A DNA stretch of 64,000 nt, taken from positions 9,495-73,494 of the forward strand of contig NZ_KB893653.1 of NCBI RefSeq assembly GCF_000374145.1, given 5' to 3'. This DNA comes from Neomegalonema perideroedes DSM 15528. GTDB lineage: Bacteria > Pseudomonadota > Alphaproteobacteria > Rhodobacterales > Rhodobacteraceae. Positions within the stretch are counted from its first letter, which is position 1. The number at the start of each line of letters is the position of its first letter. The notes under the pieces are model-generated. The model saw nothing but the letters and a program-made list of their open reading frames with translations, was not told the origin of the DNA and did not search any database. The translations under genes and the position numbers were made by a program. Shown here in pieces: positions 1-64,000 of this stretch.

Positions 1-1110
1 CTCCGTCGCGCCGCCTGCGGGCTATCAAGGCTCCGATTCGGGCTCCGCAACGCTGACCCCCGGCTCCAATGGTCAGGCCGATCTGGAGCTGACCCCCGTT
101 CCCGTCGTCATTCCGCCCGCGGGCTTCGGCGGCGTGGTGACCGATTCCACCACCGGCGCGCCCATCCCGGGCGCCGTGGTGACCATCACCGGGCCTTCGG
201 GGCCGCTGGATTCCTCCTGCTTCGCCTCCGGGACCTCGCCTCAGACCACCGGAGCGAACGGCGCCTATAGCGCGGTCATCAGCCTCGGCGCCCACGCCTC
301 TTGTCCGGCGACGGGCGGAAGCTTCACCGCCTCGGTTACGCCGCCTGCGGGCTATCAAGGCTCCGATTCGGGCTCCGCTGCGCTGACCCCCGGCTCCAAT
401 GGTCAGGCCGATCTGGAGCTGACCCCCATCCCCGTCGTCATTCCGCCTGCGGGCTTCGGCGGCGTGGTCACCGATTCCGCCACCGGCGCGCCTATCCCGG
501 GCGCCGTGGTGACCATCACCGGGCCTTCGGGACCGCTGGACTCCTCCTGCTTCGCCTCCGGGACCTCGCCTCAGACCACCGGAGCGGACGGCGCCTATAG
601 CGCGGTCATCAGCCTCGGCGCCCACGCCTCCTGTCCGGCGACGGGCGGAAGCTTCACCGGCTCCGTCGCGCCGCCTGCGGGCTATCAAGGCTCCGATTCG
701 GGCTCCGCTGCGCTGACCCCCGGCTCCAGTGGTCAGGCCGATCTGGAGCTGACCCCCATCCCCGTCGTCATTCCCCCTGCGGGCTTCGGCGGCGTGGTCA
801 CCGATTCCGCCACCGGCGCGCCCATCCCGGGCGCCGTGGTGACCATCACCGGGCCTTCGGGGCCGCTGGACTCCTCCTGCTTCGCCTCCGGGACCTCGCC
901 TCAGACCACCGGAGCGAACGGCGCCTATGGCGCGGTCATCAGCCTCGGCGCCCACGCCTCCTGTCCGGCGACGGGCGGAAGCTTCACCGCCTCGGTTACG
1001 CCGCCTGCGGGCTATCAGGGCTCCGATTCGGGCTCCGCTGCGCTGACCCCCGGCTCCAATGGTCAGGCCGATCTGGAGTTGACCCCCGTTCCGACCGCCC
1101 CCCCGACCAT
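1..1110 (+). repeat. 330-bp in-frame tandem repeat, at least 3.3 copies
   Basis: Units start at 121, 451 and 781, and the end of an earlier unit fills 1-120; the phase is exact at 330 bp (110 codons). Copies differ at few bases. A diverged fourth unit starts at 1111. Each unit encodes a carboxypeptidase-regulatory-like or CNA-B-like beta module with a Cys pair (SSCF and ASCP). Because the array runs off the left edge the full copy number is unknown. Near-identity at DNA level suggests recent expansion or gene conversion. Confidence 0.95.
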
Positions 1111-4100
1111 CTGGTTCGGCGGCGTGGTGCGCGACGCCACCACCGGCGAGATCATCCCCGGCGCTCTGGTCAGCCTCACCGGACCGCTCGGCGGCCAGCT
1201 GGCGTCCGTCTGCTTCGCGGAAGGCTCGCTGCCTCAGACCACCGGAGCCGACGGCGCTTATGGCGTGCGGCTGCGGCTCGGGGCGGATCCGACCTGCCCC
1301 TCGGGCGGGCGCTACACCGCCCATGTCGAGCCGCCCGCCGATTCGGGATATTTCGGCGTCGATCTCTCCACCCGCACCGAAGTCGTCGCGGACGGCGATC
1401 TGAGCGACGTCGATCTGGCGCTGGACTTCGCCGTCGTCGATCTGCGCGTCTCGAAGGAGACGCCGGACAAGGCCGCCGCGCCGGGCGAAACCGTGGTCTT
1501 CCGCATCTCCGTCAGCAACACCGGATCGGCGAATGAAGTCGTCTATATCGAGGACCGTCCCTCGCCCTGGCTGAACTACGTCGCCGAATCCTTCTCGGTC
1601 GAGCAGGCGAACGGCGTTCTTGAGGAGGTCGTCCCCTTCTCGCTGCAAGGCCGCAATCCGATCTTCGGGCCGATCACGCTGCAGCCCGGCGGAAGCCTCA
1701 GGGTCGGCTACGCCATGCGGATCTCCCACGCCGCGCCTCCGGGCTACGCCGAGAACCTCGCCGTTCTGCATCGCCGCGACGGATTCGGGCGCTTCCTGCC
1801 CATCCAGACCGGCCGCAGCGGAATCATCATCCTCGAAGGCTCGACGGTCTTCGACGACTCCGTCGTCTTCGGCAAGGTCTGGTACGACTGCAACATGAAC
1901 GGCTGGCAGGATCAGCCCATGGCCTCGCGGATCACGCTTTCGGGCGGCTTCGCCCCCGGCGCGCTCCTGCCCGGCGGTCTGACCGTGGATCGCGGATTCG
2001 GCCCCGAGCCCCTCACCGGAGACTTCGCCTCCGGGCTGACGCTCGGCGATCTCGCGCCGCTCCATGTCGGGGCGGGCGGCGAGGCGGGCAAGATCGTCCT
2101 CCGCGCCAAGCTGGCCCGGCCTGAGATCCCCGCCCTGCGGCTCGTCACCGCCGAGGGATTCGACGCCGCGCTCGCGCCGGACGGCTCATGGACTCAGGCG
2201 CCGCTTCCGGGCGGCTTCGCCGGATGCGGGGATCTGCGCATGATGCGCGCCGTGACCCCCGCGCCGGGCGGCGGACATCTGCTCACCATCGTGATCACGA
2301 GCGGATGCCGCGCCGAAAGCGGCGTCGCCGGGGCGCGGCTCGCCACGGTTGAGGGCCTCGTCATCGAGACCGACTCCCATGGCCGCTATCACATCGCGGA
2401 CGGGCGCTTCACCGATCGTCTGCGCGGCAGCAACATGCTGATCAAGCTGGACGAGGCCTCTCTGCCCATGGGCTCGCGCGTGGTCTCGGTCAATCCGCAG
2501 CGCCTGCGCCTGACCGGAGGCCCCATGCAGGCCGCCAATTTCGCCGTCAGCTGCCCCGCCCCGCAAGGCTTCTTCACTGAGCAGGTCGCGGAGATCGGCG
2601 CCGTCTGCTTCCTGCCCGGAACCGCCTCCATCGATCCGGCTCAGGCGGGCGCGCTGACCGCCGCGGCCGAGCATCTGCTCACGCAGGGCGGCGGCGAGGT
2701 CGTGGTCGAATGCCGCCCCTGCGAAGGGAAGACCGACGCCGCGCTCAACGCGGGGCGGGTGGCCGCCGTGCGTCAGGCCCTCGCCGGGATGCTCCCCGCC
2801 GAGATCATGAGCCGCGTCACGGTCCGCTCCGAAACGCAGGGAATGGGCGCCCCCGCCCATGGGACGGGCGGATTCTCGCCGGTCCCGGCGGGCGGCCCGA
2901 CCCTGCCGCCGCTTCCGCTGCCGCATCCCGCGCCCCAGCCCGAACCTTCGAAGGGTCTCTTTCAGATGATCTTCGGATCGAACGCGACCGGCGCCGGACC
3001 CATGCGCGCCTTCGCCCTCGCGGGCGCGCTGCTCGGCGCCCAAGAGGCCAAAGCCGACGCCCCCGGCGCCGGAAAGGCCGTCCAGCTTCCGCTGAGCCGC
3101 GGCGTGATCGAAACGCCGAAGCCGCAATTCGCCCCTCCTCCGTTCGTGGGCCCTATGGCGCCCGCGCCCTTCTGCCCGACCCTCGGGCGGGCGCTGAGGC
3201 CCGGCGAAGCCTGCCCGACGCCCGCTCCCGCCCCTCAGCCGGTGGTGACGGGACGCTATTGCCTCGACACGGGAATCACCGTGCCGGTCGGGGCCGCCTG
3301 CCCCGTCCCGCAGACGACGGTCGTCGCGCCGCCGCCCCCGCCCCCCCCGCCGCCGGTCGCGGCCGAGCCGCCCAAGCCCGCCTTCGCGACCCGTCCGCGC
3401 GAGATCTGCCCTGAGGCCAAATGCGCCGACGTCAGCGTCCGCAGCCTCGTCGAGCTGCCCTTCGGCGCCAGCCTGACCGCCGTCGCCGACGCCCAGAGCG
3501 CCGATCCCCGGCTTGACGCCGTCGCGCCCAGCGCCGTCCTGCTGGCTGGCGATGGTCTGGCCGGGCCCGCGGTCTTCCACAGCTTTTCGAACTACCCGAC
3601 CTTCATCGACCGCTGGGAGGTCGTCCTCTTCCGCGAAGCCGACCGCAATCGCGCCCGGCCCCTCGCCACGCTGACCGGCGCCCGGCTCGGGGATCCCGTG
3701 GTCTGGGACGGCGCCGTCTCGGACGGACGCCCGCTGAGCCCCGGCGAGAATCTGAAATACGTCGTGCGCGCCTATGATTCCGAAGGCCGCCGCGACGAGA
3801 CCAAGCCCCGCGATCTGCTGCTCACCGCCGATCCGGAGCATCCCACGCTCAAGCGTCCGGCGCGCTCGGCCTATGGCCGCGATTCGCTGGCCCGCCAGTC
3901 CATCCCGATCATGGGCGGACGAGTCGCGGTGCGCGGCGCGGGCGTGCCTCCGGGCTGGCTGGTCGCGGTCTCCGGCGAGGAGATCCCGGTGAACGAGAAG
4001 GGCGAATTCGTCTGGGAGAGCCTGCGCCGCCCCGGCGTCTATGAGATCCCCGTCGAGCTGGCCGCCCCCGACGGCGTGGTCTGGAGCCGCATGGTCGCCG

Positions 4101-6754
4101 CGCAGGTGCCCGAGAACAGCTTCTTCATGGTCGGCCTCGCCGATCTGACCATCGGTCAGGATTTCGTCTCCGATTCGCTGGAGGCCGCCGTGGGGACCGA
4201 CGGCTTTCAGGAGGACGTCTTCGCCAACGGGCGCCTCGCCTTCTATCTGAAGGGCAAGATTCAGGGCCGCTATCTCATCACGGCTCAGGCCGACACCCAC
4301 GAGAACGAGATCGAGCATATCTTCGACGATTTCGTCGATTACCGCGATCCCCGGAAGATGTTCCGCCGCCTCGATCCCGACCGCTATTACCCCGTCTACG
4401 GCGACGGCTCGGTCGCGCGCTCCGACGTGGACACCCAAGGCAAGTTCTACGTCCGCGTCGAGGACGGCGACTCAAGCCTGATGTGGGGCAACTTCAACAC
4501 CGGCTTCACCGGAACCGAACTCGCCCGCTATGAGCGCTCGCTCTACGGCGCGCGGGCGGAATACGTCAGCCGCGCCGCCACCAGCTATGGCGAAGCCCGC
4601 TTCCAAGCCAAGGGCTTCGCCTCGCAGCCCAACACCGCCGCCGCGCATAATGAATTCATCGGCACCGGCGGCAGCCTCTATTACCTGCGTCAGCGCGACA
4701 TCGTGACCGGTTCGGAGAAGCTCCGCGTCGAGATCCGCGACCGCGACAGCGGCCGCGTGCTGGAGAGCGTCGCGCTGGTTCCCGGCAAGGATTACGAGAT
4801 CAACGACATTCAGGGCCGCGTGCTGCTGACCAATCCGCTGCGCAGCTTCGCGGGGCGCTCGGGAACGAATGTGATCTCCACCAGCGCCCTCGGCGACGAC
4901 ATGGTCTTTCTGGTCGCCGATTACGAATATGTCCCCGATTTCGGCGAGGCCGAGGAATGGACCTATGGCGGCCGCGCGCTGGCCTGGCTCGGCGATCATC
5001 TGAAGATCGGGGGAACCTATGTCGAGGAGAACGCCGAAAACGCCCGCGCCTATGAGCTGATGGGCGCCGACGTGGCGCTGCGCTGGAGGCCCGGCACCTA
5101 TATCCGCGGCGAATGGGCCCGCAGCAATTCCTTCGAGCGCGCCGACATCCGCGCCTCGGACGACGGCGGCCTGACCTTCCATGAGCTTTCCGGCTCGCTC
5201 GGACGCCCGGTCGAAGGCGACGCCTTCTCAATCGAGGCCCGCGCCGATTTCGCCGAGATCTTCGACGGCTCGCTCGCCGGCGAGGCCGAAGCCTGGTGGC
5301 GCGAGCGCGACGAAGGATATTCCAACGTCCAAAGCGCGCTCGACGGCTTCCGCCGCAGCTTCGGCGGCTCGGTGGAGCTGCGCCCGAGCGAGGATCTGCG
5401 CCTCGCCCTGCGCGCCCATGAAGGCGAATATCTCGACGGCGACAAGGAGCGGACGGCCGCCGCTCAGATCGACAAGGATTTCGGCCGCTTCGGCCTCTCC
5501 TTCGAATCCCGCTATGAGGAGGAGATCGCCCGCGGCGAGCCGGAGATCTCCGCTCTGATCCTCGGCGGGCGTCTGTCCTATGAGGTGATGGACGGCGCCA
5601 AGGTCTATGTCCGGGGTCAGACCTCGGTCATGGAGGAAGGCGACTACGTGGACGCCACGGGCGGCGCGGTGGGCTTCTCGGCCCGCCTCTCCGACGCCCT
5701 GACCGCCCACGCCGAATACGCCCATTTCAAAGAGCGCGGAAACGGCGCCACCGTGGGCGTGGATTATCAGCGCAGCGCCGATCACGTGGTCTATGGCAGC
5801 TACACCCACTCCACCGACCGCGAGGACGAGCGCCGCCACGCCTTCACCCTCGGCCAGCGCGCCAATGTGGCCAACGGCCTCGACGTCTATCAGGAGAACC
5901 TCTTCGGCGTCCGGCGCGACGGCGGATTCGAATCCAGCCAGCTTTACGGCGCGGAGATCCGGCCTCTGGACGATCTGAGCCTCGGCCTGAGCTATCAGCG
6001 CTCGGATCTGGATCTGGACGGCGGCGACGTCGAGCGGGATGCGGTTTCGGCCTCGGCGCGCTGGAAGACCTCGCGGCTGGAGCTGGCGGGCAAGGCGGAA
6101 TATCGCCGCGACCGGGGCGAGGGCGAGGATACGGACCAGTGGCTCGCCACGGCCCGCGCCAAATACGAGGCCACGCCCTCCACCACGCTGCTGGCCAAGG
6201 CTTCGGTCTCGCACACCGATAATCGCGCGGATTCCGCCCGCGACGCCCGCTTCTGGGAGGCCTCGGTGGGGCTGGCCTATCGCCCGGTCGAGAACGACCG
6301 TCTGAACCTGCTGGCCCGCTACAGCTATCTCTACGACCTGCCCGCTCCGGAGCAGGTTTCGGGAGACGTGGATCAGCGCGCCCATCTGGTCTCGGCGGAA
6401 GCCTCCTACCGCGTGACGCCGCGCCTGACCTTCGGCGCCAAAGGCGCCTATAAGCACGGCGAGATCCGCGAGGACCGCAACGCCGGAGGCTGGACCGCCA
6501 CGCGGCTCACCTATGGCGCGGCCCACGCCAAGGTCCGGATCTTCGAGAACTGGGACGCCATGGCCGAATGGCGCGTGCTGCACGACCTCGAAGCCGACAT
6601 GACCCGTCATGGCGCTCTGGTGGCGGTCTACCGGCGCTTCGGCGATAATTTCGAACTCGGCGCGGGCTATAACTTCGCCGCCTTCGGAGACGATCTTTTC
6701 GACCTGAATCAAAACGCCCATGGCTGGTTCATCAACGCGGTGGGCAAGTTCTGA
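2..6754 (+). CDS. Giant repeat-containing outer-membrane/surface protein (5' end outside window)
   Basis: The reading frame is open from the first codon of the window, so the true start lies upstream; 2250 residues are visible. In order: at least three near-identical 110-residue repeats with two cysteines each (residues 1-370), one diverged copy (371-475), a DUF11-like domain (about 477-610), a short SdrD-like segment (VFGKVWYDCN), an OmpA-like domain (about 853-953), a proline-rich linker (about 957-1130), an Ig-like stretch, and a C-terminal beta-strand-rich region from about 1367 ending in Phe, as outer-membrane barrels do. Such composite proteins are known in alphaproteobacteria but their role is unclear; adhesion or surface-layer function is inference. 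No signal peptide can be judged because the start is missing. A strong terminator follows. Confidence 0.8.
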   Translation, partial: SVAPPAGYQGSDSGSATLTPGSNGQADLELTPVPVVIPPAGFGGVVTDSTTGAPIPGAVVTITGPSGPLDSSCFASGTSPQTTGANGAYSAVISLGAHASCPATGGSFTASVTPPAGYQGSDSGSAALTPGSNGQADLELTPIPVVIPPAGFGGVVTDSATGAPIPGAVVTITGPSGPLDSSCFASGTSPQTTGADGAYSAVISLGAHASCPATGGSFTGSVAPPAGYQGSDSGSAALTPGSSGQADLELTPIPVVIPPAGFGGVVTDSATGAPIPGAVVTITGPSGPLDSSCFASGTSPQTTGANGAYGAVISLGAHASCPATGGSFTASVTPPAGYQGSDSGSAALTPGSNGQADLELTPVPTAPPTIWFGGVVRDATTGEIIPGALVSLTGPLGGQLASVCFAEGSLPQTTGADGAYGVRLRLGADPTCPSGGRYTAHVEPPADSGYFGVDLSTRTEVVADGDLSDVDLALDFAVVDLRVSKETPDKAAAPGETVVFRISVSNTGSANEVVYIEDRPSPWLNYVAESFSVEQANGVLEEVVPFSLQGRNPIFGPITLQPGGSLRVGYAMRISHAAPPGYAENLAVLHRRDGFGRFLPIQTGRSGIIILEGSTVFDDSVVFGKVWYDCNMNGWQDQPMASRITLSGGFAPGALLPGGLTVDRGFGPEPLTGDFASGLTLGDLAPLHVGAGGEAGKIVLRAKLARPEIPALRLVTAEGFDAALAPDGSWTQAPLPGGFAGCGDLRMMRAVTPAPGGGHLLTIVITSGCRAESGVAGARLATVEGLVIETDSHGRYHIADGRFTDRLRGSNMLIKLDEASLPMGSRVVSVNPQRLRLTGGPMQAANFAVSCPAPQGFFTEQVAEIGAVCFLPGTASIDPAQAGALTAAAEHLLTQGGGEVVVECRPCEGKTDAALNAGRVAAVRQALAGMLPAEIMSRVTVRSETQGMGAPAHGTGGFSPVPAGGPTLPPLPLPHPAPQPEPSKGLFQMIFGSNATGAGPMRAFALAGALLGAQEAKADAPGAGKAVQLPLSRGVIETPKPQFAPPPFVGPMAPAPFCPTLGRALRPGEACPTPAPAPQPVVTGRYCLDTGITVPVGAACPVPQTTVVAPPPPPPPPPVAAEPPKPAFATRPREICPEAKCADVSVRSLVELPFGASLTAVADAQSADPRLDAVAPSAVLLAGDGLAGPAVFHSFSNYPTFIDRWEVVLFREADRNRARPLATLTGARLGDPVVWDGAVSDGRPLSPGENLKYVVRAYDSEGRRDETKPRDLLLTADPEHPTLKRPARSAYGRDSLARQSIPIMGGRVAVRGAGVPPGWLVAVSGEEIPVNEKGEFVWESLRRPGVYEIPVELAAPDGVVWSRMVAAQVPENSFFMVGLADLTIGQDFVSDSLEAAVGTDGFQEDVFANGRLAFYLKGKIQGRYLITAQADTHENEIEHIFDDFVDYRDPRKMFRRLDPDRYYPVYGDGSVARSDVDTQGKFYVRVEDGDSSLMWGNFNTGFTGTELARYERSLYGARAEYVSRAATSYGEARFQAKGFASQPNTAAAHNEFIGTGGSLYYLRQRDIVTGSEKLRVEIRDRDSGRVLESVALVPGKDYEINDIQGRVLLTNPLRSFAGRSGTNVISTSALGDDMVFLVADYEYVPDFGEAEEWTYGGRALAWLGDHLKIGGTYVEENAENARAYELMGADVALRWRPGTYIRGEWARSNSFERADIRASDDGGLTFHELSGSLGRPVEGDAFSIEARADFAEIFDGSLAGEAEAWWRERDEGYSNVQSALDGFRRSFGGSVELRPSEDLRLALRAHEGEYLDGDKERTAAAQIDKDFGRFGLSFESRYEEEIARGEPEISALILGGRLSYEVMDGAKVYVRGQTSVMEEGDYVDATGGAVGFSARLSDALTAHAEYAHFKERGNGATVGVDYQRSADHVVYGSYTHSTDREDERRHAFTLGQRANVANGLDVYQENLFGVRRDGGFESSQLYGAEIRPLDDLSLGLSYQRSDLDLDGGDVERDAVSASARWKTSRLELAGKAEYRRDRGEGEDTDQWLATARAKYEATPSTTLLAKASVSHTDNRADSARDARFWEASVGLAYRPVENDRLNLLARYSYLYDLPAPEQVSGDVDQRAHLVSAEASYRVTPRLTFGAKGAYKHGEIREDRNAGGWTATRLTYGAAHAKVRIFENWDAMAEWRVLHDLEADMTRHGALVAVYRRFGDNFELGAGYNFAAFGDDLFDLNQNAHGWFINAVGKF

Positions 6755-6792
6755 CGGCTCGGACAGGCTGAACTTCGGCCGATTGAATTTTG

Positions 6793-6826
6793 GAGGCGCG
6801 GAGGAGACTCCGCGCCTCTTGCTTTT
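6793..6826 (+). terminator. Rho-independent terminator after the giant surface protein
   Basis: A perfect 11-bp stem (6793-6803 with 6808-6818) closes a GAGA loop and is followed by TTGCTTTTT. It lies 39 bases after the stop of the surface protein and 28 bases before the next start. Confidence 0.9.
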
Positions 6827-6853
6827 TGGGCGCCTCGCGCCGAGCTTGAGGCC

Positions 6854-7456
6854 ATGGCCGCCTCATCCCTTGAAGCTCTGCTCTCCGAGATCCGCGCCTG
6901 CCGGATCTGTCCGGATCTGCCGCTCGGCCCGCGTCCGATCCTTCAGGCGGGCGCCGGAGCGCGGATCCTCATCGTCGGCCATGCGCCCGGCCATATCGCC
7001 CATGAGCGCGGAAGGCCCTTCGACGACGCCAGCGGAAGGCGGCTGCGGGCGTGGCTCGGGCTGACGCGCGAGGAGTTTTACGACCCCGGCCTCGTGGCTC
7101 TGGCCCCCATGGGCTTTTGCTATCCCGGAGCCGGAAAAGGCGGCGATCTGCCCCCGCGCCCCGTCTGCGCCCCCACATGGCGTCCGAGGCTCATGGCGGC
7201 CCTGCCGGAGATCCGGCTGACCCTCGCGTTAGGACTCTTCGCGCAGAAATGGGTCTTGGGCGCGCATTGGCGGGGCGGCGTGGCCGCCAGCGTCGAAGCC
7301 TGGCGGGAGGTCTGGCCCGAGATTCTGCCGCTGCCCCATCCCAGCGGACGCAACAACGGATGGCTCGCGCAAAGGCCCTGGGTCGAAGGCGAGATGATCC
7401 CCGCCCTTCAAGAGCGGGTGCGGGGCCTGATCCGCATTCAGAAAGGAAGTCCATGA
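6854..7456 (+). CDS. Uracil-DNA glycosylase family protein
   Basis: A 200-residue protein of the uracil-DNA glycosylase superfamily, which removes uracil or related damaged bases from DNA. Motif 1 is seen as GHAPG near residue 39, followed by GRPFDDASG; motif 2 is HPSGRNNGW near residue 163. The N-terminal CRIC pair (two Cys close together) is a partial match to Fe-S members, but no four-Cys set is obvious, so an iron-sulfur cluster is not claimed. It overlaps the next gene by ATGA, so the two are probably translated together. The exact UDG subfamily and substrate cannot be fixed from sequence alone. Confidence 0.85.
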   Translation: MAASSLEALLSEIRACRICPDLPLGPRPILQAGAGARILIVGHAPGHIAHERGRPFDDASGRRLRAWLGLTREEFYDPGLVALAPMGFCYPGAGKGGDLPPRPVCAPTWRPRLMAALPEIRLTLALGLFAQKWVLGAHWRGGVAASVEAWREVWPEILPLPHPSGRNNGWLAQRPWVEGEMIPALQERVRGLIRIQKGSP

Positions 7457-7956
7457 AGATCGAAATCCGCGAAGAGCGCCCCGAAGAGGCGCCCGCCGTT
7501 CGGCTGCTGACCGAGGCGGCCTTCAAGCTCAACGCCCATAGCCGGGGGACGGAGGGCGCGGTCGTCGACGCTTTGCGCGCGGCCGGAGCCCTGACGCTCT
7601 CCCTTGTGGCGATTCAGGATGGAGAGCTGGTCGGGCATGTCGCCTTTTCGCCGGTGAGGATCGAAGGCGCGGATCCCGGCTGGTTCGGGCTGGGTCCGGT
7701 CTCGGCGCGGCCCGATCTGCACGGAAGGGGAATCGGCGGCGCCCTCGTCCGCGAGGGCCTCGCGCGGCTGAAGGCGCAGGGCGCGAAAGGCTGCCTTCTG
7801 GTCGGCGATCAGGAATATTACCGCCGCTTCGGCTTCCGCCATGATCCCGCGCTGAAGCTGGAGGGCGTCCCGCCGGAATATCTCCTCGCCCTGACGCTGG
7901 AAGGCCCGCGCCCCGCCGGAAACGTGGTGTTTCATGAAGGGTTTTCAGCCTCCTGA
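7453..7956 (+). CDS. GNAT family N-acetyltransferase
   Basis: A 167-residue GCN5-related N-acetyltransferase of the YhbS-like type. The acetyl-CoA binding motif A is clear as GPVSARPDLHGRGIGGALV around residues 78-96, and the C-terminal YYRRFGF motif is also typical. The start ATG overlaps the stop of the preceding glycosylase-family gene (ATGA), and AGGAAG lies a few bases upstream as ribosome-binding site. The acceptor substrate is unknown; coupling to a DNA-repair-type gene does not reveal it. Confidence 0.88.
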   Translation: MKIEIREERPEEAPAVRLLTEAAFKLNAHSRGTEGAVVDALRAAGALTLSLVAIQDGELVGHVAFSPVRIEGADPGWFGLGPVSARPDLHGRGIGGALVREGLARLKAQGAKGCLLVGDQEYYRRFGFRHDPALKLEGVPPEYLLALTLEGPRPAGNVVFHEGFSAS

Positions 7957-8043
7957 AAGCCCCGCCTGAAGCGCTTTTCTTAACCGAACGTCGAAGCTTC
8001 GCCCTTAAGCCGGAGACAGGCCAACTCCAGCGGGAGCGATTCG

Positions 8044-8439
8044 ATGTCGGCGATGCTGAAGCTCTTTCTGATCGCTTTGACCTTCTCCGCCGCCGTCCTC
8101 GCCAAGAGCTTCAGGGGCGAAAGCGGACGGGACACCCTCTTCTCGACCAAGATCGAAAGGATTTCTCAGGCCGTTCTGGAGGAGCGCCACGCCGCCGCCC
8201 TGAGATTCCGCCCCTCGCTCGGACTGAGAGGCGAGGATCTCGGAATCGAGTTCCGCCTCTCGGAGAAGGGCTTCTCCTCGCGCATGGAGGATTTCGGCTT
8301 CTCCTGCCTCGGGGCGGGGGCGGGCCGGATCAATTGCCGAAAGACGGTGGAGGACGGCGGCGGCCTGACGCTGAGTCTGACCTTCTCCGGCGGCGAGGCC
8401 GTCGTCTTCCGGCATGGGCAGGCGCTCAAGAGATCCTGA
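8044..8439 (+). CDS. Small exported protein of unknown function
   Basis: A 131-residue protein not recognised as a member of a named family. It begins with a hydrophobic segment (residues 4-20, ending AVLAKS) that looks like a signal peptide or anchor, so the rest is probably periplasmic. Two cysteines (FSCLG and INCRK) could form a disulfide. GGGAGCG precedes the ATG at suitable distance, and codon usage is like its neighbours. It stands alone between the acetyltransferase gene and a convergent oxidoreductase gene. Confidence 0.6.
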   Translation: MSAMLKLFLIALTFSAAVLAKSFRGESGRDTLFSTKIERISQAVLEERHAAALRFRPSLGLRGEDLGIEFRLSEKGFSSRMEDFGFSCLGAGAGRINCRKTVEDGGGLTLSLTFSGGEAVVFRHGQALKRS

Positions 8440-8449
8440 GCCGCAGAGG

Positions 8450-9445
8450 TCATAAGCCCATGGCTTCGGCGATCAGACGCAGGCTCTTCAGCCGAGTCTG
8501 GTGGTCGTAGACGTCCGAGACGATGATCAGCTCGTCGGCTTTGGTCTCCTCGACCAGCGCCTCCAGACCCGCCCGCACCGTCTGCGGAGAGCCGTAGACC
8601 GAGCGCGCCAGCATCCGCGAGACCTGCGCTTTCTCCTGAGGCGTCCAATAGCTTTCAATGTCGTCGACGGGCGGCTGGCTCAGGCCCCGGGCGCCGCGGA
8701 ACATGTTCACGAAGGACATTTGCTGAGTCGTCGCGAGGCGGCGGGCTTCGGCGTCGGTTTCGGCGGCGATCACGTTCACGCCCACCATCGCGTAAGGCTT
8801 CCGCAATTGCTCCGAGGGCTGGAAGCGCGAACGATACATGTCCAGAGCGGTCAGCAGGACGTCCGGCGCGAAATGCGAGGCGAAGCTGTAGGGCAGGCCC
8901 AGCATCGCCGCCAGAGAAGCCCCGAAATGGCTGGAGCCGAGAATCCACAAAGGCACCTCCGTGCCCGCCGCAGGCACCGCCCGGATGCGCTGGCCCTCGC
9001 CCGCAGGCGCGAGGAAGGCCTGAAGCTCCAGAACGTCGTCGGGGAAGCGGTCGGCGGATTCGGGCTCGCGGCGGAGCGCCCGCAGAGTCAGCTGATCCGT
9101 GCCCGGCGCCCGGCCTAACCCGAGATCCACCCGCCCCGGAAACAGCCGCTCCAGAGTGCCGAACTGCTCGGCGATCACATAGGGCGCGTGATTGGGCAGC
9201 ATGATCCCGCCCGCGCCGATCCGGATCTTCGTCGTGCCCGCGCCGATATGCCCGAGCACCACCGAAACCGCCGCGCTCGCGATGCCGGACATATTGTGAT
9301 GCTCGGCCACCCAGATGCGGTTGAAGCCCCAATCCTCGGCGTGGGCCGCCAGATCCCGCGCGTTGAGCAGCGCCTGACGGGCGTCCGTCTCCTCCGTCAC
9401 GCGGACGAGTTCGAGAATCGACAAGGGAAGGAGGGGAGACGCCAT
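8450..9445 (-). CDS. LLM class flavin-dependent oxidoreductase (bacterial luciferase-like)
   Basis: A 331-residue luciferase-like monooxygenase of the YhbW-type subgroup. The family marker WVAEHHNM near residue 45 and [13 protein letters not shown] near residue 78 are clear, as is [12 protein letters not shown]. These enzymes use FMNH2 to oxidise small organic substrates; the substrate here is unknown. It is transcribed towards the small exported protein, with a 10-base gap between the stops. Length fits the family (about 330). Confidence 0.9.
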
Positions 9446-9640
9446 GGGGGGAGGTCCTCGACAGGAATAAGGCCTCTCATATGGGCGCCCCGACGCCGGA
9501 GGTTCAAGCGGGAGGTTGGAGGTCGGCGGGAGGTTCCAGCCCTCTCTGCGCTTTCGCGCCCTCGCGCCGCCGCGCGGATTGGACTAGCCTGCGCCGCCGC
9601 TCCCGAATTCCGGAGCTTCTCGGCGGAGTCCGCATCCGAA

Positions 9641-10441
9641 ATGTCCCTTCTGCATATCCTCGTGCTGGCGCTGGTTCAGGGCGTCTTCGAGTTCCTGCCC
9701 ATCAGCTCCTCGGCGCATCTGGTGCTGGTGAGCAAGCTCGGCGGCTTCCCCGATCAGGGGCCCTTGGTGGATCTGGCGCTGCATCTGGCGACGCTCTGCT
9801 CGATCTTCGTCTGCCTCTGGCCGGAGGTGCGGCGGGTCTTTCGGGGGCTCTGGCTCGTTCTGCGCGGCCGGTTTCAGGAGCAGGACGCGAAGCTCGCGCT
9901 TCTGCTCGTCCTCGCCTCGGTTCCGGGTCTGGCGGCGGGGCTCGGGCTTTACCTCATGGGCGGAGAGGGCGCGCATATGCGCTCGCTCAAGGTCATCGCC
10001 GCCGGCATGGCGGTCTTCGCGGTGGCGCTCTACGTGGCGGATAAGTTCTTCCCCGAAAATAAAGAGATCAAGGATCTCGGCTGGGGCGGCGCGCTGATCA
10101 TCGGGCTTTCGCAGGCCTGCGCCTTCATTCCGGGCGCCAGCCGCTCCGGCGTGACCACCACGGCGGGACGATTCCTCGGGCTGACGCGCACCGAATCCAT
10201 CCGGTTCTCGCTGCTGCTTTCCGTGCCGCTGATCCTCGCGGCGGGCCTCGCCGGAACCGGAGAGCTGGCCATGGAGGCCGATTCCGCCTTCCTGCGCGAC
10301 GCGCTGCTCGCCTCTTTTCTGACCTTCCTCGTCGGCTGCGCCACGATCAAGCTGCTGCTGCGCTATCTGCAAAAGGCCGACATGACCGTTTTCGTGATCT
10401 ATCGCCTTTTGCTGGCGGGGCTGCTCTTCGCCCTCGCCTGA
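9641..10441 (+). CDS. uppP: Undecaprenyl-diphosphatase (BacA/UppP)
   Basis: Integral membrane enzyme (266 residues) that dephosphorylates undecaprenyl diphosphate to recycle the lipid carrier of peptidoglycan and other envelope polymers. The BacA signature EFLPISSSAHL with its conserved Glu lies near the N-terminus, and the second signature PGASRSG with the catalytic Arg is in the middle; about eight membrane segments are seen. The ATG at 9641 (MSLLHILV) is chosen because it begins directly at the first membrane helix, as in the family. A GC-rich hairpin (10471-10490) follows the stop but has no T-tract. Confidence 0.93.
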   Translation: MSLLHILVLALVQGVFEFLPISSSAHLVLVSKLGGFPDQGPLVDLALHLATLCSIFVCLWPEVRRVFRGLWLVLRGRFQEQDAKLALLLVLASVPGLAAGLGLYLMGGEGAHMRSLKVIAAGMAVFAVALYVADKFFPENKEIKDLGWGGALIIGLSQACAFIPGASRSGVTTTAGRFLGLTRTESIRFSLLLSVPLILAAGLAGTGELAMEADSAFLRDALLASFLTFLVGCATIKLLLRYLQKADMTVFVIYRLLLAGLLFALA

Positions 10442-10630
10442 AGCCTGCGAAACCAGAGGCGTAAGGCCCCGCGCGCGGCCCGCCGCGCGCAGGCGCCGAA
10501 CCGTGAAGACGCGTCCGGGAGGAATCCGCCGCCGCCTTCAGCCCGCGTTCACCAAAATTTAGCCCTCGTCTTTCCATTGTAGGGGCGCGCCCTCAGCAGG
10601 CGCTTTCTCAGATGATGGATCAAGCCGGAC

Positions 10631-12925
10631 ATGTTGGGGCGACTCTCGCAAACTCTCGCCGTGGCGGCGATCGGCGTCCTGTTCGCCGCGGCGGCGCTGT
10701 TGTTCTTGGGTTCGTCCAAGACTCTGGACCGCCATGCGGACACCCCGCGCCAGCTCGCGGAGGCTCAGGCCGCCGCGGCCGACCGGCTGGAGACCATCCG
10801 CAGCGCTCTGGAGCGCATGGAGGCCGCTCTGGCCGCCGCGCAGGAGCCGCAGGACTCGCCGGAGTTCGCCCGCATCTTCCGCGAGGCCGCCGCGCAGACC
10901 GCTCAGGCCTCGCCCGCGGTGCGCGCCGTCGGCTATTTTCAGGCCGTGGAGGATCAGGCCGCCGCCGAGCTGATGGCCATGCACAACGCCGAAGGCATGA
11001 CCCGCCTCACGCGCGGCGGCGAAAGCCTGTTCCTGCCTCTGCGCTTCCTCGCCTCCGGCCATAACGCCCAGCGCGGCGCCTTCCCCTTCACCGCAGGCAA
11101 CCGCCTGCCCGCCGCCTATGTGGCCATGCAGGCCGCTCAGGACGCGCTCCGCCAGTCCATCGGCGAAGAGCGCGCCATGGTCTCGGCGCTGATCGCGCCC
11201 AACGGCGACCCCATCCACGCCCTGAATCTGGAGACGGGGCCTCAGGCCGTGGTCTGGATGCTCGATCCTCTGATCGCCGCGCCTGAAGCGCCCGCGCCGG
11301 AGATGCGGCTCATCGATCCTGAAAATCCCGAAGCCGGATATGAGGAAGTCCCGGCCCCGCCGCAGAAGCCCAGAGAATTCGGGCGGCTGAAGGGCGTGGT
11401 CGGCGCGCTGGTCGACGCCCGCCTGCTCGCCGGGACCGCCAACGCCCGGGTGCTTTATGGTCCGCTGGACGCCGCGGCCGTCAAGCCGAGCTTCGCCCAG
11501 CCCAGCGGCATGGCGCTCATGCGCGGCGCCGAATCTCCGTGGAGCCTCTCTTTCGGCTTCAACGCCCAGCGCTTCGATCTGGTCGGCGTCACGCCGGGCG
11601 CGCCGGGCGTGGGCGCGGTCGCCTCCATGCTGGTGCTGGCGGTCGGCGGCGGCCTGACGGGCCTCGCCTGGATCCTGCTGCAGGGCGAGCGCTCGCGCGG
11701 CGAAATGGCCGCCAAGACGCTCCGCGCCCAAGAAGCGCAATATAAGGAGAACGTCCGCAAGCTTAAGATCAGCGAGCAGCAATTCAAGCGGCTGGCCGAA
11801 TCGACCGGCGTGATCCCCTGGCAGGCCAACCTCAAGGAGCAGCGCTTCACCTATATCGGCCCGCAGATCGAGACCCTCACCGGGTATCCGCCCGATTCCT
11901 GGTACGCGGTCGGATTCTGGGTGGAGCACGTCCATCCCGACGACCGCCAGACCGTCATCTTCGACGGCATGCGCAAGCTGCGCTCCGGCGACTTCACGAC
12001 TTATGAATATCGCGTGCGCTCCGCCTCGGGGCGGGTGGTCTACATGCGCAACATGATGACCCTCGTCGCCGGACGCGGCAAAGGCGACAAGGGCGAAAAG
12101 CCCATGCTCGCCCATGGCTTCATGCTCGACGTGACCGAGATCAAGATGGCCGAGCGCCGCCTGCAGGAGGCCCGCGCCCTCGCCGAGGAATCCAACCGCA
12201 CCAAATCCGAGTTCCTCGCCAATATGAGCCATGAGCTGCGCACGCCGCTCAACGCGGTGATCGGCTTCTCGGAGGTGATGAAGGACCAGCTCTTCGGCCC
12301 CATGGACGCGCGCTATCGCGATTACGCCCAGAACATCCATTCTTCGGGGCGTCATCTGCTCTCGCTGATCAACGACGTGCTCGACCTCGCCAAGATCGAG
12401 GCCGGGCGCATCGAGCTGGTCGAGGAGACCGTGGATCTCGCCGCCCTGCTGGCCGGATGCCGCACCCTCATGCACGACCGCGCCGCCAGCGCCGGACTCC
12501 ATATCCGCATGGAGGTGCCCAAGCCTCTGCCCAGCCTGACCGCAGACGAGCGCCGCATCAAACAGGTGATCCTGAATCTGATGTCCAACGCGCTGAAGTT
12601 CACCCCGCCGGGCGGACGCGTCACGCTGCGCGCCGAGGTGCTGGAGCCCAAGGGCCTGCGCATCGCGGTGATCGACACCGGCATCGGCATGACGCCCGAA
12701 GAGGTCGAGATCGCCCGCGAGCAGTTCGGACAGCTCGACAGCGAACTCGCCCGCCAGAGCGACGGCACCGGACTCGGCCTGCCCATCGCGGAATCGCTCA
12801 TCAAGCTGCATGGCGGCGAGCTGGAGATCCAGTCCAAGAAGGGCGTCGGCACGCATATGATCGTCTGGCTGCCCCTGAACCGGCTCGGACGCGCCGCGCG
12901 CGACGCCAATAAGGCCGCAGGATGA
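10631..12925 (+). CDS. Membrane-bound PAS sensor histidine kinase (PleC/DivJ-like)
   Basis: A 764-residue sensor kinase. Seen in order: N-terminal membrane helix (residues 5-27), a large periplasmic region, a second membrane helix near 325-348, a short coiled coil, a PAS domain (about 385-505), a HisKA domain with phospho-acceptor His534 (MSHELRTPLN) and an HATPase domain (about 640-755) with intact N box (LMSNALKFT), G1 (DTGIGM) and G2 (GTGLGL). The HisKA stretch FGPMDARYRDYA and HSSGRHLLSLINDVLDLAKI resembles PleC/DivJ kinases, so a link to cell-cycle signalling is possible but inferred. It overlaps the next kinase gene by ATGA. Confidence 0.9.
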   Translation: MLGRLSQTLAVAAIGVLFAAAALLFLGSSKTLDRHADTPRQLAEAQAAAADRLETIRSALERMEAALAAAQEPQDSPEFARIFREAAAQTAQASPAVRAVGYFQAVEDQAAAELMAMHNAEGMTRLTRGGESLFLPLRFLASGHNAQRGAFPFTAGNRLPAAYVAMQAAQDALRQSIGEERAMVSALIAPNGDPIHALNLETGPQAVVWMLDPLIAAPEAPAPEMRLIDPENPEAGYEEVPAPPQKPREFGRLKGVVGALVDARLLAGTANARVLYGPLDAAAVKPSFAQPSGMALMRGAESPWSLSFGFNAQRFDLVGVTPGAPGVGAVASMLVLAVGGGLTGLAWILLQGERSRGEMAAKTLRAQEAQYKENVRKLKISEQQFKRLAESTGVIPWQANLKEQRFTYIGPQIETLTGYPPDSWYAVGFWVEHVHPDDRQTVIFDGMRKLRSGDFTTYEYRVRSASGRVVYMRNMMTLVAGRGKGDKGEKPMLAHGFMLDVTEIKMAERRLQEARALAEESNRTKSEFLANMSHELRTPLNAVIGFSEVMKDQLFGPMDARYRDYAQNIHSSGRHLLSLINDVLDLAKIEAGRIELVEETVDLAALLAGCRTLMHDRAASAGLHIRMEVPKPLPSLTADERRIKQVILNLMSNALKFTPPGGRVTLRAEVLEPKGLRIAVIDTGIGMTPEEVEIAREQFGQLDSELARQSDGTGLGLPIAESLIKLHGGELEIQSKKGVGTHMIVWLPLNRLGRAARDANKAAG

Positions 12926-14604
12926 CCGCCCCGCTCGCTCCCGTCCCGCTCGCTCCCGCCTCGGCGCCGGAAGCCGCCGCGCGGCCCCCCTCCGACCGCA
13001 GGCCCATGCTGCGGCGAGGGATGTTCCGTCTGGCGGCCGGCCTTGGGCTGGCCGGCTCGACTCTGGCGGCGGGCGCGCCCTGGACCCTCGCGCTCATCGC
13101 GCTGGGGCCGGGCCTCGCGGGCCTGACCCTCGGCGCCAAGATCGGCGAGCCGCGCGAAGAGATCTGGAGCTTCGTCGCCGGAGCTCAGGCGCTGGTGGCG
13201 GCCTCCCTCGCCGCGCTGTTTCCCGGTCAGGAGGGCGTGTTGCTGGCGCTCTGGGCGCTGGCGCCTCTGCTGGAGCCCGACGCGCCCCGGGCCTCTCCGC
13301 CGCTGATGGCGCTCTGCATGTCGCCTCTGGCGGCGGCGCCCGTCGCGGCCGCGGCTTCGGGGGCGGGCGGCGTCGGCCCGGCGCTCGGCGCGGTGGTCTT
13401 CGGCGCTCTGGCCTTCCTCGCCCTCGCCTTCGGGCAGGAGCGGACGCGGCGCGCCGAAGCCGGAGAAGCTGAGGTCCGCGCCGCCATGGCGCTCTTCGAG
13501 GAGCATGGCGGAGACGCCGTCCTCAAGGTGGATTCCGACGGCCGCGTCCGCGCCGCCCATGGCGCCATGCGCGGAGTCTTCGGCTTCGAGCCCTGCGAGG
13601 CTCTGGGGCGGCCTCTGGAGGCCCTGATCGCCGCCGAGGACGCGCCGGAGCTGCGCATGGCGCTCGAAGGGGCGCTTTATGAGGAGACCGGACGCAAGCT
13701 GCGTCTGCGCGGCCATGAGACCCGCCGCGAAGAGGCGCCGCTCAATCTTTCCCTCTGGCCTTTAGGGCCGCCGCGTCCGGGCGCGCTCTTCGAATGCCTG
13801 CTGCTGGCCCGCGACGCCCGCGAATCCATGGAGCAGGAGCGCCGCCTCACCGAGGCCGTGCAGAAGGCGCAGGCGGCGCAGGCGAGCAAGAGCCGCTTCC
13901 TCGCCAATATGAGCCATGAATTCCGCACGCCGCTCAACGCCATCCTCGGATTCGCCGAACTGCTGCGGCATCAGCAGGAATCTCAGGCCGCCCAAAGCGC
14001 GGAAGCCTCCAACGGCCAGATCAAAACCCATCTCGACGCCATTCTCGAAGGCGGACGCCAATTGCTGCGGATGGTCGAGGATCTGCTCTCCCTCGCCGAG
14101 GAGGAGGGCCCCGGCGTCCCCTCCAAGGAAGAGGCCTCCATCGCCGCCATCTTCGCCGATTGCGCGGCCCTCTCGGAGGGCGCGGCGCAAAAGCGCGGCG
14201 TGCGGCTGGAGTTCTCCGGCGCGCCGCTCTTCGCGCTGGCCGATTCGCGGCCCCTGACGCAGACTCTGCGCGGGCTGATCGCCCAAGCCGTGACCTTCAC
14301 CTCGCCGGGCGGGACGGTGCGCATCTCGGCGGAGAGCGAGGGCGCGGAGGTCAGGATCGTCATCGACGACGAGGGAATCGGCATGTCGGAGGAGATGCTC
14401 CGCCGCGTGCGCGAGCCCTTCCTCGCCGAACGCACCGCCTATGTGGACATCGGATTCGGCGCCACCCTGCGCCTCGCCGGAGCGGTGCGGCTGGTCGAGA
14501 GCATGGGCGGGACCATGGACATCGATTCGGCGCCCCATCGGGGCACCACCATCACCATCCGTCTGCCGCAGGCCGAAGCCCGCGAGGCGCGTCTGACCGG
14601 CTGA
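12922..14604 (+). CDS. Second histidine kinase-like protein with degenerate ATP-binding domain
   Basis: A 560-residue protein translated from an ATGA overlap with the upstream kinase. Seen: a proline/alanine-rich N-terminus, several hydrophobic segments (about residues 35-180), a PAS-like region (about 190-290), and a HisKA domain with His332 (MSHEFRTPLN). In the ATPase domain the invariant N-box Asn is replaced by Gln455 (LIAQAVTFT), and the G2 box reads GFGATLRL instead of GTGLGL; G1 (DEGIGM) remains. Loss of the Mg-binding Asn predicts weak or absent autokinase activity. It may act as partner, phosphatase or phosphotransfer protein of the first kinase; this is inference. Confidence 0.85.
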   Translation: MTAPLAPVPLAPASAPEAAARPPSDRRPMLRRGMFRLAAGLGLAGSTLAAGAPWTLALIALGPGLAGLTLGAKIGEPREEIWSFVAGAQALVAASLAALFPGQEGVLLALWALAPLLEPDAPRASPPLMALCMSPLAAAPVAAAASGAGGVGPALGAVVFGALAFLALAFGQERTRRAEAGEAEVRAAMALFEEHGGDAVLKVDSDGRVRAAHGAMRGVFGFEPCEALGRPLEALIAAEDAPELRMALEGALYEETGRKLRLRGHETRREEAPLNLSLWPLGPPRPGALFECLLLARDARESMEQERRLTEAVQKAQAAQASKSRFLANMSHEFRTPLNAILGFAELLRHQQESQAAQSAEASNGQIKTHLDAILEGGRQLLRMVEDLLSLAEEEGPGVPSKEEASIAAIFADCAALSEGAAQKRGVRLEFSGAPLFALADSRPLTQTLRGLIAQAVTFTSPGGTVRISAESEGAEVRIVIDDEGIGMSEEMLRRVREPFLAERTAYVDIGFGATLRLAGAVRLVESMGGTMDIDSAPHRGTTITIRLPQAEAREARLTG

Positions 14605-14607
14605 GGC

Positions 14608-15210
14608 TCAGACCGCGCCGTCCAGAGCCTGCGCCTCGGCGAAGGCGGGGCGCCCGCGGCAGGCTTCGAGATAGGCCGTCAGGCGCGGGGTCGCCTCCAG
14701 AAGATCCCATTGGCGGAAATAGCCGAAGGCCGCGCCATACAGCGCGTCCAGAGCCGAGAAGCGCGCGCCTAAGAACCAAGGCCCCTCCTCCAGCAGCCCA
14801 AGCAGATAGCCCGCGACCGTCTCCGCCGGAGGCCAGCCCGCGGCGCCGTGCGGCGCGCGTCCGGCGGCCTTCTCCACGACGGCGGGCTCCAGAACCGAGC
14901 CGTAATGCGCCAGAAGGCTGAGATAGCGCCCGCGCCCCGCCTCGCCCGGCAGAGGGCCGAGCCCGGCCGCGCCGTAAAGATCCGTCAGATAGAGCGCGAT
15001 GGCGGGCGTCTCGAAGACCGTCTCGCCGCCATGGATCAGCGCCGGAACCTTGCCGTAAGGATGCGGATTGGCGGGATCGCGCGCGCCCTCTCCGCTTTGA
15101 CGCCGGATGGAGACGGCCTTCAGCTCGAAATCCGCGCTCAGCTCCTTCAGCAGCCAGAGAACCGCGAAGCTGCGCGAGCGGGGCGCATGATAAAACGTCA
15201 GGGCGGGCAT
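14608..15210 (-). CDS. Glutathione S-transferase family protein
   Basis: A 200-residue cytosolic GST-fold protein. The N-terminal thioredoxin-like domain starts MPALTFYHAPRSRS and contains GKVPAL with the cis-proline, then ETPAIALYL; the C-terminal helical domain follows from about residue 85. The ATG at 15210 is preceded by GGGAGAGAAAG as ribosome-binding site. The frame continues far upstream antisense to valS, but that part is only a shadow. Its stop lies three bases from the stop of the convergent kinase gene. Substrate unknown. Confidence 0.88.
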   Translation of the reverse strand: MPALTFYHAPRSRSFAVLWLLKELSADFELKAVSIRRQSGEGARDPANPHPYGKVPALIHGGETVFETPAIALYLTDLYGAAGLGPLPGEAGRGRYLSLLAHYGSVLEPAVVEKAAGRAPHGAAGWPPAETVAGYLLGLLEEGPWFLGARFSALDALYGAAFGYFRQWDLLEATPRLTAYLEACRGRPAFAEAQALDGAV

Positions 15211-15363
15211 GGGCTTTCTCTCCCGGAGGTTTCGGCGCCGCAGTCTGCGCCGCCGCCGGAGCTTTGGCGAGTCCCGCCTCCCTGCCTCTTGTCTCGCGCC
15301 CGCGGAATCGTCTAGCTCTAGCCTCCGATCACGGAAAAGCGCGAAAACACCCGGAGAGCCGCG

Positions 15364-18183
15364 ATGACCATGGAGAAGCATTATGACCCGGCCGAGGCCG
15401 AAAAGCGCGTCGCGGCGCTCTGGGAGCAGGCCGGCTGCTTCCGCGCCGGCGCCGGGGCCGAACCCGGAGCGGAGCCCTTCTGCATCGTGATCCCGCCGCC
15501 CAACGTCACGGGCAGCCTGCATATGGGCCATGCGCTCAACAACACGCTTCAGGACATCCTCGTGCGCTGGAAGCGCATGCAGGGCCATGACGTGCTCTGG
15601 CAGCCGGGCACCGACCACGCCGGAATCGCGACTCAGATGGTGGTGGAGCGCAAGCTCGCCGCCGAACAGCAGCCCTCGCGCCGGGATCTCGGCCGCGAGG
15701 AGTTCCTCCGGCGCGTCTGGGACTGGAAGGCCGAATCGGGCGGGACCATCGTGAATCAGCTCAAGCGCCTCGGCGCGAGCTGCGACTGGACCCGCGAGCG
15801 CTTCACCATGGACGAGGGCCTCAGCCGGGCCGTGGCGCGGGTCTTCACGCAGCTCTTCAAGGAAGGGCTGATCACCCGCGCGAAAAGCCTCGTCAACTGG
15901 GATCCGCATTTCGAGACCGCCATCTCCGACATCGAAGTCGAGCAGGTGGACGTCAAGGGCAAGCTCTGGCGCTTCCGCTATCCGCTGGCGGACGGAATCT
16001 CCTATCGCCACCCCGTCGAATTCGACGAGGAGGGCCGGCCCACGGCTTGGGAGGAGCGGAATTATCTGGTGGTCGCCACCACCCGCCCCGAGACCATGCT
16101 CGGCGACATGGCCGTGGCCGTGAATCCCAAAGACGCGCGTTATGCGGATCTGGTCGGAAAATTCGTGGACCTGCCGCTGGTTCTGACGAACCGGCGCATC
16201 CCGGTCATCGCCGACGATTACGCCGACCCCGCCACCGGAACCGGCGCGGTCAAGATCACCCCCGCCCATGACTTCAATGATTTCGACGTCTGGAAGCGCT
16301 TCGTCGCGACCGATCCGGAAGCCGCCGCCCAGCAGCTCTGGAACATCCTCACGCCCTCGGCCAAGCTGAAGGCCGACGCCAGCTTCGAGGATCAGGCGAA
16401 AGACGGCTCCGCGCCTGCGGAGGGCTGGGTTTTCGAACGCATCCCGGAGGAGCTGCGCGGACTCGACCGCGAAGAGGCCCGCAAGCGCGTGGTCCTCTGG
16501 TTCGAGGCGCAGGGCCTCCTCGACGGAATCGACGACCATCCCCATAAGGTTCCCCATGGCGACCGCTCGAAGGTGGTCATCGAGCCCTATCTGACGAATC
16601 AATGGTTCGTGGACGCCAAGAAGCTCGCCGCCCAGCCGATTCAGGACGTGCAGAACGGCGCGACCAAGTTCTTTCCCGCCAATTGGGACAAGACCTTCTT
16701 CCATTGGATGGAGAACATCCAGCCTTGGTGCGTCTCGCGTCAGCTGTGGTGGGGCCATCAGATCCCCGTCTGGACCGACGAGGACGGCGACCTCTATTGC
16801 GAAGAGACCGAGACGCAAGCCTATGAGGCCGCCCGCGCCGCCAAAGGCCCCGGCGTGCGCCTGACGCAAGATCCCGACGTGCTCGACACGTGGTTTTCTT
16901 CGGCGCTCTGGCCCTTCTCGACGCTCGGCTGGCCGGACCAGACGCCCGAACTGGCGAAATATTACCCCAACAGCGTCCTGATCACCGGCTTCGACATCCT
17001 CTTCTTCTGGGTCGCCCGCATGATGATGATGGGAACCCATTTCATGGAGGAGACGCCCTTCCCCGACGTCTATCTGCACGCCCTCGTGCGGGATGAAAAG
17101 GGACGGAAGATGTCGAAATCCGTCGGCAACGTGATCGATCCTCTGGTGATGATCGACAAATACGGCGCCGACGCCACCCGCTTCACTCTGGCGAGCATGG
17201 CCGCCATGGGCCGCGACATCCGGCTGGCGGAAGGCCGCATCGAGGGCTCGCGGAACTTCGTCACGAAGCTCTGGAACGCCGCGCGCTTCTGCGAGATGAA
17301 TCAATGCTTCCGCGTGGCGGGCTTCGATCCGAAAAGCGTGAAGCAGGCCTCCAACCGCTGGATCGTCGGCGAGACGGCCCGCGCCCGCGAGGCCCTCGAC
17401 GCCGCGCTGAGCGCCTATCGCTTCAACGATTACGCCAACACGCTCTACGCCCATATCTGGAACGTCTTCTGCGACTGGCATCTGGAGTTCGCCAAGCCCC
17501 TGCTCGCCAGCGAGGACGAAGCCGTTCAGGCCGAGACCCGCGCCGTCACCGCCTGGGCCTTGGCCGAGATCCTCAAGCTGCTGCATCCGGCGGCGCCCTT
17601 CGTGACGGAAGAGCTCTGGCGGCTGACCGGCGGCGAGGACGCCCTCGCCCTCACCCGCTGGCCGACCTACGCGGCCGCCGATTTCGCCGAGGCCGGGGCT
17701 GACGACGAAATGGGCTGGATCGTCGCCTTCATCGAGGGCGTGCGTTCGGCCCGCAACGAGGTCAACGTGCCGCCCTCGGCGCAGCTGGAGCTTGTCCTCA
17801 CCGACTTCACCCAAGAAGCCGCCCTGCGGATGCAGCGCAACGGCGCTTTGATTCGGCGTCTGGCGCGGCTGAGCGAATTGGCCGTGGCGAGCAAGCCCCC
17901 CGCCGGAGCCTTGGCCGTGACTCTGCGCGACGGCGTGGCGCATCTGCCGGTGGCGGGCGTCATCGACGTCGCCGCCGAGCGCGCGCGTCTCGAAAAGGCC
18001 GTCGAGAAGGCCGCTAAAGAGGAATCCGGCCTCGCCGGACGCCTCTCCAACGAGGCCTTCCGCGCCAAGGCCCCCCCCGAGGTCATCGAGGAGCAGGAAG
18101 AGCGCCTCGGCCAGCTCCGCGCCGATCTGGAGCGTCTGCGCGGCGCTTTGGGGCGGCTCGCCGGGATGGAGAAGGGTTCGTGA
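15364..18183 (+). CDS. valS: Valine--tRNA ligase
   Basis: Class I aminoacyl-tRNA synthetase (939 residues) charging tRNA-Val. The HIGH motif is HMGH at 54-57 (PPNVTGSLHMGHAL), the editing (CP1) domain follows, KMSKS is exact at 582-586, then the anticodon-binding domain and a C-terminal coiled-coil arm (from about residue 865) typical of ValRS. Length fits the family. ATG at 15364 follows CCGGAGAGCC. The stop overlaps the GTG start of meaB (GTGA), so the two genes are likely co-translated. Confidence 0.97.
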   Translation: MTMEKHYDPAEAEKRVAALWEQAGCFRAGAGAEPGAEPFCIVIPPPNVTGSLHMGHALNNTLQDILVRWKRMQGHDVLWQPGTDHAGIATQMVVERKLAAEQQPSRRDLGREEFLRRVWDWKAESGGTIVNQLKRLGASCDWTRERFTMDEGLSRAVARVFTQLFKEGLITRAKSLVNWDPHFETAISDIEVEQVDVKGKLWRFRYPLADGISYRHPVEFDEEGRPTAWEERNYLVVATTRPETMLGDMAVAVNPKDARYADLVGKFVDLPLVLTNRRIPVIADDYADPATGTGAVKITPAHDFNDFDVWKRFVATDPEAAAQQLWNILTPSAKLKADASFEDQAKDGSAPAEGWVFERIPEELRGLDREEARKRVVLWFEAQGLLDGIDDHPHKVPHGDRSKVVIEPYLTNQWFVDAKKLAAQPIQDVQNGATKFFPANWDKTFFHWMENIQPWCVSRQLWWGHQIPVWTDEDGDLYCEETETQAYEAARAAKGPGVRLTQDPDVLDTWFSSALWPFSTLGWPDQTPELAKYYPNSVLITGFDILFFWVARMMMMGTHFMEETPFPDVYLHALVRDEKGRKMSKSVGNVIDPLVMIDKYGADATRFTLASMAAMGRDIRLAEGRIEGSRNFVTKLWNAARFCEMNQCFRVAGFDPKSVKQASNRWIVGETARAREALDAALSAYRFNDYANTLYAHIWNVFCDWHLEFAKPLLASEDEAVQAETRAVTAWALAEILKLLHPAAPFVTEELWRLTGGEDALALTRWPTYAAADFAEAGADDEMGWIVAFIEGVRSARNEVNVPPSAQLELVLTDFTQEAALRMQRNGALIRRLARLSELAVASKPPAGALAVTLRDGVAHLPVAGVIDVAAERARLEKAVEKAAKEESGLAGRLSNEAFRAKAPPEVIEEQEERLGQLRADLERLRGALGRLAGMEKGS

Positions 18184-19148
18184 GCCTCGCGGCTTTGCGC
18201 GCGGGCGGCAAGCCCGCCCTCGCCAAGGCGCTGACGCTGATCGAGCGGGCGCCGCGCGCGCCCGAAACCCTCGCTTTGCTCGATGAGGCTTGGGCCGATC
18301 CGCAAGGCTTCGTCCTCGGGCTGACCGGCCCGCCGGGCGTCGGCAAATCCACCCTCACCGACGCGCTCATCCGCCATTGGCGCGAACAGGGCCTGAGCGT
18401 CGGAGTCATCGCGGTGGACCCCAGCTCCATGCAGAGCGGCGGCGCCCTGCTCGGCGACCGCGCCCGACTCAGCGTCTCGCCGGAGGATTCGGGCGTCTTC
18501 GTGCGCTCGCTGGCCTCGCGGGGCAGGCTCGGAGGCTTGGCGGCTTTGGCTTGGCCCTCGGCGATCCTCATGCGGGCGGTTCACGACCGCGTGATCCTTG
18601 AGACGGTCGGGGTCGGACAATCGGAGATCGACATAGCCGCTCTGGCCGACGTGGTGGCGGTTTGTCTTCAGCCCGCCTCCGGCGACGCTCTGCAATTCAT
18701 GAAGGCGGGGCTGATGGAGACGCCCGACGTGCTCGCCGTGGCCAAAGCGGATCTCGGCGCCCCCGCGCGACGGGCCGCGGCGGATCTGCGGGCGGCCATG
18801 TCTCTGGCGCCGCCGCGCCTCGACGGCTGGAAGGCCCCCACTCTGCTGCTCTCGGCTCAGACCGGCGAGGGCCTCGCGGAATTCGTCGCGCAGGCGGAGG
18901 GACGATTCGCTTTTCTGGCGAAATCCGACTCTCTTCAGGAGAAACGCGCCGAACAAGCCGCCTCATGGATGCGCGAGGCCCTGCGGGATTCCTACGGCCG
19001 GGCGGGTCTGGAGCTGCTCCGCCGCGCCGCGCCGGAGCGCCTTTGGAGCGCCGGGGATGCGCCTTTCGTCGCAGAGGCCGCCGCGCAGGCCCGTCTGGAG
19101 CGGGTTTTCGCCCGCTTGGAGGCTGAATTTCTTAACTCTTTCGCGTGA
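18180..19148 (+). CDS. meaB: MeaB/ArgK family GTPase (methylmalonyl-CoA mutase chaperone type)
   Basis: A 322-residue G3E-family P-loop GTPase. Walker A is GPPGVGKS (50-57), followed by AVDPSS and GDRARL, and ILETVGVGQSE, all hallmarks of MeaB. These proteins protect and reload adenosylcobalamin-dependent methylmalonyl-CoA mutase. It starts at a GTG that overlaps the valS stop. No mutase gene lies in the window, so its partner must be encoded elsewhere; the role is assigned from the family. The C-terminal dimerisation arm appears present. Confidence 0.9.
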   Translation: MSLAALRAGGKPALAKALTLIERAPRAPETLALLDEAWADPQGFVLGLTGPPGVGKSTLTDALIRHWREQGLSVGVIAVDPSSMQSGGALLGDRARLSVSPEDSGVFVRSLASRGRLGGLAALAWPSAILMRAVHDRVILETVGVGQSEIDIAALADVVAVCLQPASGDALQFMKAGLMETPDVLAVAKADLGAPARRAAADLRAAMSLAPPRLDGWKAPTLLLSAQTGEGLAEFVAQAEGRFAFLAKSDSLQEKRAEQAASWMREALRDSYGRAGLELLRRAAPERLWSAGDAPFVAEAAAQARLERVFARLEAEFLNSFA

Positions 19149-19413
19149 AAGGGGCGGTCGCGCGCCTCCATCTGGACGATTGTTTTGAATTCAGCTACAG
19201 TCCGCGCCGTTCGGTAACTAATTCTGCAACTTTTCAGTAACCCAGTCACGGGAGACTGCGGCGCCCTCGTCCGTGAAGGCGCGTAAAGCTTTCCGTCACC
19301 GGATCGCGCTTGAATAGGCGCTCAAGGCCGCGGCTCCGTTTCTTGAGGAGGCCGGCTTCCGCGAAACCGCGGTCAGAGCCTGACAAGCCGACCGAAAACA
19401 TGCGTAAGGATCC

Positions 19414-20361
19414 ATGGAGACATCGCAGGTCTCTTCGGCGGTTCGACCCAGCGGCTCGCGCAGCTTCGCTCTTCGGTCGGTCGCCCTCGCCGCAGCCTCC
19501 CTGTCGCTCTTCGCGAGCGTGGACGCTTCGGCCACTCTGGACAAAATCTCCGAAGCCGAGCCGCCCATGGCTCTGCTTCTGGCTGAAGACGTCATGCGCT
19601 TCACCGTCGGCGAGAGCGCGGATTCCGTGCTGACCGCCGTCGGAGTCTCCGCGACGCCCGCCGACGCCCATTCGACCGTCTGGCGTCTGCAGGACGAAGG
19701 CTACGCGCTCGGCGTGGTTCAGGGCTTCGGCCTTGGCGGCGCCCTGCCCTCCATCGCCACGCCTGAGGCCGCGCCTGAACTGCGGGTGGCCTCTTTGGCG
19801 GATCTCTCGGGATTGACCGCCCTCGACACCGGCGCCCACGCCTTGCTCAAGGAAGGCCGCGACGCGGTCGGCGCGGCGGCCCGTCAGGCGCGCGCCAACG
19901 CCAATCCCACCGGCCGCGCCCGCGACCGCACCAAGGACGCCAACGCGGCCGCCGAAGCCAAATGCCTCTCGGACGCGATTTACTTCGAGGCCCGGGGCGA
20001 AAGCTACGACGGCCAGATCGCCGTGGCGGAGGTCATCCTCAACCGCGTCGAAGGGGCCGCCTTCCCCAACAGCGTCTGCGAAGTGGTCTATCAGGGCCAG
20101 CATCGCATGTTCGCCTGTCAGTTCTCCTTCGTCTGCGACGGCAAGCCCGAGGTCGTCGCCGACCAGCGCGCCTATCGCCGCGCTCAGGAGATCGCCAAGC
20201 TGGTGCTCGGCGGCGAGCGGCGCGGAATCAGCGCCGGCGGCGGCAAGGACAAGGCGACGCATTATCATGCGCGCTCCGTCTCGCCGAGCTGGAGCCAGGC
20301 CTTCAAACGCACCGCCACCATCGGCGAGCATGTGTTCTACGCCCGGCAGAACCGCCGCTGA
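19414..20361 (+). CDS. Exported cell wall hydrolase, SleB type
   Basis: A 315-residue protein with an N-terminal signal-type hydrophobic stretch (about residues 21-41, LALRSVALAAASLSLFASVDASA-like composition) and a C-terminal SleB/Hydrolase_2 domain from about residue 188: AIYFEARGE with the catalytic Glu, then AVAEVILNRV, FPNSVCEVVYQ, CQFSF and ATHYHA. SleB-type enzymes cut peptidoglycan glycan strands. Such non-spore versions are common in alphaproteobacteria and probably act in wall remodelling. AAGGA lies four bases before the ATG. About 265 bases upstream are non-coding. Confidence 0.88.
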   Translation: METSQVSSAVRPSGSRSFALRSVALAAASLSLFASVDASATLDKISEAEPPMALLLAEDVMRFTVGESADSVLTAVGVSATPADAHSTVWRLQDEGYALGVVQGFGLGGALPSIATPEAAPELRVASLADLSGLTALDTGAHALLKEGRDAVGAAARQARANANPTGRARDRTKDANAAAEAKCLSDAIYFEARGESYDGQIAVAEVILNRVEGAAFPNSVCEVVYQGQHRMFACQFSFVCDGKPEVVADQRAYRRAQEIAKLVLGGERRGISAGGGKDKATHYHARSVSPSWSQAFKRTATIGEHVFYARQNRR

Positions 20362-20418
20362 GGCCGGACCTCTCCGCCCGCAAAGCAGCCTTGCGCGGGA
20401 GGAGGACGACATCCCGTC

Positions 20419-20450
20419 ACGCCGTCCGGAGCCGCCGCTCCGGGCGGCGT
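20419..20450. other. Strong hairpin between the SleB-type gene and the permease gene
   Basis: A 13-bp inverted repeat (20419-20431 with 20438-20450, one G-U pair) with a six-base loop lies 57 bases after the hydrolase stop and 28 bases before the permease start. There is no T-tract, so it is a possible Rho-assisted terminator or mRNA-stabilising hairpin. Confidence 0.5.
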
Positions 20451-20478
20451 CTTCACGCCGGAGAGAGCGCGGCCCGCG

Positions 20479-21234
20479 ATGAGCCCTGAAGCCTTGTTCT
20501 GGACCGCCGCCGTCGGCGCGGCGGTGGTCTCCGGCGTGAGCAAGGGCGGATTCGCCCCCGGCGCCGGATTCCTCGCCACGCCCATGCTCGCGCTGACCAG
20601 CGAGCCCGCCATAGCCGCCGCCGTGATGCTGCCTTTGCTCTGCCTGATGGATCTTTTCGCGGTGCGCAGCTTCTGGGGGCTCTGGGACGCGCGGCAGGTC
20701 AAATCCATGGCGCTGGGCGCCTTGGCGGGGGTGGGCGCGGGCTGGGCCGCCTTCCATCATCTCGACGCCGATTCCCTGCGGCTGATGCTCGGGGCTTTGG
20801 CCTTGGGCTTCGTGGTCTGGAATCTGGTCAAGGGGCGGCTCAAGCCGCGCCCCGCCGTGTTTTCGGCGAAGCGCGCGGGATTCTGGGGCGCTTTGGCCGG
20901 ATTCGCCAGCTTCTCGGCCCATGCGGGCGGCCCGCCCGCCACGATTCATCTGCTCTCGCAGAATCTCGACAAGACGCGGTTTCAATCCACCATGGCGGCT
21001 TTCTTCGCCTTCGCGAATCTGATCAAGCTGCCGCCTTACGCCGCGCTTGGACTTTTCCGCGCGGATGTGCTGACCATGGCGCTGGTTCTGGCCCCTCTCG
21101 CGCCCTTGAGCGTCTGGGCGGGGGCTTGGGCGCATCGGCGCCTCTCGGATCGCTGGTTTTTCGGCCTGACGCAGATGTGTCTTCTGGGGGCGGGGCTCAA
21201 GCTGGTCTGGGACGGCGCGGGCCTCGGAGGATGA
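20479..21234 (+). CDS. Sulfite exporter TauE/SafE family permease
   Basis: A 251-residue polytopic membrane protein with about eight hydrophobic segments. The TauE/SafE signature is seen in the N-terminal half (SGVSKGGFAPGAGFLATPML) and repeated in the C-terminal half (FSAHAGGPPATIHLL), matching the internal duplication of the family. Family members export small anions such as sulfite, sulfoacetate or organic acids; the substrate here is not known. It is followed 11 bases later by the SDR-like gene, so the two may be co-transcribed. Confidence 0.88.
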   Translation: MSPEALFWTAAVGAAVVSGVSKGGFAPGAGFLATPMLALTSEPAIAAAVMLPLLCLMDLFAVRSFWGLWDARQVKSMALGALAGVGAGWAAFHHLDADSLRLMLGALALGFVVWNLVKGRLKPRPAVFSAKRAGFWGALAGFASFSAHAGGPPATIHLLSQNLDKTRFQSTMAAFFAFANLIKLPPYAALGLFRADVLTMALVLAPLAPLSVWAGAWAHRRLSDRWFFGLTQMCLLGAGLKLVWDGAGLGG

Positions 21235-21245
21235 GGGGAGAGCCT

Positions 21246-22136
21246 ATGAGACGCATGGCCTTCTTCGGCTACGGCTATAGCGCGGCGGCGCTGAGGCGGC
21301 GTCTGGAGCCCGCGGGCTGGCGATTCCTCGCCACGGCCCGCAGCCCCGAGAAACAGGCTCAGGCCGAAGCCGAGGGCGTCGAGGCGCGGCTCTGGGCGGA
21401 GGCCGATCTCGACGAGATGCTCGGCGAGCGTTCGGCGGTTCTGGTCTCGGCGGCGCCGGGCGCCGGAGGCGTCGATCCCGTGCTGGCCCGCTGGGGCGAG
21501 GCGCTCGGGCGGCGGGCGGAGCGGGTGGGCTGGCTCGGCTATCTCTCGACGACTTCGGTCTATGGCGACTGGGGCGGCCAATGGGTCGACGAGGATTCGG
21601 AGCTGCGGGCCGTCTCGGCGCGGGGCCGGGCGCGAATCGCCGCCGAAGAGGCTTGGCTGGAGCTGGGCGCGCGCAGGGGGCTGCCGGTCCATGTCTTCCG
21701 GCTTTCGGGCATCTACGGGCCGGGACGCGGGCCTTTCGAAAAGCTGCGTTCGGGGCGGAGCGTCACGGCGGTGAAGCCGGGACAGGTCTTCGGGCGCATC
21801 CACGCCGACGACATCGCTCTGGCGCTCTCGGCCTCGCTGCTCAAGCCGAGGCCGGGCCGCGTCTATAACGCGACCGACGACCATCCCTGTCCGCCCGAGG
21901 AGGCCATAGCCGCCGCCGCCCGCCTGCTGGGCCGCGCCCCGCCGCCGGAGGTTCCGGTGGAGGAGGCCGGGCTCACCGAGATGGGCCGCGAATTCTACGC
22001 CGACAACAAGCGGGTTTCGAACGCGCGGATCAAAAAGGAGCTGGGGATCTGCTGGGCCTATCCGAGCTATCGGGAGGGCTTCGCCGCCATCCTCGCGCAG
22101 GAGGCCGCCGATTCCGCCATGGGGCGGCTGCTGTGA
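21246..22136 (+). CDS. SDR-family NAD(P)-dependent oxidoreductase/epimerase-like protein
   Basis: A 296-residue extended short-chain dehydrogenase-like protein of the YeeZ type. The N-terminal nucleotide-binding motif is GYGYSA rather than the usual GxxGxxG, as is common in this subgroup. STTSVYGDW supplies the catalytic Ser/Thr and Tyr region, and RLSGIYGPGRGP and FGRIHADDIA are typical. The ATG at 21246 (MRRMAFFGYGY) is preceded by GAGGGGAGAG. Reaction and substrate unknown. The next gene, a glycosyltransferase, follows after 67 bases, so an envelope-sugar role is possible but unproven. Confidence 0.85.
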   Translation: MRRMAFFGYGYSAAALRRRLEPAGWRFLATARSPEKQAQAEAEGVEARLWAEADLDEMLGERSAVLVSAAPGAGGVDPVLARWGEALGRRAERVGWLGYLSTTSVYGDWGGQWVDEDSELRAVSARGRARIAAEEAWLELGARRGLPVHVFRLSGIYGPGRGPFEKLRSGRSVTAVKPGQVFGRIHADDIALALSASLLKPRPGRVYNATDDHPCPPEEAIAAAARLLGRAPPPEVPVEEAGLTEMGREFYADNKRVSNARIKKELGICWAYPSYREGFAAILAQEAADSAMGRLL

Positions 22137-22203
22137 AGACGTAAACTCTCCCGAAAGTCCCGCGTCCTATCTTCGAGCCTCCTGAAGCCGGAGGCCGCGC
22201 CCC

Positions 22204-23580
22204 GTGAAGATCCTGCTCGTCTCCTTCCATTTTCCGCCGCACGCGCCTTTAGGCGCGCGGCGCCCGTCGAAGCTGGCGAAGCATCTTCTGGCGGCGGGAT
22301 GGGATCTGCGGGTGCTCTGCGCGGCGGAGTCTCAGCCTCTGGCCGGGCCGCATGACCTCGAAATCGACCCTTGGCGCGTCTTCCGCACCGATTGGACCGA
22401 TTGGCGGCTGCTGCCCGATCAGGCTTTGGCGAAGGTCTTCGGCGCGCCCGCGCCCTCCTCCGCCGCCGCCAGCGGCCATGGCGCGCCGCCGCCCGCGCGG
22501 CGGAGTCTGCGCAAGCGGGCGCGCTCCTTCGCGCGGCGGAGCTACGAACTCGCCTTTTGCCTGCCCGACGGCAAGCGCGGTTGGCGTCCGGCGGCGCTGA
22601 AGGCGGGCGAATCGATCTTCCGCGGCTGGCGTCCGGACGTGATCTACGTGAGCGCGCCGCCGCATTCCTCGATTTCTCTGGCGCGGGATCTGGCGCGTCT
22701 GGCCGGAGACGTGCCTTGGGGCCTCGAATTCCGCGACCGCTGGGCGGGGGATTCCTACGCCGACCATCCCGCATGGCGCCGGGCGCTCGACCGCCATATG
22801 GAGCGCCGCCTCATGGAGGAGGCTTCGCTGATCGGCGTGGTCTCGCCGCTTTGGGCGGAGGAGCTGGGGCGGCTCTACGACCCCGAGAAGATCGTCCTCT
22901 CCATGAACGGCTTCGACCCCGAGGACCAGCCCCTCGACAGCGGCCGGCCCGACCTTCAGCCGAACGGACTTTATCTGCTCTACGCCGGGGCGATCTATCC
23001 GGGACGCCGCGACATGGCCCCCGTGCTGGAGGCCCTCGCGCGGCTGACGCCCGAGGAGCAATCCGCGATCCGGCTCGATCTTTACGGCGATCCGCGCTTG
23101 CAGGCCGCCGCCGAAGAAGCCGCCGCGCGGGGGCTGAAGATCCGCGTCGAGGCCCATCCCTCCATCTCCCACGCCGAGATCGTGGCGCGGCAATACGCCG
23201 CCGACGTGAATCTGCTGCTCGGCTGGAACGACCCCCGCGAGGGCGGCACCATCCCCGGCAAGCTCTTCGAGCTGGCGGCGGCGCGGCGTCCGACCCTCGC
23301 CACCGGCTGGTCCGAGGGCGCGGCGGGACGGCTCATGCGCGAAAAGGGCCTCGGGCTGGTCTCGACCGATCCCGAGGAGATCGCCCTTTGGCTGCGCGGG
23401 CTGCTGGCCCGCAAACGCTCGGAAGGCGCCTCGCCGATTCTGCCCGCCGCCATCCGCGAGGGCCTGTCCCGCGCCGAGCAATTCGCCCCGCTGGAGGCCC
23501 GGCTGCGGCGGCTCGTCGAAGCGCGAAGGCGGGCCGAAACGCCTCAGGCCGCCCCCTCTCTCGGCCTCGCCGCCGAATGA
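22204..23580 (+). CDS. GT4-like glycosyltransferase
   Basis: A 458-residue GT-B-fold glycosyltransferase. It opens with MKILLVSFHFPPH and a GARRPSKLAKHLLAAGW motif typical of family 4 enzymes; the C-terminal half has LLYAGAIYPGRRDM, a long Rossmann-like domain, and GGTIPGKLFELAAARRP, which contains the donor-binding Glu region. It starts with GTG at 22204, with an upstream AAGCCGGAGG. Its stop overlaps the ATG of a flippase gene (ATGA), pointing to envelope polysaccharide or glycolipid assembly. Donor and acceptor unknown. Confidence 0.87.
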   Translation: MKILLVSFHFPPHAPLGARRPSKLAKHLLAAGWDLRVLCAAESQPLAGPHDLEIDPWRVFRTDWTDWRLLPDQALAKVFGAPAPSSAAASGHGAPPPARRSLRKRARSFARRSYELAFCLPDGKRGWRPAALKAGESIFRGWRPDVIYVSAPPHSSISLARDLARLAGDVPWGLEFRDRWAGDSYADHPAWRRALDRHMERRLMEEASLIGVVSPLWAEELGRLYDPEKIVLSMNGFDPEDQPLDSGRPDLQPNGLYLLYAGAIYPGRRDMAPVLEALARLTPEEQSAIRLDLYGDPRLQAAAEEAAARGLKIRVEAHPSISHAEIVARQYAADVNLLLGWNDPREGGTIPGKLFELAAARRPTLATGWSEGAAGRLMREKGLGLVSTDPEEIALWLRGLLARKRSEGASPILPAAIREGLSRAEQFAPLEARLRRLVEARRRAETPQAAPSLGLAAE

Positions 23581-25109
23581 CCGCCCCCGCCCTTCCGCCG
23601 CCCGCTCTTCACCCGAAGACTCAGGAGGAGGGCGCGAGCGACATCGGACGCCGCGCGGCGGGCGGCGCGCTCTGGACCATCGGCGCGCGGCTGCTGCCGC
23701 GTCTGGCGGGCTTGCTGAGTCTGACGCTCATGGCGCGGCTGCTGACTCCCGCCGATTTCGGCGTGGTGACGCTCGCCATGGCTCTGATGCTGGCGCTTCA
23801 GGCCTTTTCGGATCTCGGGCTGAACGCCGTGCTGATCCACGACCAAGAGGCCGGGCGCGATCATTACGACACGGTCTGGACTCTGACGCTGCTGCGCGGA
23901 ATCCTCATCGCTTCGGGGCTTTGGTTCGGGGCGGGCTGGGCGGCGGAGTTCTTCGCGGCGCCCGCTCTGGCGCCCATCGCCAAGGCTCTGGCGCTCGGGG
24001 CGCTGATGGAGGGCCTGCGCAGTCCGGCGGCGGTGAATCTGGTCAAAGGGCTCGATTTCCGCCGCGACGCCCTTTATGTGGCGCTCCCGAGGCTGGTTCA
24101 GACCTTCTCCTCCATGGGGCTGGCTTTGGCCCTCTGGCCCGATTCCCGCGCTCTGACGGGGGGAATCCTCATCGGCGGCGCTTTGGGGCTGATCCTCTCC
24201 TATCGCCTCGCGCCCTGGCGGCCGCGCTTCACCTTCCGGGCTCTGGGCGAGGTGATCGACTACGCGAAATGGATGTTCGCCTTCAACGTCGTGGAGTTCC
24301 TGCGCCAGAAATTCGACGCTCTGCTCATCGGGCGGATGCTCGGGCCGGGGGCGGTGAGCCTCTATCTGCTGGCCCATGAGCTGGCCCATCTGGCCGCGAC
24401 CGAGATCGCGGCTCCGGCGCGGCGGGCGCTGCTGCCCGGCTACGCCAAGCTTCAAAACGACCTTTCCGCCCTGCGCCGCGATTTCGGCGTGACCTTCGCG
24501 GCGGTGGCTCTGGCGGCGGCGCCCATGGCGGCGGGAGTCGCTCTGATCGCGGATCCGCTGGTGGCCTTCGCCTTCGGCCCGCAATGGACCGAGGCCGCGC
24601 CGGTGCTGCGGATTCTCGCGCTGGCGGGATTCTGCACGGCGGCGGCGGGAAATTGTCAGCCGGTGCTGATGGCGACCGGAGCGCCCAAAGGACTTGCGCC
24701 GATCTCGCTGGCCTCTCTGGCGGTGGGCGCGAGCGGCATGGCGCTGGGGCTCAAGCTGAACGGGCTGCAAGGCGGCGCATGGGGCGTGGTCGCCATGAGC
24801 GGGGTTTATCTGAGTCTGAATCTGCGGGCGGCGCTGAAGCGGCTGGATCTGCCCTTGCGGGCGGCCCTCGCGCCGGGGCGGCGCATCCCTTGGGCGACGG
24901 CGGCCATGGCGCTGGTCGTCTGGACGGGGCTGCGGCTCGCGCCGGAAGGGACGCCGCCCGTCCTGCTCTGCCTCGCGGCGGCGGGACTCGGCGCGGCGGC
25001 CTATATGGCGGCGCTCTGGGGGCTCTGGCGGGCGGCGGGGAGGCCCGAAGGCGTGGAATCCCTCGGCTTCGGGCTGGCGGCGCGGCTGCTGCGACGGAAA
25101 GCCGCCTGA
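23577..25109 (+). CDS. Wzx-like oligosaccharide flippase (polysaccharide biosynthesis protein)
   Basis: A 510-residue membrane protein of the MOP superfamily with about 12-14 hydrophobic segments. It starts at ATG 23577 inside an ATGA overlap with the glycosyltransferase gene; the frame is open upstream but that is antisense/out-of-frame shadow of the glycosyltransferase. Family features include GALWTIGARLLPRLAGLLS, ARLLTPADFGVV and KFDALLIGRMLG. These proteins flip lipid-linked oligosaccharides across the inner membrane. Together with the upstream glycosyltransferase it suggests a small glycan export unit; no polymerase is seen nearby. Confidence 0.88.
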   Translation: MTAPALPPPALHPKTQEEGASDIGRRAAGGALWTIGARLLPRLAGLLSLTLMARLLTPADFGVVTLAMALMLALQAFSDLGLNAVLIHDQEAGRDHYDTVWTLTLLRGILIASGLWFGAGWAAEFFAAPALAPIAKALALGALMEGLRSPAAVNLVKGLDFRRDALYVALPRLVQTFSSMGLALALWPDSRALTGGILIGGALGLILSYRLAPWRPRFTFRALGEVIDYAKWMFAFNVVEFLRQKFDALLIGRMLGPGAVSLYLLAHELAHLAATEIAAPARRALLPGYAKLQNDLSALRRDFGVTFAAVALAAAPMAAGVALIADPLVAFAFGPQWTEAAPVLRILALAGFCTAAAGNCQPVLMATGAPKGLAPISLASLAVGASGMALGLKLNGLQGGAWGVVAMSGVYLSLNLRAALKRLDLPLRAALAPGRRIPWATAAMALVVWTGLRLAPEGTPPVLLCLAAAGLGAAAYMAALWGLWRAAGRPEGVESLGFGLAARLLRRKAA

Positions 25110-25166
25110 AATTGCGGGCGCCGGGCCGAGCGCCCATATCCGCAGGACGAGATCAGGAGGCGCTTC

Positions 25167-26555
25167 ATGGCCGAATCCGTCCTTCCGCCGCGGTTCTCGC
25201 CGCCGCCCAAGCCGCTGAACGTGGCTCAGGCGCTTTGGCGGATGCTCCGCGGCGCCGACGATATGGAGATGGTCCCGCAAGCCGCCTATGAGGAATTCCT
25301 CGTCGAGCAGCCGACGAGCTTCGGGCCGCGGGTCTTTTATCTCACCGGGCCGGAGGAGACGCGCCGTCTGCTCGTCGAGAACGCCGCCAATTATCATAAA
25401 AGCCTCCTGACGCGGCGGATCCTCGGGCCGGGGCTGCGCGAGGGGCTCATCCTCGCCGAGGATGAAGTCTGGCGACGCCAAAGGCGGGCCATCGCGCCCT
25501 TGTTCCAGCCCCGCGCCTTCGAGGGCTACGCCGCCGCCATGACCCGCGCCGGAATCGAGCTCGCCGAGGCTTGGGCCGAGACGCCCGGCGGAATCGTCCG
25601 CGCCTCGGAGGGAACCGCCTACGCCACTTACGACGTCATCATGGCCGTGCTCTTCGGCGGCGACATGGGCTTCGACCGTCAGGAGCTGCGCGAGGCGGTG
25701 GACGTCTATCTCGACACGGCGGGGCGGCTCGGGCCGCTGGACCTCGTCAAGACGCCCTCATGGCTGCCGAGGCCCCGCGTCGCGCGCGGCGCCCGGGCGG
25801 TGGCGGGCTTGCGCGAGGCCTTCCGCAAGCTGACCCGCGAGCGCCGTGCGCAAGGCGCCTCTTCCGAAACGCCCGATCTGCTGGACCGCCTGATCTCCGC
25901 CGCGGATCCCGAGACCGGCGCGCGGCTGGACGACGAGGCCGTCGTCGACAACGTCCTGACCCTGATCGTGGCCGGGCATGAGACCACGGCTCTGGCTTTG
26001 GCCTGGAGCCTCCATCTCCTCGCGACCCATCCCGAGGCGCAGGACCGCGCCGCCGCCGAAATCCGCGAGGTTCTGGGCGAATCCCCCGCCCGCGCCGCCG
26101 ACGTCGCCCGCCTGCCCTATCTCAAGCAGGCGCTGAACGAGGCTCTGCGGCTCTATCCGACCATTCCGGCGGCTCTGCGGACGGCGGTGGGGCCGGATCG
26201 CCTCGGGGATCTGGAGATCCGCCCGACCGACGTCTTCATCATCCCGCTTTACACGGTCCATCGTCATCGGCGGCTCTGGGAGAAGCCCGACGCCTTCGAC
26301 CCCGAGCGCTTTGCGCCGGAGCGCGCCGCCCGGATTCCCAAAGGCGCCTTCATGCCCTTCGGCGCGGGCCCGAGAATCTGCGTCGGGGCGAGCTTCGCCA
26401 TGACCGAGGCGATTCTGATTCTGGCGGAGATCCTGCGCCGTCTGAGCTTCGCGCCCGTGGAAGGCGCCGAGGTGCGGCCTCTGACCCGCCTGAGCCTCAA
26501 GCCGACCGGCGGACCGCCTTTGCGCGTCGCCCCGAGAAGCCTCCGGAGCCGGTGA
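25167..26555 (+). CDS. Cytochrome P450
   Basis: A 462-residue soluble P450 monooxygenase. All core motifs are seen: the I-helix AGHETT, the K-helix ExxR (EALR), the PERF-type meander (FDPERF) and the heme-binding loop [10 protein letters not shown] with Cys405. The heme loop and the length resemble the CYP102/CYP4-like branch rather than short camphor-type enzymes; fatty-acid or lipid oxidation is therefore plausible but inferred. No ferredoxin or reductase gene is adjacent. It begins 57 bases after the flippase gene, on the same strand, with CAGGAGG before the ATG. Confidence 0.95.
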
Positions 26556-26859
26556 TTTTCGCCTTCCAAGAGGGCGCGGCGTCTTTTTTGCGCCCGCGAA
26601 GCGATTTCGGAGCAGGCTTTCCTTTGAACGCGCAAGAAACTGATTTCCGCCCGCTCAGAGGCTTTCAAATCGTTTTGAGAGAGCCTTGCGCCGCCGACAA
26701 GGGTGATATGCGCCGGAGCGGGATTGGAGTTTCGGGGGTTTTCGCCTATATTGCATTGCACAAGAGAGCGGCGCGGAACTTCCTCCTCGCATCCGGCGAT
26801 CGGGAAAATCCGAGAGTAAAAACCACCGCCTCGCAACGGCCTTTTAGAAAGATCGCATC
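26556..26859. other. Intergenic region between P450 and DUF1127 genes
   Basis: About 300 bases without a convincing gene. It holds a T6 run at 26582-26587 after GC-rich sequence, which may end the P450 transcript, a good promoter (26724-26752), and a leader of about 100 bases containing CCTCCTC (26782-26788), complementary to ribosome-binding sites. Confidence 0.6.
26724..26752 (+). promoter_or_regulatory. Predicted sigma70-type promoter of the DUF1127 gene
   Basis: TTGGAG (26724-26729), a 17-base spacer, and TATATT (26747-26752). Transcription would start near 26759, giving a leader of about 100 bases before the DUF1127 start codon. Confidence 0.6.
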
Positions 26860-27108
26860 ATGTTCAAGAGCATCGTCTCCTACTTCTCCCGTCAGGCTCA
26901 GAGCCGCGCCCTCGCCTCCGAACTGGGCTCCATGACCGACCGCCAGCTGGCCGACATCGGCCTGAGCCGCGGCGACATCGACTTCGTCGTGCAGCAGAGC
27001 TACGGCGCTCAGCCCGAGCAGCAGGTCGTCGCCGGCGACGTCTACGGCCGCAACCTCGCCCGCGTCTCCAATCTGACGACCATCTACGCCGGAAGCCGCC
27101 TCGCGTGA
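26860..27108 (+). CDS. DUF1127 domain-containing small protein
   Basis: An 82-residue basic N-terminus plus acidic/neutral tail. The DUF1127 core is residues 1-45: an amphipathic start (MFKSIVSYF), then ELGSMTDRQLADIGLSRGDI, which matches the family consensus of Arg/Leu/Asp/Ile spacing. The 37-residue tail (from about 46) is longer than in the classic 45-50 residue members. In Rhodobacter and Agrobacterium such proteins are linked to stress, phosphate handling and RNA turnover. The gene stands alone with its own promoter and a hairpin terminator. Confidence 0.9.
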   Translation: MFKSIVSYFSRQAQSRALASELGSMTDRQLADIGLSRGDIDFVVQQSYGAQPEQQVVAGDVYGRNLARVSNLTTIYAGSRLA

Positions 27109-27157
27109 GGCCGCTGCGCGCGGTCCGGCCGAACCGGCCTTCTTCTCAAGATTTCTG

Positions 27158-27195
27158 ATCCGCCTCGGAGGCTTCTCCGGGGCGGATTCGCTTTG
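27158..27195 (+). terminator. Hairpin terminator downstream of the DUF1127 gene
   Basis: A 13-bp stem (27158-27170 with 27175-27187, one G-U pair) with GCTT loop is followed by TCGCTTTG. The stem is very stable but the T-tract is weak. Confidence 0.65.
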
Positions 27196-27520
27196 CGGCC
27201 CCTCCGGAACTCCGCCCGCCTCGGGCTTGAGGCTCCCGGCCCGACGCCTCTCGCGAGAGCGTCTTTCGCGTCAGCCGGACCCGCCCCGCGACGCTCTGAA
27301 ACGCCGCCGGAGAGCAGGCGGCCGCCTCGTCGGAGCGCCGCGCCAAGTCACGGCGCGCTCCGTTACTTGCAGGCGCCTCGGGTTTCAGCAAGACGAGACC
27401 CGGAAAACCAAGACGAAACAGCTTGCGGAAGGGCGGCGCAGGCGGCAGGCCCGCCCTCGGATCCGGCGCGCCCGCAGGAGGAAGGCCGATCCGCGCCTGA
27501 GGACCGCCTTAAAACGACGA

Positions 27521-27561
27521 AAGCGGCCTTCGCAGGCCGCTTTCGCCGTTTTCAAGAGCAT
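27521..27561 (-). terminator. Rho-independent terminator of the cold-shock gene
   Basis: Read on the minus strand, a perfect 11-bp stem (27529-27539 with 27544-27554) with a four-base loop is followed by CGTCGTTTTAA. It lies about 20 bases after the stop of the cold-shock gene. Confidence 0.85.
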
Positions 27562-27577
27562 GAAGGCGGACGTGCGT

Positions 27578-27793
27578 TCAGCGCGCCGCCGTAACTCGAA
27601 GCTCGCCCGCCGAAGAACGGCCGCGACGGTCCTGAATCAGCTCGAAATTGATCTTCTGCCCCTCGGTGAGGGTGGTGAGGCCAGCGCGCTCGACGGCGGA
27701 GATATGGACGAAAACGTCCTGTCCTCCGGTCTCGGGCTGAATGAAACCATATCCCTTTTCGGGATTGAACCACTTGACGGTGCCAGCGGTCAT
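27578..27793 (-). CDS. Cold-shock domain protein (CspA family)
   Basis: A 71-residue single-domain nucleic-acid-binding protein. It begins [18 protein letters not shown], containing the RNP1 motif KGYGFI, and has the RNP2 motif VFVHI; length fits CspA. The ATG at 27793 is chosen because family members begin exactly there and AGGAGC precedes it; an upstream in-frame ATG (27820) would add nine residues. The family melts RNA structure and often responds to cold. It has its own terminator and, as in other csp genes, a leader of roughly 100 bases. Confidence 0.95.
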
Positions 27794-27899
27794 CGCATGC
27801 TCCTGAAATTCGGCGTCCAAACGAAAGCTCAGCCGTCCAGCGGCCGTTTTTTCAGCTCGTTTCCGAAGCTCAAGTCATCCGCAAGTCGGTAGCGGGCCG

Positions 27900-27906
27900 A
27901 TCTATA
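27900..27906 (-). promoter_or_regulatory. Possible -10 element of the cold-shock gene
   Basis: TATAGAT on the minus strand, about 107 bases before the start codon. No good -35 element is visible at the proper distance, so the assignment is tentative. Confidence 0.3.
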
Positions 27907-28010
27907 CCATGGTTGGGGGACGCCGCGAAAGTGAAAACTCGCGCTCCAGAGGAGCCGGGCTTTTTCTCATACAGGCGAAAAACTAGAATATTTCAAGAAC
28001 AATCAGGGCG

Positions 28011-28036
28011 AAAAAAGAGCGGGCCTAAGCCCGCTC
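28011..28036 (-). terminator. Rho-independent terminator of the porin gene
   Basis: On the minus strand a perfect 8-bp stem (28017-28024 with 28029-28036) with a four-base loop is followed by six T residues, 33 bases after the porin stop. Confidence 0.9.
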
Positions 28037-28068
28037 AAAAGTCGAATACTGGCGCGCGCAGGCGATCC

Positions 28069-29112
28069 TTAGAAGGAGAGCTGCGTCACGAGGCCCGCAC
28101 CGAAGCGGTCCGAAGCGTTCGGCGGATCGACCCACTCGACGCCGGCCGAGATCACGACGCCCTGGCCGAGCTCGTAGTCGACGCCCAGCGAGGCGCCCTG
28201 AGCGACGTCGCCCTTGCTGCGGGTGATGGAGTCGCCGCGGCCATAGGCGGCGCCGAAGGTCCAGGGGCCGGTGTTGTAAGCGCCGCCGACGCCGAAGCCG
28301 TCCCAGCCGTTGCCGTCGTCCTCATAGGCCGCGCCCACGGTGAACTGGCCGAAGCCGACGTTGCCGCCGACAGCCCAAGAATCGTCGCTGTTGCGGCCGG
28401 CGGGGTCGATGGTGTAGCCGCCGCCGACGTCGACGGTGACGTCGTTGAAGTTGCCGGTGTAGCGGACGCCGAACTCCCAAGCGTCGTCGCTGGTGGTCAG
28501 GGCGGTGTTGGTGTGACGGGTCGGACGGGTCGCGTCAGGCACGTAGGAGACGCCAGCCTTCAAACCGGAGAAGGAGGGGGTCCAGTAGGTGACCTTCAGG
28601 CGATCGTTGGTCTCGCGACCGTCGAAGCTCCAGCCGCCGTCGGTGGTGTCGAAATAATCGAAGAGGAAGCCGCCGCCGTTGGCCGCGTTGAACCAGGTGC
28701 CGGACACGCCGGGGGTGCTGCGGTCGTGCGCGCCGTCCTCATGGCCGACTTCAAGACGACCGAAGCCGCCTTCGACCCAACCCACCGACTCGGTGTAGTG
28801 GTCGCCGTGGCCGCCGATGGTCCAGTTGTTCTGGTTGATGCTCGGCGAGGAAGCGGTCTCGATCGGGAAGACCAGACGGGCGCCGAAGGTCAGGCCGTTG
28901 TCCAGCGTGCCGCGCGCGGTGGCGATCAGCTCGCCGTCGGCGATGAAGGCGCCGCGGGAGGTGCGGTCGGTGAAGGCCTTGGAATGCAGATAGCCGGCGC
29001 CGAAGGTGTAGCTGCCGGAAAAGCCGAGCTCAAGGCCGGCCGCCGAGGCGCCGCCGACAGACGCGAAGGTCGTCGCGATCAAGGCGGAAGTGCCGAAAAG
29101 AATCTTCTTCAT
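28069..29112 (-). CDS. Porin (alphaproteobacterial general porin family)
   Basis: A 347-residue outer-membrane beta-barrel. The signal peptide is MKKILFGTSALIATTFASVGG with cleavage after ASA near residue 25. The mature part consists of alternating beta-strand patterns with short turns, Gly- and aromatic-rich, and ends QLSF with the C-terminal Phe needed for outer-membrane insertion. It matches Rhodobacter-type porins that allow diffusion of small solutes. ATG 29112 with GAGGGA as ribosome-binding site; the frame extends upstream but lacks a signal peptide there. Single gene with its own terminator; high expression is likely. Confidence 0.93.
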   Translation of the reverse strand: MKKILFGTSALIATTFASVGGASAAGLELGFSGSYTFGAGYLHSKAFTDRTSRGAFIADGELIATARGTLDNGLTFGARLVFPIETASSPSINQNNWTIGGHGDHYTESVGWVEGGFGRLEVGHEDGAHDRSTPGVSGTWFNAANGGGFLFDYFDTTDGGWSFDGRETNDRLKVTYWTPSFSGLKAGVSYVPDATRPTRHTNTALTTSDDAWEFGVRYTGNFNDVTVDVGGGYTIDPAGRNSDDSWAVGGNVGFGQFTVGAAYEDDGNGWDGFGVGGAYNTGPWTFGAAYGRGDSITRSKGDVAQGASLGVDYELGQGVVISAGVEWVDPPNASDRFGAGLVTQLSF

Positions 29113-29186
29113 TTGGTCCCTCGCACTGTAGTGTGAGTTCGTTTGCATGCGCGGCGAAAGCCGATTAACGCTCTTCCACCTCGCGC

Positions 29187-29217
29187 TTTGTAGCCTGATC
29201 GGGGCCTCTTTGGTCAA
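29187..29217 (-). promoter_or_regulatory. Candidate promoter of the porin gene
   Basis: Minus-strand TTGACC (29212-29217) and TACAAA (29187-29192), separated by 19 bases, which is longer than ideal. It would give a leader of about 70 bases. Confidence 0.4.
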
Positions 29218-29324
29218 GTCGGAATAGGACCACCCCTGACGACGGGGTCGCGTTGTTACAAGCCGGACACAGTTTTTACTTCGAACGCCTCGGATTTTAC
29301 CCCTCCGGAGGCGGTTTGCGGCGC

Positions 29325-29353
29325 TTGGCATCCGGAGCGCCCTTGTTTAGATT
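29325..29353 (+). promoter_or_regulatory. Predicted sigma70-type promoter of the DUF3576 gene
   Basis: TTGGCA (29325-29330), a 17-base spacer and TAGATT (29348-29353). The transcript would have a leader of nearly 100 bases. Confidence 0.6.
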
Positions 29354-29457
29354 CTTTTCAGGAATTCCGCTCTTGCGCCTCGGCGCCCGAGGCGGCGCCC
29401 GAAGACGACGGCTCCGGCGGCTCGGTCCGACGGAAGACCCTTGAAGGGGATATCCCA

Positions 29458-29970
29458 ATGACGAAACGCGCGCGCGCGACCGCGACGGCGGCTCTTACGG
29501 CCTTGGTTCTGAGCGGATGCTCGACCCCCAAAGGCGTCGAGGTCGGGCCGCCCGATCCGATCGAAACCTCCAAGCCCGGCCTCTTCGGCCCCGGCGGGCT
29601 GAAGCTCTTCGGCGCGGCCTCGAACCGGCGCGGCGCCGTCGAGACGCTCGGGGTCAACGCCTATCTCTGGCGGGCCTCGCTCGACACTTTGTCGGTTCTG
29701 CCTTTGGCCTCGGCCGATCCGCTCGGCGGGGCGATCACCACCGATTGGGGACGAATCGGGACCAATCCCAACGAGCGCGTCAAGGCCACGGCCTATGTGC
29801 GCGGCGCCGACCTCAACGCCGCCGGGCTCGAGGTGGTGGTCAACCGGCAGGTGAGCGACGGACTCGGCGGATGGCGCGACGCTCCGGTCGCCGCCGACAC
29901 CGCCCGCAGGCTGGAGGACGCCATTCTGCTGCGCGCCCGCCAGATCCGCATTCAGGAGACGGGACGCTGA
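29458..29970 (+). CDS. DUF3576 domain-containing lipoprotein
   Basis: A 170-residue exported lipoprotein: positively charged start, hydrophobic stretch and lipobox LSGC with Cys21 as the lipidated residue. The body matches DUF3576, with LGVNAYLWRASLDTL, ASADPLGGAITTDW and ERVKATAYVRG, and ends ARQIRIQ. The family is widespread in alphaproteobacteria and its function is not established; the location should be periplasm or outer membrane. The gene has its own promoter and is followed by a 173-base gap before thrC. Confidence 0.92.
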   Translation: MTKRARATATAALTALVLSGCSTPKGVEVGPPDPIETSKPGLFGPGGLKLFGAASNRRGAVETLGVNAYLWRASLDTLSVLPLASADPLGGAITTDWGRIGTNPNERVKATAYVRGADLNAAGLEVVVNRQVSDGLGGWRDAPVAADTARRLEDAILLRARQIRIQETGR

Positions 29971-30063
29971 GGCTCTGACGCCCCCCGGCGCAAATCCTCA
30001 AGAGCCCCGTCCGAACGGACCCCGGCGCGGCGCCGCAGAACGCGCCCGCCGCCCCGATCCCCC

Positions 30064-30091
30064 TTTCCATCGCCGCGCGGTCGGGGATAGT
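30064..30091 (+). promoter_or_regulatory. Possible promoter upstream of thrC
   Basis: TTTCCA (30064-30069), 16-base spacer, GATAGT (30086-30091); four of six consensus matches in each box. It would start the thrC-M16-GNAT transcription unit about 45 bases before the thrC start. Confidence 0.35.
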
Positions 30092-30143
30092 AAGGCGCGC
30101 CTCCGCAAGGCGGCGGCGCCGATCGAACATGGAGACTTCACGA

Positions 30144-31544
30144 ATGCGATACGTCAGCACGCGGGGCGCCGCTCCGGTCCTCCCCTTCGAAGAGGCCATG
30201 CTGACGGGGCTGGCGCGCGACGGAGGGCTTTACGTCCCTGAGAGCTGGCCGGGCTTCTCGCAGGCCGATCTCGAAGCCTTCGCGAGCCTGAGCTACGTCG
30301 AGACGGCGGCGCGGGTCCTGCGGCCCTTCATGGACGAGGCCTTCCCGGACTCCGAGCTGATCCCCTTGCTGGAAGCCGCCTATGGCCGCTTCGACTCGAA
30401 GCTGGTGGCGCCTCTGGTCCAGATCGGCCCGAACGACTGGCTGATGGAGCTCTTCCGCGGCCCGACCCTCGCCTTCAAAGACGTGGCGATGCAGCTCATC
30501 GGCCAGCTTTTCGACGCGGCTCTGGCGCGGCGCAACGCCCGCATGGCCATCGTCGGGGCGACCTCGGGCGACACCGGCGCCGCCGCCATCGAGGCCTTCA
30601 GAGGCCGCGAGAACGTCGACGTCTTCATCCTCTATCCGCATGGGCGGGTCTCGGAGTTCCAGCGGCGGCAGATGACCACGCCCGTCGAGGCCAACGTCCA
30701 CGCCCTCGCCGTCGAGGGCGATTTCGACGATTGCCAAGCCTTGCTCAAGGCCATGTTCAACGATTTCGAGTTCCGGGACGGGCTGAATCTCGGGGCGGTG
30801 AACTCCATCAACTGGATGCGGGTTCTGGCCCAGAGCGTTTATTACGTCCGGGCTCTGGCGGCGCTCGGGGCGCGGCCGGGGCGCGAGGTCTTCTTCAGCG
30901 TGCCCACCGGGAATTTCGGCGACATCTTCGCCGGATGGGCGATCAAGCGCATGGGCCTGCCCGTCGGGCGGCTGGTCGTCGCCGCCAACGCCAACGACAT
31001 TCTCGACCGCACGTTGAAAACCGGAATCTACCGCCGCGCCGCCGCGACGCTCCCCACCAGCAGCCCGAGCATGGATATTCAGATCTCCTCGAATTTCGAG
31101 CGTCTGGTCTTCGAATTGCTCGACCGCGACGGCGCCGCGACCGCCCGGCTGATGCGGGATCTGTCCGAAAAGGGAGAATTCGCCCTGCCGCCCAAGGCTC
31201 TGGAGCGGCTGCGGGCCGAATTCGACTCCGCCTCCGCCGACGAAGCCGAGACTCAGGCCGTCATCGCGCGAATCCGCAAGGAGGCGGGCTTCCTCGTCGA
31301 TCCGCATAGCGCGGTCGGGATCTCCGCCGCGACTCGCGCGAGAGGCGATTCGCGCCTGCCCATGGTCGCCCTCGCCACGGCCCATCCGGCGAAGTTCCCC
31401 GAGGCCGTCGAGGCCGCCACGGGCGAGCGTCCCGCGCCGCCGCCGCATCTGGCCGACCTCCATGCGCGCCCCGAGCGCGTGACGCGCCTGCCTAATGATC
31501 TGGCCGCCGTTCAGGCCCATATCCGCGGAAAGGCGCGCGCATGA
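30144..31544 (+). CDS. thrC: Threonine synthase
   Basis: PLP enzyme (466 residues) converting O-phosphohomoserine to threonine. It has the N-terminal MRYVSTRG start of the family, the PLP-binding lysine K112 in TLAFKDVAMQ, GATSGDTG for phosphate binding, VNSINWMR, and VPTGNFGDIFAG. ATG 30144 is preferred over 30129 because GGAG lies nine bases before it and homologous proteins begin MRY. The stop overlaps the start of the M16 peptidase gene (ATGA). Confidence 0.96.
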   Translation: MRYVSTRGAAPVLPFEEAMLTGLARDGGLYVPESWPGFSQADLEAFASLSYVETAARVLRPFMDEAFPDSELIPLLEAAYGRFDSKLVAPLVQIGPNDWLMELFRGPTLAFKDVAMQLIGQLFDAALARRNARMAIVGATSGDTGAAAIEAFRGRENVDVFILYPHGRVSEFQRRQMTTPVEANVHALAVEGDFDDCQALLKAMFNDFEFRDGLNLGAVNSINWMRVLAQSVYYVRALAALGARPGREVFFSVPTGNFGDIFAGWAIKRMGLPVGRLVVAANANDILDRTLKTGIYRRAAATLPTSSPSMDIQISSNFERLVFELLDRDGAATARLMRDLSEKGEFALPPKALERLRAEFDSASADEAETQAVIARIRKEAGFLVDPHSAVGISAATRARGDSRLPMVALATAHPAKFPEAVEAATGERPAPPPHLADLHARPERVTRLPNDLAAVQAHIRGKARA

Positions 31545-32800
31545 TCCGCGTCGACCGCCTGCCCAACGGATTGCGCGTCGCCACCGAGCGCATGGCCCAT
31601 CTCGAAAGCGCCGCCCTCGGCGTCTTCGTGGACGTGGGCGCGCGCTCGGAGGCCCCCGCCGAGAACGGCGCCGCCCATTTCCTCGAACATATGGCCTTCA
31701 AAGGCACCCGACGCCGCAGCGCCCGGCGCATCGCCGAGGAGATCGAGAACGTCGGCGGCTGGATCAACGCCTACACCGCCCGCGAATCCACCGCCTATGT
31801 GGTGCGCGTGCTCGCCGGAGACGTTCCGCTCGGGCTGGACATCCTCGCCGACATCCTCCGCGACTCGGTCTTCGATCCGCAGGAGCTGGAGCGCGAGCGC
31901 GAAGTGATTCTCCAAGAAATCGGCGAATGCTTCGACACCCCGGACGACGTGCTCTTCGAATGGCTTCAGGAAGTCAGCTATGAGGGCCAGCCCCTCGGGC
32001 GCTCGATCCTCGGCACGCGCAAGACGGTCAAGGCTCTGAAGCGCGAGCAGATTCAGGGCTATATGGGCAAGCATTACAAGCCCGGCTCCATGGTGGTGGC
32101 CGCGGCGGGCGCCGTGGACCATGACCAGATCCTCAAGCTCGTCGAAGGGCTCTTCGGCGACATGGCCCCCGAGGCCCGCGCCGAATTCGCCCCCGCCCGC
32201 TTCACCGGCGGCGTCAAGCGCAAGAAGAAATCTCTGGAGCAGGCGCATGTCGCCTTCTCTCTGCCCGCCCCCGGCGCGCTGGAGGCCGAGAAGCTCGGGC
32301 TGGCGCAGGTCTACGCCACCGCCATGGGCGGCGGCATGTCCTCGCGGCTGTTTCAGGAGATCCGCGAAAAGCGCGGGCTCTGCTACACCGTCTCGGCCTT
32401 CGCCCAGAGCCAGAGCGACAGCGGCGAATTCACCGTCTACGCCGGAGTCGGCGAAGCCCGCATCGGCGAGGCCATGGGCGCGCTCGTCGACGAATTGCAG
32501 GAAGGCGCCTCCGCCCTCTCCGAGGAGGAGGCCGCCCGCGCCCGGGCTCAAATCCGCGCCTCCATCCTCATGAGCCGCGAATCGCCCATGAGCCGCGCCG
32601 AGAGGCTCGCGCGGCAATTGCTGACCTACGGCCGCGTCGTCCCCACGGAGGAGACCCTCGACCGCGTTGATTCCGCGAACGCCGCGAAGCTCCGCGATTT
32701 CGGCGCCGATCTTCTGAAGCGCGCCCCGGCCCTCGCGCTCTACGGCCCCATCGACAAGGCTCTGGAGACCGAAGCCTTCGTCGAAAGGCTGGCGGGCTGA
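31541..32800 (+). CDS. M16 family metallopeptidase (processing-peptidase-like)
   Basis: A 419-residue insulinase-superfamily zinc peptidase. The inverted zinc motif HxxEH is HFLEH at 46-50, with the downstream Glu in the REREVILQEI helix; the second half has the family R/Y motif region (SSRLFQEIREKRGLCY). It resembles bacterial relatives of the mitochondrial processing peptidase beta subunit. The gene is coupled to thrC by ATGA and followed after one base by the GNAT gene; this order is familiar in Rhodobacterales. No signal peptide is seen, so it is probably cytoplasmic. Confidence 0.92.
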   Translation: MIRVDRLPNGLRVATERMAHLESAALGVFVDVGARSEAPAENGAAHFLEHMAFKGTRRRSARRIAEEIENVGGWINAYTARESTAYVVRVLAGDVPLGLDILADILRDSVFDPQELEREREVILQEIGECFDTPDDVLFEWLQEVSYEGQPLGRSILGTRKTVKALKREQIQGYMGKHYKPGSMVVAAAGAVDHDQILKLVEGLFGDMAPEARAEFAPARFTGGVKRKKKSLEQAHVAFSLPAPGALEAEKLGLAQVYATAMGGGMSSRLFQEIREKRGLCYTVSAFAQSQSDSGEFTVYAGVGEARIGEAMGALVDELQEGASALSEEEAARARAQIRASILMSRESPMSRAERLARQLLTYGRVVPTEETLDRVDSANAAKLRDFGADLLKRAPALALYGPIDKALETEAFVERLAG

Positions 32801-32801
32801 G

Positions 32802-33434
32802 ATGCGGACGCCCCTCGATCTTCTCCGGAGGATCCGGGAGGCGGTGGAGCCGCCCGAGCCTCCCGCGCGCGACGGCGAACGGCTCGAATCGGCGCGGCTG
32901 ATCCTGCGGACGCCGCGCGCCGCCGACGGCGAATCCTGGATCGCCGTGCGGCGGGCCAGCGCCGACTTCCTCCAGCCCTGGGAGCCGCTTTGGCCGAGCG
33001 ACCATCTCAGCCGCGCCTCCTGGCGGCGGCGGCTGGCCTGGATGCGCGCCGAGACCGAAGCCGACCGCGCGCGCTTCTGGCTGCTCTTCCTGCGCGAGCG
33101 CCGGGAGGAGGTGGTGGGGGGGCTCTCCATGACCCAGATCCGGCGCGGCGCCTCCTCTTCGGCGCAGATCGGCTATTGGATGGGCCGATCCTACGCCGGA
33201 CGCGGCCTGATGACCGAAGCCGTCGACGCCGCCCGCGGCCACGCCTTCCGGAAGCTCGGTCTGCGGCGGCTGGAGGCGGCTTGCCTGCCCGCCAACCTCC
33301 CCTCGCAGCGGCTTTTGCGGCGTCTGGGCTTTCAGCAAGAAGGCTTGGCGCGCGGCTATCTGGAGGTCAACGGCCGTCCGGAGGACCATCTCCTCTTTTC
33401 CCTGCTTGCGGAGGACGCTCCGGATACGCGATGA
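32802..33434 (+). CDS. GNAT N-acetyltransferase, RimJ/RimL type
   Basis: A 210-residue acetyltransferase. After a 28-residue lead it has the RimJ-like start ESARLILRTPRAAD, then QIGYWMGRSYAGRGLMTEAV (acetyl-CoA binding) and NLPSQRLLRRLGFQQEG. Relatives acetylate the N-terminal residue of ribosomal or other proteins; the target is unknown here. It begins one base after the M16 peptidase stop, so it is part of the thrC operon. Confidence 0.9.
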   Translation: MRTPLDLLRRIREAVEPPEPPARDGERLESARLILRTPRAADGESWIAVRRASADFLQPWEPLWPSDHLSRASWRRRLAWMRAETEADRARFWLLFLRERREEVVGGLSMTQIRRGASSSAQIGYWMGRSYAGRGLMTEAVDAARGHAFRKLGLRRLEAACLPANLPSQRLLRRLGFQQEGLARGYLEVNGRPEDHLLFSLLAEDAPDTR

Positions 33435-33518
33435 TGCGCGGACGTTTTACGTGATTTGAATGCTCCGGGCGCGACGGGACGCGGGCGAAGCGACGCGGGT
33501 GAAGCCGGGTGAATCTCT

Positions 33519-34742
33519 GTGGGATCTGATGGACGAGGGAGCCTGCGGCGAGGACGCGGCGGCGGAGCGGTTTGCGCGCTGATCCGGCTTTCGGCGCGCT
33601 TTCAGAACGAAGAGGCCGAAAGTCTGCGGGATCCGGCGCTCCGGCGGGCGGCGGGGGCGGCGCTCGGGGCGCGGCTGCGCAACGGCCTGAGGCCGGAGGA
33701 CCGCTTGCGGATCCGCCTCGGCGAAAGCTTCGAGTTCCTCGTGGCGGCGACCGCCGATTCTCAGGGCGCGCGGGCGCTCGGCGAGCGGATGCGGGCGCGG
33801 ATTTCGACCGCTCTGGCGGTGGGCGGCCTGCGGCTGGCGCCGGAGGCGGCCATGGGCTGGGCCTCTGTCGAAAAAGGCCCCGACATGGCGGGCGCCGGAA
33901 GGCGCGACCTCCGGATCTGGCGGGCGGCGGCGGCTCAGGCCCGCCAGAGGCTGCGCCGGGAGCTGACGCGCGCCGATTCCGCCTTAGAGGCCCTCCTGCG
34001 CGCCGCGCTGAAGACGGATGGGCTGAAGCTGCTCCATCAGCCGCTGCTCGATCTGCGGAGGCGGCGGATCTCCGGCGCCGAGGCCCTTTTGCGGCTGACC
34101 GCTCCCGCCGCGCCCGGCCCGGCGAGCTTCATTCCCGTAGCCGAGCGGCGCGGCCTGATTCTGCCGCTCGGCGAGGCGGCTCTGCGCATGGCCGCCGAAG
34201 CCGCCGCCCGCTGGAGCCGCGCGACGGACCGGAGCTTCCGGCTCGGGGTGAACGTCGCGCCGCAGCAGCTGGAGGCGGAGGATTTCCCCGACATGGCTCT
34301 GCGGCTTTGCGCTCAGGCGCGCTGCGCGCCGGGTCTGCTGGTTCTGGAGATCACCGAATCCGCCGCGCTGAGCGACCACGCCGCGGCGGCGCGGCGGCTG
34401 GAGCGGGTGCGGGCCGCCGGATTCCGCGTGGCGCTGGACGATTTCGGCGCCGCCCACAGCGATCTCGAAAGGCTCTCCGCCCTGCCCGCCGATCTGCTCA
34501 AGATCGACGCCGCGCTGGTCGAGCGGGCGACGGACTCCGCGCAGGGCGCGCGGCTGCTGGAGAGCCTCGGGGCTCTGGCGCGGACGCTCGGCATGGAGAG
34601 CGTCGGCGAGGGGGCGCGCTCGGCCCGGCATCTGGAGCTTCTGCGCCGGACGGGGCTCGATTACGCGCAGGGCCATGAGATCGGCCCGCCGCTGGAGGAG
34701 GCCGAATGGCTCGCCCGCATGGGCGAGCCTTGGGGAGGTTAG
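33519..34742 (+). CDS. Degenerate GGDEF / EAL domain protein (c-di-GMP phosphodiesterase candidate)
   Basis: A 407-residue protein with a shortened GGDEF-like domain (about residues 20-145) in which GGDEF reads GESFE, followed by a full EAL domain (about 165-400). The EAL active-site set is largely present: EAL in GAEALLRL, Asn in NVAPQQL, Glu in LEITES, DDFG, LKID, Glu near SVGEGAR and the late Gln in DYAQGHE. Hydrolysis of c-di-GMP is therefore plausible. The GTG at 33519 is the only upstream start after the in-frame stop at 33510, and no clean ribosome-binding site supports it. No membrane or sensor domain is present. Confidence 0.8.
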   Translation: MGSDGRGSLRRGRGGGAVCALIRLSARFQNEEAESLRDPALRRAAGAALGARLRNGLRPEDRLRIRLGESFEFLVAATADSQGARALGERMRARISTALAVGGLRLAPEAAMGWASVEKGPDMAGAGRRDLRIWRAAAAQARQRLRRELTRADSALEALLRAALKTDGLKLLHQPLLDLRRRRISGAEALLRLTAPAAPGPASFIPVAERRGLILPLGEAALRMAAEAAARWSRATDRSFRLGVNVAPQQLEAEDFPDMALRLCAQARCAPGLLVLEITESAALSDHAAAARRLERVRAAGFRVALDDFGAAHSDLERLSALPADLLKIDAALVERATDSAQGARLLESLGALARTLGMESVGEGARSARHLELLRRTGLDYAQGHEIGPPLEEAEWLARMGEPWGG

Positions 34743-37249
34743 GGCGGCGTCAGGCGCATCACGCCCACGGCGCCCGCCTCGGCGTCTTCGCGCAGCATGG
34801 AGAGCGTCGCGTAGTCTCCCGCCCGCCAGAGCAAGGAGAAATCCGCGTAGAAGCGCGAGAGGAAATGACCGCTCTGCCCCGTGCTCAGCGCATAGACCGA
34901 GCGGTCGAGGTCGGCGAAGTCGTAGATGGCCCGATAGCCGCCCGAATGGCGGTTGGCGTAAGGCTGCGGCCCGGTCCAGCGCATCAGGCCGCGATTGATC
35001 GTATAATCGTCGCCGCCCGATTCATGCACGATGTCGAAGATCCAGCCGAGATCCAGACCTAAAAGCCGCCGCTCGCCGAGGGGGTCGTGCTGATGGATCG
35101 CCGGATGGGCCCGCCCCCAGCGCCAGGCGGAGATGTCCGGCCCCCAAGTCTCGGACAATCGGTCCAGCGCCTCGTCGAGGGCCTCGCCCGCCAGATCCTG
35201 ACAGCCGCGCGCCGAAGAAGACCCCGCCGCCGCGCACCAGGCTTCGCCGACCGGACCCGCCTCGAAGACCCGCAGCAGAAACTCAGGCCGCGCGCCCGGC
35301 AGACGCGCCGCCGCGTCGCCTAAGCCCTGTTTAAGCAGACGGCTGGTCAGAACGTCGAGCCAAGCGGTGAAGATCAGAGGCTCGGCGGCCTCGGCGCGCA
35401 TTTCGCCGTTCCAGTCGAGCATCAGCCGCTTGAGCGCCTCCAGACGGCGCCGACGACGCGGATCGGTCGGGGGAGCTCCTTCGGATTCCGCCTTCCAGAG
35501 CGGCCCCGGAATCACCGGCGAGACCGCGATGGCCATATCCGAACCCACGTCGTTTTGAATCTGGCGAAAGCCCGCCGCCGTCTGCGGATCGCGCTCCAGC
35601 AGACGCTCGATGCGCGCCAGACGCCAAGGCGCGTCCCAATCGAAGGAGATATGGCGCGGATAGGCCTCCGAGCCGATCTTGGCGTTGGCCGCCGCCACCC
35701 GCCCCTCCGGCGGACGCACCACGCGCGGCAGATCCTCCGGCTCCATCCAGCCGAGCCAATCCCCTTCCTCGGTCCAGCCCATGGCGGGCAGATAGCCCCG
35801 CGTGCGGCTGGCCTCGGGGCGCAGAGGCGCCCGGCCCGCCGCCGTCATGGCCACGCCGCCCTCGTCGGCGACCGCCAGAGCCAAAGCCGGCGCCACGATC
35901 TTCTCGGAGGCCCGCAGCGCGTCCTCCAGAGTCTGGGCGCGGTTCAGCCCGAGGAAGGCGTCGAGGGTCGTGTCGTCCTCGGCGAGCCCCGTCCAGGCCA
36001 GAGCCGGGACATGGCCCTCGGGCGTGATCGCCGCGAGGTCGAAGAGCTCCAGAGGCAGGACCGGGCCGTGGCGCGTCTCGCGGATCGTCGCCTCGCGCGA
36101 AGGCGCTCCCCGCGCCTTCAGGATCTCGCGGCGCTCCAGAAAGGCCTGAGCGCCCTCCGGGGTCAGATAGGCCGAGCCGTCGCCCGGCGCGATGCGTTCG
36201 ATGAAGAGATCCTGATCATCCGCCCCGAGCGCCGCTCCGCCCCAAGCCACGCGGGCCGTGCGGCCGAAGATCACCGCCGGGATTCCCGGCAGAGTCGCGC
36301 CCATCACCCGCAAGCCCGGCGCCTGAAGCCGCGCCATATGCCATTGCGTCGGCGCGGTCAGGGGCAGATGCGGATCATTGGCCAGAATCGGGGTGCGGGC
36401 CGCCGTGCGCGCGCCGCTCACCGCCCAGACGTTGGAGGCGCCCGCCGCGCCCGGGCTGGCCAAAGCCGCCAGCCCCACATGAGGCGCCAGACGCTCGGCG
36501 TCGCGATCCGGGATCGGCGACGGAGAGCGGCGCGCGGGAGGGCCGGGCGGCGGCGGCGGCGGCCCCATCTCGGGGGGCGGCGGCGAGAGATCCGCCGCGC
36601 CCTCGGCCTCGAAGACCAGCAGCGCCCGCTCCGGCGGCAGACGATTCAGCAAAAGCGCCCGCCGCAGCTCCTCGGCTTGGGCGCCGCTCGCGCCGAGCGC
36701 GAAGAGCTTCAGCAGCGCGACGGAATCGGCGGGCCGCCAATCCTCCAGCGGATCGGAATAAACCCAAAACTCCGGCGCCCCGCGCCCGAGGCCCGTCCGC
36801 GCCTCGGCGAGGCGCAGATTCACCCCCGCCGCGTAAGAATCCAGAATCCGCCGCGTCGCGGGATTCAGCGCGCTGAGGCTGGCCTCGGCGCGGCCCGTGA
36901 GATTCAGCGCCCGCAGATATTCGTCCAGCCGAAAGGCCGAGGGCCCGAAGATCTCCGCCAGACGCCCCTGCGCGGTCTTGCGCGCGAGAATCATCCGCCA
37001 GAGCCGATCCTGCGCATGGGCGTAGCCGAGGGCGTAAAAGGCGTCATGTTCGGAGGCGGCGAAGATATGCGGCATGGCCCGCGAATCGCGCAGGATCTCG
37101 ACCTCGGCGGAAAGCTCCGGCGCGATCCGGCGGCCTCCGTAATCGGGCAGAGAACGCGAAGCCAGAAACCAGGCCAGCGCGAGTCCGCCCGCGCCCGCCA
37201 AAAGCAGCGCCGTCGTCAGCCGCCGAACCGCCCGCAGAAATCCTCCCAT
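34739..37249 (-). CDS. Penicillin acylase family protein (Ntn hydrolase)
   Basis: An 836-residue exported Ntn-hydrolase precursor. N-terminal signal/anchor (residues 12-30), an alpha-chain region, a proline-rich spacer (near 220-240), then the autocatalytic site GASNVWAVSG whose Ser becomes the N-terminal nucleophile of the beta chain, followed by ILANDPHL. Family members hydrolyse amides such as penicillins or acyl-homoserine lactones; the substrate is unknown. GGAG five bases before ATG 37249 favours that start; ATG 37267 would add six residues. The stop overlaps that of the EAL gene by four bases (convergent). Confidence 0.9.
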   Translation of the reverse strand: MGGFLRAVRRLTTALLLAGAGGLALAWFLASRSLPDYGGRRIAPELSAEVEILRDSRAMPHIFAASEHDAFYALGYAHAQDRLWRMILARKTAQGRLAEIFGPSAFRLDEYLRALNLTGRAEASLSALNPATRRILDSYAAGVNLRLAEARTGLGRGAPEFWVYSDPLEDWRPADSVALLKLFALGASGAQAEELRRALLLNRLPPERALLVFEAEGAADLSPPPPEMGPPPPPPGPPARRSPSPIPDRDAERLAPHVGLAALASPGAAGASNVWAVSGARTAARTPILANDPHLPLTAPTQWHMARLQAPGLRVMGATLPGIPAVIFGRTARVAWGGAALGADDQDLFIERIAPGDGSAYLTPEGAQAFLERREILKARGAPSREATIRETRHGPVLPLELFDLAAITPEGHVPALAWTGLAEDDTTLDAFLGLNRAQTLEDALRASEKIVAPALALAVADEGGVAMTAAGRAPLRPEASRTRGYLPAMGWTEEGDWLGWMEPEDLPRVVRPPEGRVAAANAKIGSEAYPRHISFDWDAPWRLARIERLLERDPQTAAGFRQIQNDVGSDMAIAVSPVIPGPLWKAESEGAPPTDPRRRRRLEALKRLMLDWNGEMRAEAAEPLIFTAWLDVLTSRLLKQGLGDAAARLPGARPEFLLRVFEAGPVGEAWCAAAGSSSARGCQDLAGEALDEALDRLSETWGPDISAWRWGRAHPAIHQHDPLGERRLLGLDLGWIFDIVHESGGDDYTINRGLMRWTGPQPYANRHSGGYRAIYDFADLDRSVYALSTGQSGHFLSRFYADFSLLWRAGDYATLSMLREDAEAGAVGVMRLTPP

Positions 37250-37456
37250 CGCCGCTCCCGCCGCCATGTCCGCCGCCTTGCTCTCACGCCCGGCGGACTT
37301 GACCCGAGGGCCGCGTCCCGCCACCTTGGGGGCGTATCCGTCCTGCGCGGAGCGGTCAACGCTCCATGCGGGGCTCGAAGCGACGCAAAACGATAGGAGG
37401 CGCAAGGCGCTTTCCGAGGTTCGGGGCGCGCTTCCATCAACAGGAGAGCGCGGATC

Positions 37457-38341
37457 ATGGCGCGGACGGCCTTCGTCGGTTTGGGAGTCATGGGCTTTCC
37501 CATGGCCGGACATCTGAAGCGGGCGGGCCATGAGGTCGCCGTCTTTAACCGCAGCCCGGCGAAGGCTCAGGCTTGGGTCGCCAAGCACGGCGGCCGCGCC
37601 GCTCCGACCCCCGCCCAAGCCGCCGAAGGGGCCGAGTTCGTCATGATCTGCGTCGGGAACGACGCCGATCTGCGCGCCGTGACCCTCGGGCCGGAGGGAG
37701 TCTTCGCGGCCATGGCGCCGGGCGCGGTCTGCGTGGACCACACCACCGCCTCGGCGGCGGTCGCGCGGGAATTGGCGGCGGAGGCGGCCCGGCGCGGATT
37801 CTTCTTCATCGACGCGCCGGTCTCGGGCGGGCAGGCGGGCGCCGAGAACGGGGCTCTGGCGATCATGTGCGGCGGAGACCCCGCCGCCTACGACCGCGCC
37901 GAGCCGGTCATGGCCGCCTACGCCAAGCTTTGCCGGCGCTTGGGCGATTCGGGCGCGGGGCAGCTCTGCAAGATGGTCAATCAGATCTGCATCGCCGGAG
38001 TCGTGCAGGGGCTCTCCGAGGCTCTGGCCTTCGCGGATAAGGCGGGGCTCGACGCTCAGGCCGTGATCGACGTGGTGTCCAAAGGCGCGGCGCAAAGCTG
38101 GCAGATGGAGAATCGCCATGGCTGGATGGCCGAAGGGCTGGCCTCGGGCGCCTTCCAGCCGGATCGCGGCTTCGCCGTGGACTGGATGCGCAAGGATCTC
38201 GGAATCGTTCTGGACGAATCCCGCCGCAACGGCGCTAAACTGCCCCTGACCGCGCTGGTGGATCAATTCTACGCCGACGTGCAAAGCATGGGCGGCGGCA
38301 GATGGGACACCTCCAGCCTGATCATGCGTCTGAAGGACTGA
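37457..38341 (+). CDS. NAD(P)-dependent beta-hydroxyacid dehydrogenase (3-hydroxyisobutyrate dehydrogenase family)
   Basis: A 294-residue enzyme with the N-terminal Rossmann motif GLGVMGFPMA, the substrate-binding signature DAPVSGGQAGAENG, and the catalytic Lys in GQLCKMVNQ. Such enzymes oxidise 3-hydroxyisobutyrate, tartronate semialdehyde or related compounds; the exact substrate is not decidable. Length fits. CAGGAGAGCG precedes the ATG. It is transcribed away from the penicillin-acylase gene; 207 bases separate the two starts. Confidence 0.92.
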   Translation: MARTAFVGLGVMGFPMAGHLKRAGHEVAVFNRSPAKAQAWVAKHGGRAAPTPAQAAEGAEFVMICVGNDADLRAVTLGPEGVFAAMAPGAVCVDHTTASAAVARELAAEAARRGFFFIDAPVSGGQAGAENGALAIMCGGDPAAYDRAEPVMAAYAKLCRRLGDSGAGQLCKMVNQICIAGVVQGLSEALAFADKAGLDAQAVIDVVSKGAAQSWQMENRHGWMAEGLASGAFQPDRGFAVDWMRKDLGIVLDESRRNGAKLPLTALVDQFYADVQSMGGGRWDTSSLIMRLKD

Positions 38342-38381
38342 CGCCCCCTCTTACGCCGGACCCCCCGGCCGGAGATTCCGG

Positions 38382-38822
38382 ATGAGCGGCTCGCCTAATC
38401 CTCCCGTGATCGTGATCCGCCGCCGCGCGCCTTCGCGCAACGTGCTCGGGGGGCCGTTGGAATCCTGCTCGCGCGAGCCGCTCACGGGATTTTACCGCAA
38501 CGGCTGTTGCGACACGGGCGTCGAGGATTTAGGCTCGCACACCGTCTGCGTCGTGCTGACGGCGGAGTTTCTCGCCTTCTCCAAGACTCGCGGCAATGAT
38601 TTGTCAACTCCGCGGCCTGAATTTCGGTTCGCGGGACTGAAGCCCGGAGACAGGTGGTGCCTCTGCGCCTCGCGCTGGCGCGAGGCCTATGAAGCGGGCG
38701 CCGCGCCGAAGGTCGTGCTGGCCGCGACCCATCGGGAGGCGCTGCTCCAGGCGCCCCTCGAGGCCCTGCTCTCCATGGCCGCGGACCCGCCGGAGGAGAC
38801 CGACGAAGACGAAGCGCGCTGA
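38382..38822 (+). CDS. DUF2237 family protein
   Basis: A 146-residue protein that matches DUF2237 closely: NVLGGPLESCSREPLTGFY, then GCCDTG, HTVCVVLTAEFLAFSK, GNDLSTP, and GDRWCLCASRW. Six cysteines are conserved-looking, including a CC pair and a CLC motif, so metal or disulfide involvement is possible. Biochemical function is unknown. The last 20 residues are acidic. It lies 40 bases after the dehydrogenase gene on the same strand. Confidence 0.93.
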   Translation: MSGSPNPPVIVIRRRAPSRNVLGGPLESCSREPLTGFYRNGCCDTGVEDLGSHTVCVVLTAEFLAFSKTRGNDLSTPRPEFRFAGLKPGDRWCLCASRWREAYEAGAAPKVVLAATHREALLQAPLEALLSMAADPPEETDEDEAR

Positions 38823-38890
38823 GAAGGCCCAAAGACGTTCGGTTCAGGGCGTTCGGGGACGCGCCGCGCGCAAAAGCGGGATGTGAGGCG

Positions 38891-40855
38891 ATGAGGCGGA
38901 TCGGCGTTCTGGCGGGTTTTCTGGCGAGCTTCTGCGCGGCGGCGCAGGCTCCGGCCCATCCTTTGAGCGAATTCTCCGACGCGGCCGCGCGCGAATTGCG
39001 CGCCGCCCGCGCCGCCGCCGAAAAAGGCGACTGGGGCGCGGCCGCCACGGCCTCCCATCGCTCGGGCGACCCCGCCGGACCGCAGATGATCCGCTGGCTG
39101 CGCCTGCAGGACGAGCGCGCCGCCGATTTCGACTCCGCCGCCGAATGGCTCGCCGAGCATCGCGGCTGGCCCGCCGAGACCACGATCCGCCGCATCGCCG
39201 AACGCAAGACGCCCGCCGACACGCCTCCGGCGCGGGTGGTCGCCTTCTTCGGCGCGGAGGCCCCTTTGACGGCCCGCGGCGCTCTGCGTCTGGCCGACGC
39301 GCTCAAGGCTCAGGGCCGCGAGGCCGACGCCGCGGCGGTCGCCGCGCGGGCTTGGGCGGGGCTGGTCTTCGACGCGGGCGAGGAGCGCGAATTGATCGCC
39401 CGCCATGGGGCCTCCCTGCCCCGCGGCGCCCATGAGGCCCGCTTGGAGCGGCTGCTCTGGGAGGGCAGGCTCGCCGAGGCTCAGCGCCTGCTCCCGCTGG
39501 CCGCTCCGGAGGCTCGGCGGCTCGCCGAAACGCGGCTGGCGCTGCTGCGCGGCCAGGATCAGGCCAATGGGCTGCTCGCGGCCCTGCCCGCCGCCCTGAG
39601 GGCGCATCCGGGCGTGGCGCATGGGCGGATGATCTGGCGCAACGGACGCGGTCTGATCGCCGAAGCGCAAGCCATGCTGCTCGAAGCCACCCGCGAGGGC
39701 AAGCTCGGCGCGCCGGAGCGTTGGGCGGAGCGGCGGCGGCTTTGGTCGCGCCAAGCCTTCGAGGCGAAGCAATATCGCCGCGCCTTCGATCTGGCGGCGC
39801 CTCATGGAATCGCGCCGGGCGGCGATCAGGCGGAGCTCGACTGGTTCGCCGGATGGATGGCCCTGCGCCATACCGGCGAGCTCGGCGCGGCGCGGAATCT
39901 CTTCGGCGGAATCTACGAGACCGCCCGCATGCCCATCAGCCGCGCGCGCGGCGCCTATTGGGCGGGGGAGGCGGCGGCCCGCGCGGGCGACGCTCCGGCC
40001 GCCCGGACCTGGCGTCAGCGGGCGGCGGCCTTCTCCACCACCTTCTACGGCCAATTGGCGGCCACCAAGCTCGGCGGGCCGCCGGTGGACGGGCTGCGCG
40101 CTCCGGCCGCCGCCGAAGCCTCTCCGCCGCCGCCCGCCGATTGGCGCGACGCGGCGCGCATGGGCTTCGCCGTCGCGGCCTCCGGCGACGCCCGCCGGAC
40201 TCAGGAGTATTTCGGGGCTCTGGCGCGCAACCTCGACGAGCCGGGGCTGCGCAGCGTCGGACAAGCCGCCCTCGACGCCGAGCTTTGGGGCGCGGGCGTG
40301 GCGGTCGGCAAACAGGCGCTGGTCAAGGGCGTGCTGCTGCCCAACGCCTCCTATCCTCTGGCGCCTCTGCCCGCGCGTTCGGGCTGCGGATCCCAAGTGG
40401 AGCCCGCCTTCATCTACGCCATCATCCGTCAGGAAAGCGAATTCAACGCTCAGGCCGTCAGCCGCGCGGGGGCGCGCGGGCTGATGCAGCTCATGCCCGC
40501 CACCGCCCGCGAAGTCGGACGCAGCGTCGCCGCGCCCTCGGACTCCGCCTCGCTCACCGCGAACGCCGAAGCGAACATCCGGCTCGGCGCCTGCTATCTG
40601 GAGCGGGTGCTCGATCAATTCGAGGGCTCCGTGGTTCTGGCCGCCGCCGCCTATAACGCCGGACCAAGCCGCGCGCGCCAATGGATCGGCGCTTTGGGCG
40701 ATCCGCGCGCGCCGGGCGTGGACGCCGTGGATTGGATCGAATCGATCCCTTTCTCCGAAACGCGCAATTACGTTCAGCGCGTGGTGGAGGGTTATTACGT
40801 TTACCGCTTCCGTTTGGGCGAGCCCGCTCCTGATCATCGGCTGGCTCAACGGTAA
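38891..40855 (+). CDS. Soluble lytic murein transglycosylase
   Basis: A 654-residue exported enzyme. Signal peptide at residues 1-22 (ending PAHP), then a long alpha-helical superhelical region (about 25-490) as in Slt70, and a C-terminal SLT domain: IIRQESEFN with catalytic Glu, GARGLMQLMPATA, and AAYNAGP. It cleaves peptidoglycan glycan strands to 1,6-anhydro products in the periplasm. The ATG follows GTGAGGCG. A 9-bp hairpin (40876-40900) lies after the stop. Confidence 0.93.
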   Translation: MRRIGVLAGFLASFCAAAQAPAHPLSEFSDAAARELRAARAAAEKGDWGAAATASHRSGDPAGPQMIRWLRLQDERAADFDSAAEWLAEHRGWPAETTIRRIAERKTPADTPPARVVAFFGAEAPLTARGALRLADALKAQGREADAAAVAARAWAGLVFDAGEERELIARHGASLPRGAHEARLERLLWEGRLAEAQRLLPLAAPEARRLAETRLALLRGQDQANGLLAALPAALRAHPGVAHGRMIWRNGRGLIAEAQAMLLEATREGKLGAPERWAERRRLWSRQAFEAKQYRRAFDLAAPHGIAPGGDQAELDWFAGWMALRHTGELGAARNLFGGIYETARMPISRARGAYWAGEAAARAGDAPAARTWRQRAAAFSTTFYGQLAATKLGGPPVDGLRAPAAAEASPPPPADWRDAARMGFAVAASGDARRTQEYFGALARNLDEPGLRSVGQAALDAELWGAGVAVGKQALVKGVLLPNASYPLAPLPARSGCGSQVEPAFIYAIIRQESEFNAQAVSRAGARGLMQLMPATAREVGRSVAAPSDSASLTANAEANIRLGACYLERVLDQFEGSVVLAAAAYNAGPSRARQWIGALGDPRAPGVDAVDWIESIPFSETRNYVQRVVEGYYVYRFRLGEPAPDHRLAQR

Positions 40856-40875
40856 ACGTGTTTTTCATCCTTGAA

Positions 40876-40900
40876 AGGCGCCGGCGCAACTCCGGCGCCT
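40876..40900 (+). terminator. Hairpin downstream of the lytic transglycosylase gene
   Basis: A perfect 9-bp stem (40876-40884 with 40892-40900) and seven-base loop, 20 bases after the stop. No T-tract follows, so termination efficiency is uncertain. Confidence 0.5.
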
Positions 40901-41061
40901 GAGGAATTCCTGATGTTCGTCATAAAATTCAAAGCCTTGATTTGAGTTTTTCAACGCAGGGCTTTATCGAAAAATCGAGAATACGCGCGAGAAGCGAGTT
41001 CCTTTTCCCTTGCCTTGCGCGCCGATTGCGTTACTCTCCGTCCCGGAATGGGGCGTTCCGG

Positions 41062-41114
41062 GGCCTTCGGACGATCAGAGGCCCATAGATCGGCCTTCGG
41101 ACGATCAGAGGCCC
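41062..41114 (+). repeat. 30-bp-spaced direct repeat with hairpin-forming units
   Basis: The same 23 bases occur at 41062-41084 and 41092-41114. Each copy starts GGCCT and ends AGGCCC, so each can form its own small stem-loop. The pair sits 46 bases upstream of the hydrolase start codon. Confidence 0.9.
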
Positions 41115-41160
41115 GCGGAGCGCTTCGCCGCAGCAAGCCGCGCAAGATGGGGTGGGGGCT

Positions 41161-42054
41161 ATGGAATCGGCGCAAGAAGGCCATCGGGCGCGGAGCTTCC
41201 GCGCGGCCGACGGCTTGACCCTCGCCTTTCGCGATTACGGATCGCCCTTTTCTCAGCGCACCCCTGTGATCTGCCTTGCGGGCCTGACTCGCAACAGCAA
41301 GGACTTCGATCCGCTCGCCCGCCGTCTGGCCTCCAACCGCCGCGTGCTGACCCTCGACGCCCGCGGGCGCGGCGCTTCGAGCTATGATCCGAAATTCGAG
41401 AATTACAATCTCATCGTCGAAGTCGGCGACGCGCTGCAGCTCGTCTCCAGCGAATTGCGCCGCCCCTGCGCCATCGTCGGCACCTCGCGGGGGGGGCTTC
41501 AGGCGCTGATCCTCAACGGGGTCCGCCCGGATCTCGTGCGGGGCGTGGCGCTGAACGACGTCGGGCCGGAGCTCGCGCCGCAAGGGCTGGCGCGGATCTT
41601 CGGCTATCTCGGAATCCGCCCCGAGCCTCTGGAGAGCTGGGCCGACGCCGTCGCCGCTCTGAAGGCCAATAACGCCGCGGATTTCCAGCTCAGCGAAGCG
41701 CAATGGCTCGACTGGGCCAAACGCAGCTTCCGCGAGACCCCCGAAGGCCGCCTTGAGCTCGATTACGACCCCAAAATGCGCGACGCCGCCCTCGCCGCCG
41801 CGAAAAACGCGCCGGGCGGCGATTTCTGGCCGCAGTTCCGCGCGCTCGCCGATAAGGAGACCCTGCTCATCCGGGGCGAGAACTCCGATCTGCTGACTCT
41901 GGAGACCGTCGCCAAGATGCGCCGCGTCAAACCCGATCTCGTGACCGCCACCGTGCGCGGCCGGGGACATGCGCCCTTCCTCGACGAGCCGGAGGCTCTG
42001 AACGCTCTGGACGCCTTCCTCGCCCGCCTCGATTCCCGCGAGCGCGCCCTGTGA
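41161..42054 (+). CDS. Alpha/beta fold hydrolase
   Basis: A 297-residue alpha/beta hydrolase. The nucleophile elbow is GTSRG (Ser), the acid is probably Asp in ENSDLLT and the His is in GRGHAPF near the C-terminus, so the triad is complete. It resembles hydrolases of the haloalkane dehalogenase/esterase type; the substrate is unknown. ATG 41161 is chosen over the in-frame GTG at 41152 because GGGG lies just ahead of it. The stop overlaps the GTG of the next gene (GTGA), so it is coupled to the dehydratase-like gene. Confidence 0.87.
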   Translation: MESAQEGHRARSFRAADGLTLAFRDYGSPFSQRTPVICLAGLTRNSKDFDPLARRLASNRRVLTLDARGRGASSYDPKFENYNLIVEVGDALQLVSSELRRPCAIVGTSRGGLQALILNGVRPDLVRGVALNDVGPELAPQGLARIFGYLGIRPEPLESWADAVAALKANNAADFQLSEAQWLDWAKRSFRETPEGRLELDYDPKMRDAALAAAKNAPGGDFWPQFRALADKETLLIRGENSDLLTLETVAKMRRVKPDLVTATVRGRGHAPFLDEPEALNALDAFLARLDSRERAL

Positions 42055-43064
42055 GCCCCGCCTCCAAAGCCGCGGCGGGCGAAGCCGCGCCGCCGAATTT
42101 CGGGGATCTGCTGGCCGCCGCCGGAAGACTGACGGGAGTCGCCCGGCGCACGCCGCTGCTCGAAGACCCCTTCCTCAACGAACAGGCCGGGCGGCGGGTT
42201 CTGGTCAAGGCGGAATGCCTCCAGAAGACCGGCAGCTTCAAATTCCGGGGCGCATGGAATCGGCTTTCGGCCTTGCAGGGCGAGGCCCGCATCAGGGGCG
42301 TGGTCGCCTTTTCTTCGGGGAATCACGCGCAGGGCGTGGCCTATGCGGCCCATCTGCAAGAAATGCCCGCCGTGATCGTCATGCCCAAGGACGCCCCCGC
42401 CGCCAAGATCGGGGCCACCCGCCGCTACGGCGCCGAGGTGGTCCTTTACGACCGCCTGACCGAAGACCGCGCCGCCATCGCGCGCCGTTTCGCCGAAGAG
42501 CGCGGCATGACCTTGGTTCCGCCCTTCGAAGATCCCTTCATCATCGCCGGACAAGGCACGGTCGGGCTGGAGATCGCCGAGCAGGCCCATGAGGCGGGCG
42601 CGACGCAGGCCGAGGTTCTGGTCAACGCCTCGGGCGGCGGATTGGCCTCCGGAATCGCTCTGGCGCTCGCCGAGCGCGCGCCGGGCCTGACCGTCCGCAC
42701 CGTGGAGCCCGCAGGCTTCGACGATTGGGCGCGCTCTTTGGAGGCGGGCGCCATCCGGACCAATCACGCCGTGGGCGGCTCCATTCAGGACGCGCTCATG
42801 TCGCCGAGCCCCGGCCTCCTGCCTTTCGCCATCGGCCGCCGCGCCTTCGGCCCGGGCCTCGCCGTCGGCGACGAAGAGGCTCTGCGCGCCATGGCCGTCG
42901 CCTTCGCAAGGCTGAAGATCGTGCTGGAGCCGGGCGGGGCGGCCTCTCTGGCGGCGGCGCTCTTCCGGCGCGAGGCGCTTCAGGGCGAGGCCGTCGTGGT
43001 GGTCGCCTCGGGCGGCAATGTGGATCCGGCGCTCTTCGCGCGGGCTCTCGCGTCAGGCGCCTGA
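42051..43064 (+). CDS. Threonine/serine dehydratase-like PLP enzyme
   Basis: A 337-residue fold-type II PLP enzyme of the threonine dehydratase/serine racemase group. PLP-binding Lys64 is in TGSFKFRGA; SSGNHAQGVA and the glycine-rich phosphate loop ASGGGLASG are present. It lacks the C-terminal ACT regulatory domain of biosynthetic IlvA, so it is a short catabolic-type or racemase-type member. It starts with GTG overlapping the hydrolase stop. 3-ketoacid formation from Thr or Ser is the likely reaction. Confidence 0.9.
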   Translation: MSPASKAAAGEAAPPNFGDLLAAAGRLTGVARRTPLLEDPFLNEQAGRRVLVKAECLQKTGSFKFRGAWNRLSALQGEARIRGVVAFSSGNHAQGVAYAAHLQEMPAVIVMPKDAPAAKIGATRRYGAEVVLYDRLTEDRAAIARRFAEERGMTLVPPFEDPFIIAGQGTVGLEIAEQAHEAGATQAEVLVNASGGGLASGIALALAERAPGLTVRTVEPAGFDDWARSLEAGAIRTNHAVGGSIQDALMSPSPGLLPFAIGRRAFGPGLAVGDEEALRAMAVAFARLKIVLEPGGAASLAAALFRREALQGEAVVVVASGGNVDPALFARALASGA

Positions 43065-43134
43065 GGCGCGGATCGACGTCGGCGCAGAACGCGCAAGATT
43101 CTGGCCTTTTGCGAATCGGGCGGCTAATCTGCCG

Positions 43135-43168
43135 CCCCAAAAACCCGGATTCCCCAAAAACCCGGATT
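43135..43168 (+). repeat. Perfect 17-bp tandem duplication upstream of dnaN
   Basis: CCCCAAAAACCCGGATT occurs twice head to tail (43135-43151 and 43152-43168), ending 30 bases before the dnaN start codon. Confidence 0.95.
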
Positions 43169-43198
43169 CATCGTCGGATCAGCGCGAAGGACGGCTCC

Positions 43199-44326
43199 AT
43201 GAAGGCGATTCTCGAACGCGGCGCCTTGTTGAAGGCTTTGAGCCATGTGCAAAGCGTCGTCGAGCGGCGGCAGACCATGCCGATTCTCGCCCATGTGCTG
43301 CTCCGCGCCGAAGACGGACGCCTGACCCTCGCCGCCACGGATCTCGGCATCGAGGCCGTCGAGAGCGCCGCCGCTCAGGTCGAGACGCCGGGCGGCGCCA
43401 CGGCCCCCGCTCAGACGCTCCATGAGATCATCCGCAAGCTGCCCGACGGCGCGCAGATCTCGCTGAGCCACGATCCCGCCGCCGCGCGTCTGGAGATCGT
43501 GGCCGGGCGCTCGCGCTTCGAGCTGGCCACCCTGCCCGACGCCGATTTTCCCCGCATGGCCGCCGCCGAATACGCCGCGCGCTTCGTCATGAAGGCGGGG
43601 GCGCTCAAGCGCATGCTGGATAAGGCGAAATTCGCCATGTCCTCCGACGAATCGCGTTATTACCTCAACGGCGTCTATCTGCATCTGGCGCAGACCGAGG
43701 GCGGCGTCCGGCGTCTGCGGGCCGTGGCCACCGACGGCCATCGCCTCGCGCGCATCGAGGCCGATCCGCCCGAGGGCGCCGAGGCCATGCCCGCCAAGGG
43801 CGTGATTCTGCCCCGCAAGACCGTCACCGAGCTGGGCAAGCTGCTGGAGGACGCCGAGGCCGAGGTCGAGGTCTCGGTCTCCGAGGATAAGGTGCGCTTC
43901 GCCTGCGGGCCGGTGGTGCTCACCTCTCTGGTGGTGGAGGGCGACTTCCCGGATTATTCGCGCGTCATTCCCCGCCATAACGACAAGCGCCTGCACGCCG
44001 ATCCGAAGCTGCTCGCCGCCGCCGTGGACCGCGTGGCCACCGTCGCCACCGACAAGACCAACGCCGTCAAGCTGACGCTGGAGGAGGATAAGCTCACCCT
44101 CTCGGTGATCAGCCCCGACAACGGCAGCGCCGCCGAGGAATTGCTCGTCGGCTATGGCGCGGCGCCTCTGGAGATCGGCTTCAACGCCCGCTATCTGCTC
44201 GACATCCTCGGGCAGATCGAGAAGGGCGACGCGGCCTTTTTCCTCGCCGATCCCAACGCCCCCATGCTCGCCCGCGACGGCGAGGACGAAAGCGCGCTCT
44301 ACGTCGTCATGCCGATGCGCGTGTGA
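43199..44326 (+). CDS. dnaN: DNA polymerase III sliding clamp (beta subunit)
   Basis: A 375-residue clamp built from three similar domains. It starts MKAILERGALLKALSHVQ and shows VERRQTMPILAHVLL, ATDGHRLA, and the C-terminal VMPMRV, which closes the ring interface and ends just before recF. ATG 43199 is chosen because family proteins begin with this Met-Lys; the open frame upstream includes the preceding gene in another frame. It overlaps recF by one base (TGATG). dnaA is not adjacent in this window. Confidence 0.97.
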   Translation: MKAILERGALLKALSHVQSVVERRQTMPILAHVLLRAEDGRLTLAATDLGIEAVESAAAQVETPGGATAPAQTLHEIIRKLPDGAQISLSHDPAAARLEIVAGRSRFELATLPDADFPRMAAAEYAARFVMKAGALKRMLDKAKFAMSSDESRYYLNGVYLHLAQTEGGVRRLRAVATDGHRLARIEADPPEGAEAMPAKGVILPRKTVTELGKLLEDAEAEVEVSVSEDKVRFACGPVVLTSLVVEGDFPDYSRVIPRHNDKRLHADPKLLAAAVDRVATVATDKTNAVKLTLEEDKLTLSVISPDNGSAAEELLVGYGAAPLEIGFNARYLLDILGQIEKGDAAFFLADPNAPMLARDGEDESALYVVMPMRV

Positions 44327-45474
44327 TGGCGGGCGGGGCTCCGGCGCGGGCGGCTCTGAGGCTGCGTCTGGCGCGGTTCCGCTCCTGGAGCGCCCTTCAG
44401 CTTGAGATTCCCGCCGGGGCTTCGGTCGCGCTGACCGGCCCCAACGGCGCGGGCAAGACCAATCTTCTCGAAGCCCTTTCGCTTTTAGCCCCGGGACGCG
44501 GCCTGCGCGGCGCCTCGCCGGAGGAGTTCGCCCGCCGTCCCGAGCGCGCGGGCTGGGCCGTCGAAGTCCTCTGGCGCGCGCCGGAGATCGAAGCCGATTC
44601 GGCGGAATTGCGCGTCGGCGCGGATTCCGAAGGCCGCCGCGTCGCGCGGCTCGACGGCCGCGAGGTGGGGCGTTCGGCTTTAGGGGCTCCGGCGCGGCTG
44701 GTCTGGCTGACTCCGGCGCTGGATCGTTTGTTTCTCGAATCCCCCGGCGACCGCCGCCGCTTCTGGGACCGCCTGACCCTCGCCTTCGTCCCGGAGCATG
44801 GCGAGCGCGCCCTCGCCTATGAGCGGGCCATGCGCGAGCGCAATCGGCTTCTGGAGGAGGCGTCTCCCGATTCCCGCTGGCTCGGCGCCTTAGAGGAGGA
44901 GATGGCCCGCGCCGGAACCGCCCTCTCCCTCGCCCGCGTGGAGACGCTGCGCCGTTTGTCGGCGGCGGCCGAAGAGGCCTCCGAGGATTTCCCCGCCGCC
45001 CGCCTGAGTCTGACCGGCCTGCCGGAGGAGGCTCTCGCCGAGGGCTTCGCGCCCGAAGAAGCCGAAGCCGCCTTCCGCCGCCGCCTCGCCGAGGGCCGCC
45101 CCCGCGACGCCGCCGCCCGCCGCGCGCTGATCGGACCGCATCGCATGGATCTGGAAGCCGTCTACGCCGCCAAGGAGACGCCCGCCGCGCTCTGCTCCAC
45201 CGGCGAGCAAAAGGCTCTGCTGGTCGGGATGATCCTCGCCCACGCCCGCGCCTTGGCGGAGTTCGACGACGCGCCGCCGGTGCTGCTGCTGGATGAAATC
45301 TCCGCCCATTTCGACGCCGGACGCCGCGCGGCGCTGTTTCAGGCTCTGGCGGATCTGGGCGCGCAGGTCTGGATGACCGGCGCCGAAGCGCGGCTCTTCG
45401 AAAGCGCCCCGCCTGAGACTCTGCGTCTGACCGTGCGCGAGACTCTGGAAGGCTCGGTGCTGGAGGGTGCATGA
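44326..45474 (+). CDS. recF: DNA replication and repair protein RecF
   Basis: A 382-residue SMC-like ABC ATPase that helps load RecA at gaps. Walker A GPNGAGKTN is at 38-46, the ABC signature lies in CSTGEQKALLVG and Walker B in VLLLDEISAHFD. Typical DRRRFWDRL is present. ATG 44326 overlaps the dnaN stop. A bidirectional terminator follows immediately, so gyrB is not in this operon, unlike the common dnaA-dnaN-recF-gyrB order. Confidence 0.96.
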   Translation: MAGGAPARAALRLRLARFRSWSALQLEIPAGASVALTGPNGAGKTNLLEALSLLAPGRGLRGASPEEFARRPERAGWAVEVLWRAPEIEADSAELRVGADSEGRRVARLDGREVGRSALGAPARLVWLTPALDRLFLESPGDRRRFWDRLTLAFVPEHGERALAYERAMRERNRLLEEASPDSRWLGALEEEMARAGTALSLARVETLRRLSAAAEEASEDFPAARLSLTGLPEEALAEGFAPEEAEAAFRRRLAEGRPRDAAARRALIGPHRMDLEAVYAAKETPAALCSTGEQKALLVGMILAHARALAEFDDAPPVLLLDEISAHFDAGRRAALFQALADLGAQVWMTGAEARLFESAPPETLRLTVRETLEGSVLEGA

Positions 45475-45511
45475 AAAAGGCGCCGGGGGATGACCCCGGC
45501 GCCGCCGTTTT
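45474..45511. terminator. Bidirectional terminator between recF and the DUF2125 gene
   Basis: A perfect 10-bp stem (45479-45488 with 45494-45503) is preceded by AAAAA and followed by GCCGTTTTC, so it can end transcription from both convergent genes. Confidence 0.85.
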
Positions 45512-45532
45512 CACTTTAAGATCGAAAGCCGC

Positions 45533-48055
45533 TCAGGGCTGAGTCGGCGCAGGCGCGGCCGGAGCCGTCGGCGCAAGCTCCTGACGCAGGCGCTCGGCTT
45601 CGTCGCCGAGATTCCGCAAGCCGCCCTCGACGCCCTCGCGCAGATGCTGAGCGCCCTCCTCGGCGCCGCGCTGGATCTCTTCGAGGCTCGGAGCCTGCTC
45701 CTGAAGCTGCTGAACGCCCTCTTCGACGCCCTCGCGCAGATGCTGGACGCCTTCCTCGGCGTCCTGCCGGAGCTGATCGACGCTCGGCAGGCCCTCGCGC
45801 ATCTCCTCGACGCCCTGCTGCAGCTGCTGAAGGCCGCCTTCGGCGTCCTGAAGGATGCGCTCGCCGCTGGGCAGGCTCTCCTGAATTCCCTCGACGCCCT
45901 CGCGGACGCCCTCCTCAAGTCGCTGGATCCCCTGCTCCGCCTCCTGATGGAGCTGGTGGGCCCCCTCTTCGAGGTTTTGCTGAAGCCGCTCAAGGCTTCC
46001 CTCGGTCTCGCCTTCGGGCGCGGCCGGGGCGGGAAGGGCGGGAGCGGCCTCCAGAGGCGCCGGAGCGGGCGGAGCGACCGCAGGCGTCTGAGCCTCCGGC
46101 GCGTCGAGCGGCGCAAGCTCCTGCTCCTCGACTCCGTTCAGCTCCTCGTCCAGCGGAAGATCCTCCTCGAAGGGCCATTCCTCCTCCGCGGAGGGCGCGG
46201 CGCCGACGAGGCCCGGCAGCTCCGCCATGGGATTGTCGTTGACGGTCAGCACGCCGTCCTCGCCCGCCGCGATGCGGAAGACGGTCTCGCCCGCCTCGTT
46301 CTCCTCGCCGAGCATGCCGATCATGCCCTCGGCCATGGCCGAGGCGTCCGGCGGCGCGAAGCCCGCGTTCACCAGCGACGTGAGGAAGGGGCTCCAGTTC
46401 TTGAGGCTGACCAAGCCTTCGCCTCGCGGCGGAGCCGAGGGATTCGCAGGATCGAGGGAGGCTTCGCCGCTCGCCTTGGCCACGAGGCCCAGCGCGTCGA
46501 CGGTCACGTCCTCGATCTTGACGCGGCTCGGGAAGAAAGGCGCCTTCCCGGCCGCCATGGCCGCCTCAAGAGCCTCCTGATCGCCGAGGCTCGCGTTCAC
46601 GACGACGTCGCCGGAGAAGGCGATCCGCAGGCGGTTGACCTGACGGTCCAGCGCCCCGGTGGGATCGATCAGATCCCAAGCGCCTTCGTTCAGGTTCACC
46701 TTGTCGAAGTCGTATTCGAAGACGAAGGGCTGCGGCGCCTCGGCGGCGAGCAGCGGGCCCTTGAGATTCACGACGAGGTCGCCGACGTCGCCCGAAACCT
46801 CGGCGGGGCCGGAGAAGGCGAAGACGTTCGCCGCCGAAGAGGCGGAAATGTCGAAGACGCCCTTCTGCAGCCCGACCACGCCCGAGTTCGCGCCGCTTTT
46901 CACGTCCAGATTGAAAGCCGGAACCGGCGGCATGGAGTTGAAGGGATCGGCTTCGGCGGCCTCGTTCGGCGTGGACTTCATGGCCACGTAGGAATCGGCG
47001 GCCTTATATTCGAAGCGGGCGTCGACCTTGGAGAAATCGGGCAAGACGCCCGCCTCCAGCTTGGCGGCGTCGAATTGGGCGAAGGTCGCCTTATCGGCGG
47101 AGCCTTTGAATTCGAATTTCCCGTAACCGGCGTCGCTGGAGACCGTGATGGGGCCTTCGGTCTGAGTCATCGTGTAGCTCAGAGCGTCGCCGACCAGAGT
47201 GAAGTCGATCTTCTCCGGCCCGTCGACGAAGCTCAGGCGGGCGTTCGTGGACTTCACCGGCAGCGCGATTTCAGGGCGGTCGCCGGTTTTGATCTTCAGA
47301 TCCGTCAAGGCGGGCAGCAGAATCTCGCCGCGCTGGGTTCCGCCCTGACGCGAGGTTTTGGAGGTCAGGCTGGAGAACCCGATGGTCGCCACGCTGTCGA
47401 CCAGCCCCTCTTCGCCGAAGGCGGGGTTGGGCATGGCGCTGCGCGTCGTCGCCGAGAAATTCGAGAGGACGCTCTCCAGATCCATCGCGGCGCCGGTGGT
47501 CCCCTTCAGCGTGAGGGGGCCCGCGGCGACGGAGAAGTCTTTCGGGCCGGGGACCAGCTTCTGGGCGTCGGTCAGCGCGCCGGTCAGCGTCGCCCCGAGG
47601 GAGTCGGCGGCCAGATCATAGGCCGCGGCCGCGGAGTCGGAGCCGTCCGCCGAGCCGCGCAGATTGACGATCTTCAGATCGCCGGAGAAGCGGCGGTCGT
47701 CCAAGGTCAGATCGATCTTGGAGGTCTCGGCCATGCCGGTGATCTGGCCCTTGCTCGGCGAGAACATCGCCCAAGAGCCTTCGATCCACGGAATGGTCGT
47801 GGTCGCCGCGACCTTCCGGCCGAATTGCTCCTGCGTCGAGGAGACCACCAGATTCTCGATGCGGGCGTTATGCTTGAAGGGAAAGCCGGTGACGGTCACG
47901 GGACCATGCGTCACGTCCAGCCCATGGGCCTTCAGCGCCGCGGTCTGCTGCGCGACGGCCTGCGGAATCTTGCCTTTGACGAAAAACCAGCCGCCAACCC
48001 AGGCGGCGGCGGCTAAAGCGACCACCGCGACGAGGCCCTTGCCCATCTTACCCAT
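45533..48055 (-). CDS. DUF2125 domain protein with C-terminal helical-repeat tail
   Basis: An 840-residue protein. An N-terminal membrane anchor or signal (residues 7-24) is followed by a DUF2125 body (to about residue 600) rich in beta-strands, beginning KGKIPQAVAQ and VTGFPF. A proline/alanine-rich linker (about 650-700) leads into about 140 residues of Glu/Gln/Leu-rich amphipathic helix with about 32-residue repeats (EEGVQHLREGVEEG). It ends in a short Ala/Pro tail. DUF2125 function is unknown; a periplasmic location is likely. ATG 48055 has GGAG at the right distance; an upstream ATG at 48091 lacks one. Confidence 0.88.
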   Translation of the reverse strand: MGKMGKGLVAVVALAAAAWVGGWFFVKGKIPQAVAQQTAALKAHGLDVTHGPVTVTGFPFKHNARIENLVVSSTQEQFGRKVAATTTIPWIEGSWAMFSPSKGQITGMAETSKIDLTLDDRRFSGDLKIVNLRGSADGSDSAAAAYDLAADSLGATLTGALTDAQKLVPGPKDFSVAAGPLTLKGTTGAAMDLESVLSNFSATTRSAMPNPAFGEEGLVDSVATIGFSSLTSKTSRQGGTQRGEILLPALTDLKIKTGDRPEIALPVKSTNARLSFVDGPEKIDFTLVGDALSYTMTQTEGPITVSSDAGYGKFEFKGSADKATFAQFDAAKLEAGVLPDFSKVDARFEYKAADSYVAMKSTPNEAAEADPFNSMPPVPAFNLDVKSGANSGVVGLQKGVFDISASSAANVFAFSGPAEVSGDVGDLVVNLKGPLLAAEAPQPFVFEYDFDKVNLNEGAWDLIDPTGALDRQVNRLRIAFSGDVVVNASLGDQEALEAAMAAGKAPFFPSRVKIEDVTVDALGLVAKASGEASLDPANPSAPPRGEGLVSLKNWSPFLTSLVNAGFAPPDASAMAEGMIGMLGEENEAGETVFRIAAGEDGVLTVNDNPMAELPGLVGAAPSAEEEWPFEEDLPLDEELNGVEEQELAPLDAPEAQTPAVAPPAPAPLEAAPALPAPAAPEGETEGSLERLQQNLEEGAHQLHQEAEQGIQRLEEGVREGVEGIQESLPSGERILQDAEGGLQQLQQGVEEMREGLPSVDQLRQDAEEGVQHLREGVEEGVQQLQEQAPSLEEIQRGAEEGAQHLREGVEGGLRNLGDEAERLRQELAPTAPAAPAPTQP

Positions 48056-48148
48056 ATGCACGCTCCTTCGGCGAAGTTTCGCCCTCCTCACACTCGGGCC
48101 CTATATAGAGCTTCCCCATGCGCATGAGAAGGCGAGGAGCGAGGAAAT

Positions 48149-48709
48149 ATGGCGCCGCAAAAGGATCTCTGGGTCTTCGGCTATGGTTCTTTGATGTGGA
48201 ATCCCGATTTTCCCTATGTCGAGCGGCGCCCGGCCCTGCTGGAGGGCTGCGCCCGAAGGTTCGCCTTATGGTCCACAGAATACCGCGGCACGGCGGAGCG
48301 TCCGGGGCTGGTGCTGACGCTGGAGCCCGCGCAGGACGCGACCTGCCGGGGCGTGGCTTTCCGGATCGCGCCCGCCGCCGTGGAGGAGACTCTCGCGGGG
48401 CTGCGGGCGCGCGAGCTGGTGACCGGAGCTTATGAAGAGGCCTGGCGGCCCGTCCGGCTGCTCGACGAGGCGGGGGGCGCGGCGGAGGCGGTCTGCTATC
48501 TGGCGCGCTTAGGCCATCCGCAGCACGCCGGGGGCCTGAGCCTCGCGGATCAGGCGGCGATCATCGCCCGCGCCCAAGGCAAGCGCGGCCCCAATCCGGA
48601 TTATCTCTTCAGCACGCTGGAGGCTCTGCGCGCCGAGGGCGTGCGCGACGAGGAGATGGAGGATCTCGGCGCGCGGGTCGCGGGGCTGCTGAAGAACGGC
48701 GCCTTTTGA
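48149..48709 (+). CDS. Gamma-glutamylcyclotransferase, ChaC-like
   Basis: A 186-residue protein with the ChaC/GGCT N-terminal motif VFGYGSLMWNP that binds the gamma-glutamyl group, an RRFALWSTEYRGT stretch, and a Glu-rich catalytic region GAYEEAW. ChaC proteins cleave glutathione to 5-oxoproline and Cys-Gly. AGGAGCGAGG precedes the ATG. It runs divergently from the DUF2125 gene; the 93-base gap includes CCTATATAGAG, which could serve as -10 on either strand. The stop codon is inside a 12-bp repeat array. Confidence 0.92.
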   Translation: MAPQKDLWVFGYGSLMWNPDFPYVERRPALLEGCARRFALWSTEYRGTAERPGLVLTLEPAQDATCRGVAFRIAPAAVEETLAGLRARELVTGAYEEAWRPVRLLDEAGGAAEAVCYLARLGHPQHAGGLSLADQAAIIARAQGKRGPNPDYLFSTLEALRAEGVRDEEMEDLGARVAGLLKNGAF

Positions 48710-48742
48710 TCATTCGGCTGATCATCCGGCTGATCATCCGGC
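48707..48742. repeat. Three 12-bp tandem repeats spanning two convergent stop codons
   Basis: TGATCATTCGGC (48707-48718) and two copies of TGATCATCCGGC (48719-48730, 48731-48742). The first unit supplies the TGA stop of the ChaC-like gene and the last the TGA stop of the DUF998 gene on the other strand. Each unit contains the palindrome TGATCA. Confidence 0.95.
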
Positions 48743-49315
48743 CATGGCGAAGGCGAAGATCCCCAGCCAGAGCAGGACCGAGAGCAGGAAAATCCTTTCG
48801 ACCAGCCCGAAGATCCGGCGCAGCGCCGGAATCAGGCAGATCACGACTCCCGCCAGAGAAGCCGCGACGACCCAGCCCAAGCCGTTCAACACAGGCCGCG
48901 CCCATGCCGCCGCCAAGCTCGCGGCGGAAGGCGACAGGGCGTCCACGGCCATATAGGCCAGCGCGAAGCTCGCGACGGCGAAGAGATAATGCGCCTTTCC
49001 GCTCCGCGTGAGGCGCTCGCCCTCCAGATCGGTCGGGAAGGCCAGAACCCCGAGCCTCAGGGCCGCCATGGCCAGAAGATAAAGCCAGCCCTGCGCGGGG
49101 AAGCGTCCATCCGCGAGCAGCGCCCCGGCGAGCACGGCCGCCGCCGCGATTCCCGCCGCTCCGTAAAGGGCGAAGAGCCGCCTGCTCGGCCCGACGCCGT
49201 AATCGCTCACCGCCTCGGAGACGGGATCGCGCCCGCCCCGCAGATGCAGCCGCGCGAACAGAGCCAATTGGGCCAGATAGGCCGCTCCGGCGAGAAAAAA
49301 GAGAAGCTGCGTCAT
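48734..49315 (-). CDS. DUF998 family membrane protein
   Basis: A 193-residue protein with about six hydrophobic segments. The DUF998 pattern is seen: first helix, DPVSEAVSDYGVG loop, a helix pair, then FPTDLEGERLTRSGKAHYLFA with the conserved Asp and His. Function unknown; location is the inner membrane. Its stop lies in the 12-bp repeats at the end of the convergent ChaC-like gene. Upstream, 195 bases without a gene separate it from nusB. Confidence 0.82.
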   Translation of the reverse strand: MTQLLFFLAGAAYLAQLALFARLHLRGGRDPVSEAVSDYGVGPSRRLFALYGAAGIAAAAVLAGALLADGRFPAQGWLYLLAMAALRLGVLAFPTDLEGERLTRSGKAHYLFAVASFALAYMAVDALSPSAASLAAAWARPVLNGLGWVVAASLAGVVICLIPALRRIFGLVERIFLLSVLLWLGIFAFAMAG

Positions 49316-49510
49316 GACGCGCCCCTGTGAGGAAGACGCCGAAAGACTTCAGACGGGAACGCCCCTCCGGCGCCGGATCAGGAACCGCTCCCTTCCGGCG
49401 AAAGACCGCCGGGGTCCGGGCGTTCTCCGGTCAGGCCGGAGCGCCGAAGCCTTCAGGAACATAGGAAGCGGCGCAGGCCCGCGCATCCGGCGGGCCGCTC
49501 GGATCTCCGC

Positions 49511-50038
49511 TCAGAACTCGCCGGGGCGCAATTGACGCGCGAGGCCGTCCAGAACGCCGTTGGCGAAGCGGGATTCCTCGCCTTGGTCGAAGAAGGCGCG
49601 CGCCACGTCCACATATTCCACGATGGCCGCGCGGGCGGGCACGTCGGCGCGGGCGGTCAGCTCATAGGCCGCCCCCCGGAAGACCGCCCGCAAAATCGGG
49701 TCGATCCGCGCGATGGGCCATTCCTTCGCCAGAACGCCGTCGATGAGGCGATCCAGCTCGCCCTGACGCTCCACCACTCCACGCAGGATCTCGCGGAAGA
49801 GCCCGAGATCCGGCATGCGGTATTCGGCCTCGTCGACCACCCGCCCGAGGCGATGGGCCTCGAATTCGAGCTGGGCCGAGCGCCAGCCCATGCCGGTCAT
49901 CTCCATCTGATAAAGCGCCTGCACCGCGCCGAGGCGCGCCGCCGAGCGCATCAGGCGCTTTTCCTGATGGCCGGGCTTTTGCGGGCGTTTCTCCTCGGGG
50001 ACCGGAGTTTCCGAGGATTCGGGAATCGGATCAGCCAT
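49511..50038 (-). CDS. nusB: Transcription antitermination factor NusB
   Basis: A 175-residue all-helical RNA-binding protein. After a 30-residue Pro/Glu-rich start it has RSAARLGAVQALYQMEMTG, LAKEWPIARIDPILRAVFR and VEYVDVARAFF, all hallmarks of NusB. It works with NusE on boxA RNA in rRNA transcription. The start overlaps the ribH stop by eight bases, as in many alphaproteobacterial rib-nusB clusters. Confidence 0.95.
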   Translation of the reverse strand: MADPIPESSETPVPEEKRPQKPGHQEKRLMRSAARLGAVQALYQMEMTGMGWRSAQLEFEAHRLGRVVDEAEYRMPDLGLFREILRGVVERQGELDRLIDGVLAKEWPIARIDPILRAVFRGAAYELTARADVPARAAIVEYVDVARAFFDQGEESRFANGVLDGLARQLRPGEF

Positions 50039-50588
50039 GTCGGCCCGCTCCCGCAGAGGCCACGACGATATGCTCGGAATCCGGCGCGAAGCTGGATTTG
50101 CGCGTTCCGGCCGTCTCCGGCGCGCCCCAATGCGTCCGCAGCGCGATGAGCGCCAGAGCCGCGTCGGCGGCGCCCGCGCCCTTGTTCATCTTCTCGGGAT
50201 TGGCGCGCTTGAGCGCCTGTTTGCGGGTCTCGACGGTGAGGATTCCATTGCCCACGGCCTGACCCTTCAGAGTCAGATCCATCAGCCCGCGCGCGGATTC
50301 CGCGCAGACGGTCTCATAATGGGTGGTCTCGCCGCGAATGACGCAGCCGAGCCCGACATAGCCGTCATAGCGCCCCGATCCGACCGCCAGAGCCACGGCG
50401 CCCGGAATCTCCAGAGCCCCCGGCACCTCGACGAGATCGGCGGCGACTCCGGCCTCCTTGAGGCGGGCCTTGGCGCCTGCGATCAGGAAATCGGCGATGT
50501 CGCGGTAGAAGGGCGCGACGACGAGCAGAACCCGCGTTCCGGCGGGGACCTGCGGCGGCGGGCCGACGGGGGCCTCGGATTCGGCCAT
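50031..50588 (-). CDS. ribH: 6,7-dimethyl-8-ribityllumazine synthase
   Basis: A 185-residue lumazine synthase, the penultimate step of riboflavin synthesis, forming a large oligomer. Motifs: APFYRDIA with the substrate-binding aromatic residue, VPGALEIPGA, GCVIRGETTHYETV with the catalytic His, and GNGILTVE. The N-terminal 18 residues are Pro-rich and the C-terminal tail extends beyond the family core. It lies three bases after ribE and overlaps nusB. Confidence 0.95.
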   Translation of the reverse strand: MAESEAPVGPPPQVPAGTRVLLVVAPFYRDIADFLIAGAKARLKEAGVAADLVEVPGALEIPGAVALAVGSGRYDGYVGLGCVIRGETTHYETVCAESARGLMDLTLKGQAVGNGILTVETRKQALKRANPEKMNKGAGAADAALALIALRTHWGAPETAGTRKSSFAPDSEHIVVASAGAGRHG

Positions 50589-50591
50589 GGC

Positions 50592-51206
50592 TCAAACTCC
50601 TTCGAGAGCGGCGTCTTTGAGACGCGCCACGTAACGGGCGAGAAGATCGATTTCAAGATTCACGGGCAGGCCCGGCGTCAATTCGCCGAAGCTGGTCGCC
50701 GCCAGAGTATGCGGAATGAGATTCACCTCGAACTCCGCGCCCTGCACGGCGTTGACCGTCAGAGAGGCGCCGTCCACGGCCACCGAGCCCTTTTCGGCGA
50801 TGAAGCGCGCGAGGCTCTTCGGCGCGCGGAAACGCACGCGCGTCGAATCCCGCTGCGGCGCGACCGAAACCACCTCGCCGACGCCGTCCACATGGCCCGA
50901 AACCACATGGCCGCCGAATTCGTCGCCGAGCCGCAAAGGCCGCTCCAGATTGACCCGCCGCCCCGGACGCCAAAGCCCGAGCGTGGTCTTATCCAGCGTC
51001 TCCTTCGAAACGTCGGCGTCGAAGCTCCAGCCTTCGCCCTCGCGGCGCTTGGCGGTGACGGTCAGGCAGACCCCCGCGCAGGCGATGGAGGCGCCCGAAG
51101 GCGCGTCCTCAAGATCGAGCTTGGTCCGCAGGCGCACCCGCAGACCCGCGCCCTGAGGCTCCAGAGCCAGCACCTCGCCCAGATCGGTCACGATCCCTGT
51201 GAACAT
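50592..51206 (-). CDS. ribE: Riboflavin synthase (alpha chain)
   Basis: A 204-residue enzyme that dismutates two lumazines to riboflavin. The two related halves each start with a MFTGIV-like or GHVV-type barrel motif: MFTGIVTDLGEV, ACAGVCLTV, SGHVDGVG, and DGASLTVN. Length fits. First gene of the ribE-ribH-nusB cluster; ribBA and ribD are not next to it. Only 48 bases separate it from the SseB-family gene upstream, and no FMN riboswitch fits there. Confidence 0.95.
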   Translation of the reverse strand: MFTGIVTDLGEVLALEPQGAGLRVRLRTKLDLEDAPSGASIACAGVCLTVTAKRREGEGWSFDADVSKETLDKTTLGLWRPGRRVNLERPLRLGDEFGGHVVSGHVDGVGEVVSVAPQRDSTRVRFRAPKSLARFIAEKGSVAVDGASLTVNAVQGAEFEVNLIPHTLAATSFGELTPGLPVNLEIDLLARYVARLKDAALEGV

Positions 51207-51254
51207 CGCCGCGCCTCCTTCGCCTCAGACAAGCCCGCCCAGAATTCAACCCCC

Positions 51255-52067
51255 TCAGTTGAGGGAGCCGAAATCGATGATCGGCAGGCGCAAACCCACA
51301 TTGCGCGCTTTCTCCAGCAATTCCGAGCCCGGATGAAGGATCGTCACCTCCAGAGGCTCGGCGATGGAGAAGGAAGAGCGCGCCGTCTTGGCCAGAGCCG
51401 CCGCCACTTCGTCGGCGCGATGGGCGCCGAGCGCCGTCGGCGCCAGAGCCAGAACCAGCCGGCTGGTTTCGCGGCCGTCCGCGCCCTCGACGAAGAGCCG
51501 GAAGAGCGTCGCCTCCTCGATCTCGGCGCGGAAGCCCGCCAGCCGCGAGGTCAGAGCCGCCACCGCCTCGCGGGGGGCCTCGGTCGGGGGCTCGACGCGC
51601 AGGCTGGCGCCTGCGGGCACCTCCTCGGTCTGGGTGGCTTCGAGCGCGCGCTCATGGAGCCACTCCACATTCTCGCGCGTGATGATCAGCGAGGAGGGCG
51701 CGACGCCCAGATTCAAGCCGACCTGCTCGCGCCCGTCGAACATCTCGAAGATCGCGGCGCCGGGCAGCCCGACGTAGTTCACCGGCTCGGTGGCCCATTC
51801 CGCGAGGCGCTCCTCGCTGTCGAAGACGAGGATGGTCTCTTCGTCCTCGACCTCGAAGACGATGGGCGAAATGGATTGTCCGCCGGTCAGCGTCTCTTCG
51901 GGCTCGTCATGGATGGGCATGAAGAGCGTGGTCGCCATCAGCTCGTCGAAGAAGCGGGGCGAGGCCTCGGGATTGCGCTGCGCCTCCAGAAAGGCGGCGT
52001 CGAGCGTGCTGTGGGCGCGCGGAGCGGCCCCGTTTCGGGCGGAGTTCTTGGCTTTGGCGTCGGTCAT
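51255..52067 (-). CDS. SseB family protein
   Basis: A 270-residue soluble protein with an N-terminal SseB domain: STLDAAFLEAQ, ATTLFMPI, GQSISPIVFEVEDEETILVFDS and the typical ELGLN-like NLGVAPSSLIITREN. A second, beta-rich domain (from about residue 160) is found in many members. SseB was named from enhanced serine sensitivity in E. coli; its role is not known. ATG 52067 (MTDAKAKNS) is the first start in the soluble reading; upstream codons would run into a 11-bp repeat. It lies just upstream of ribE and may be co-transcribed. Confidence 0.85.
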   Translation of the reverse strand: MTDAKAKNSARNGAAPRAHSTLDAAFLEAQRNPEASPRFFDELMATTLFMPIHDEPEETLTGGQSISPIVFEVEDEETILVFDSEERLAEWATEPVNYVGLPGAAIFEMFDGREQVGLNLGVAPSSLIITRENVEWLHERALEATQTEEVPAGASLRVEPPTEAPREAVAALTSRLAGFRAEIEEATLFRLFVEGADGRETSRLVLALAPTALGAHRADEVAAALAKTARSSFSIAEPLEVTILHPGSELLEKARNVGLRLPIIDFGSLN

Positions 52068-52080
52068 GGGCGTTCTTTCT

Positions 52081-52113
52081 CGGCGCGGGCTCGGCGCGGG
52101 CTCGGCGCGGGTC
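52081..52113. repeat. Three 11-bp tandem repeats upstream of the SseB-family gene
   Basis: CGGCGCGGGCT twice, then a third copy ending TC (52081-52091, 52092-52102, 52103-52113), 14 bases before the start codon of the SseB-family gene on the minus strand. Confidence 0.85.
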
Positions 52114-52300
52114 TGGTCCTGCGGGCGCGACTTCCTCATGACGTCCCCCGCCCCGGCTGTAAAGATCCAAATGGCCGCAAGAGCGCCCGGCGAAAAGGCC
52201 CGCGGCCCCGGCGGCGGCGGCGCTTCGCCCCGCCTGCGGAGCCTCGAGGTTCGATTCTTCCGCACGAGGACGCAGAAAGCAAGAATCGGCCCATCCGCTC

Positions 52301-52331
52301 TTGAGACAAAGCGCTTTGGCTGAGCTATAGA
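52301..52331 (+). promoter_or_regulatory. Candidate promoter of pyk
   Basis: TTGAGA (52301-52306) and CTATAG/TATAGA (52325-52331) with an 18-19 base spacer. It would give a 60-base leader. Confidence 0.45.
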
Positions 52332-52397
52332 GCCTAAAGGGGGCTCTGCGGGGGTTCGGCCCCCCCACCCCTTTCAGCTGGCCGCCAGGAGGGTTCG

Positions 52398-53825
52398 ATG
52401 AGGCGTCGACGCAACGTGAAGATCTTGGCCACGCTTGGCCCCTCCTCCTCCGATTACGATCAGATCCGCGCCTTGTTCCTCGCAGGCGCCGACGTCTTCC
52501 GGCTCAACATGAGCCACGGCTCCCATGAGGACCACCGCGCCCGCATGGGGCACATCCGCGCTCTGGAGGCCGAAACCGGACGGCCCATCGGGGTGCTGGC
52601 CGATCTTCAGGGCCCCAAGCTGCGCGTGGGCGTGTTTCAGGACGGCGCCGCCGAGCTGAAGGAGGGCGACGCCTTCCGGCTGGATCTCGACGAGGCCCCC
52701 GGCGACGCCCATCGCGCGCCTCTGCCCCATCCCGAGATCTTCGCGGCCCTGCGGCCCGGCTCGACTCTGCTCGTCAACGACGGCAAGATCCGCCTGAAGA
52801 TCGAATCCTGCGGCGCCGATTTCGCCGAAACCCGCGTCGAGGTGGGCGGCGTGATCTCCAACCGCAAGGGCGTCAACGTGCCCGACGTGGTGCTGCCGCT
52901 CGCCGCCCTGACCCGCAAGGACAAGCAGGATCTCGAATTCGCCTGCGAAATCGGCGCCGACTGGATCGCCCTCTCCTTCGTCCAGCGCCCCGAGGACGTG
53001 CGCGAGGCCAAGGAGCTGGTCGCCGGACGCGCGCTCGTCATGGCCAAGATCGAAAAGCCCGCCGCGGTGAAGGATCTCGAATCCATCCTCAAGATGGCCG
53101 ACGGCGTGATGGTGGCGCGCGGCGATCTCGGGGTGGAGATGCCCCTCGCGCAGGTGCCCACCACGCAAAAACGCATCGTGCGGCTGGCGCGCAGCCTCGG
53201 ACGTCCGGTGGTGGTCGCCACCCAGATGCTCGAAAGCATGATCGAGGCCCCCACCCCCACCCGCGCCGAAGTCTCGGACGTGGCCAACGCCGTCTTCGAG
53301 GGCGCGGACGCGGTGATGCTCTCGGCGGAATCGGCGGCCGGGCATTATCCCGTCGAGGCCGTGGCCGTGATGAACGACGTGGCCGTGACCGTCGAGCAGG
53401 ATCCGCTGCATCGTCAGGTGGTCGAGGCCGCCCGGGGCGCCGCCGCCGCCACCACCGCCGCCGCCATGACCGCCGCCGCCCGGCAGGTGGCCGAGACGAC
53501 TCAGCTCGCGGCCATCTGCTGCTTCAGCCATTCGGGGACCAGCGCCATGGCCGCCGCCCGCGAGCGGCCGCGCGTGCCGATCCTCGCGCTGACGCCGCTG
53601 CTCTCGACCTCGCGCAAGCTGACGCTCGTCTGGGGCCTGCATTGCGTGAAGGTGCCCGAGGTGCAGATGTTCGGCGAGGCCGTCGCGGAGGCGGTGCGGG
53701 CCGTGCGGGCGCATGAATTCGCCGGAGACGAGGATAAGATCGCGATCATCGCGGGCGTGCCCTTCGGACGCGCGGGCTCCACCAACATCCTGCGCGTGGC
53801 CAACGTCGGCGGCCCGACGCTGTGA
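52398..53825 (+). CDS. pyk: Pyruvate kinase
   Basis: A 475-residue glycolytic enzyme making ATP and pyruvate from phosphoenolpyruvate and ADP. It begins RNVKILATLGPSS, then FRLNMSHG, DLQGPKLRVG, the signature MAKIEKPAA with the catalytic Lys, VARGDLGVE and ATQMLESM, and ends with the allosteric C-domain. Length and order are normal. CAGGAGGG lies at good distance before ATG 52398. It converges with an EamA-family gene 27 bases downstream. Confidence 0.97.
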   Translation: MRRRRNVKILATLGPSSSDYDQIRALFLAGADVFRLNMSHGSHEDHRARMGHIRALEAETGRPIGVLADLQGPKLRVGVFQDGAAELKEGDAFRLDLDEAPGDAHRAPLPHPEIFAALRPGSTLLVNDGKIRLKIESCGADFAETRVEVGGVISNRKGVNVPDVVLPLAALTRKDKQDLEFACEIGADWIALSFVQRPEDVREAKELVAGRALVMAKIEKPAAVKDLESILKMADGVMVARGDLGVEMPLAQVPTTQKRIVRLARSLGRPVVVATQMLESMIEAPTPTRAEVSDVANAVFEGADAVMLSAESAAGHYPVEAVAVMNDVAVTVEQDPLHRQVVEAARGAAAATTAAAMTAAARQVAETTQLAAICCFSHSGTSAMAAARERPRVPILALTPLLSTSRKLTLVWGLHCVKVPEVQMFGEAVAEAVRAVRAHEFAGDEDKIAIIAGVPFGRAGSTNILRVANVGGPTL

Positions 53826-53844
53826 AGAGGCTCTGACGAATTCC

Positions 53845-53868
53845 GGCGCGGCTCATCCCAGCCGCGCC
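53845..53868. terminator. Hairpin between convergent pyk and EamA genes
   Basis: A perfect 9-bp stem (53845-53853 with 53860-53868) with a six-base loop lies 19 bases after pyk and overlaps the last codons of the EamA gene. No T-tract on either side. Confidence 0.45.
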
Positions 53869-54695
53869 AGAACCACCCCGCAGAGGATCGTCAGCGCCGC
53901 GACGAGGCGCGCCCGCGTCGGAGGCTCGCGCAGGATCGCCGCCGAGATCAACGCCGCGAAGAGGACGCTCGTCTCGCGCAGAGCCGCCACCAGCGCGATG
54001 GGCGAGACCGTCGCCGCCCAGATGGCGATGGAATAGGCCCCCATCGACATGACGCCGCCGACCCATTCGGGCCAACCCGTCCGGGTCAGCCGCCGCCACC
54101 CCTCGGCGCCGCGCAGAATCCGCAAGGCCGCGAACATCGCGACGCCGTCGCAGAAGAAGAGCCAGAGCGCATAGGCCCGAGGATCGCCGCTCGCGCGGGC
54201 GCCCATGCCGTCGAGGATGGTGTAGCCCATGATCCAGACCGCCGTGATCAGCGCCGCCCCCACGGCGCCTTTCTCCGTCTGCACCAGACTCCGCCCGCCC
54301 CGCAGCGACATCAGCGCGATGCCCGCCGCCAGAATCCCCACGCCCGCGAAGGCGAGCGGAGACAAGGGCTCGCCGAGGGCGGCCATGGCGCAGGCCGTCA
54401 GCAGAGGCGCGGCGCCCCGGGCGATGGGATAGACCTGCCCCATGTCGCCCAGCTGATAGGCCCGCGCGAGAAAGAGCTTATAGCCCGTATGGGCCACGAG
54501 CGAACCCGCCAGCCAAGGCCATGCGGCGGGCGAAAGCCCTCCCACGAAGGGCAGAGCCGCCGCCGAGATCGCGCCCGCCGCGACGGTCAGGGCGGCGATG
54601 GAGAAAAAGCGGTCGGCGTTGGTTTTGACGATGGCGTTCCAGCCCGCATGGAGCGCGGCGGCGCAAAGCACCGCCAGAAAAGCCGCCGTGGTCAT
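53853..54695 (-). CDS. EamA/DMT superfamily transporter
   Basis: A 280-residue protein with about ten hydrophobic helices arranged as two EamA repeats: the first begins LHAGWNAIVK and contains GDMGQVYPIARGAAPL, the second contains AVWIMGYTILDG and ends with VALVAALRETSVLFAAL-like and RLVAALTILCGVVL. Such permeases export metabolites or take up small solutes; substrate unknown. ATG 54695. It lies downstream of parC on the same strand with a 99-base gap. Confidence 0.88.
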   Translation of the reverse strand: MTTAAFLAVLCAAALHAGWNAIVKTNADRFFSIAALTVAAGAISAAALPFVGGLSPAAWPWLAGSLVAHTGYKLFLARAYQLGDMGQVYPIARGAAPLLTACAMAALGEPLSPLAFAGVGILAAGIALMSLRGGRSLVQTEKGAVGAALITAVWIMGYTILDGMGARASGDPRAYALWLFFCDGVAMFAALRILRGAEGWRRLTRTGWPEWVGGVMSMGAYSIAIWAATVSPIALVAALRETSVLFAALISAAILREPPTRARLVAALTILCGVVLARLG

Positions 54696-54794
54696 GGATC
54701 GCCCTCATGCGGAGAGGCGCCCCTCCGGCCCTTTCAAGAGCCGGAGCGGACGCCCAGAAGCCCGCCCCCGCGCGCCGGAGCCGCGCCGGAGGCT

Positions 54795-57035
54795 TCAGCC
54801 GAATTTATTGTCTCTGGGGAAGCCGCGCGGGGCGATGCTCCCCGCCGCGCCGCGATTCCCGAGCCAGGCCGCCAAATCCGGCTCATGGCGCCGCCTTCCG
54901 CCGCCTTCGGTCCAGCTCAGGCCCTCGGCGAGGTTCAGCGTGCGGATGTCCGAAAGCTCGGCGCCCTTATAGCGTTGCAGCGTCACGCCCTTGCCGCGGG
55001 TCATCTCCGGGACTTGCTCCAGCGGAAAGACCGTCAGCTTGCGGTTCGTGCCGACCGCCGCCGCGTGATCGCCCTCCACCGCCGCGCAGACCTTCGCCTG
55101 AGCGCCCGCCTCCGGCGTCAGCACCTGACGCCCCGCGCGGGTCTGGGCGAGCATGTTCGCCTCCAGAGCCACGAAGCCGCGCCCGTCCGAAGAGGCGAGC
55201 AGGCGCTTGCCCTCGGGGCGCGGGACGAACAAGGCCACGATCTCGTCCTCGTTCGCCAGATCCGCCATGAGCCGCACCGGCTCGCCGAGGCTGCGCCCGC
55301 CCGGCAGCTTATCCGCCGCGAGGGCGTAAGCCTTGCCGCTGGCCGCGAAGGCGATCAGGGTGTCCGTGGTTTCGGCGTGGAGGCGGAAGGCTTCTTTATC
55401 GCCGTCGCGGTGCTTGGCCTCGAAATCGGCGGCGAGATGGCCTTTCATCGCGCGGATCCAGCCCTTTTCCGAGAGGATCACCGTCACCGGCTCGCGCTCG
55501 ATGAAGGCCTCGATGGGCGGCGCCGCGACTTTCGGCGCCTCGGCGATTTCGGTGCGGCGGGCGCCGCCTTTGGCCGTGGGGCCGAAACGGCGCTTGGTCT
55601 CGCGGATCTCGGCGGCGAGGCGGGCGTTCTGCTTGGCGGGGCTGTCCACGAGGGCGGAAAGCTCCTCATTCTCCTTGAGCAGCGCCGCGCGCTCATTGCG
55701 GAGCTCCATCTCCTCCAGCTTGCGCAGAGAACGCAGGCGCATGTTCAGGATGGCCTCGGCCTGAGTCTCGGTCAGACCGAATTCGGCGACCATCAGCGGC
55801 TTGGGCTCCTCCTCGCCGCGCAGGATCTCGATCAGACGGTCGAGATTCAGATAGGCGATCAGAAAGCCCTCGACCAGCTCCAGCCGCGTCCTCAGCTTGT
55901 TCAGACGATGATTGGAACGCCGGAGCAGCACCTCGCGCCGATGATCGAGGAAGGCTTGCAGCACCTCGTTCAGCGCCATGACGCGAGGCGTGCGGCGGGA
56001 ATCGAGGACGTTCATGTTGAGCGGGAAGCGCGTCTCCAGATCCGTCTGTTTGAAGAGCGCCTCCATGAGGGCCTCCGGCGCGACGGCGCGGGATTTCGGC
56101 TCCAGAACGATGCGGACGTCCTCGGCGGATTCGTCGCGCATATCGGCCAGAAGCGGCGATTTCTTATCCTCGATCAGCGAGGCCAGCCGCTCGATGAGCT
56201 TCTCTTTCTGAATCTGATAAGGGATTTCGGTGACGATGATCCGCCATTGCCCCCGCCCGAGATCCTCGGTGCGCCAGCGCGCCCGCAGACGGAATCCGCC
56301 GCGTCCGGTGCGATAGGCCTCGCGGATGGCGGCGGCGGGCTCGACGAGAACGCCGCCGGTCGGGAAATCCGGCCCCGGAATCAGGGCGATCAAGTCGTCC
56401 AAAGGCGTCTTCGGATTCTTCAGCAGGATCTGAAGCGCGTCGCAGAGCTCGCCCGCGTTATGCGGCGGCACGCTGGCCGCCATGCCCACCGCGATGCCGC
56501 TCGCGCCGTTGGCCAGCAGATTGGGAAAGGCCGCGGGCATGACCTCCGGCTCGCTTTCGGAGCCGTCATAGGTCGGGCGCATGTCGGCGCCGTCCTCTTC
56601 GAGCCCCTCCATGAGCGCCGCGCCGACCTCGGTCAGACGGGCTTCGGTGTAGCGCTGGGCGGCGGCGCTGTCGCCGTCGATATTGCCGAAATTGCCTTGG
56701 CCGTCGACCAGCGGATAGCGCGTGGAGAAATCCTGCGCGAGCCGCACCATGGCGTCATAAACCGAGGCCTCGCCGTGAGGGTGGTATTTGCCGATCACGT
56801 CGCCGACCACGCGGGCCGATTTCTTATAACCCAGCGAAGGATCGAGCTTCAACTGACGCATGGCGTAGAGAACGCGCCGATGCACCGGCTTGAGCCCGTC
56901 GCGCACGTCCGGCAGCGCGCGATGGGTGATGGTCGAAATGGCGTAGGCCAGATAGCGCGACCCAAGGGCTCGGGTCAGCGGCTCGTCGAAGATGCGGCCT
57001 TCGTCGGCGGACGAGGAGTCGGAAGATTGGGTCAT
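54795..57035 (-). CDS. parC: DNA topoisomerase IV subunit A
   Basis: A 746-residue type IIA topoisomerase subunit that decatenates chromosomes with ParE. Winged-helix/active site with Tyr129 ([11 protein letters not shown]), [10 protein letters not shown] in the quinolone-determining region, [14 protein letters not shown], the coiled-coil gate (about 330-470) and a C-terminal beta-pinwheel with degenerate blades. It is assigned to ParC rather than GyrA because the GyrA box (QRRGGKG type) is absent and the C-terminal domain is short. The residue matching E. coli Ser80 is Ala90. Confidence 0.95.
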
Positions 57036-57094
57036 GAAGCCTTCCTAGCCGGAGGCGCGGCGGCGCGCAAGAGACAAGAACGTAAAAAGAACTA

Positions 57095-58114
57095 TCAGCG
57101 TTTCAGCCAGAAAGGCGCCGTCAGCGACAAGGCGAGAATCCGGGCGATGTGATGCGACCCGACGTAAGCCGCCTCGAAGCCCATGGTCAGGCCGATCACC
57201 GCCATGGCCTCGGCGCCGCCCGGCGCGAAGGCGAGGGCCGCCTGCGCGAAGGGCACGCCCGAAGCCCATGAAGCCAAAGCCGCCCCGATTCCGCCGACCG
57301 CCAGCAGCAGGACCACCAGAGCCGCCGCCGCTCCGAAGGCCGCGCGCAGCTCCGCCCGCGTCACGCCGAGGAAGCGCGCTCCGATCAGCGCCCCGACCAC
57401 CACATAGGCGGGCGCGGCGAACCAGACCGAGGGCCGCCCATGGACCACGCCCGTCAGATGCAGCGTCATGCTGGCCAGAAGGCCGCCGATCACATAGCCC
57501 GCAGGCGTCTTGATCCGGGTCAGCAGCCAGCCGCAGAGCCCGCCCGCGGCGAAGACCAGCGCCAGTTCGAAGGGATCTCTGAGAATCTCCGGCGCGGGCA
57601 AAGCCGCAGGCGGCGGCAAAGCGGCGTCGAGCGCGACGGGCAGAAAGGCCACCAGCACGATCAGCCGCAGAGTCTGGAGCAAAGCCACCCGCCCGACGTC
57701 GCATCCGGGCGTCGAGAGGGCCGTGGCCATCACCGCCGAGAGCGCTCCCGGCGCCGAGGCCAAACGCGCCGTATTGGCGTCATAGCCGAAGCCTTGGCGC
57801 AAAAGCCGCGCGCCCAAGACCATCATGGCGACCACCGCCGCCGCCAGAATGACGAAGCTCGCGGGCCAGCGCGCGGCCTCCTGAAGCGTCCCCTCGTCCA
57901 CGCTGGAGCCGAGCATCACGCCGAGAGTCAGAAAAGCCGCGTCGCGCAGCCCATTGGGCGGATTGGGATCATGCCCGAGGCCCGCCAGAACCAACGAGGC
58001 CGCCGTCGCGCCGAGCAGCCAGCCCGCCGGAAGCCCCAAGGACTCCGCCAGAGCGCCCCCCGCCAAAGCCGCGGCCAGCAAAGCCGCCAAACGCATGAGC
58101 GCCCGCGCCGTCAT
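57095..58114 (-). CDS. AbrB family membrane protein (often called ammonia monooxygenase-like)
   Basis: A 339-residue protein with about ten hydrophobic segments in two similar halves, each with a GWLLGA/GYVIGG-type motif (LPAGWLLGATAAS and TPAGYVIGGLLAS), plus SAPGALSAVM and FAPGGAEAM. This is the COG3180 transporter-like family; the label AbrB or ammonia monooxygenase is historical and no catalytic residues are present. Substrate unknown. It lies 59 bases upstream of the parC start on the same strand. Confidence 0.87.
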   Translation of the reverse strand: MTARALMRLAALLAAALAGGALAESLGLPAGWLLGATAASLVLAGLGHDPNPPNGLRDAAFLTLGVMLGSSVDEGTLQEAARWPASFVILAAAVVAMMVLGARLLRQGFGYDANTARLASAPGALSAVMATALSTPGCDVGRVALLQTLRLIVLVAFLPVALDAALPPPAALPAPEILRDPFELALVFAAGGLCGWLLTRIKTPAGYVIGGLLASMTLHLTGVVHGRPSVWFAAPAYVVVGALIGARFLGVTRAELRAAFGAAAALVVLLLAVGGIGAALASWASGVPFAQAALAFAPGGAEAMAVIGLTMGFEAAYVGSHHIARILALSLTAPFWLKR

Positions 58115-58290
58115 GACTTCATCTCCTTCGCGCGGCTTGTCCCGCCCGCCTCAGGCGGCCTTCATGCGCCCGCGAAGCCCCCCGCGTCTAGGGGGAGAGG
58201 CCGCTTTGCGCAGGCCCGCCCTTGCGGTCCCGGCGCCGAGAGGCCAAAAGGCCCCGGTCCCTTTCCGCCCGATCCGCTTTCGGAGGCCCC

Positions 58291-59046
58291 ATGCCGCGCT
58301 TCAAACTCATCGTGGAATATTCCGGCGCGCCCTTCGCGGGCTGGCAGCGTCAGGCGAACGCCCCGAGCGTGCAGCAGACTCTCGAGGAGGCCCTCCGCAA
58401 GCTGGAGCCCGAAGCGCCCCCGGTCATCGCCGCCGGACGCACCGACACGGGCGTCCACGCCATGGGGCAGGCGGTCCATTGCGATCTTGAAAAGGACTGG
58501 GATCCCTTCCGCCTGACCGAAGCTCTGAACAATCATCTCCGGCATGATCCCGTGGCGATTCTGGCGGCGCGGGTCGTGGATTTCGGCTTCAACGCCCGGT
58601 TTTCGGCTCTGGAGCGGCTTTACCGCTATAAGATCGTGAACCGCCGCGCGCCTCTGACCTTCGCCAAGGGGCTGGCCTGGCGGGTGAAGGCGCCCTTCGA
58701 CCTCGCGGCCATGGCGGAGGGCGCGGCCCATCTGCTCGGACGCCATGACTTCACCACCTTCCGCTCCTCGCAATGTCAGGCGGATTCGCCTTTGCGGACG
58801 CTCGACGAATTCGCGGTGCGTGCGACGCCCGAAGGCTGCGAGATCACCGCCCGCGCCCGCAGCTTCCTGCATCATCAGGTGCGCTCGATGGTGGGGAGTC
58901 TGGCGCTGGTCGGCTCGGGGCGCTGGGCGCCTGCCGAGATGCGCCGCATCCTCGAAGCCCGCGACCGCGCCGCCTGCGGGCCTCTCGCGCCCTCCGAGGG
59001 GCTTTATCTGGAGGCCGTGCGCTATCCGCCTCCTTGGGCGGACTAA
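58291..59046 (+). CDS. truA: tRNA pseudouridine(38-40) synthase TruA
   Basis: A 251-residue enzyme that modifies uridines at positions 38-40 of tRNA anticodon stems. It starts [11 protein letters not shown] and has the catalytic Asp52 in [17 protein letters not shown]-type LYRYKIVN, and [11 protein letters not shown] near the C-terminus. ATG 58291 with CGGAGG ahead is chosen; the frame is open upstream but lacks family similarity. Length fits TruA. Confidence 0.96.
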
Positions 59047-59080
59047 AGCGTTTTCCAGCGAAGCCGCGACCAATTCAAAA

Positions 59081-59125
59081 CTGAGAGCGTTTGAAGGACC
59101 CCGCCTGATCTGAAAGCGCTCTCAG
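59081..59125. repeat. Intergenic inverted repeat after truA
   Basis: CTGAGAGCGTTT (59081-59092) pairs with its inverted copy at 59113-59125 with a single-base bulge; the loop is 20 bases. Just upstream, TAAAGCGTTTTCCAGCGAAG (59044-59063) resembles widely repeated intergenic elements of alphaproteobacterial genomes. It may also act as truA terminator, though no T-tract follows. Confidence 0.6.
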
Positions 59126-59270
59126 CCGGCCGACCGTCCCCTTTTGGGGCGGATATTTCCGGAAAACCTCTGGAAACCATGATTTTTGGAACAAATCCGC
59201 GTTCAAACCTTGAGCCTAAGCCTCAATTCCTGAGGATTCCGCGCGCAAATCCCGTCATGGCGCGGTCCTT

Positions 59271-59318
59271 GCTCTCCGAAGGTGAAGATTTCAACCTTCA
59301 CCCGCCGGCTCGGAGAGC
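59271..59318 (+). promoter_or_regulatory. Nested hairpin that hides the ribosome-binding site of the TbpB-like gene
   Basis: Outer stem: GCTCTCCGA (59271-59279) pairs perfectly with TCGGAGAGC (59310-59318). Inner stem: GGTGAAG (59281-59287) pairs with CTTCACC (59296-59302). The GGAGAG ribosome-binding site (59312-59317) is entirely inside the outer stem and the ATG is at 59322. This arrangement fits translational control by temperature, a ligand or a protein. Confidence 0.7.
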
Positions 59319-59321
59319 GAT

Positions 59322-60239
59322 ATGGGACAATCCGCCTTCCTGCGAATCCTCGCCGCGCTTGCGGCCCCGACCCTTCTGGCGGCCTGCGGCGGCGGTGGAG
59401 GCGGAGGGTCCGGCGCCTCCTCCTTCGCCTCGACTCCCGCCATTTTCTCGGCGGCGCCGGGCAAGGTCGTCGCGCAGGGCTTCGGCCGAGATTTCGCCGT
59501 TCAGGACGACGAGACGGCGAAAATCGCCCGGATGTCGGATTTCTCCGCCGTCTCCGCCGTCGAGCTGAGCCTCACGCGCAATGCGGCGGGCGCGGTCTCG
59601 GAGATCGCTCTGACGACCCCGCATCTCTCCACCGCCTGGAGCAAGGACGACAAGCAGCTCTCCGTGGACGACGGCCTGCTCGTCGGCTACCAGAGCAAGG
59701 CGGGCCGCACGCTGGCCGCCGTGATCGCCGCGCCGGATCAGGCGGGCTTCGAGCATCAGACCTTCGGCTTCTGGTATGACGTGGACGCCTCCTCCGGTCT
59801 GAACCGCTTCGGCGCGGTCAGCGTCGGGCAGGAGACCGCCGCCGCCGATCTGCCGAAATCCGGCAAGGCGACCTTCCTCGGCGAGGCCGTGGGCATGCGC
59901 GTCGTCGGAGGCGATTCCCCCGATTTCCAAATCCTGCGCGCCAAAGCCCGGCTTGAGGCGGATTTCGCCGGCCGCACCGCCAGCTTCCGCACCACGGAAA
60001 GCTCGGTCGGCCGCGACGCGGCGGGCGCAACGATCTTCGACGAATCCCTGAATATGAGCGGCGCCCTGAGCGCGGCGGCGGACGGCCGCCTCTCGGGCCG
60101 GGTCGAGACGACGGGCGGTCTGGCCGGAAGCCTCGACGCGCGATTCTACGGCCCCGGCGCGACGGAGGTCGGCGGAATCTTCTCGCTGAACGGGGGTTCG
60201 GAAAGCCTCTCAGGCGGCTTCGGCGCGCGCAGGGAGTGA
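59322..60239 (+). CDS. Surface lipoprotein, TbpB-like beta-barrel
   Basis: A 305-residue lipoprotein. Lipobox LAAC with Cys22 is followed by a Gly-rich tether (GGGGGGGS). The C-terminal half has the TbpB-like barrel pattern SGKATFLGEAVG, ADFAGRTASF and DARFYGPGATEVGG ending SGGFGARRE. Family members bind transferrin, hemoglobin or other iron/heme sources in pathogens; environmental relatives have unknown ligands. No TonB receptor or Slam gene is adjacent. The ribosome-binding site lies in a hairpin (59271-59318), suggesting regulated translation. Confidence 0.85.
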   Translation: MGQSAFLRILAALAAPTLLAACGGGGGGGSGASSFASTPAIFSAAPGKVVAQGFGRDFAVQDDETAKIARMSDFSAVSAVELSLTRNAAGAVSEIALTTPHLSTAWSKDDKQLSVDDGLLVGYQSKAGRTLAAVIAAPDQAGFEHQTFGFWYDVDASSGLNRFGAVSVGQETAAADLPKSGKATFLGEAVGMRVVGGDSPDFQILRAKARLEADFAGRTASFRTTESSVGRDAAGATIFDESLNMSGALSAAADGRLSGRVETTGGLAGSLDARFYGPGATEVGGIFSLNGGSESLSGGFGARRE

Positions 60240-60258
60240 GCCCCCCGCAAAGGGCGGC

Positions 60259-60732
60259 TCACTCGGAGGGCCGCCCGAAGAAGCCCGGCGCCATGAAGTC
60301 CAGCGGCGTGGAGGCGTAGCGCGCGCGCCAGGGAATATCTGTGACGACGCAGGAGGCCGGACGGCTGGCGAAGCCCGCATCCGCGCCGTGATCGGCGAGG
60401 AAGCTCAGATCCAGCAGCATCCAGGAGCCGCCGATCCCCACCCGCGCGCCGCGCAGCAGATTCCCCACATAGGCGTCGATTCCCAGCTCCGGCCCGTCCG
60501 GCCCCGGAACCGTGGCGTAGGCGCCGCAGAAAGAGACCTTGCCGCCGTCCTCCCGCGCCCGCAGCGCGAGCGTGGTGACCGAGCCGCCCTTCCATTCCCC
60601 CGGATAAAGCGCGTAGCCCGGCCCGAGGCTCTCGCCGGAGGTCGGGCGCGACGTGGCGCAGCCCGCCAGCAGAACGCTCCCGAGCAAGCCGCAGGCGAAA
60701 ATCCTCGTCGAGACGCTCCGGGCGGAGATCAT
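60259..60732 (-). CDS. Small lipoprotein encoded after olsA
   Basis: A 157-residue putative lipoprotein of no recognised family. The N-terminus has a lipobox LAGC (Cys25) after a hydrophobic stretch. ATG 60732 overlaps the stop of the acyltransferase gene (ATGA) and GGAG lies nine bases upstream; an upstream in-frame ATG at 60762 would disrupt the signal peptide. The body contains YPGEWKGGS and ends FMAPGFFGRPSE; three further cysteines are present. Being third in the olsB-olsA unit, it may act at the envelope, but nothing in its sequence proves that. Confidence 0.7.
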   Translation of the reverse strand: MISARSVSTRIFACGLLGSVLLAGCATSRPTSGESLGPGYALYPGEWKGGSVTTLALRAREDGGKVSFCGAYATVPGPDGPELGIDAYVGNLLRGARVGIGGSWMLLDLSFLADHGADAGFASRPASCVVTDIPWRARYASTPLDFMAPGFFGRPSE

Positions 60733-61556
60733 AGGGCGGCGCTCCTCACCTGCGCCTCGCAAAAGGCGGCCATGCGTTTGCGATCCGGGATCTCGGTCGG
60801 GTCGACGGGGGAATGGAAGGTCACGGTCAGCCTCCCCCCCTTCGAGCGCGCCAGCACGGCGCCGGCCGAGTCTCCAAAACTCAGATCGTCATAATAGCCG
60901 TAAAACCGCCGGGGCAAATGCGCAGGCGGGGTATATTTCAGCGAAACCGGCTGAGCCTTGGCGCCGGTGGCCTGAAAGATCGCGAAGAGCGTGGTTTTGA
61001 AGGGCAGCACGACGAGTCCGTCGCTGCTGGTGCCCTCGGGGAAGAAGCAGAGCAGATCCCCCTCGCGGATCCGCTTGACGAGCCGGGCCTCATGCTCGCG
61101 GGCCTGAGCCGGGCGGCGGTCGATGAATTCGGCGTCGGCGATGCGCGCGATGAAGCCCACCACCGGCCAATGCGCCACCTCGGATTTCGAGACGAAATGC
61201 GCGGGCGCCGCCGCCGCCAGAGCCAGAATGTCGATCCATGAGACGTGGTTCGCCACCAGAGCCCCCGGCTCCTTCATGGGCGCGCCGCGAATCTCCAGCT
61301 TCACGCCGAGGATCCAGACGAGGATGCGCCCCCAGATCCCCGCCATCCAGCGATCCGGCTGACGCCCCGGCCAAAGCCGCGCCAGCAGATAGACCGGCAC
61401 CAGAATCGCCGTGACGGCCAGAATCAGCGCCCCCCGCCGCACCGCCCGCAGCTTCTCGCGCAGCGTCGGCGGCGGCAGAGGATCGGGCGGCGCGAAACGC
61501 CGCTTGAACGGCTCCGGCGCAGGCGGAGCGGGAGTCGCGGAAGGCGTTTGGGTCAT
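60729..61556 (-). CDS. olsA: Lysophospholipid acyltransferase (PlsC family), OlsA-type
   Basis: A 275-residue membrane-associated acyltransferase. After a Pro-rich N-terminus there is a membrane helix (about 41-60), then the catalytic NHVSWID with the HX4D motif (His104, Asp109) and the FPEGT motif at 172-176. Because it overlaps olsB by ATGA, the likely substrate is lyso-ornithine lipid, giving ornithine lipid; a general phosphatidic acid synthase role cannot be excluded. It is followed by a coupled lipoprotein gene. Confidence 0.85.
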   Translation of the reverse strand: MTQTPSATPAPPAPEPFKRRFAPPDPLPPPTLREKLRAVRRGALILAVTAILVPVYLLARLWPGRQPDRWMAGIWGRILVWILGVKLEIRGAPMKEPGALVANHVSWIDILALAAAAPAHFVSKSEVAHWPVVGFIARIADAEFIDRRPAQAREHEARLVKRIREGDLLCFFPEGTSSDGLVVLPFKTTLFAIFQATGAKAQPVSLKYTPPAHLPRRFYGYYDDLSFGDSAGAVLARSKGGRLTVTFHSPVDPTEIPDRKRMAAFCEAQVRSAAL

Positions 61557-62356
61557 CCCAGCAGCCGGTCCAGATGCTCCGGGCTCTGGCGGGAGTAGAA
61601 ATTCCGGTAGCGATTGGCGATCTGGCTGGTCTCCACGACGAAGCAGACGTCCACCGTGTTGAAGGCGTGGTCCACATAAGCGCCGTCGCCGACCAGCCCG
61701 CCCGCCCGCAGATAGCCCTTGATGAGCGTCGGCATGGCCTTCACCGCCGCGACGGGGTCCACTTGGTCGGGCGGCAGAATGTCCATGGCGACGTAATGGC
61801 GCGCCCAGGACCGCGGACGCAGATCCGGCGGCGCCAATTTGCGCTGATGCAGATAGCTCAGCGGCTCGGCGATGGCCTGAGGATCCGAGCCGTGGAAGCT
61901 CGCGCAGCCCGCCAAAAGCCCGATGTCGTGCATGTCGATGTATTGCGCCAGCCCCATCCAGAGCAGCTGCATCGCCGAGCCCCCGCGATAGGGCTTGGCC
62001 ACGCAGGAGCGCCCCATCTCCAGCACTTCGCGGGGATAGGAATCAAGCGGGCTGAGGTCGAATTCATTGGCCGAGTAGAATCCCGGCCCCTTGCGCGCCA
62101 CGGAGCCCCGCAGCAGACGATAAACGCCCACCACCTTGTCCAAGGGGTCTTCATGGACCGCTTCTTCGTCGATGAGGATGAGATGCTCGCAGAAGGGGTC
62201 GAAGGAATCGGCCTCCAAGCGCGCGGCGTGATTCTCCGCCGAGGTCTCCGCGCCCAGCTCTTCGACGAAGACGGCGTAGCGCAGGCGCTGCGCCGAGCGC
62301 AGATCCTCTTCGCTGTCCGCGAGCCGCAACAGAAACCGGCCGACCTTGATTCGCAT
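61553..62356 (-). CDS. olsB: L-ornithine N-alpha-acyltransferase (OlsB)
   Basis: A 267-residue GNAT-related enzyme that attaches a 3-hydroxy fatty acyl group from acyl-ACP to ornithine, the first step of ornithine-lipid synthesis. Matches to the family include LRYAVFVEELGA, ADSFDPFCEHLIL and MGRSCVAKPYRGG, and YVDHAFNTVDVCFVV near the end. ATG 62356 (MRIKVGRF) is chosen because GGAGG stands four bases ahead; ATG 62371 would add five residues. Its stop overlaps the olsA start. In rhizobia this pathway is induced by phosphate starvation. Confidence 0.92.
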   Translation of the reverse strand: MRIKVGRFLLRLADSEEDLRSAQRLRYAVFVEELGAETSAENHAARLEADSFDPFCEHLILIDEEAVHEDPLDKVVGVYRLLRGSVARKGPGFYSANEFDLSPLDSYPREVLEMGRSCVAKPYRGGSAMQLLWMGLAQYIDMHDIGLLAGCASFHGSDPQAIAEPLSYLHQRKLAPPDLRPRSWARHYVAMDILPPDQVDPVAAVKAMPTLIKGYLRAGGLVGDGAYVDHAFNTVDVCFVVETSQIANRYRNFYSRQSPEHLDRLLG

Positions 62357-62386
62357 GCGTCCTCCGTCCAAGGATCAGGCGCGGGG

Positions 62387-62415
62387 ACTGTAGAGCCCCC
62401 GAACAGGAAGCGCAA
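62387..62415 (-). promoter_or_regulatory. Candidate promoter of the olsB operon
   Basis: Minus-strand TTGCGC (62410-62415), a 17-base spacer and TACAGT (62387-62392). The leader would be about 25-30 bases. No clear PhoB box was found. Confidence 0.5.
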
Positions 62416-62601
62416 CGCGGCAAGGAAGTCTTGAGGATTCGCAAAGGGCGTGGCCCGGAAGCGGGAGGCGGCCCGATCCCTCCTCGGAAATCCGCCTGAA
62501 GCGCGGCGCAAAAGACGCTGAGCGACGAACCGCCCCAAGTTGACGCAAAATCTTCTGGACGACGGCGAAAGCTCCGCGCTATAAGCCCGCCACGGCGCTG
62601 A

Positions 62602-62676
62602 TCGGGAGTAGCTCAGCGGTAGAGCAGGCGGCTGTTAACCGCCTGGCCGGGGGTTCGAATCCCTCCTCCCGAGCCA
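62602..62676 (+). tRNA. tRNA-Asn (anticodon GTT)
   Basis: A 75-base cloverleaf with encoded CCA. The acceptor stem TCGGGAG pairs with CTCCCGA (62666-62672), D-arm GCTCAGCGGTAGAGC, anticodon stem GGCGG/CCGCC around loop CTGTTAA (anticodon GTT at 62634-62636), and T-arm with TTCGAAT. Discriminator base G. A short T run follows. Confidence 0.97.
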
Positions 62677-63050
62677 TTTTCCTCAAGGCTCGCGCGCCGG
62701 TCCCCCAACATACGCGAAACGTCGTTCCGGATCAGGCCGCCTCCGGCTTCCGGGCCACGCCCTGACCCAAGCGCGCCCGGATCGCGCGGCCTCCTTGGGG
62801 CCTCTCTCCGGCTGGACGGCCTCTCCGCGGGCCCCATGTTCGGCCGGGCGAGGATCACGCCGCGCAGGCGAAGACATCCGGATCAAGGCGCGCCGGACGG
62901 AGGCTTCCGCGGCGGATTCCGCGGCGGGCTCTCCCCTCGCCTGCGCCCCCTCGGCGCTTGCGCGTGCGGGCCGCCGCTTCTAGTTTGGCCTCGTCATTTC
63001 GCAGGGACATGAGCGCCCGCCTCCGGGCGCGGCTTGAGGGGGAGCGGGCG
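62677..63050. other. Intergenic region between tRNA-Asn and the hydroxyacyl-CoA dehydrogenase gene
   Basis: About 374 bases without a supported gene. It starts with a TTTT tail of the tRNA and ends with a 7-bp hairpin (63013-63030) close to the next ribosome-binding site. No convincing promoter pair was found. Confidence 0.6.
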
Positions 63051-63929
63051 ATGCAGGACGTCAAAACCGTCGGCGTGATCGGGGCTGGGCAAATGGGCAA
63101 CGGCATCGCCCATGTCTTCGCCCTCTCAGGGCGCGAGGTCGGGCTCTACGACCTCAAGCCGGAGGCGATTCAGGCCGCGCTGGCCGTCATCGACCGCAAT
63201 CTGGAGCGCCAGTTGCGCAAGGGCTCCATCTCCGAGGCCGACAAGGCCGCCGCTCTGGCGCGGATCAGGCCCGTTTCGGCCCTCTCCGAGCTGGGCGCCA
63301 TGGATCTGGTGATCGAGGCGGCTTCCGAGGTCGAGGCGGTCAAGAACAGGATCTTCGAGGAATTGCGCCCCCATGTGAAGGAGAACGCGATCCTCGCCTC
63401 CAACACCTCCTCGATCTCGATCACGCGGCTCGGCGCGGTGAGCGGCCATCCCGAGCGCTTCATGGGCGTGCATTTCATGAATCCGCCGCCGGTGATGAAG
63501 CTGGTGGAGCTGATCCGCGGCATCGGCACCGACGAAGCCGTGTTCAACCAGATCCGCGACCTCATCGTGAGCATCGGCAAGGTGCCCGCCCTCGCCGAGG
63601 ATTTCCCGGCCTTCATCGTGAACCGCCTGCTGATTCCGATGATCAACGAAGCCGTCTACACGCTTTACGAGCGCGTCGGCGGCGTGGAATCCATCGACAC
63701 GGCGATGAAGTTCGGCGCCAACCACCCCATGGGCCCGCTGGAGCTGGCCGACTTCATCGGGCTGGACACCTGCCTCGCCATCATGAACGTGCTCTACGAA
63801 GGGCTCTCGGACAGCAAATACCGCCCCTGCCCGCTGCTGGTGAAATACGTCGAAGCCGGATGGCTCGGGCGCAAAGCCGGGCGCGGCTTCTACGACTACC
63901 GCGGCGAAAAGCCCGTCCCGACGCGCTGA
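63051..63929 (+). CDS. 3-hydroxybutyryl-CoA dehydrogenase (3-hydroxyacyl-CoA dehydrogenase family)
   Basis: A 292-residue NAD-dependent enzyme that oxidises (S)-3-hydroxyacyl-CoA or runs in reverse in butyrate/PHB metabolism. The Rossmann motif is GAGQMGNGIA, then EAASEVEAVK, NTSSISIT, the catalytic His in GVHFMNPPPVMKLVE, and NRLLIPMINEA. ATG 63051 (MQDVKTVG) with GAGGGGGAG ahead is chosen; the open frame upstream is non-coding. Length fits the single-domain family. It stands alone downstream of the tRNA. Confidence 0.95.
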   Translation: MQDVKTVGVIGAGQMGNGIAHVFALSGREVGLYDLKPEAIQAALAVIDRNLERQLRKGSISEADKAAALARIRPVSALSELGAMDLVIEAASEVEAVKNRIFEELRPHVKENAILASNTSSISITRLGAVSGHPERFMGVHFMNPPPVMKLVELIRGIGTDEAVFNQIRDLIVSIGKVPALAEDFPAFIVNRLLIPMINEAVYTLYERVGGVESIDTAMKFGANHPMGPLELADFIGLDTCLAIMNVLYEGLSDSKYRPCPLLVKYVEAGWLGRKAGRGFYDYRGEKPVPTR

Positions 63930-64000
63930 ATCCCGCGCTCCGCGCCCTTCATGGCCTTCGCCGGCGCGATGAGCTATGATTTGGCCTCAGGATCGGCCGC
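63930..64000. other. Right edge of the window
   Basis: The last 71 bases contain an ATG at 63951 with an open frame to the window end (16 codons). This is too short to tell a real start from chance. Confidence 0.5.

Follow-up and report, generated by a model that had tools for sequence, protein, structure and literature searches.

The gene for a TbpB-like lipoprotein in Neomegalonema perideroedes DSM 15528, here called tbpB, carries its Shine–Dalgarno (SD) sequence in a nested hairpin, and the 5′ strand of that hairpin overlaps the −12 region of a sigma-54 promoter match. We propose, with confidence just short of even, that the promoter is built into the hairpin that sequesters the ribosome-binding site (RBS), forming a lock whose state would depend on where the transcript starts. 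The elements lie in a stretch of 64,000 nucleotides (the window; contig NZ_KB893653.1, positions 9,495 to 73,494) of a genome of 3,409,949 bases (G000), and were compared with those of the tbpB orthologue in a second genome of the same genus (G001). In window coordinates, with the arms taken from the sequence, the features are as follows.

58291–59046, plus strand: truA (tRNA pseudouridine synthase; Pfam PF01416, 141.5 bits), presumed source of read-through RNA
59156–59176, plus strand: candidate upstream activating sequence, the dyad TTTCCGGA-AAACC-TCTGGAAA, spanning about −128 to −108 relative to the predicted start
59258–59273, plus strand: match to a sigma-54 promoter of the −24/−12 type, TGGCGCG-GTCC-TTGCT, with GG at 59259–59260 and GC at 59271–59272
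59271–59279, plus strand: outer left arm GCTCTCCGA, the anti-SD strand, also promoter −13 to −5
59281–59287, plus strand: inner left arm GGTGAAG, about −3 to +4 of the predicted start
59284 (±1–2 nt), plus strand: predicted sigma-54 transcription start, from the usual distance between GC and start
59296–59302, plus strand: inner right arm CTTCACC
59310–59318, plus strand: outer right arm TCGGAGAGC, which holds the SD sequence GGAGAG (59312–59317)
59322–60239, plus strand: tbpB, 305 amino acids, signal peptide with LLAAC lipobox (lipobox by eye)

In the proposed mechanism, a putative enhancer-binding protein at the upstream dyad would activate sigma-54 polymerase at 59258–59273, and transcription would start near 59284, within the inner left arm. 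The resulting mRNA would lack the anti-SD strand, leaving its RBS as open as the RBSs of ordinary genes in G000. RNA derived from upstream, whether from truA, which we assume as a source, or from stray promoters, would bear the whole hairpin and be untranslatable. Promoter choice, not ligand or temperature, would set the readability of the message, and the surface lipoprotein would be produced solely when its activator is on. That the hairpin serves as a read-through lock of this kind is a purpose we infer, at somewhat below an even chance; more tentative again is the idea that the −12 half of the gene's own promoter acts as the anti-SD strand and renders transcripts of other origin untranslatable.

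tbpB and its neighbourhood

The C-terminal domain of the tbpB product matches Pfam PF01298 (TbpB_B_D) with 40.1 bits (cut-off 26), in keeping with the name used in the preliminary description of this DNA; no NCBIfam model matches the product at E 1e-20. The gene is flanked by truA on the same strand, with 275 nt between the truA stop and the tbpB ATG, and by a small lipoprotein gene on the opposite strand. One orthologue, 75% identical, is found among the two genomes of the genus, in G001, where the gene neighbourhood read from the sequence is that of the window. Across 394 genomes of the family, a homologue search at E 1e-8 gives any match in 7, and the best match outside the genus is 32% identical. 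A search with 106 bases of leader DNA against 390 genomes of the order retrieves, besides the window, two fragments of 25–27 bases that were taken as chance matches.

A second TbpB-like lipoprotein gene is present in the same genome (G000:C2:97045–97887; locus L007, 1476 onwards). It is 32% identical and adjoins a tRNA gene; its longest perfect SD stem is 4 bp, and it has no sigma-54 site scoring at least 9/12.

A nested hairpin over the ribosome-binding site

The outer stem consists of 9 perfect base pairs and the inner stem of 7, with the ATG at 59322 three bases past the stem; this geometry, including the position of GGAGAG in the outer stem, had been described correctly in every coordinate. 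The 66-nt segment 59265–59330 has a folding energy of −32 kcal/mol (z −4.76), a stability reached by 0 of 200 shuffles. The fold of the 161-nt leader, a sequence that occurs once in G000, stands out less (z −2.05; 4 of 200 shuffles).

The main rival to a start-site-dependent lock is coincidence: a sigma-54 promoter and an RBS, each conserved on its own account, would be complementary by accident and the hairpin functionless, an explanation to which we give appreciable but minority weight. Several counts favour it. Perfect SD stems of at least 9 bp are present in 4 of the 214 called leaders, with that of tbpB included, and in 14 of 2,000 dinucleotide shuffles of the tbpB leader, and by folding energy alone 19% of the 214 leaders do at least as well. 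The nested 9+7 stem arises in 9 of 20,000 dinucleotide shuffles (a nested 8+6 stem in 75 of 20,000), so that with ~3,300 genes, a number estimated from genome size, one or two are expected genome-wide by chance. The nested stem is thus unusual for a single gene, not for a whole genome, and the earlier judgement that a 9+7 pairing is unlikely by chance holds for one leader and carries less weight across all of them.

An upstream open reading frame (ATG 59257) was considered as a means of opening the hairpin and set aside: no SD precedes it, and the gapped alignment with the orthologue puts +1 and −1 indels inside it (by eye). Further upstream, after truA, a 12-bp stem GAGAGCGTTT...AAAGCGCTCTC occupies 59081–59125 in a stretch that is not alignable to the orthologue. 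Beside it, AGCGTTTTCCAGCGAAG resembles sequence 3′ of the second TbpB-like gene (L007, ~2390) and is possibly a dispersed repeat.

A probable sigma-54 promoter in the 5′ strand of the hairpin

The promoter match, which the preliminary description does not mention, agrees at 11 of 12 positions with the sigma-54 consensus TGGCACG-N4-TTGCW (PMC4999443), with GG and GC 10 bp apart. When GG and GC are fixed, no other site on the two strands of the window scores at least 11; two sites reach 10 and 21 reach 9. Its counterpart in the orthologue, TGGCGCG-ATCC-TTGCT, also scores 11/12 and also lies 64 nt before the ATG. Genome-wide, the looser pattern TGGCNCN5TTGCW occurs 23 times in G000 against 7 in the reversed control, and 21 times in G001 against 9. 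Of these sites, 11 of the 23, chosen for a plausible start downstream, and 10 of the 21 were read individually; one of the 11 in G000, at an exosortase-like gene (L112), seems to lie inside an upstream coding region. Sites of this pattern precede genes for a P-II protein (glnB) and a urea-type ABC binding protein (urtA), both identified by eye; glnB and urtA are usual sigma-54 targets. Each genome encodes PF04552 (rpoN) once, and the NCBIfam sigma-54 subfamily model scores 698.8 bits against a cut-off of 499. Strong sigma-54 activator domains number eight in G000, with NtrC, NtrX and RtcR named over the NCBIfam cut-off. Judged from these sequence matches, the sigma-54 promoter of tbpB is very probably real.

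Transcription from sigma-54 promoters usually starts about 12 nt past the −12 GC. With GC 59271–59272 as −13/−12, +1 would fall near 59284, within the inner left arm, and the outer left arm would therefore occupy −13 to −5 and remain untranscribed from this promoter. The preliminary description had named a start downstream of 59279, which would leave the left arm out of the mRNA, as refuting its reading of the hairpin; such a start is what the promoter match predicts.

Computed RBS accessibility depends on the transcript start

The computed cost of opening the SD sequence is 13.3, 13.5 and 6.8 kcal/mol for transcripts from −150, from −64 and from the predicted start, respectively, and the orthologue gives 11.6, 10.5 and 6.8 kcal/mol. 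Ranked by sequestration among 188 sampled G000 leaders with an SD sequence, tbpB stands 2nd, 1st and 30th for these three transcripts; the orthologue stands 2nd, 3rd and 13th of 64 leaders in its region. Because these leaders were called with a simple gene finder, some of their starts may be wrong. The RBS is accordingly locked in any RNA with the whole leader, as had been claimed. By loss of structure from the long to the short transcript, tbpB ranks 2nd of 188 in its genome and the orthologue 5th of 64 in its region; an SD-opening difference of at least 6.7 is counted for one leader, which is L040 and not tbpB. The ranks in the genome of the window, extreme for both the long and the short transcript (1st and 30th), and the high ranks of the orthologue (3rd and 13th) argue against accidental complementarity.

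A lock in the promoter strand is absent from nine leaders of six other sigma-54-linked genes, so the sigma-54 genes of these genomes do not have one as a rule. The sigma-54-linked leader of a 485-aa protein in G000 loses 5.6 kcal/mol relative to its −150 transcript, whereas the leader of this protein in G001 shows no such loss (6.5 versus 6.3).

Conservation of the leader

Aligned between the two species, the leader shows two conserved islands with diverged sequence between them, and the gene-side island starts with the promoter match. The orthologue hairpin retains eight perfect outer pairs and one G·U, which replaces the A–T pair 59279/59310, together with six inner pairs, the basal inner pair being broken by a G to A change at 59281; the outer right arm is identical. 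Three observations are in keeping with coincidence: no compensatory change separates tbpB from its one orthologue, the orthologue fold is unexceptional (z −1.57; 10 of 200 shuffles), and in conservation the tbpB leader, 87% identical from −60 to −1, comes no higher than 9th among the 16 leaders compared. The promoter and the RBS alone explain much of this conservation. Changes affect 2 of 32 paired and 5 of 16 unpaired positions in the gapped alignment (Fisher p 0.03), a difference that holds with the gapped alignment only; in the gapless MAFFT alignment, which shows 14 mismatches, 5 of these fall within the inner right arm. Against accidental pairing, CTCCG after TTGCT is invariant in the tbpB leaders of both species, unlike the bases after TTGCT in the glnB, clpX-like and 471-aa lipoprotein leaders, which differ between species (by eye).

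Nine distant homologue or paralogue loci were also taken, five of which have readable leaders; L020 and L021 (no usable leader), L022 (partial match) and L005 (no anchor match) were dropped. The longest perfect SD stem in the five readable leaders is 4–5 bp. Conserved pairing, on which the first interpretation of the hairpin had been made to depend, is therefore present within the genus, where the one orthologue pairs, and absent from the five leaders outside it. The distant homologue L006 has a sigma-54-like site (9/12) at −49.

Hairpin opening and operator readings

The preliminary description had suggested a cis-regulatory RNA, in which the main mRNA would come from upstream and the hairpin would yield to heat or to a ligand, protein or small RNA. 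This reading accommodates the full sequestration of the RBS in long transcripts and the strong 66-nt fold, and we nevertheless consider it unlikely. As to heat, in silico folding between 15 and 70 °C gives an SD pairing probability of at least 0.998 up to 70 °C, whereas Neomegalonema (formerly Meganema) perideroedes Gr1T grows at 15–35 °C (PMC4511698), and an RNA thermometer was rejected, since the SD is not released in the physiological range in silico. ROSE and FourU thermometers likewise pair the SD in a hairpin just 5′ of the AUG, but the tbpB stem is perfect, GC-rich and does not melt in the growth range. Rfam covariance models run over 58000–61000 give no match up to E = 1, in agreement with the earlier remark that the leader falls outside known riboswitch classes. 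A leader controlled by a ligand or a protein needs an upstream start, and a simple consensus scan of 58900–59400, a weak and crude test, yields no sigma-70-type promoter, which counts against such control. The predicted sigma-54 start, downstream of the left arm, also speaks against it, as does the lack of an antiterminator-like alternative partner for that arm (by eye). A lock on read-through RNA is a more probable role for the hairpin than the sensing of temperature or nutrients.

Dyads near promoters are often operators, and the arms here flank and overlap −13 to +35. That the inverted repeats are repressor operators acting at the DNA level is more improbable still, because the spacing of the inner arms, 8 nt in the window, is 9 nt for the orthologue (gapped alignment), unlike a rigid operator, because the perfect match of the arms to the SD would be incidental, and because the arms show, by counts only, no regulon-like recurrence: the outer-arm pattern occurs in 7 places in G000 and 11 in G001 (reversed controls 1 and 2), the inner-arm pattern in 2 places in G000, and both arm pairs together, in G000, at the tbpB leader alone.

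A candidate activator site upstream

The dyad at 59156–59176 matches at 7 of 8 positions in both species, and its centre is ~118 nt upstream of the predicted start. The block around it is identical between species at 28 of 34 bases, and the enclosed 19-mer begins at the same distance from the ATG, 162 nt, in each species, although the intervening stretch has diverged. This fixed distance from the ATG suits an activator site, which is expected 80–200 bp upstream of a promoter of this type, making the dyad a candidate site for an enhancer-binding protein. Sites with at most three mismatches number 13 against 8 in the control for G000, and 19 against 14 for G001. No dyad regulon was found in the two genomes, in which matches without mismatch occur at tbpB alone; a three-mismatch match near the activator loci L128/L132 is conserved. 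The dyad was also considered as the truA terminator and rejected: it is terminator-like in the window, but the orthologue has no T-run.

Comparison with known systems

Longer early transcripts of T4 gene e form an inhibitory structure, late-promoter transcripts without its 5′ part are well translated, and close relatives retain a late promoter where the 5′ strand of the hairpin is encoded (PMC3014915). In the same account, the leaders of gene e (lysozyme), soc, 49 and I-TevI are alike in that a long RNA initiated upstream hides the SD, and a dedicated promoter in the 5′ strand of the hairpin yields RNA without that strand, which is translated well. At tbpB, the SD is sequestered in the long transcript and accessible in a short transcript that lacks the 5′ strand, given the predicted start, and it is this match to the gene e arrangement that leads us to propose a start-site-dependent lock. 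The T4 leaders differ in belonging to a phage, in using the late sigma factor gp55 and in having been demonstrated experimentally, whereas tbpB is chromosomal, would use sigma-54 with a presumed distant activator, and has a predicted lock.

In the transposase genes of IS10 and IS50, read-through RNA sequesters the RBS (fold-back inhibition) and the element's own promoter starts inside the repeat. Those repeats are the ends of mobile elements, without sigma-54, whereas tbpB is a host lipoprotein gene. The likeness of tbpB to sigma-54-dependent −24/−12 promoters with activator sites lies in the consensus match, the encoded RpoN and activators, and the upstream dyad as a candidate activator site; it departs from the usual promoters of this type in that its −12 region is also the perfect complement of the gene's own RBS. 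Sigma-54 combined with an RBS hairpin was not found in open-access full text and may be published elsewhere.

If the proposed lock is real, the logic of T4 gene e would hold for a host gene with a sigma-54 promoter, and the strict activator dependence of sigma-54 would reach translation too, without a read-through leak. RBS hairpins found in sequence scans would then need a check for a promoter in the 5′ strand before being labelled thermometers or riboswitches, and sigma-54 would control a surface lipoprotein of the TbpB type in a filamentous organism of activated sludge. Should the hairpin be coincidental, the probable sigma-54 promoter of tbpB remains.

Other sigma-54-like sites in the two genomes

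The sigma-54 site at the glnB-like gene (G000:C1:1005254–1005269, minus strand; L067) lies within a 9-bp perfect inverted repeat, GCGCCGCAT...ATGCGGCGC, which is shorter in G001 (L054; both by eye). Another sigma-54-like site is found 50 nt (the predicted UTR) before the gene for a Ser-rich protein (L111 484–1440, minus strand; G000:C2, ~375.9 kb). This protein has a PEP-CTERM-like tail, VPVPGG...FRRQSF, and the exosortase-like gene of L112 is encoded in the same genome (by eye). An RpoN-dependent PEP-CTERM gene has reportedly been linked to floc formation in another sludge bacterium (PMC9850573).

Tandem intergenic repeats are present in both genomes, as three copies with a period of 137 in G000 (C1, ~739.7–740.1 kb; L061 1351–1740) and as two copies in G001 (C10; L068 1501–1740). 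Each repeat comprises the sigma-54-like TGGCGCCGGAYTTGCT, ~75 nt, and then a GC hairpin with a T-run, a layout that makes small RNA genes in tandem their probable identity. Rfam gives no family above its cut-off for them (suhB/mmgR, 27.6 bits against 41). G000 also encodes a LuxO-like activator that falls below the cut-off of its model (NF041946, 576.8 against 800); together with the tandem repeats, it may, by analogy, form a Qrr-like set-up.
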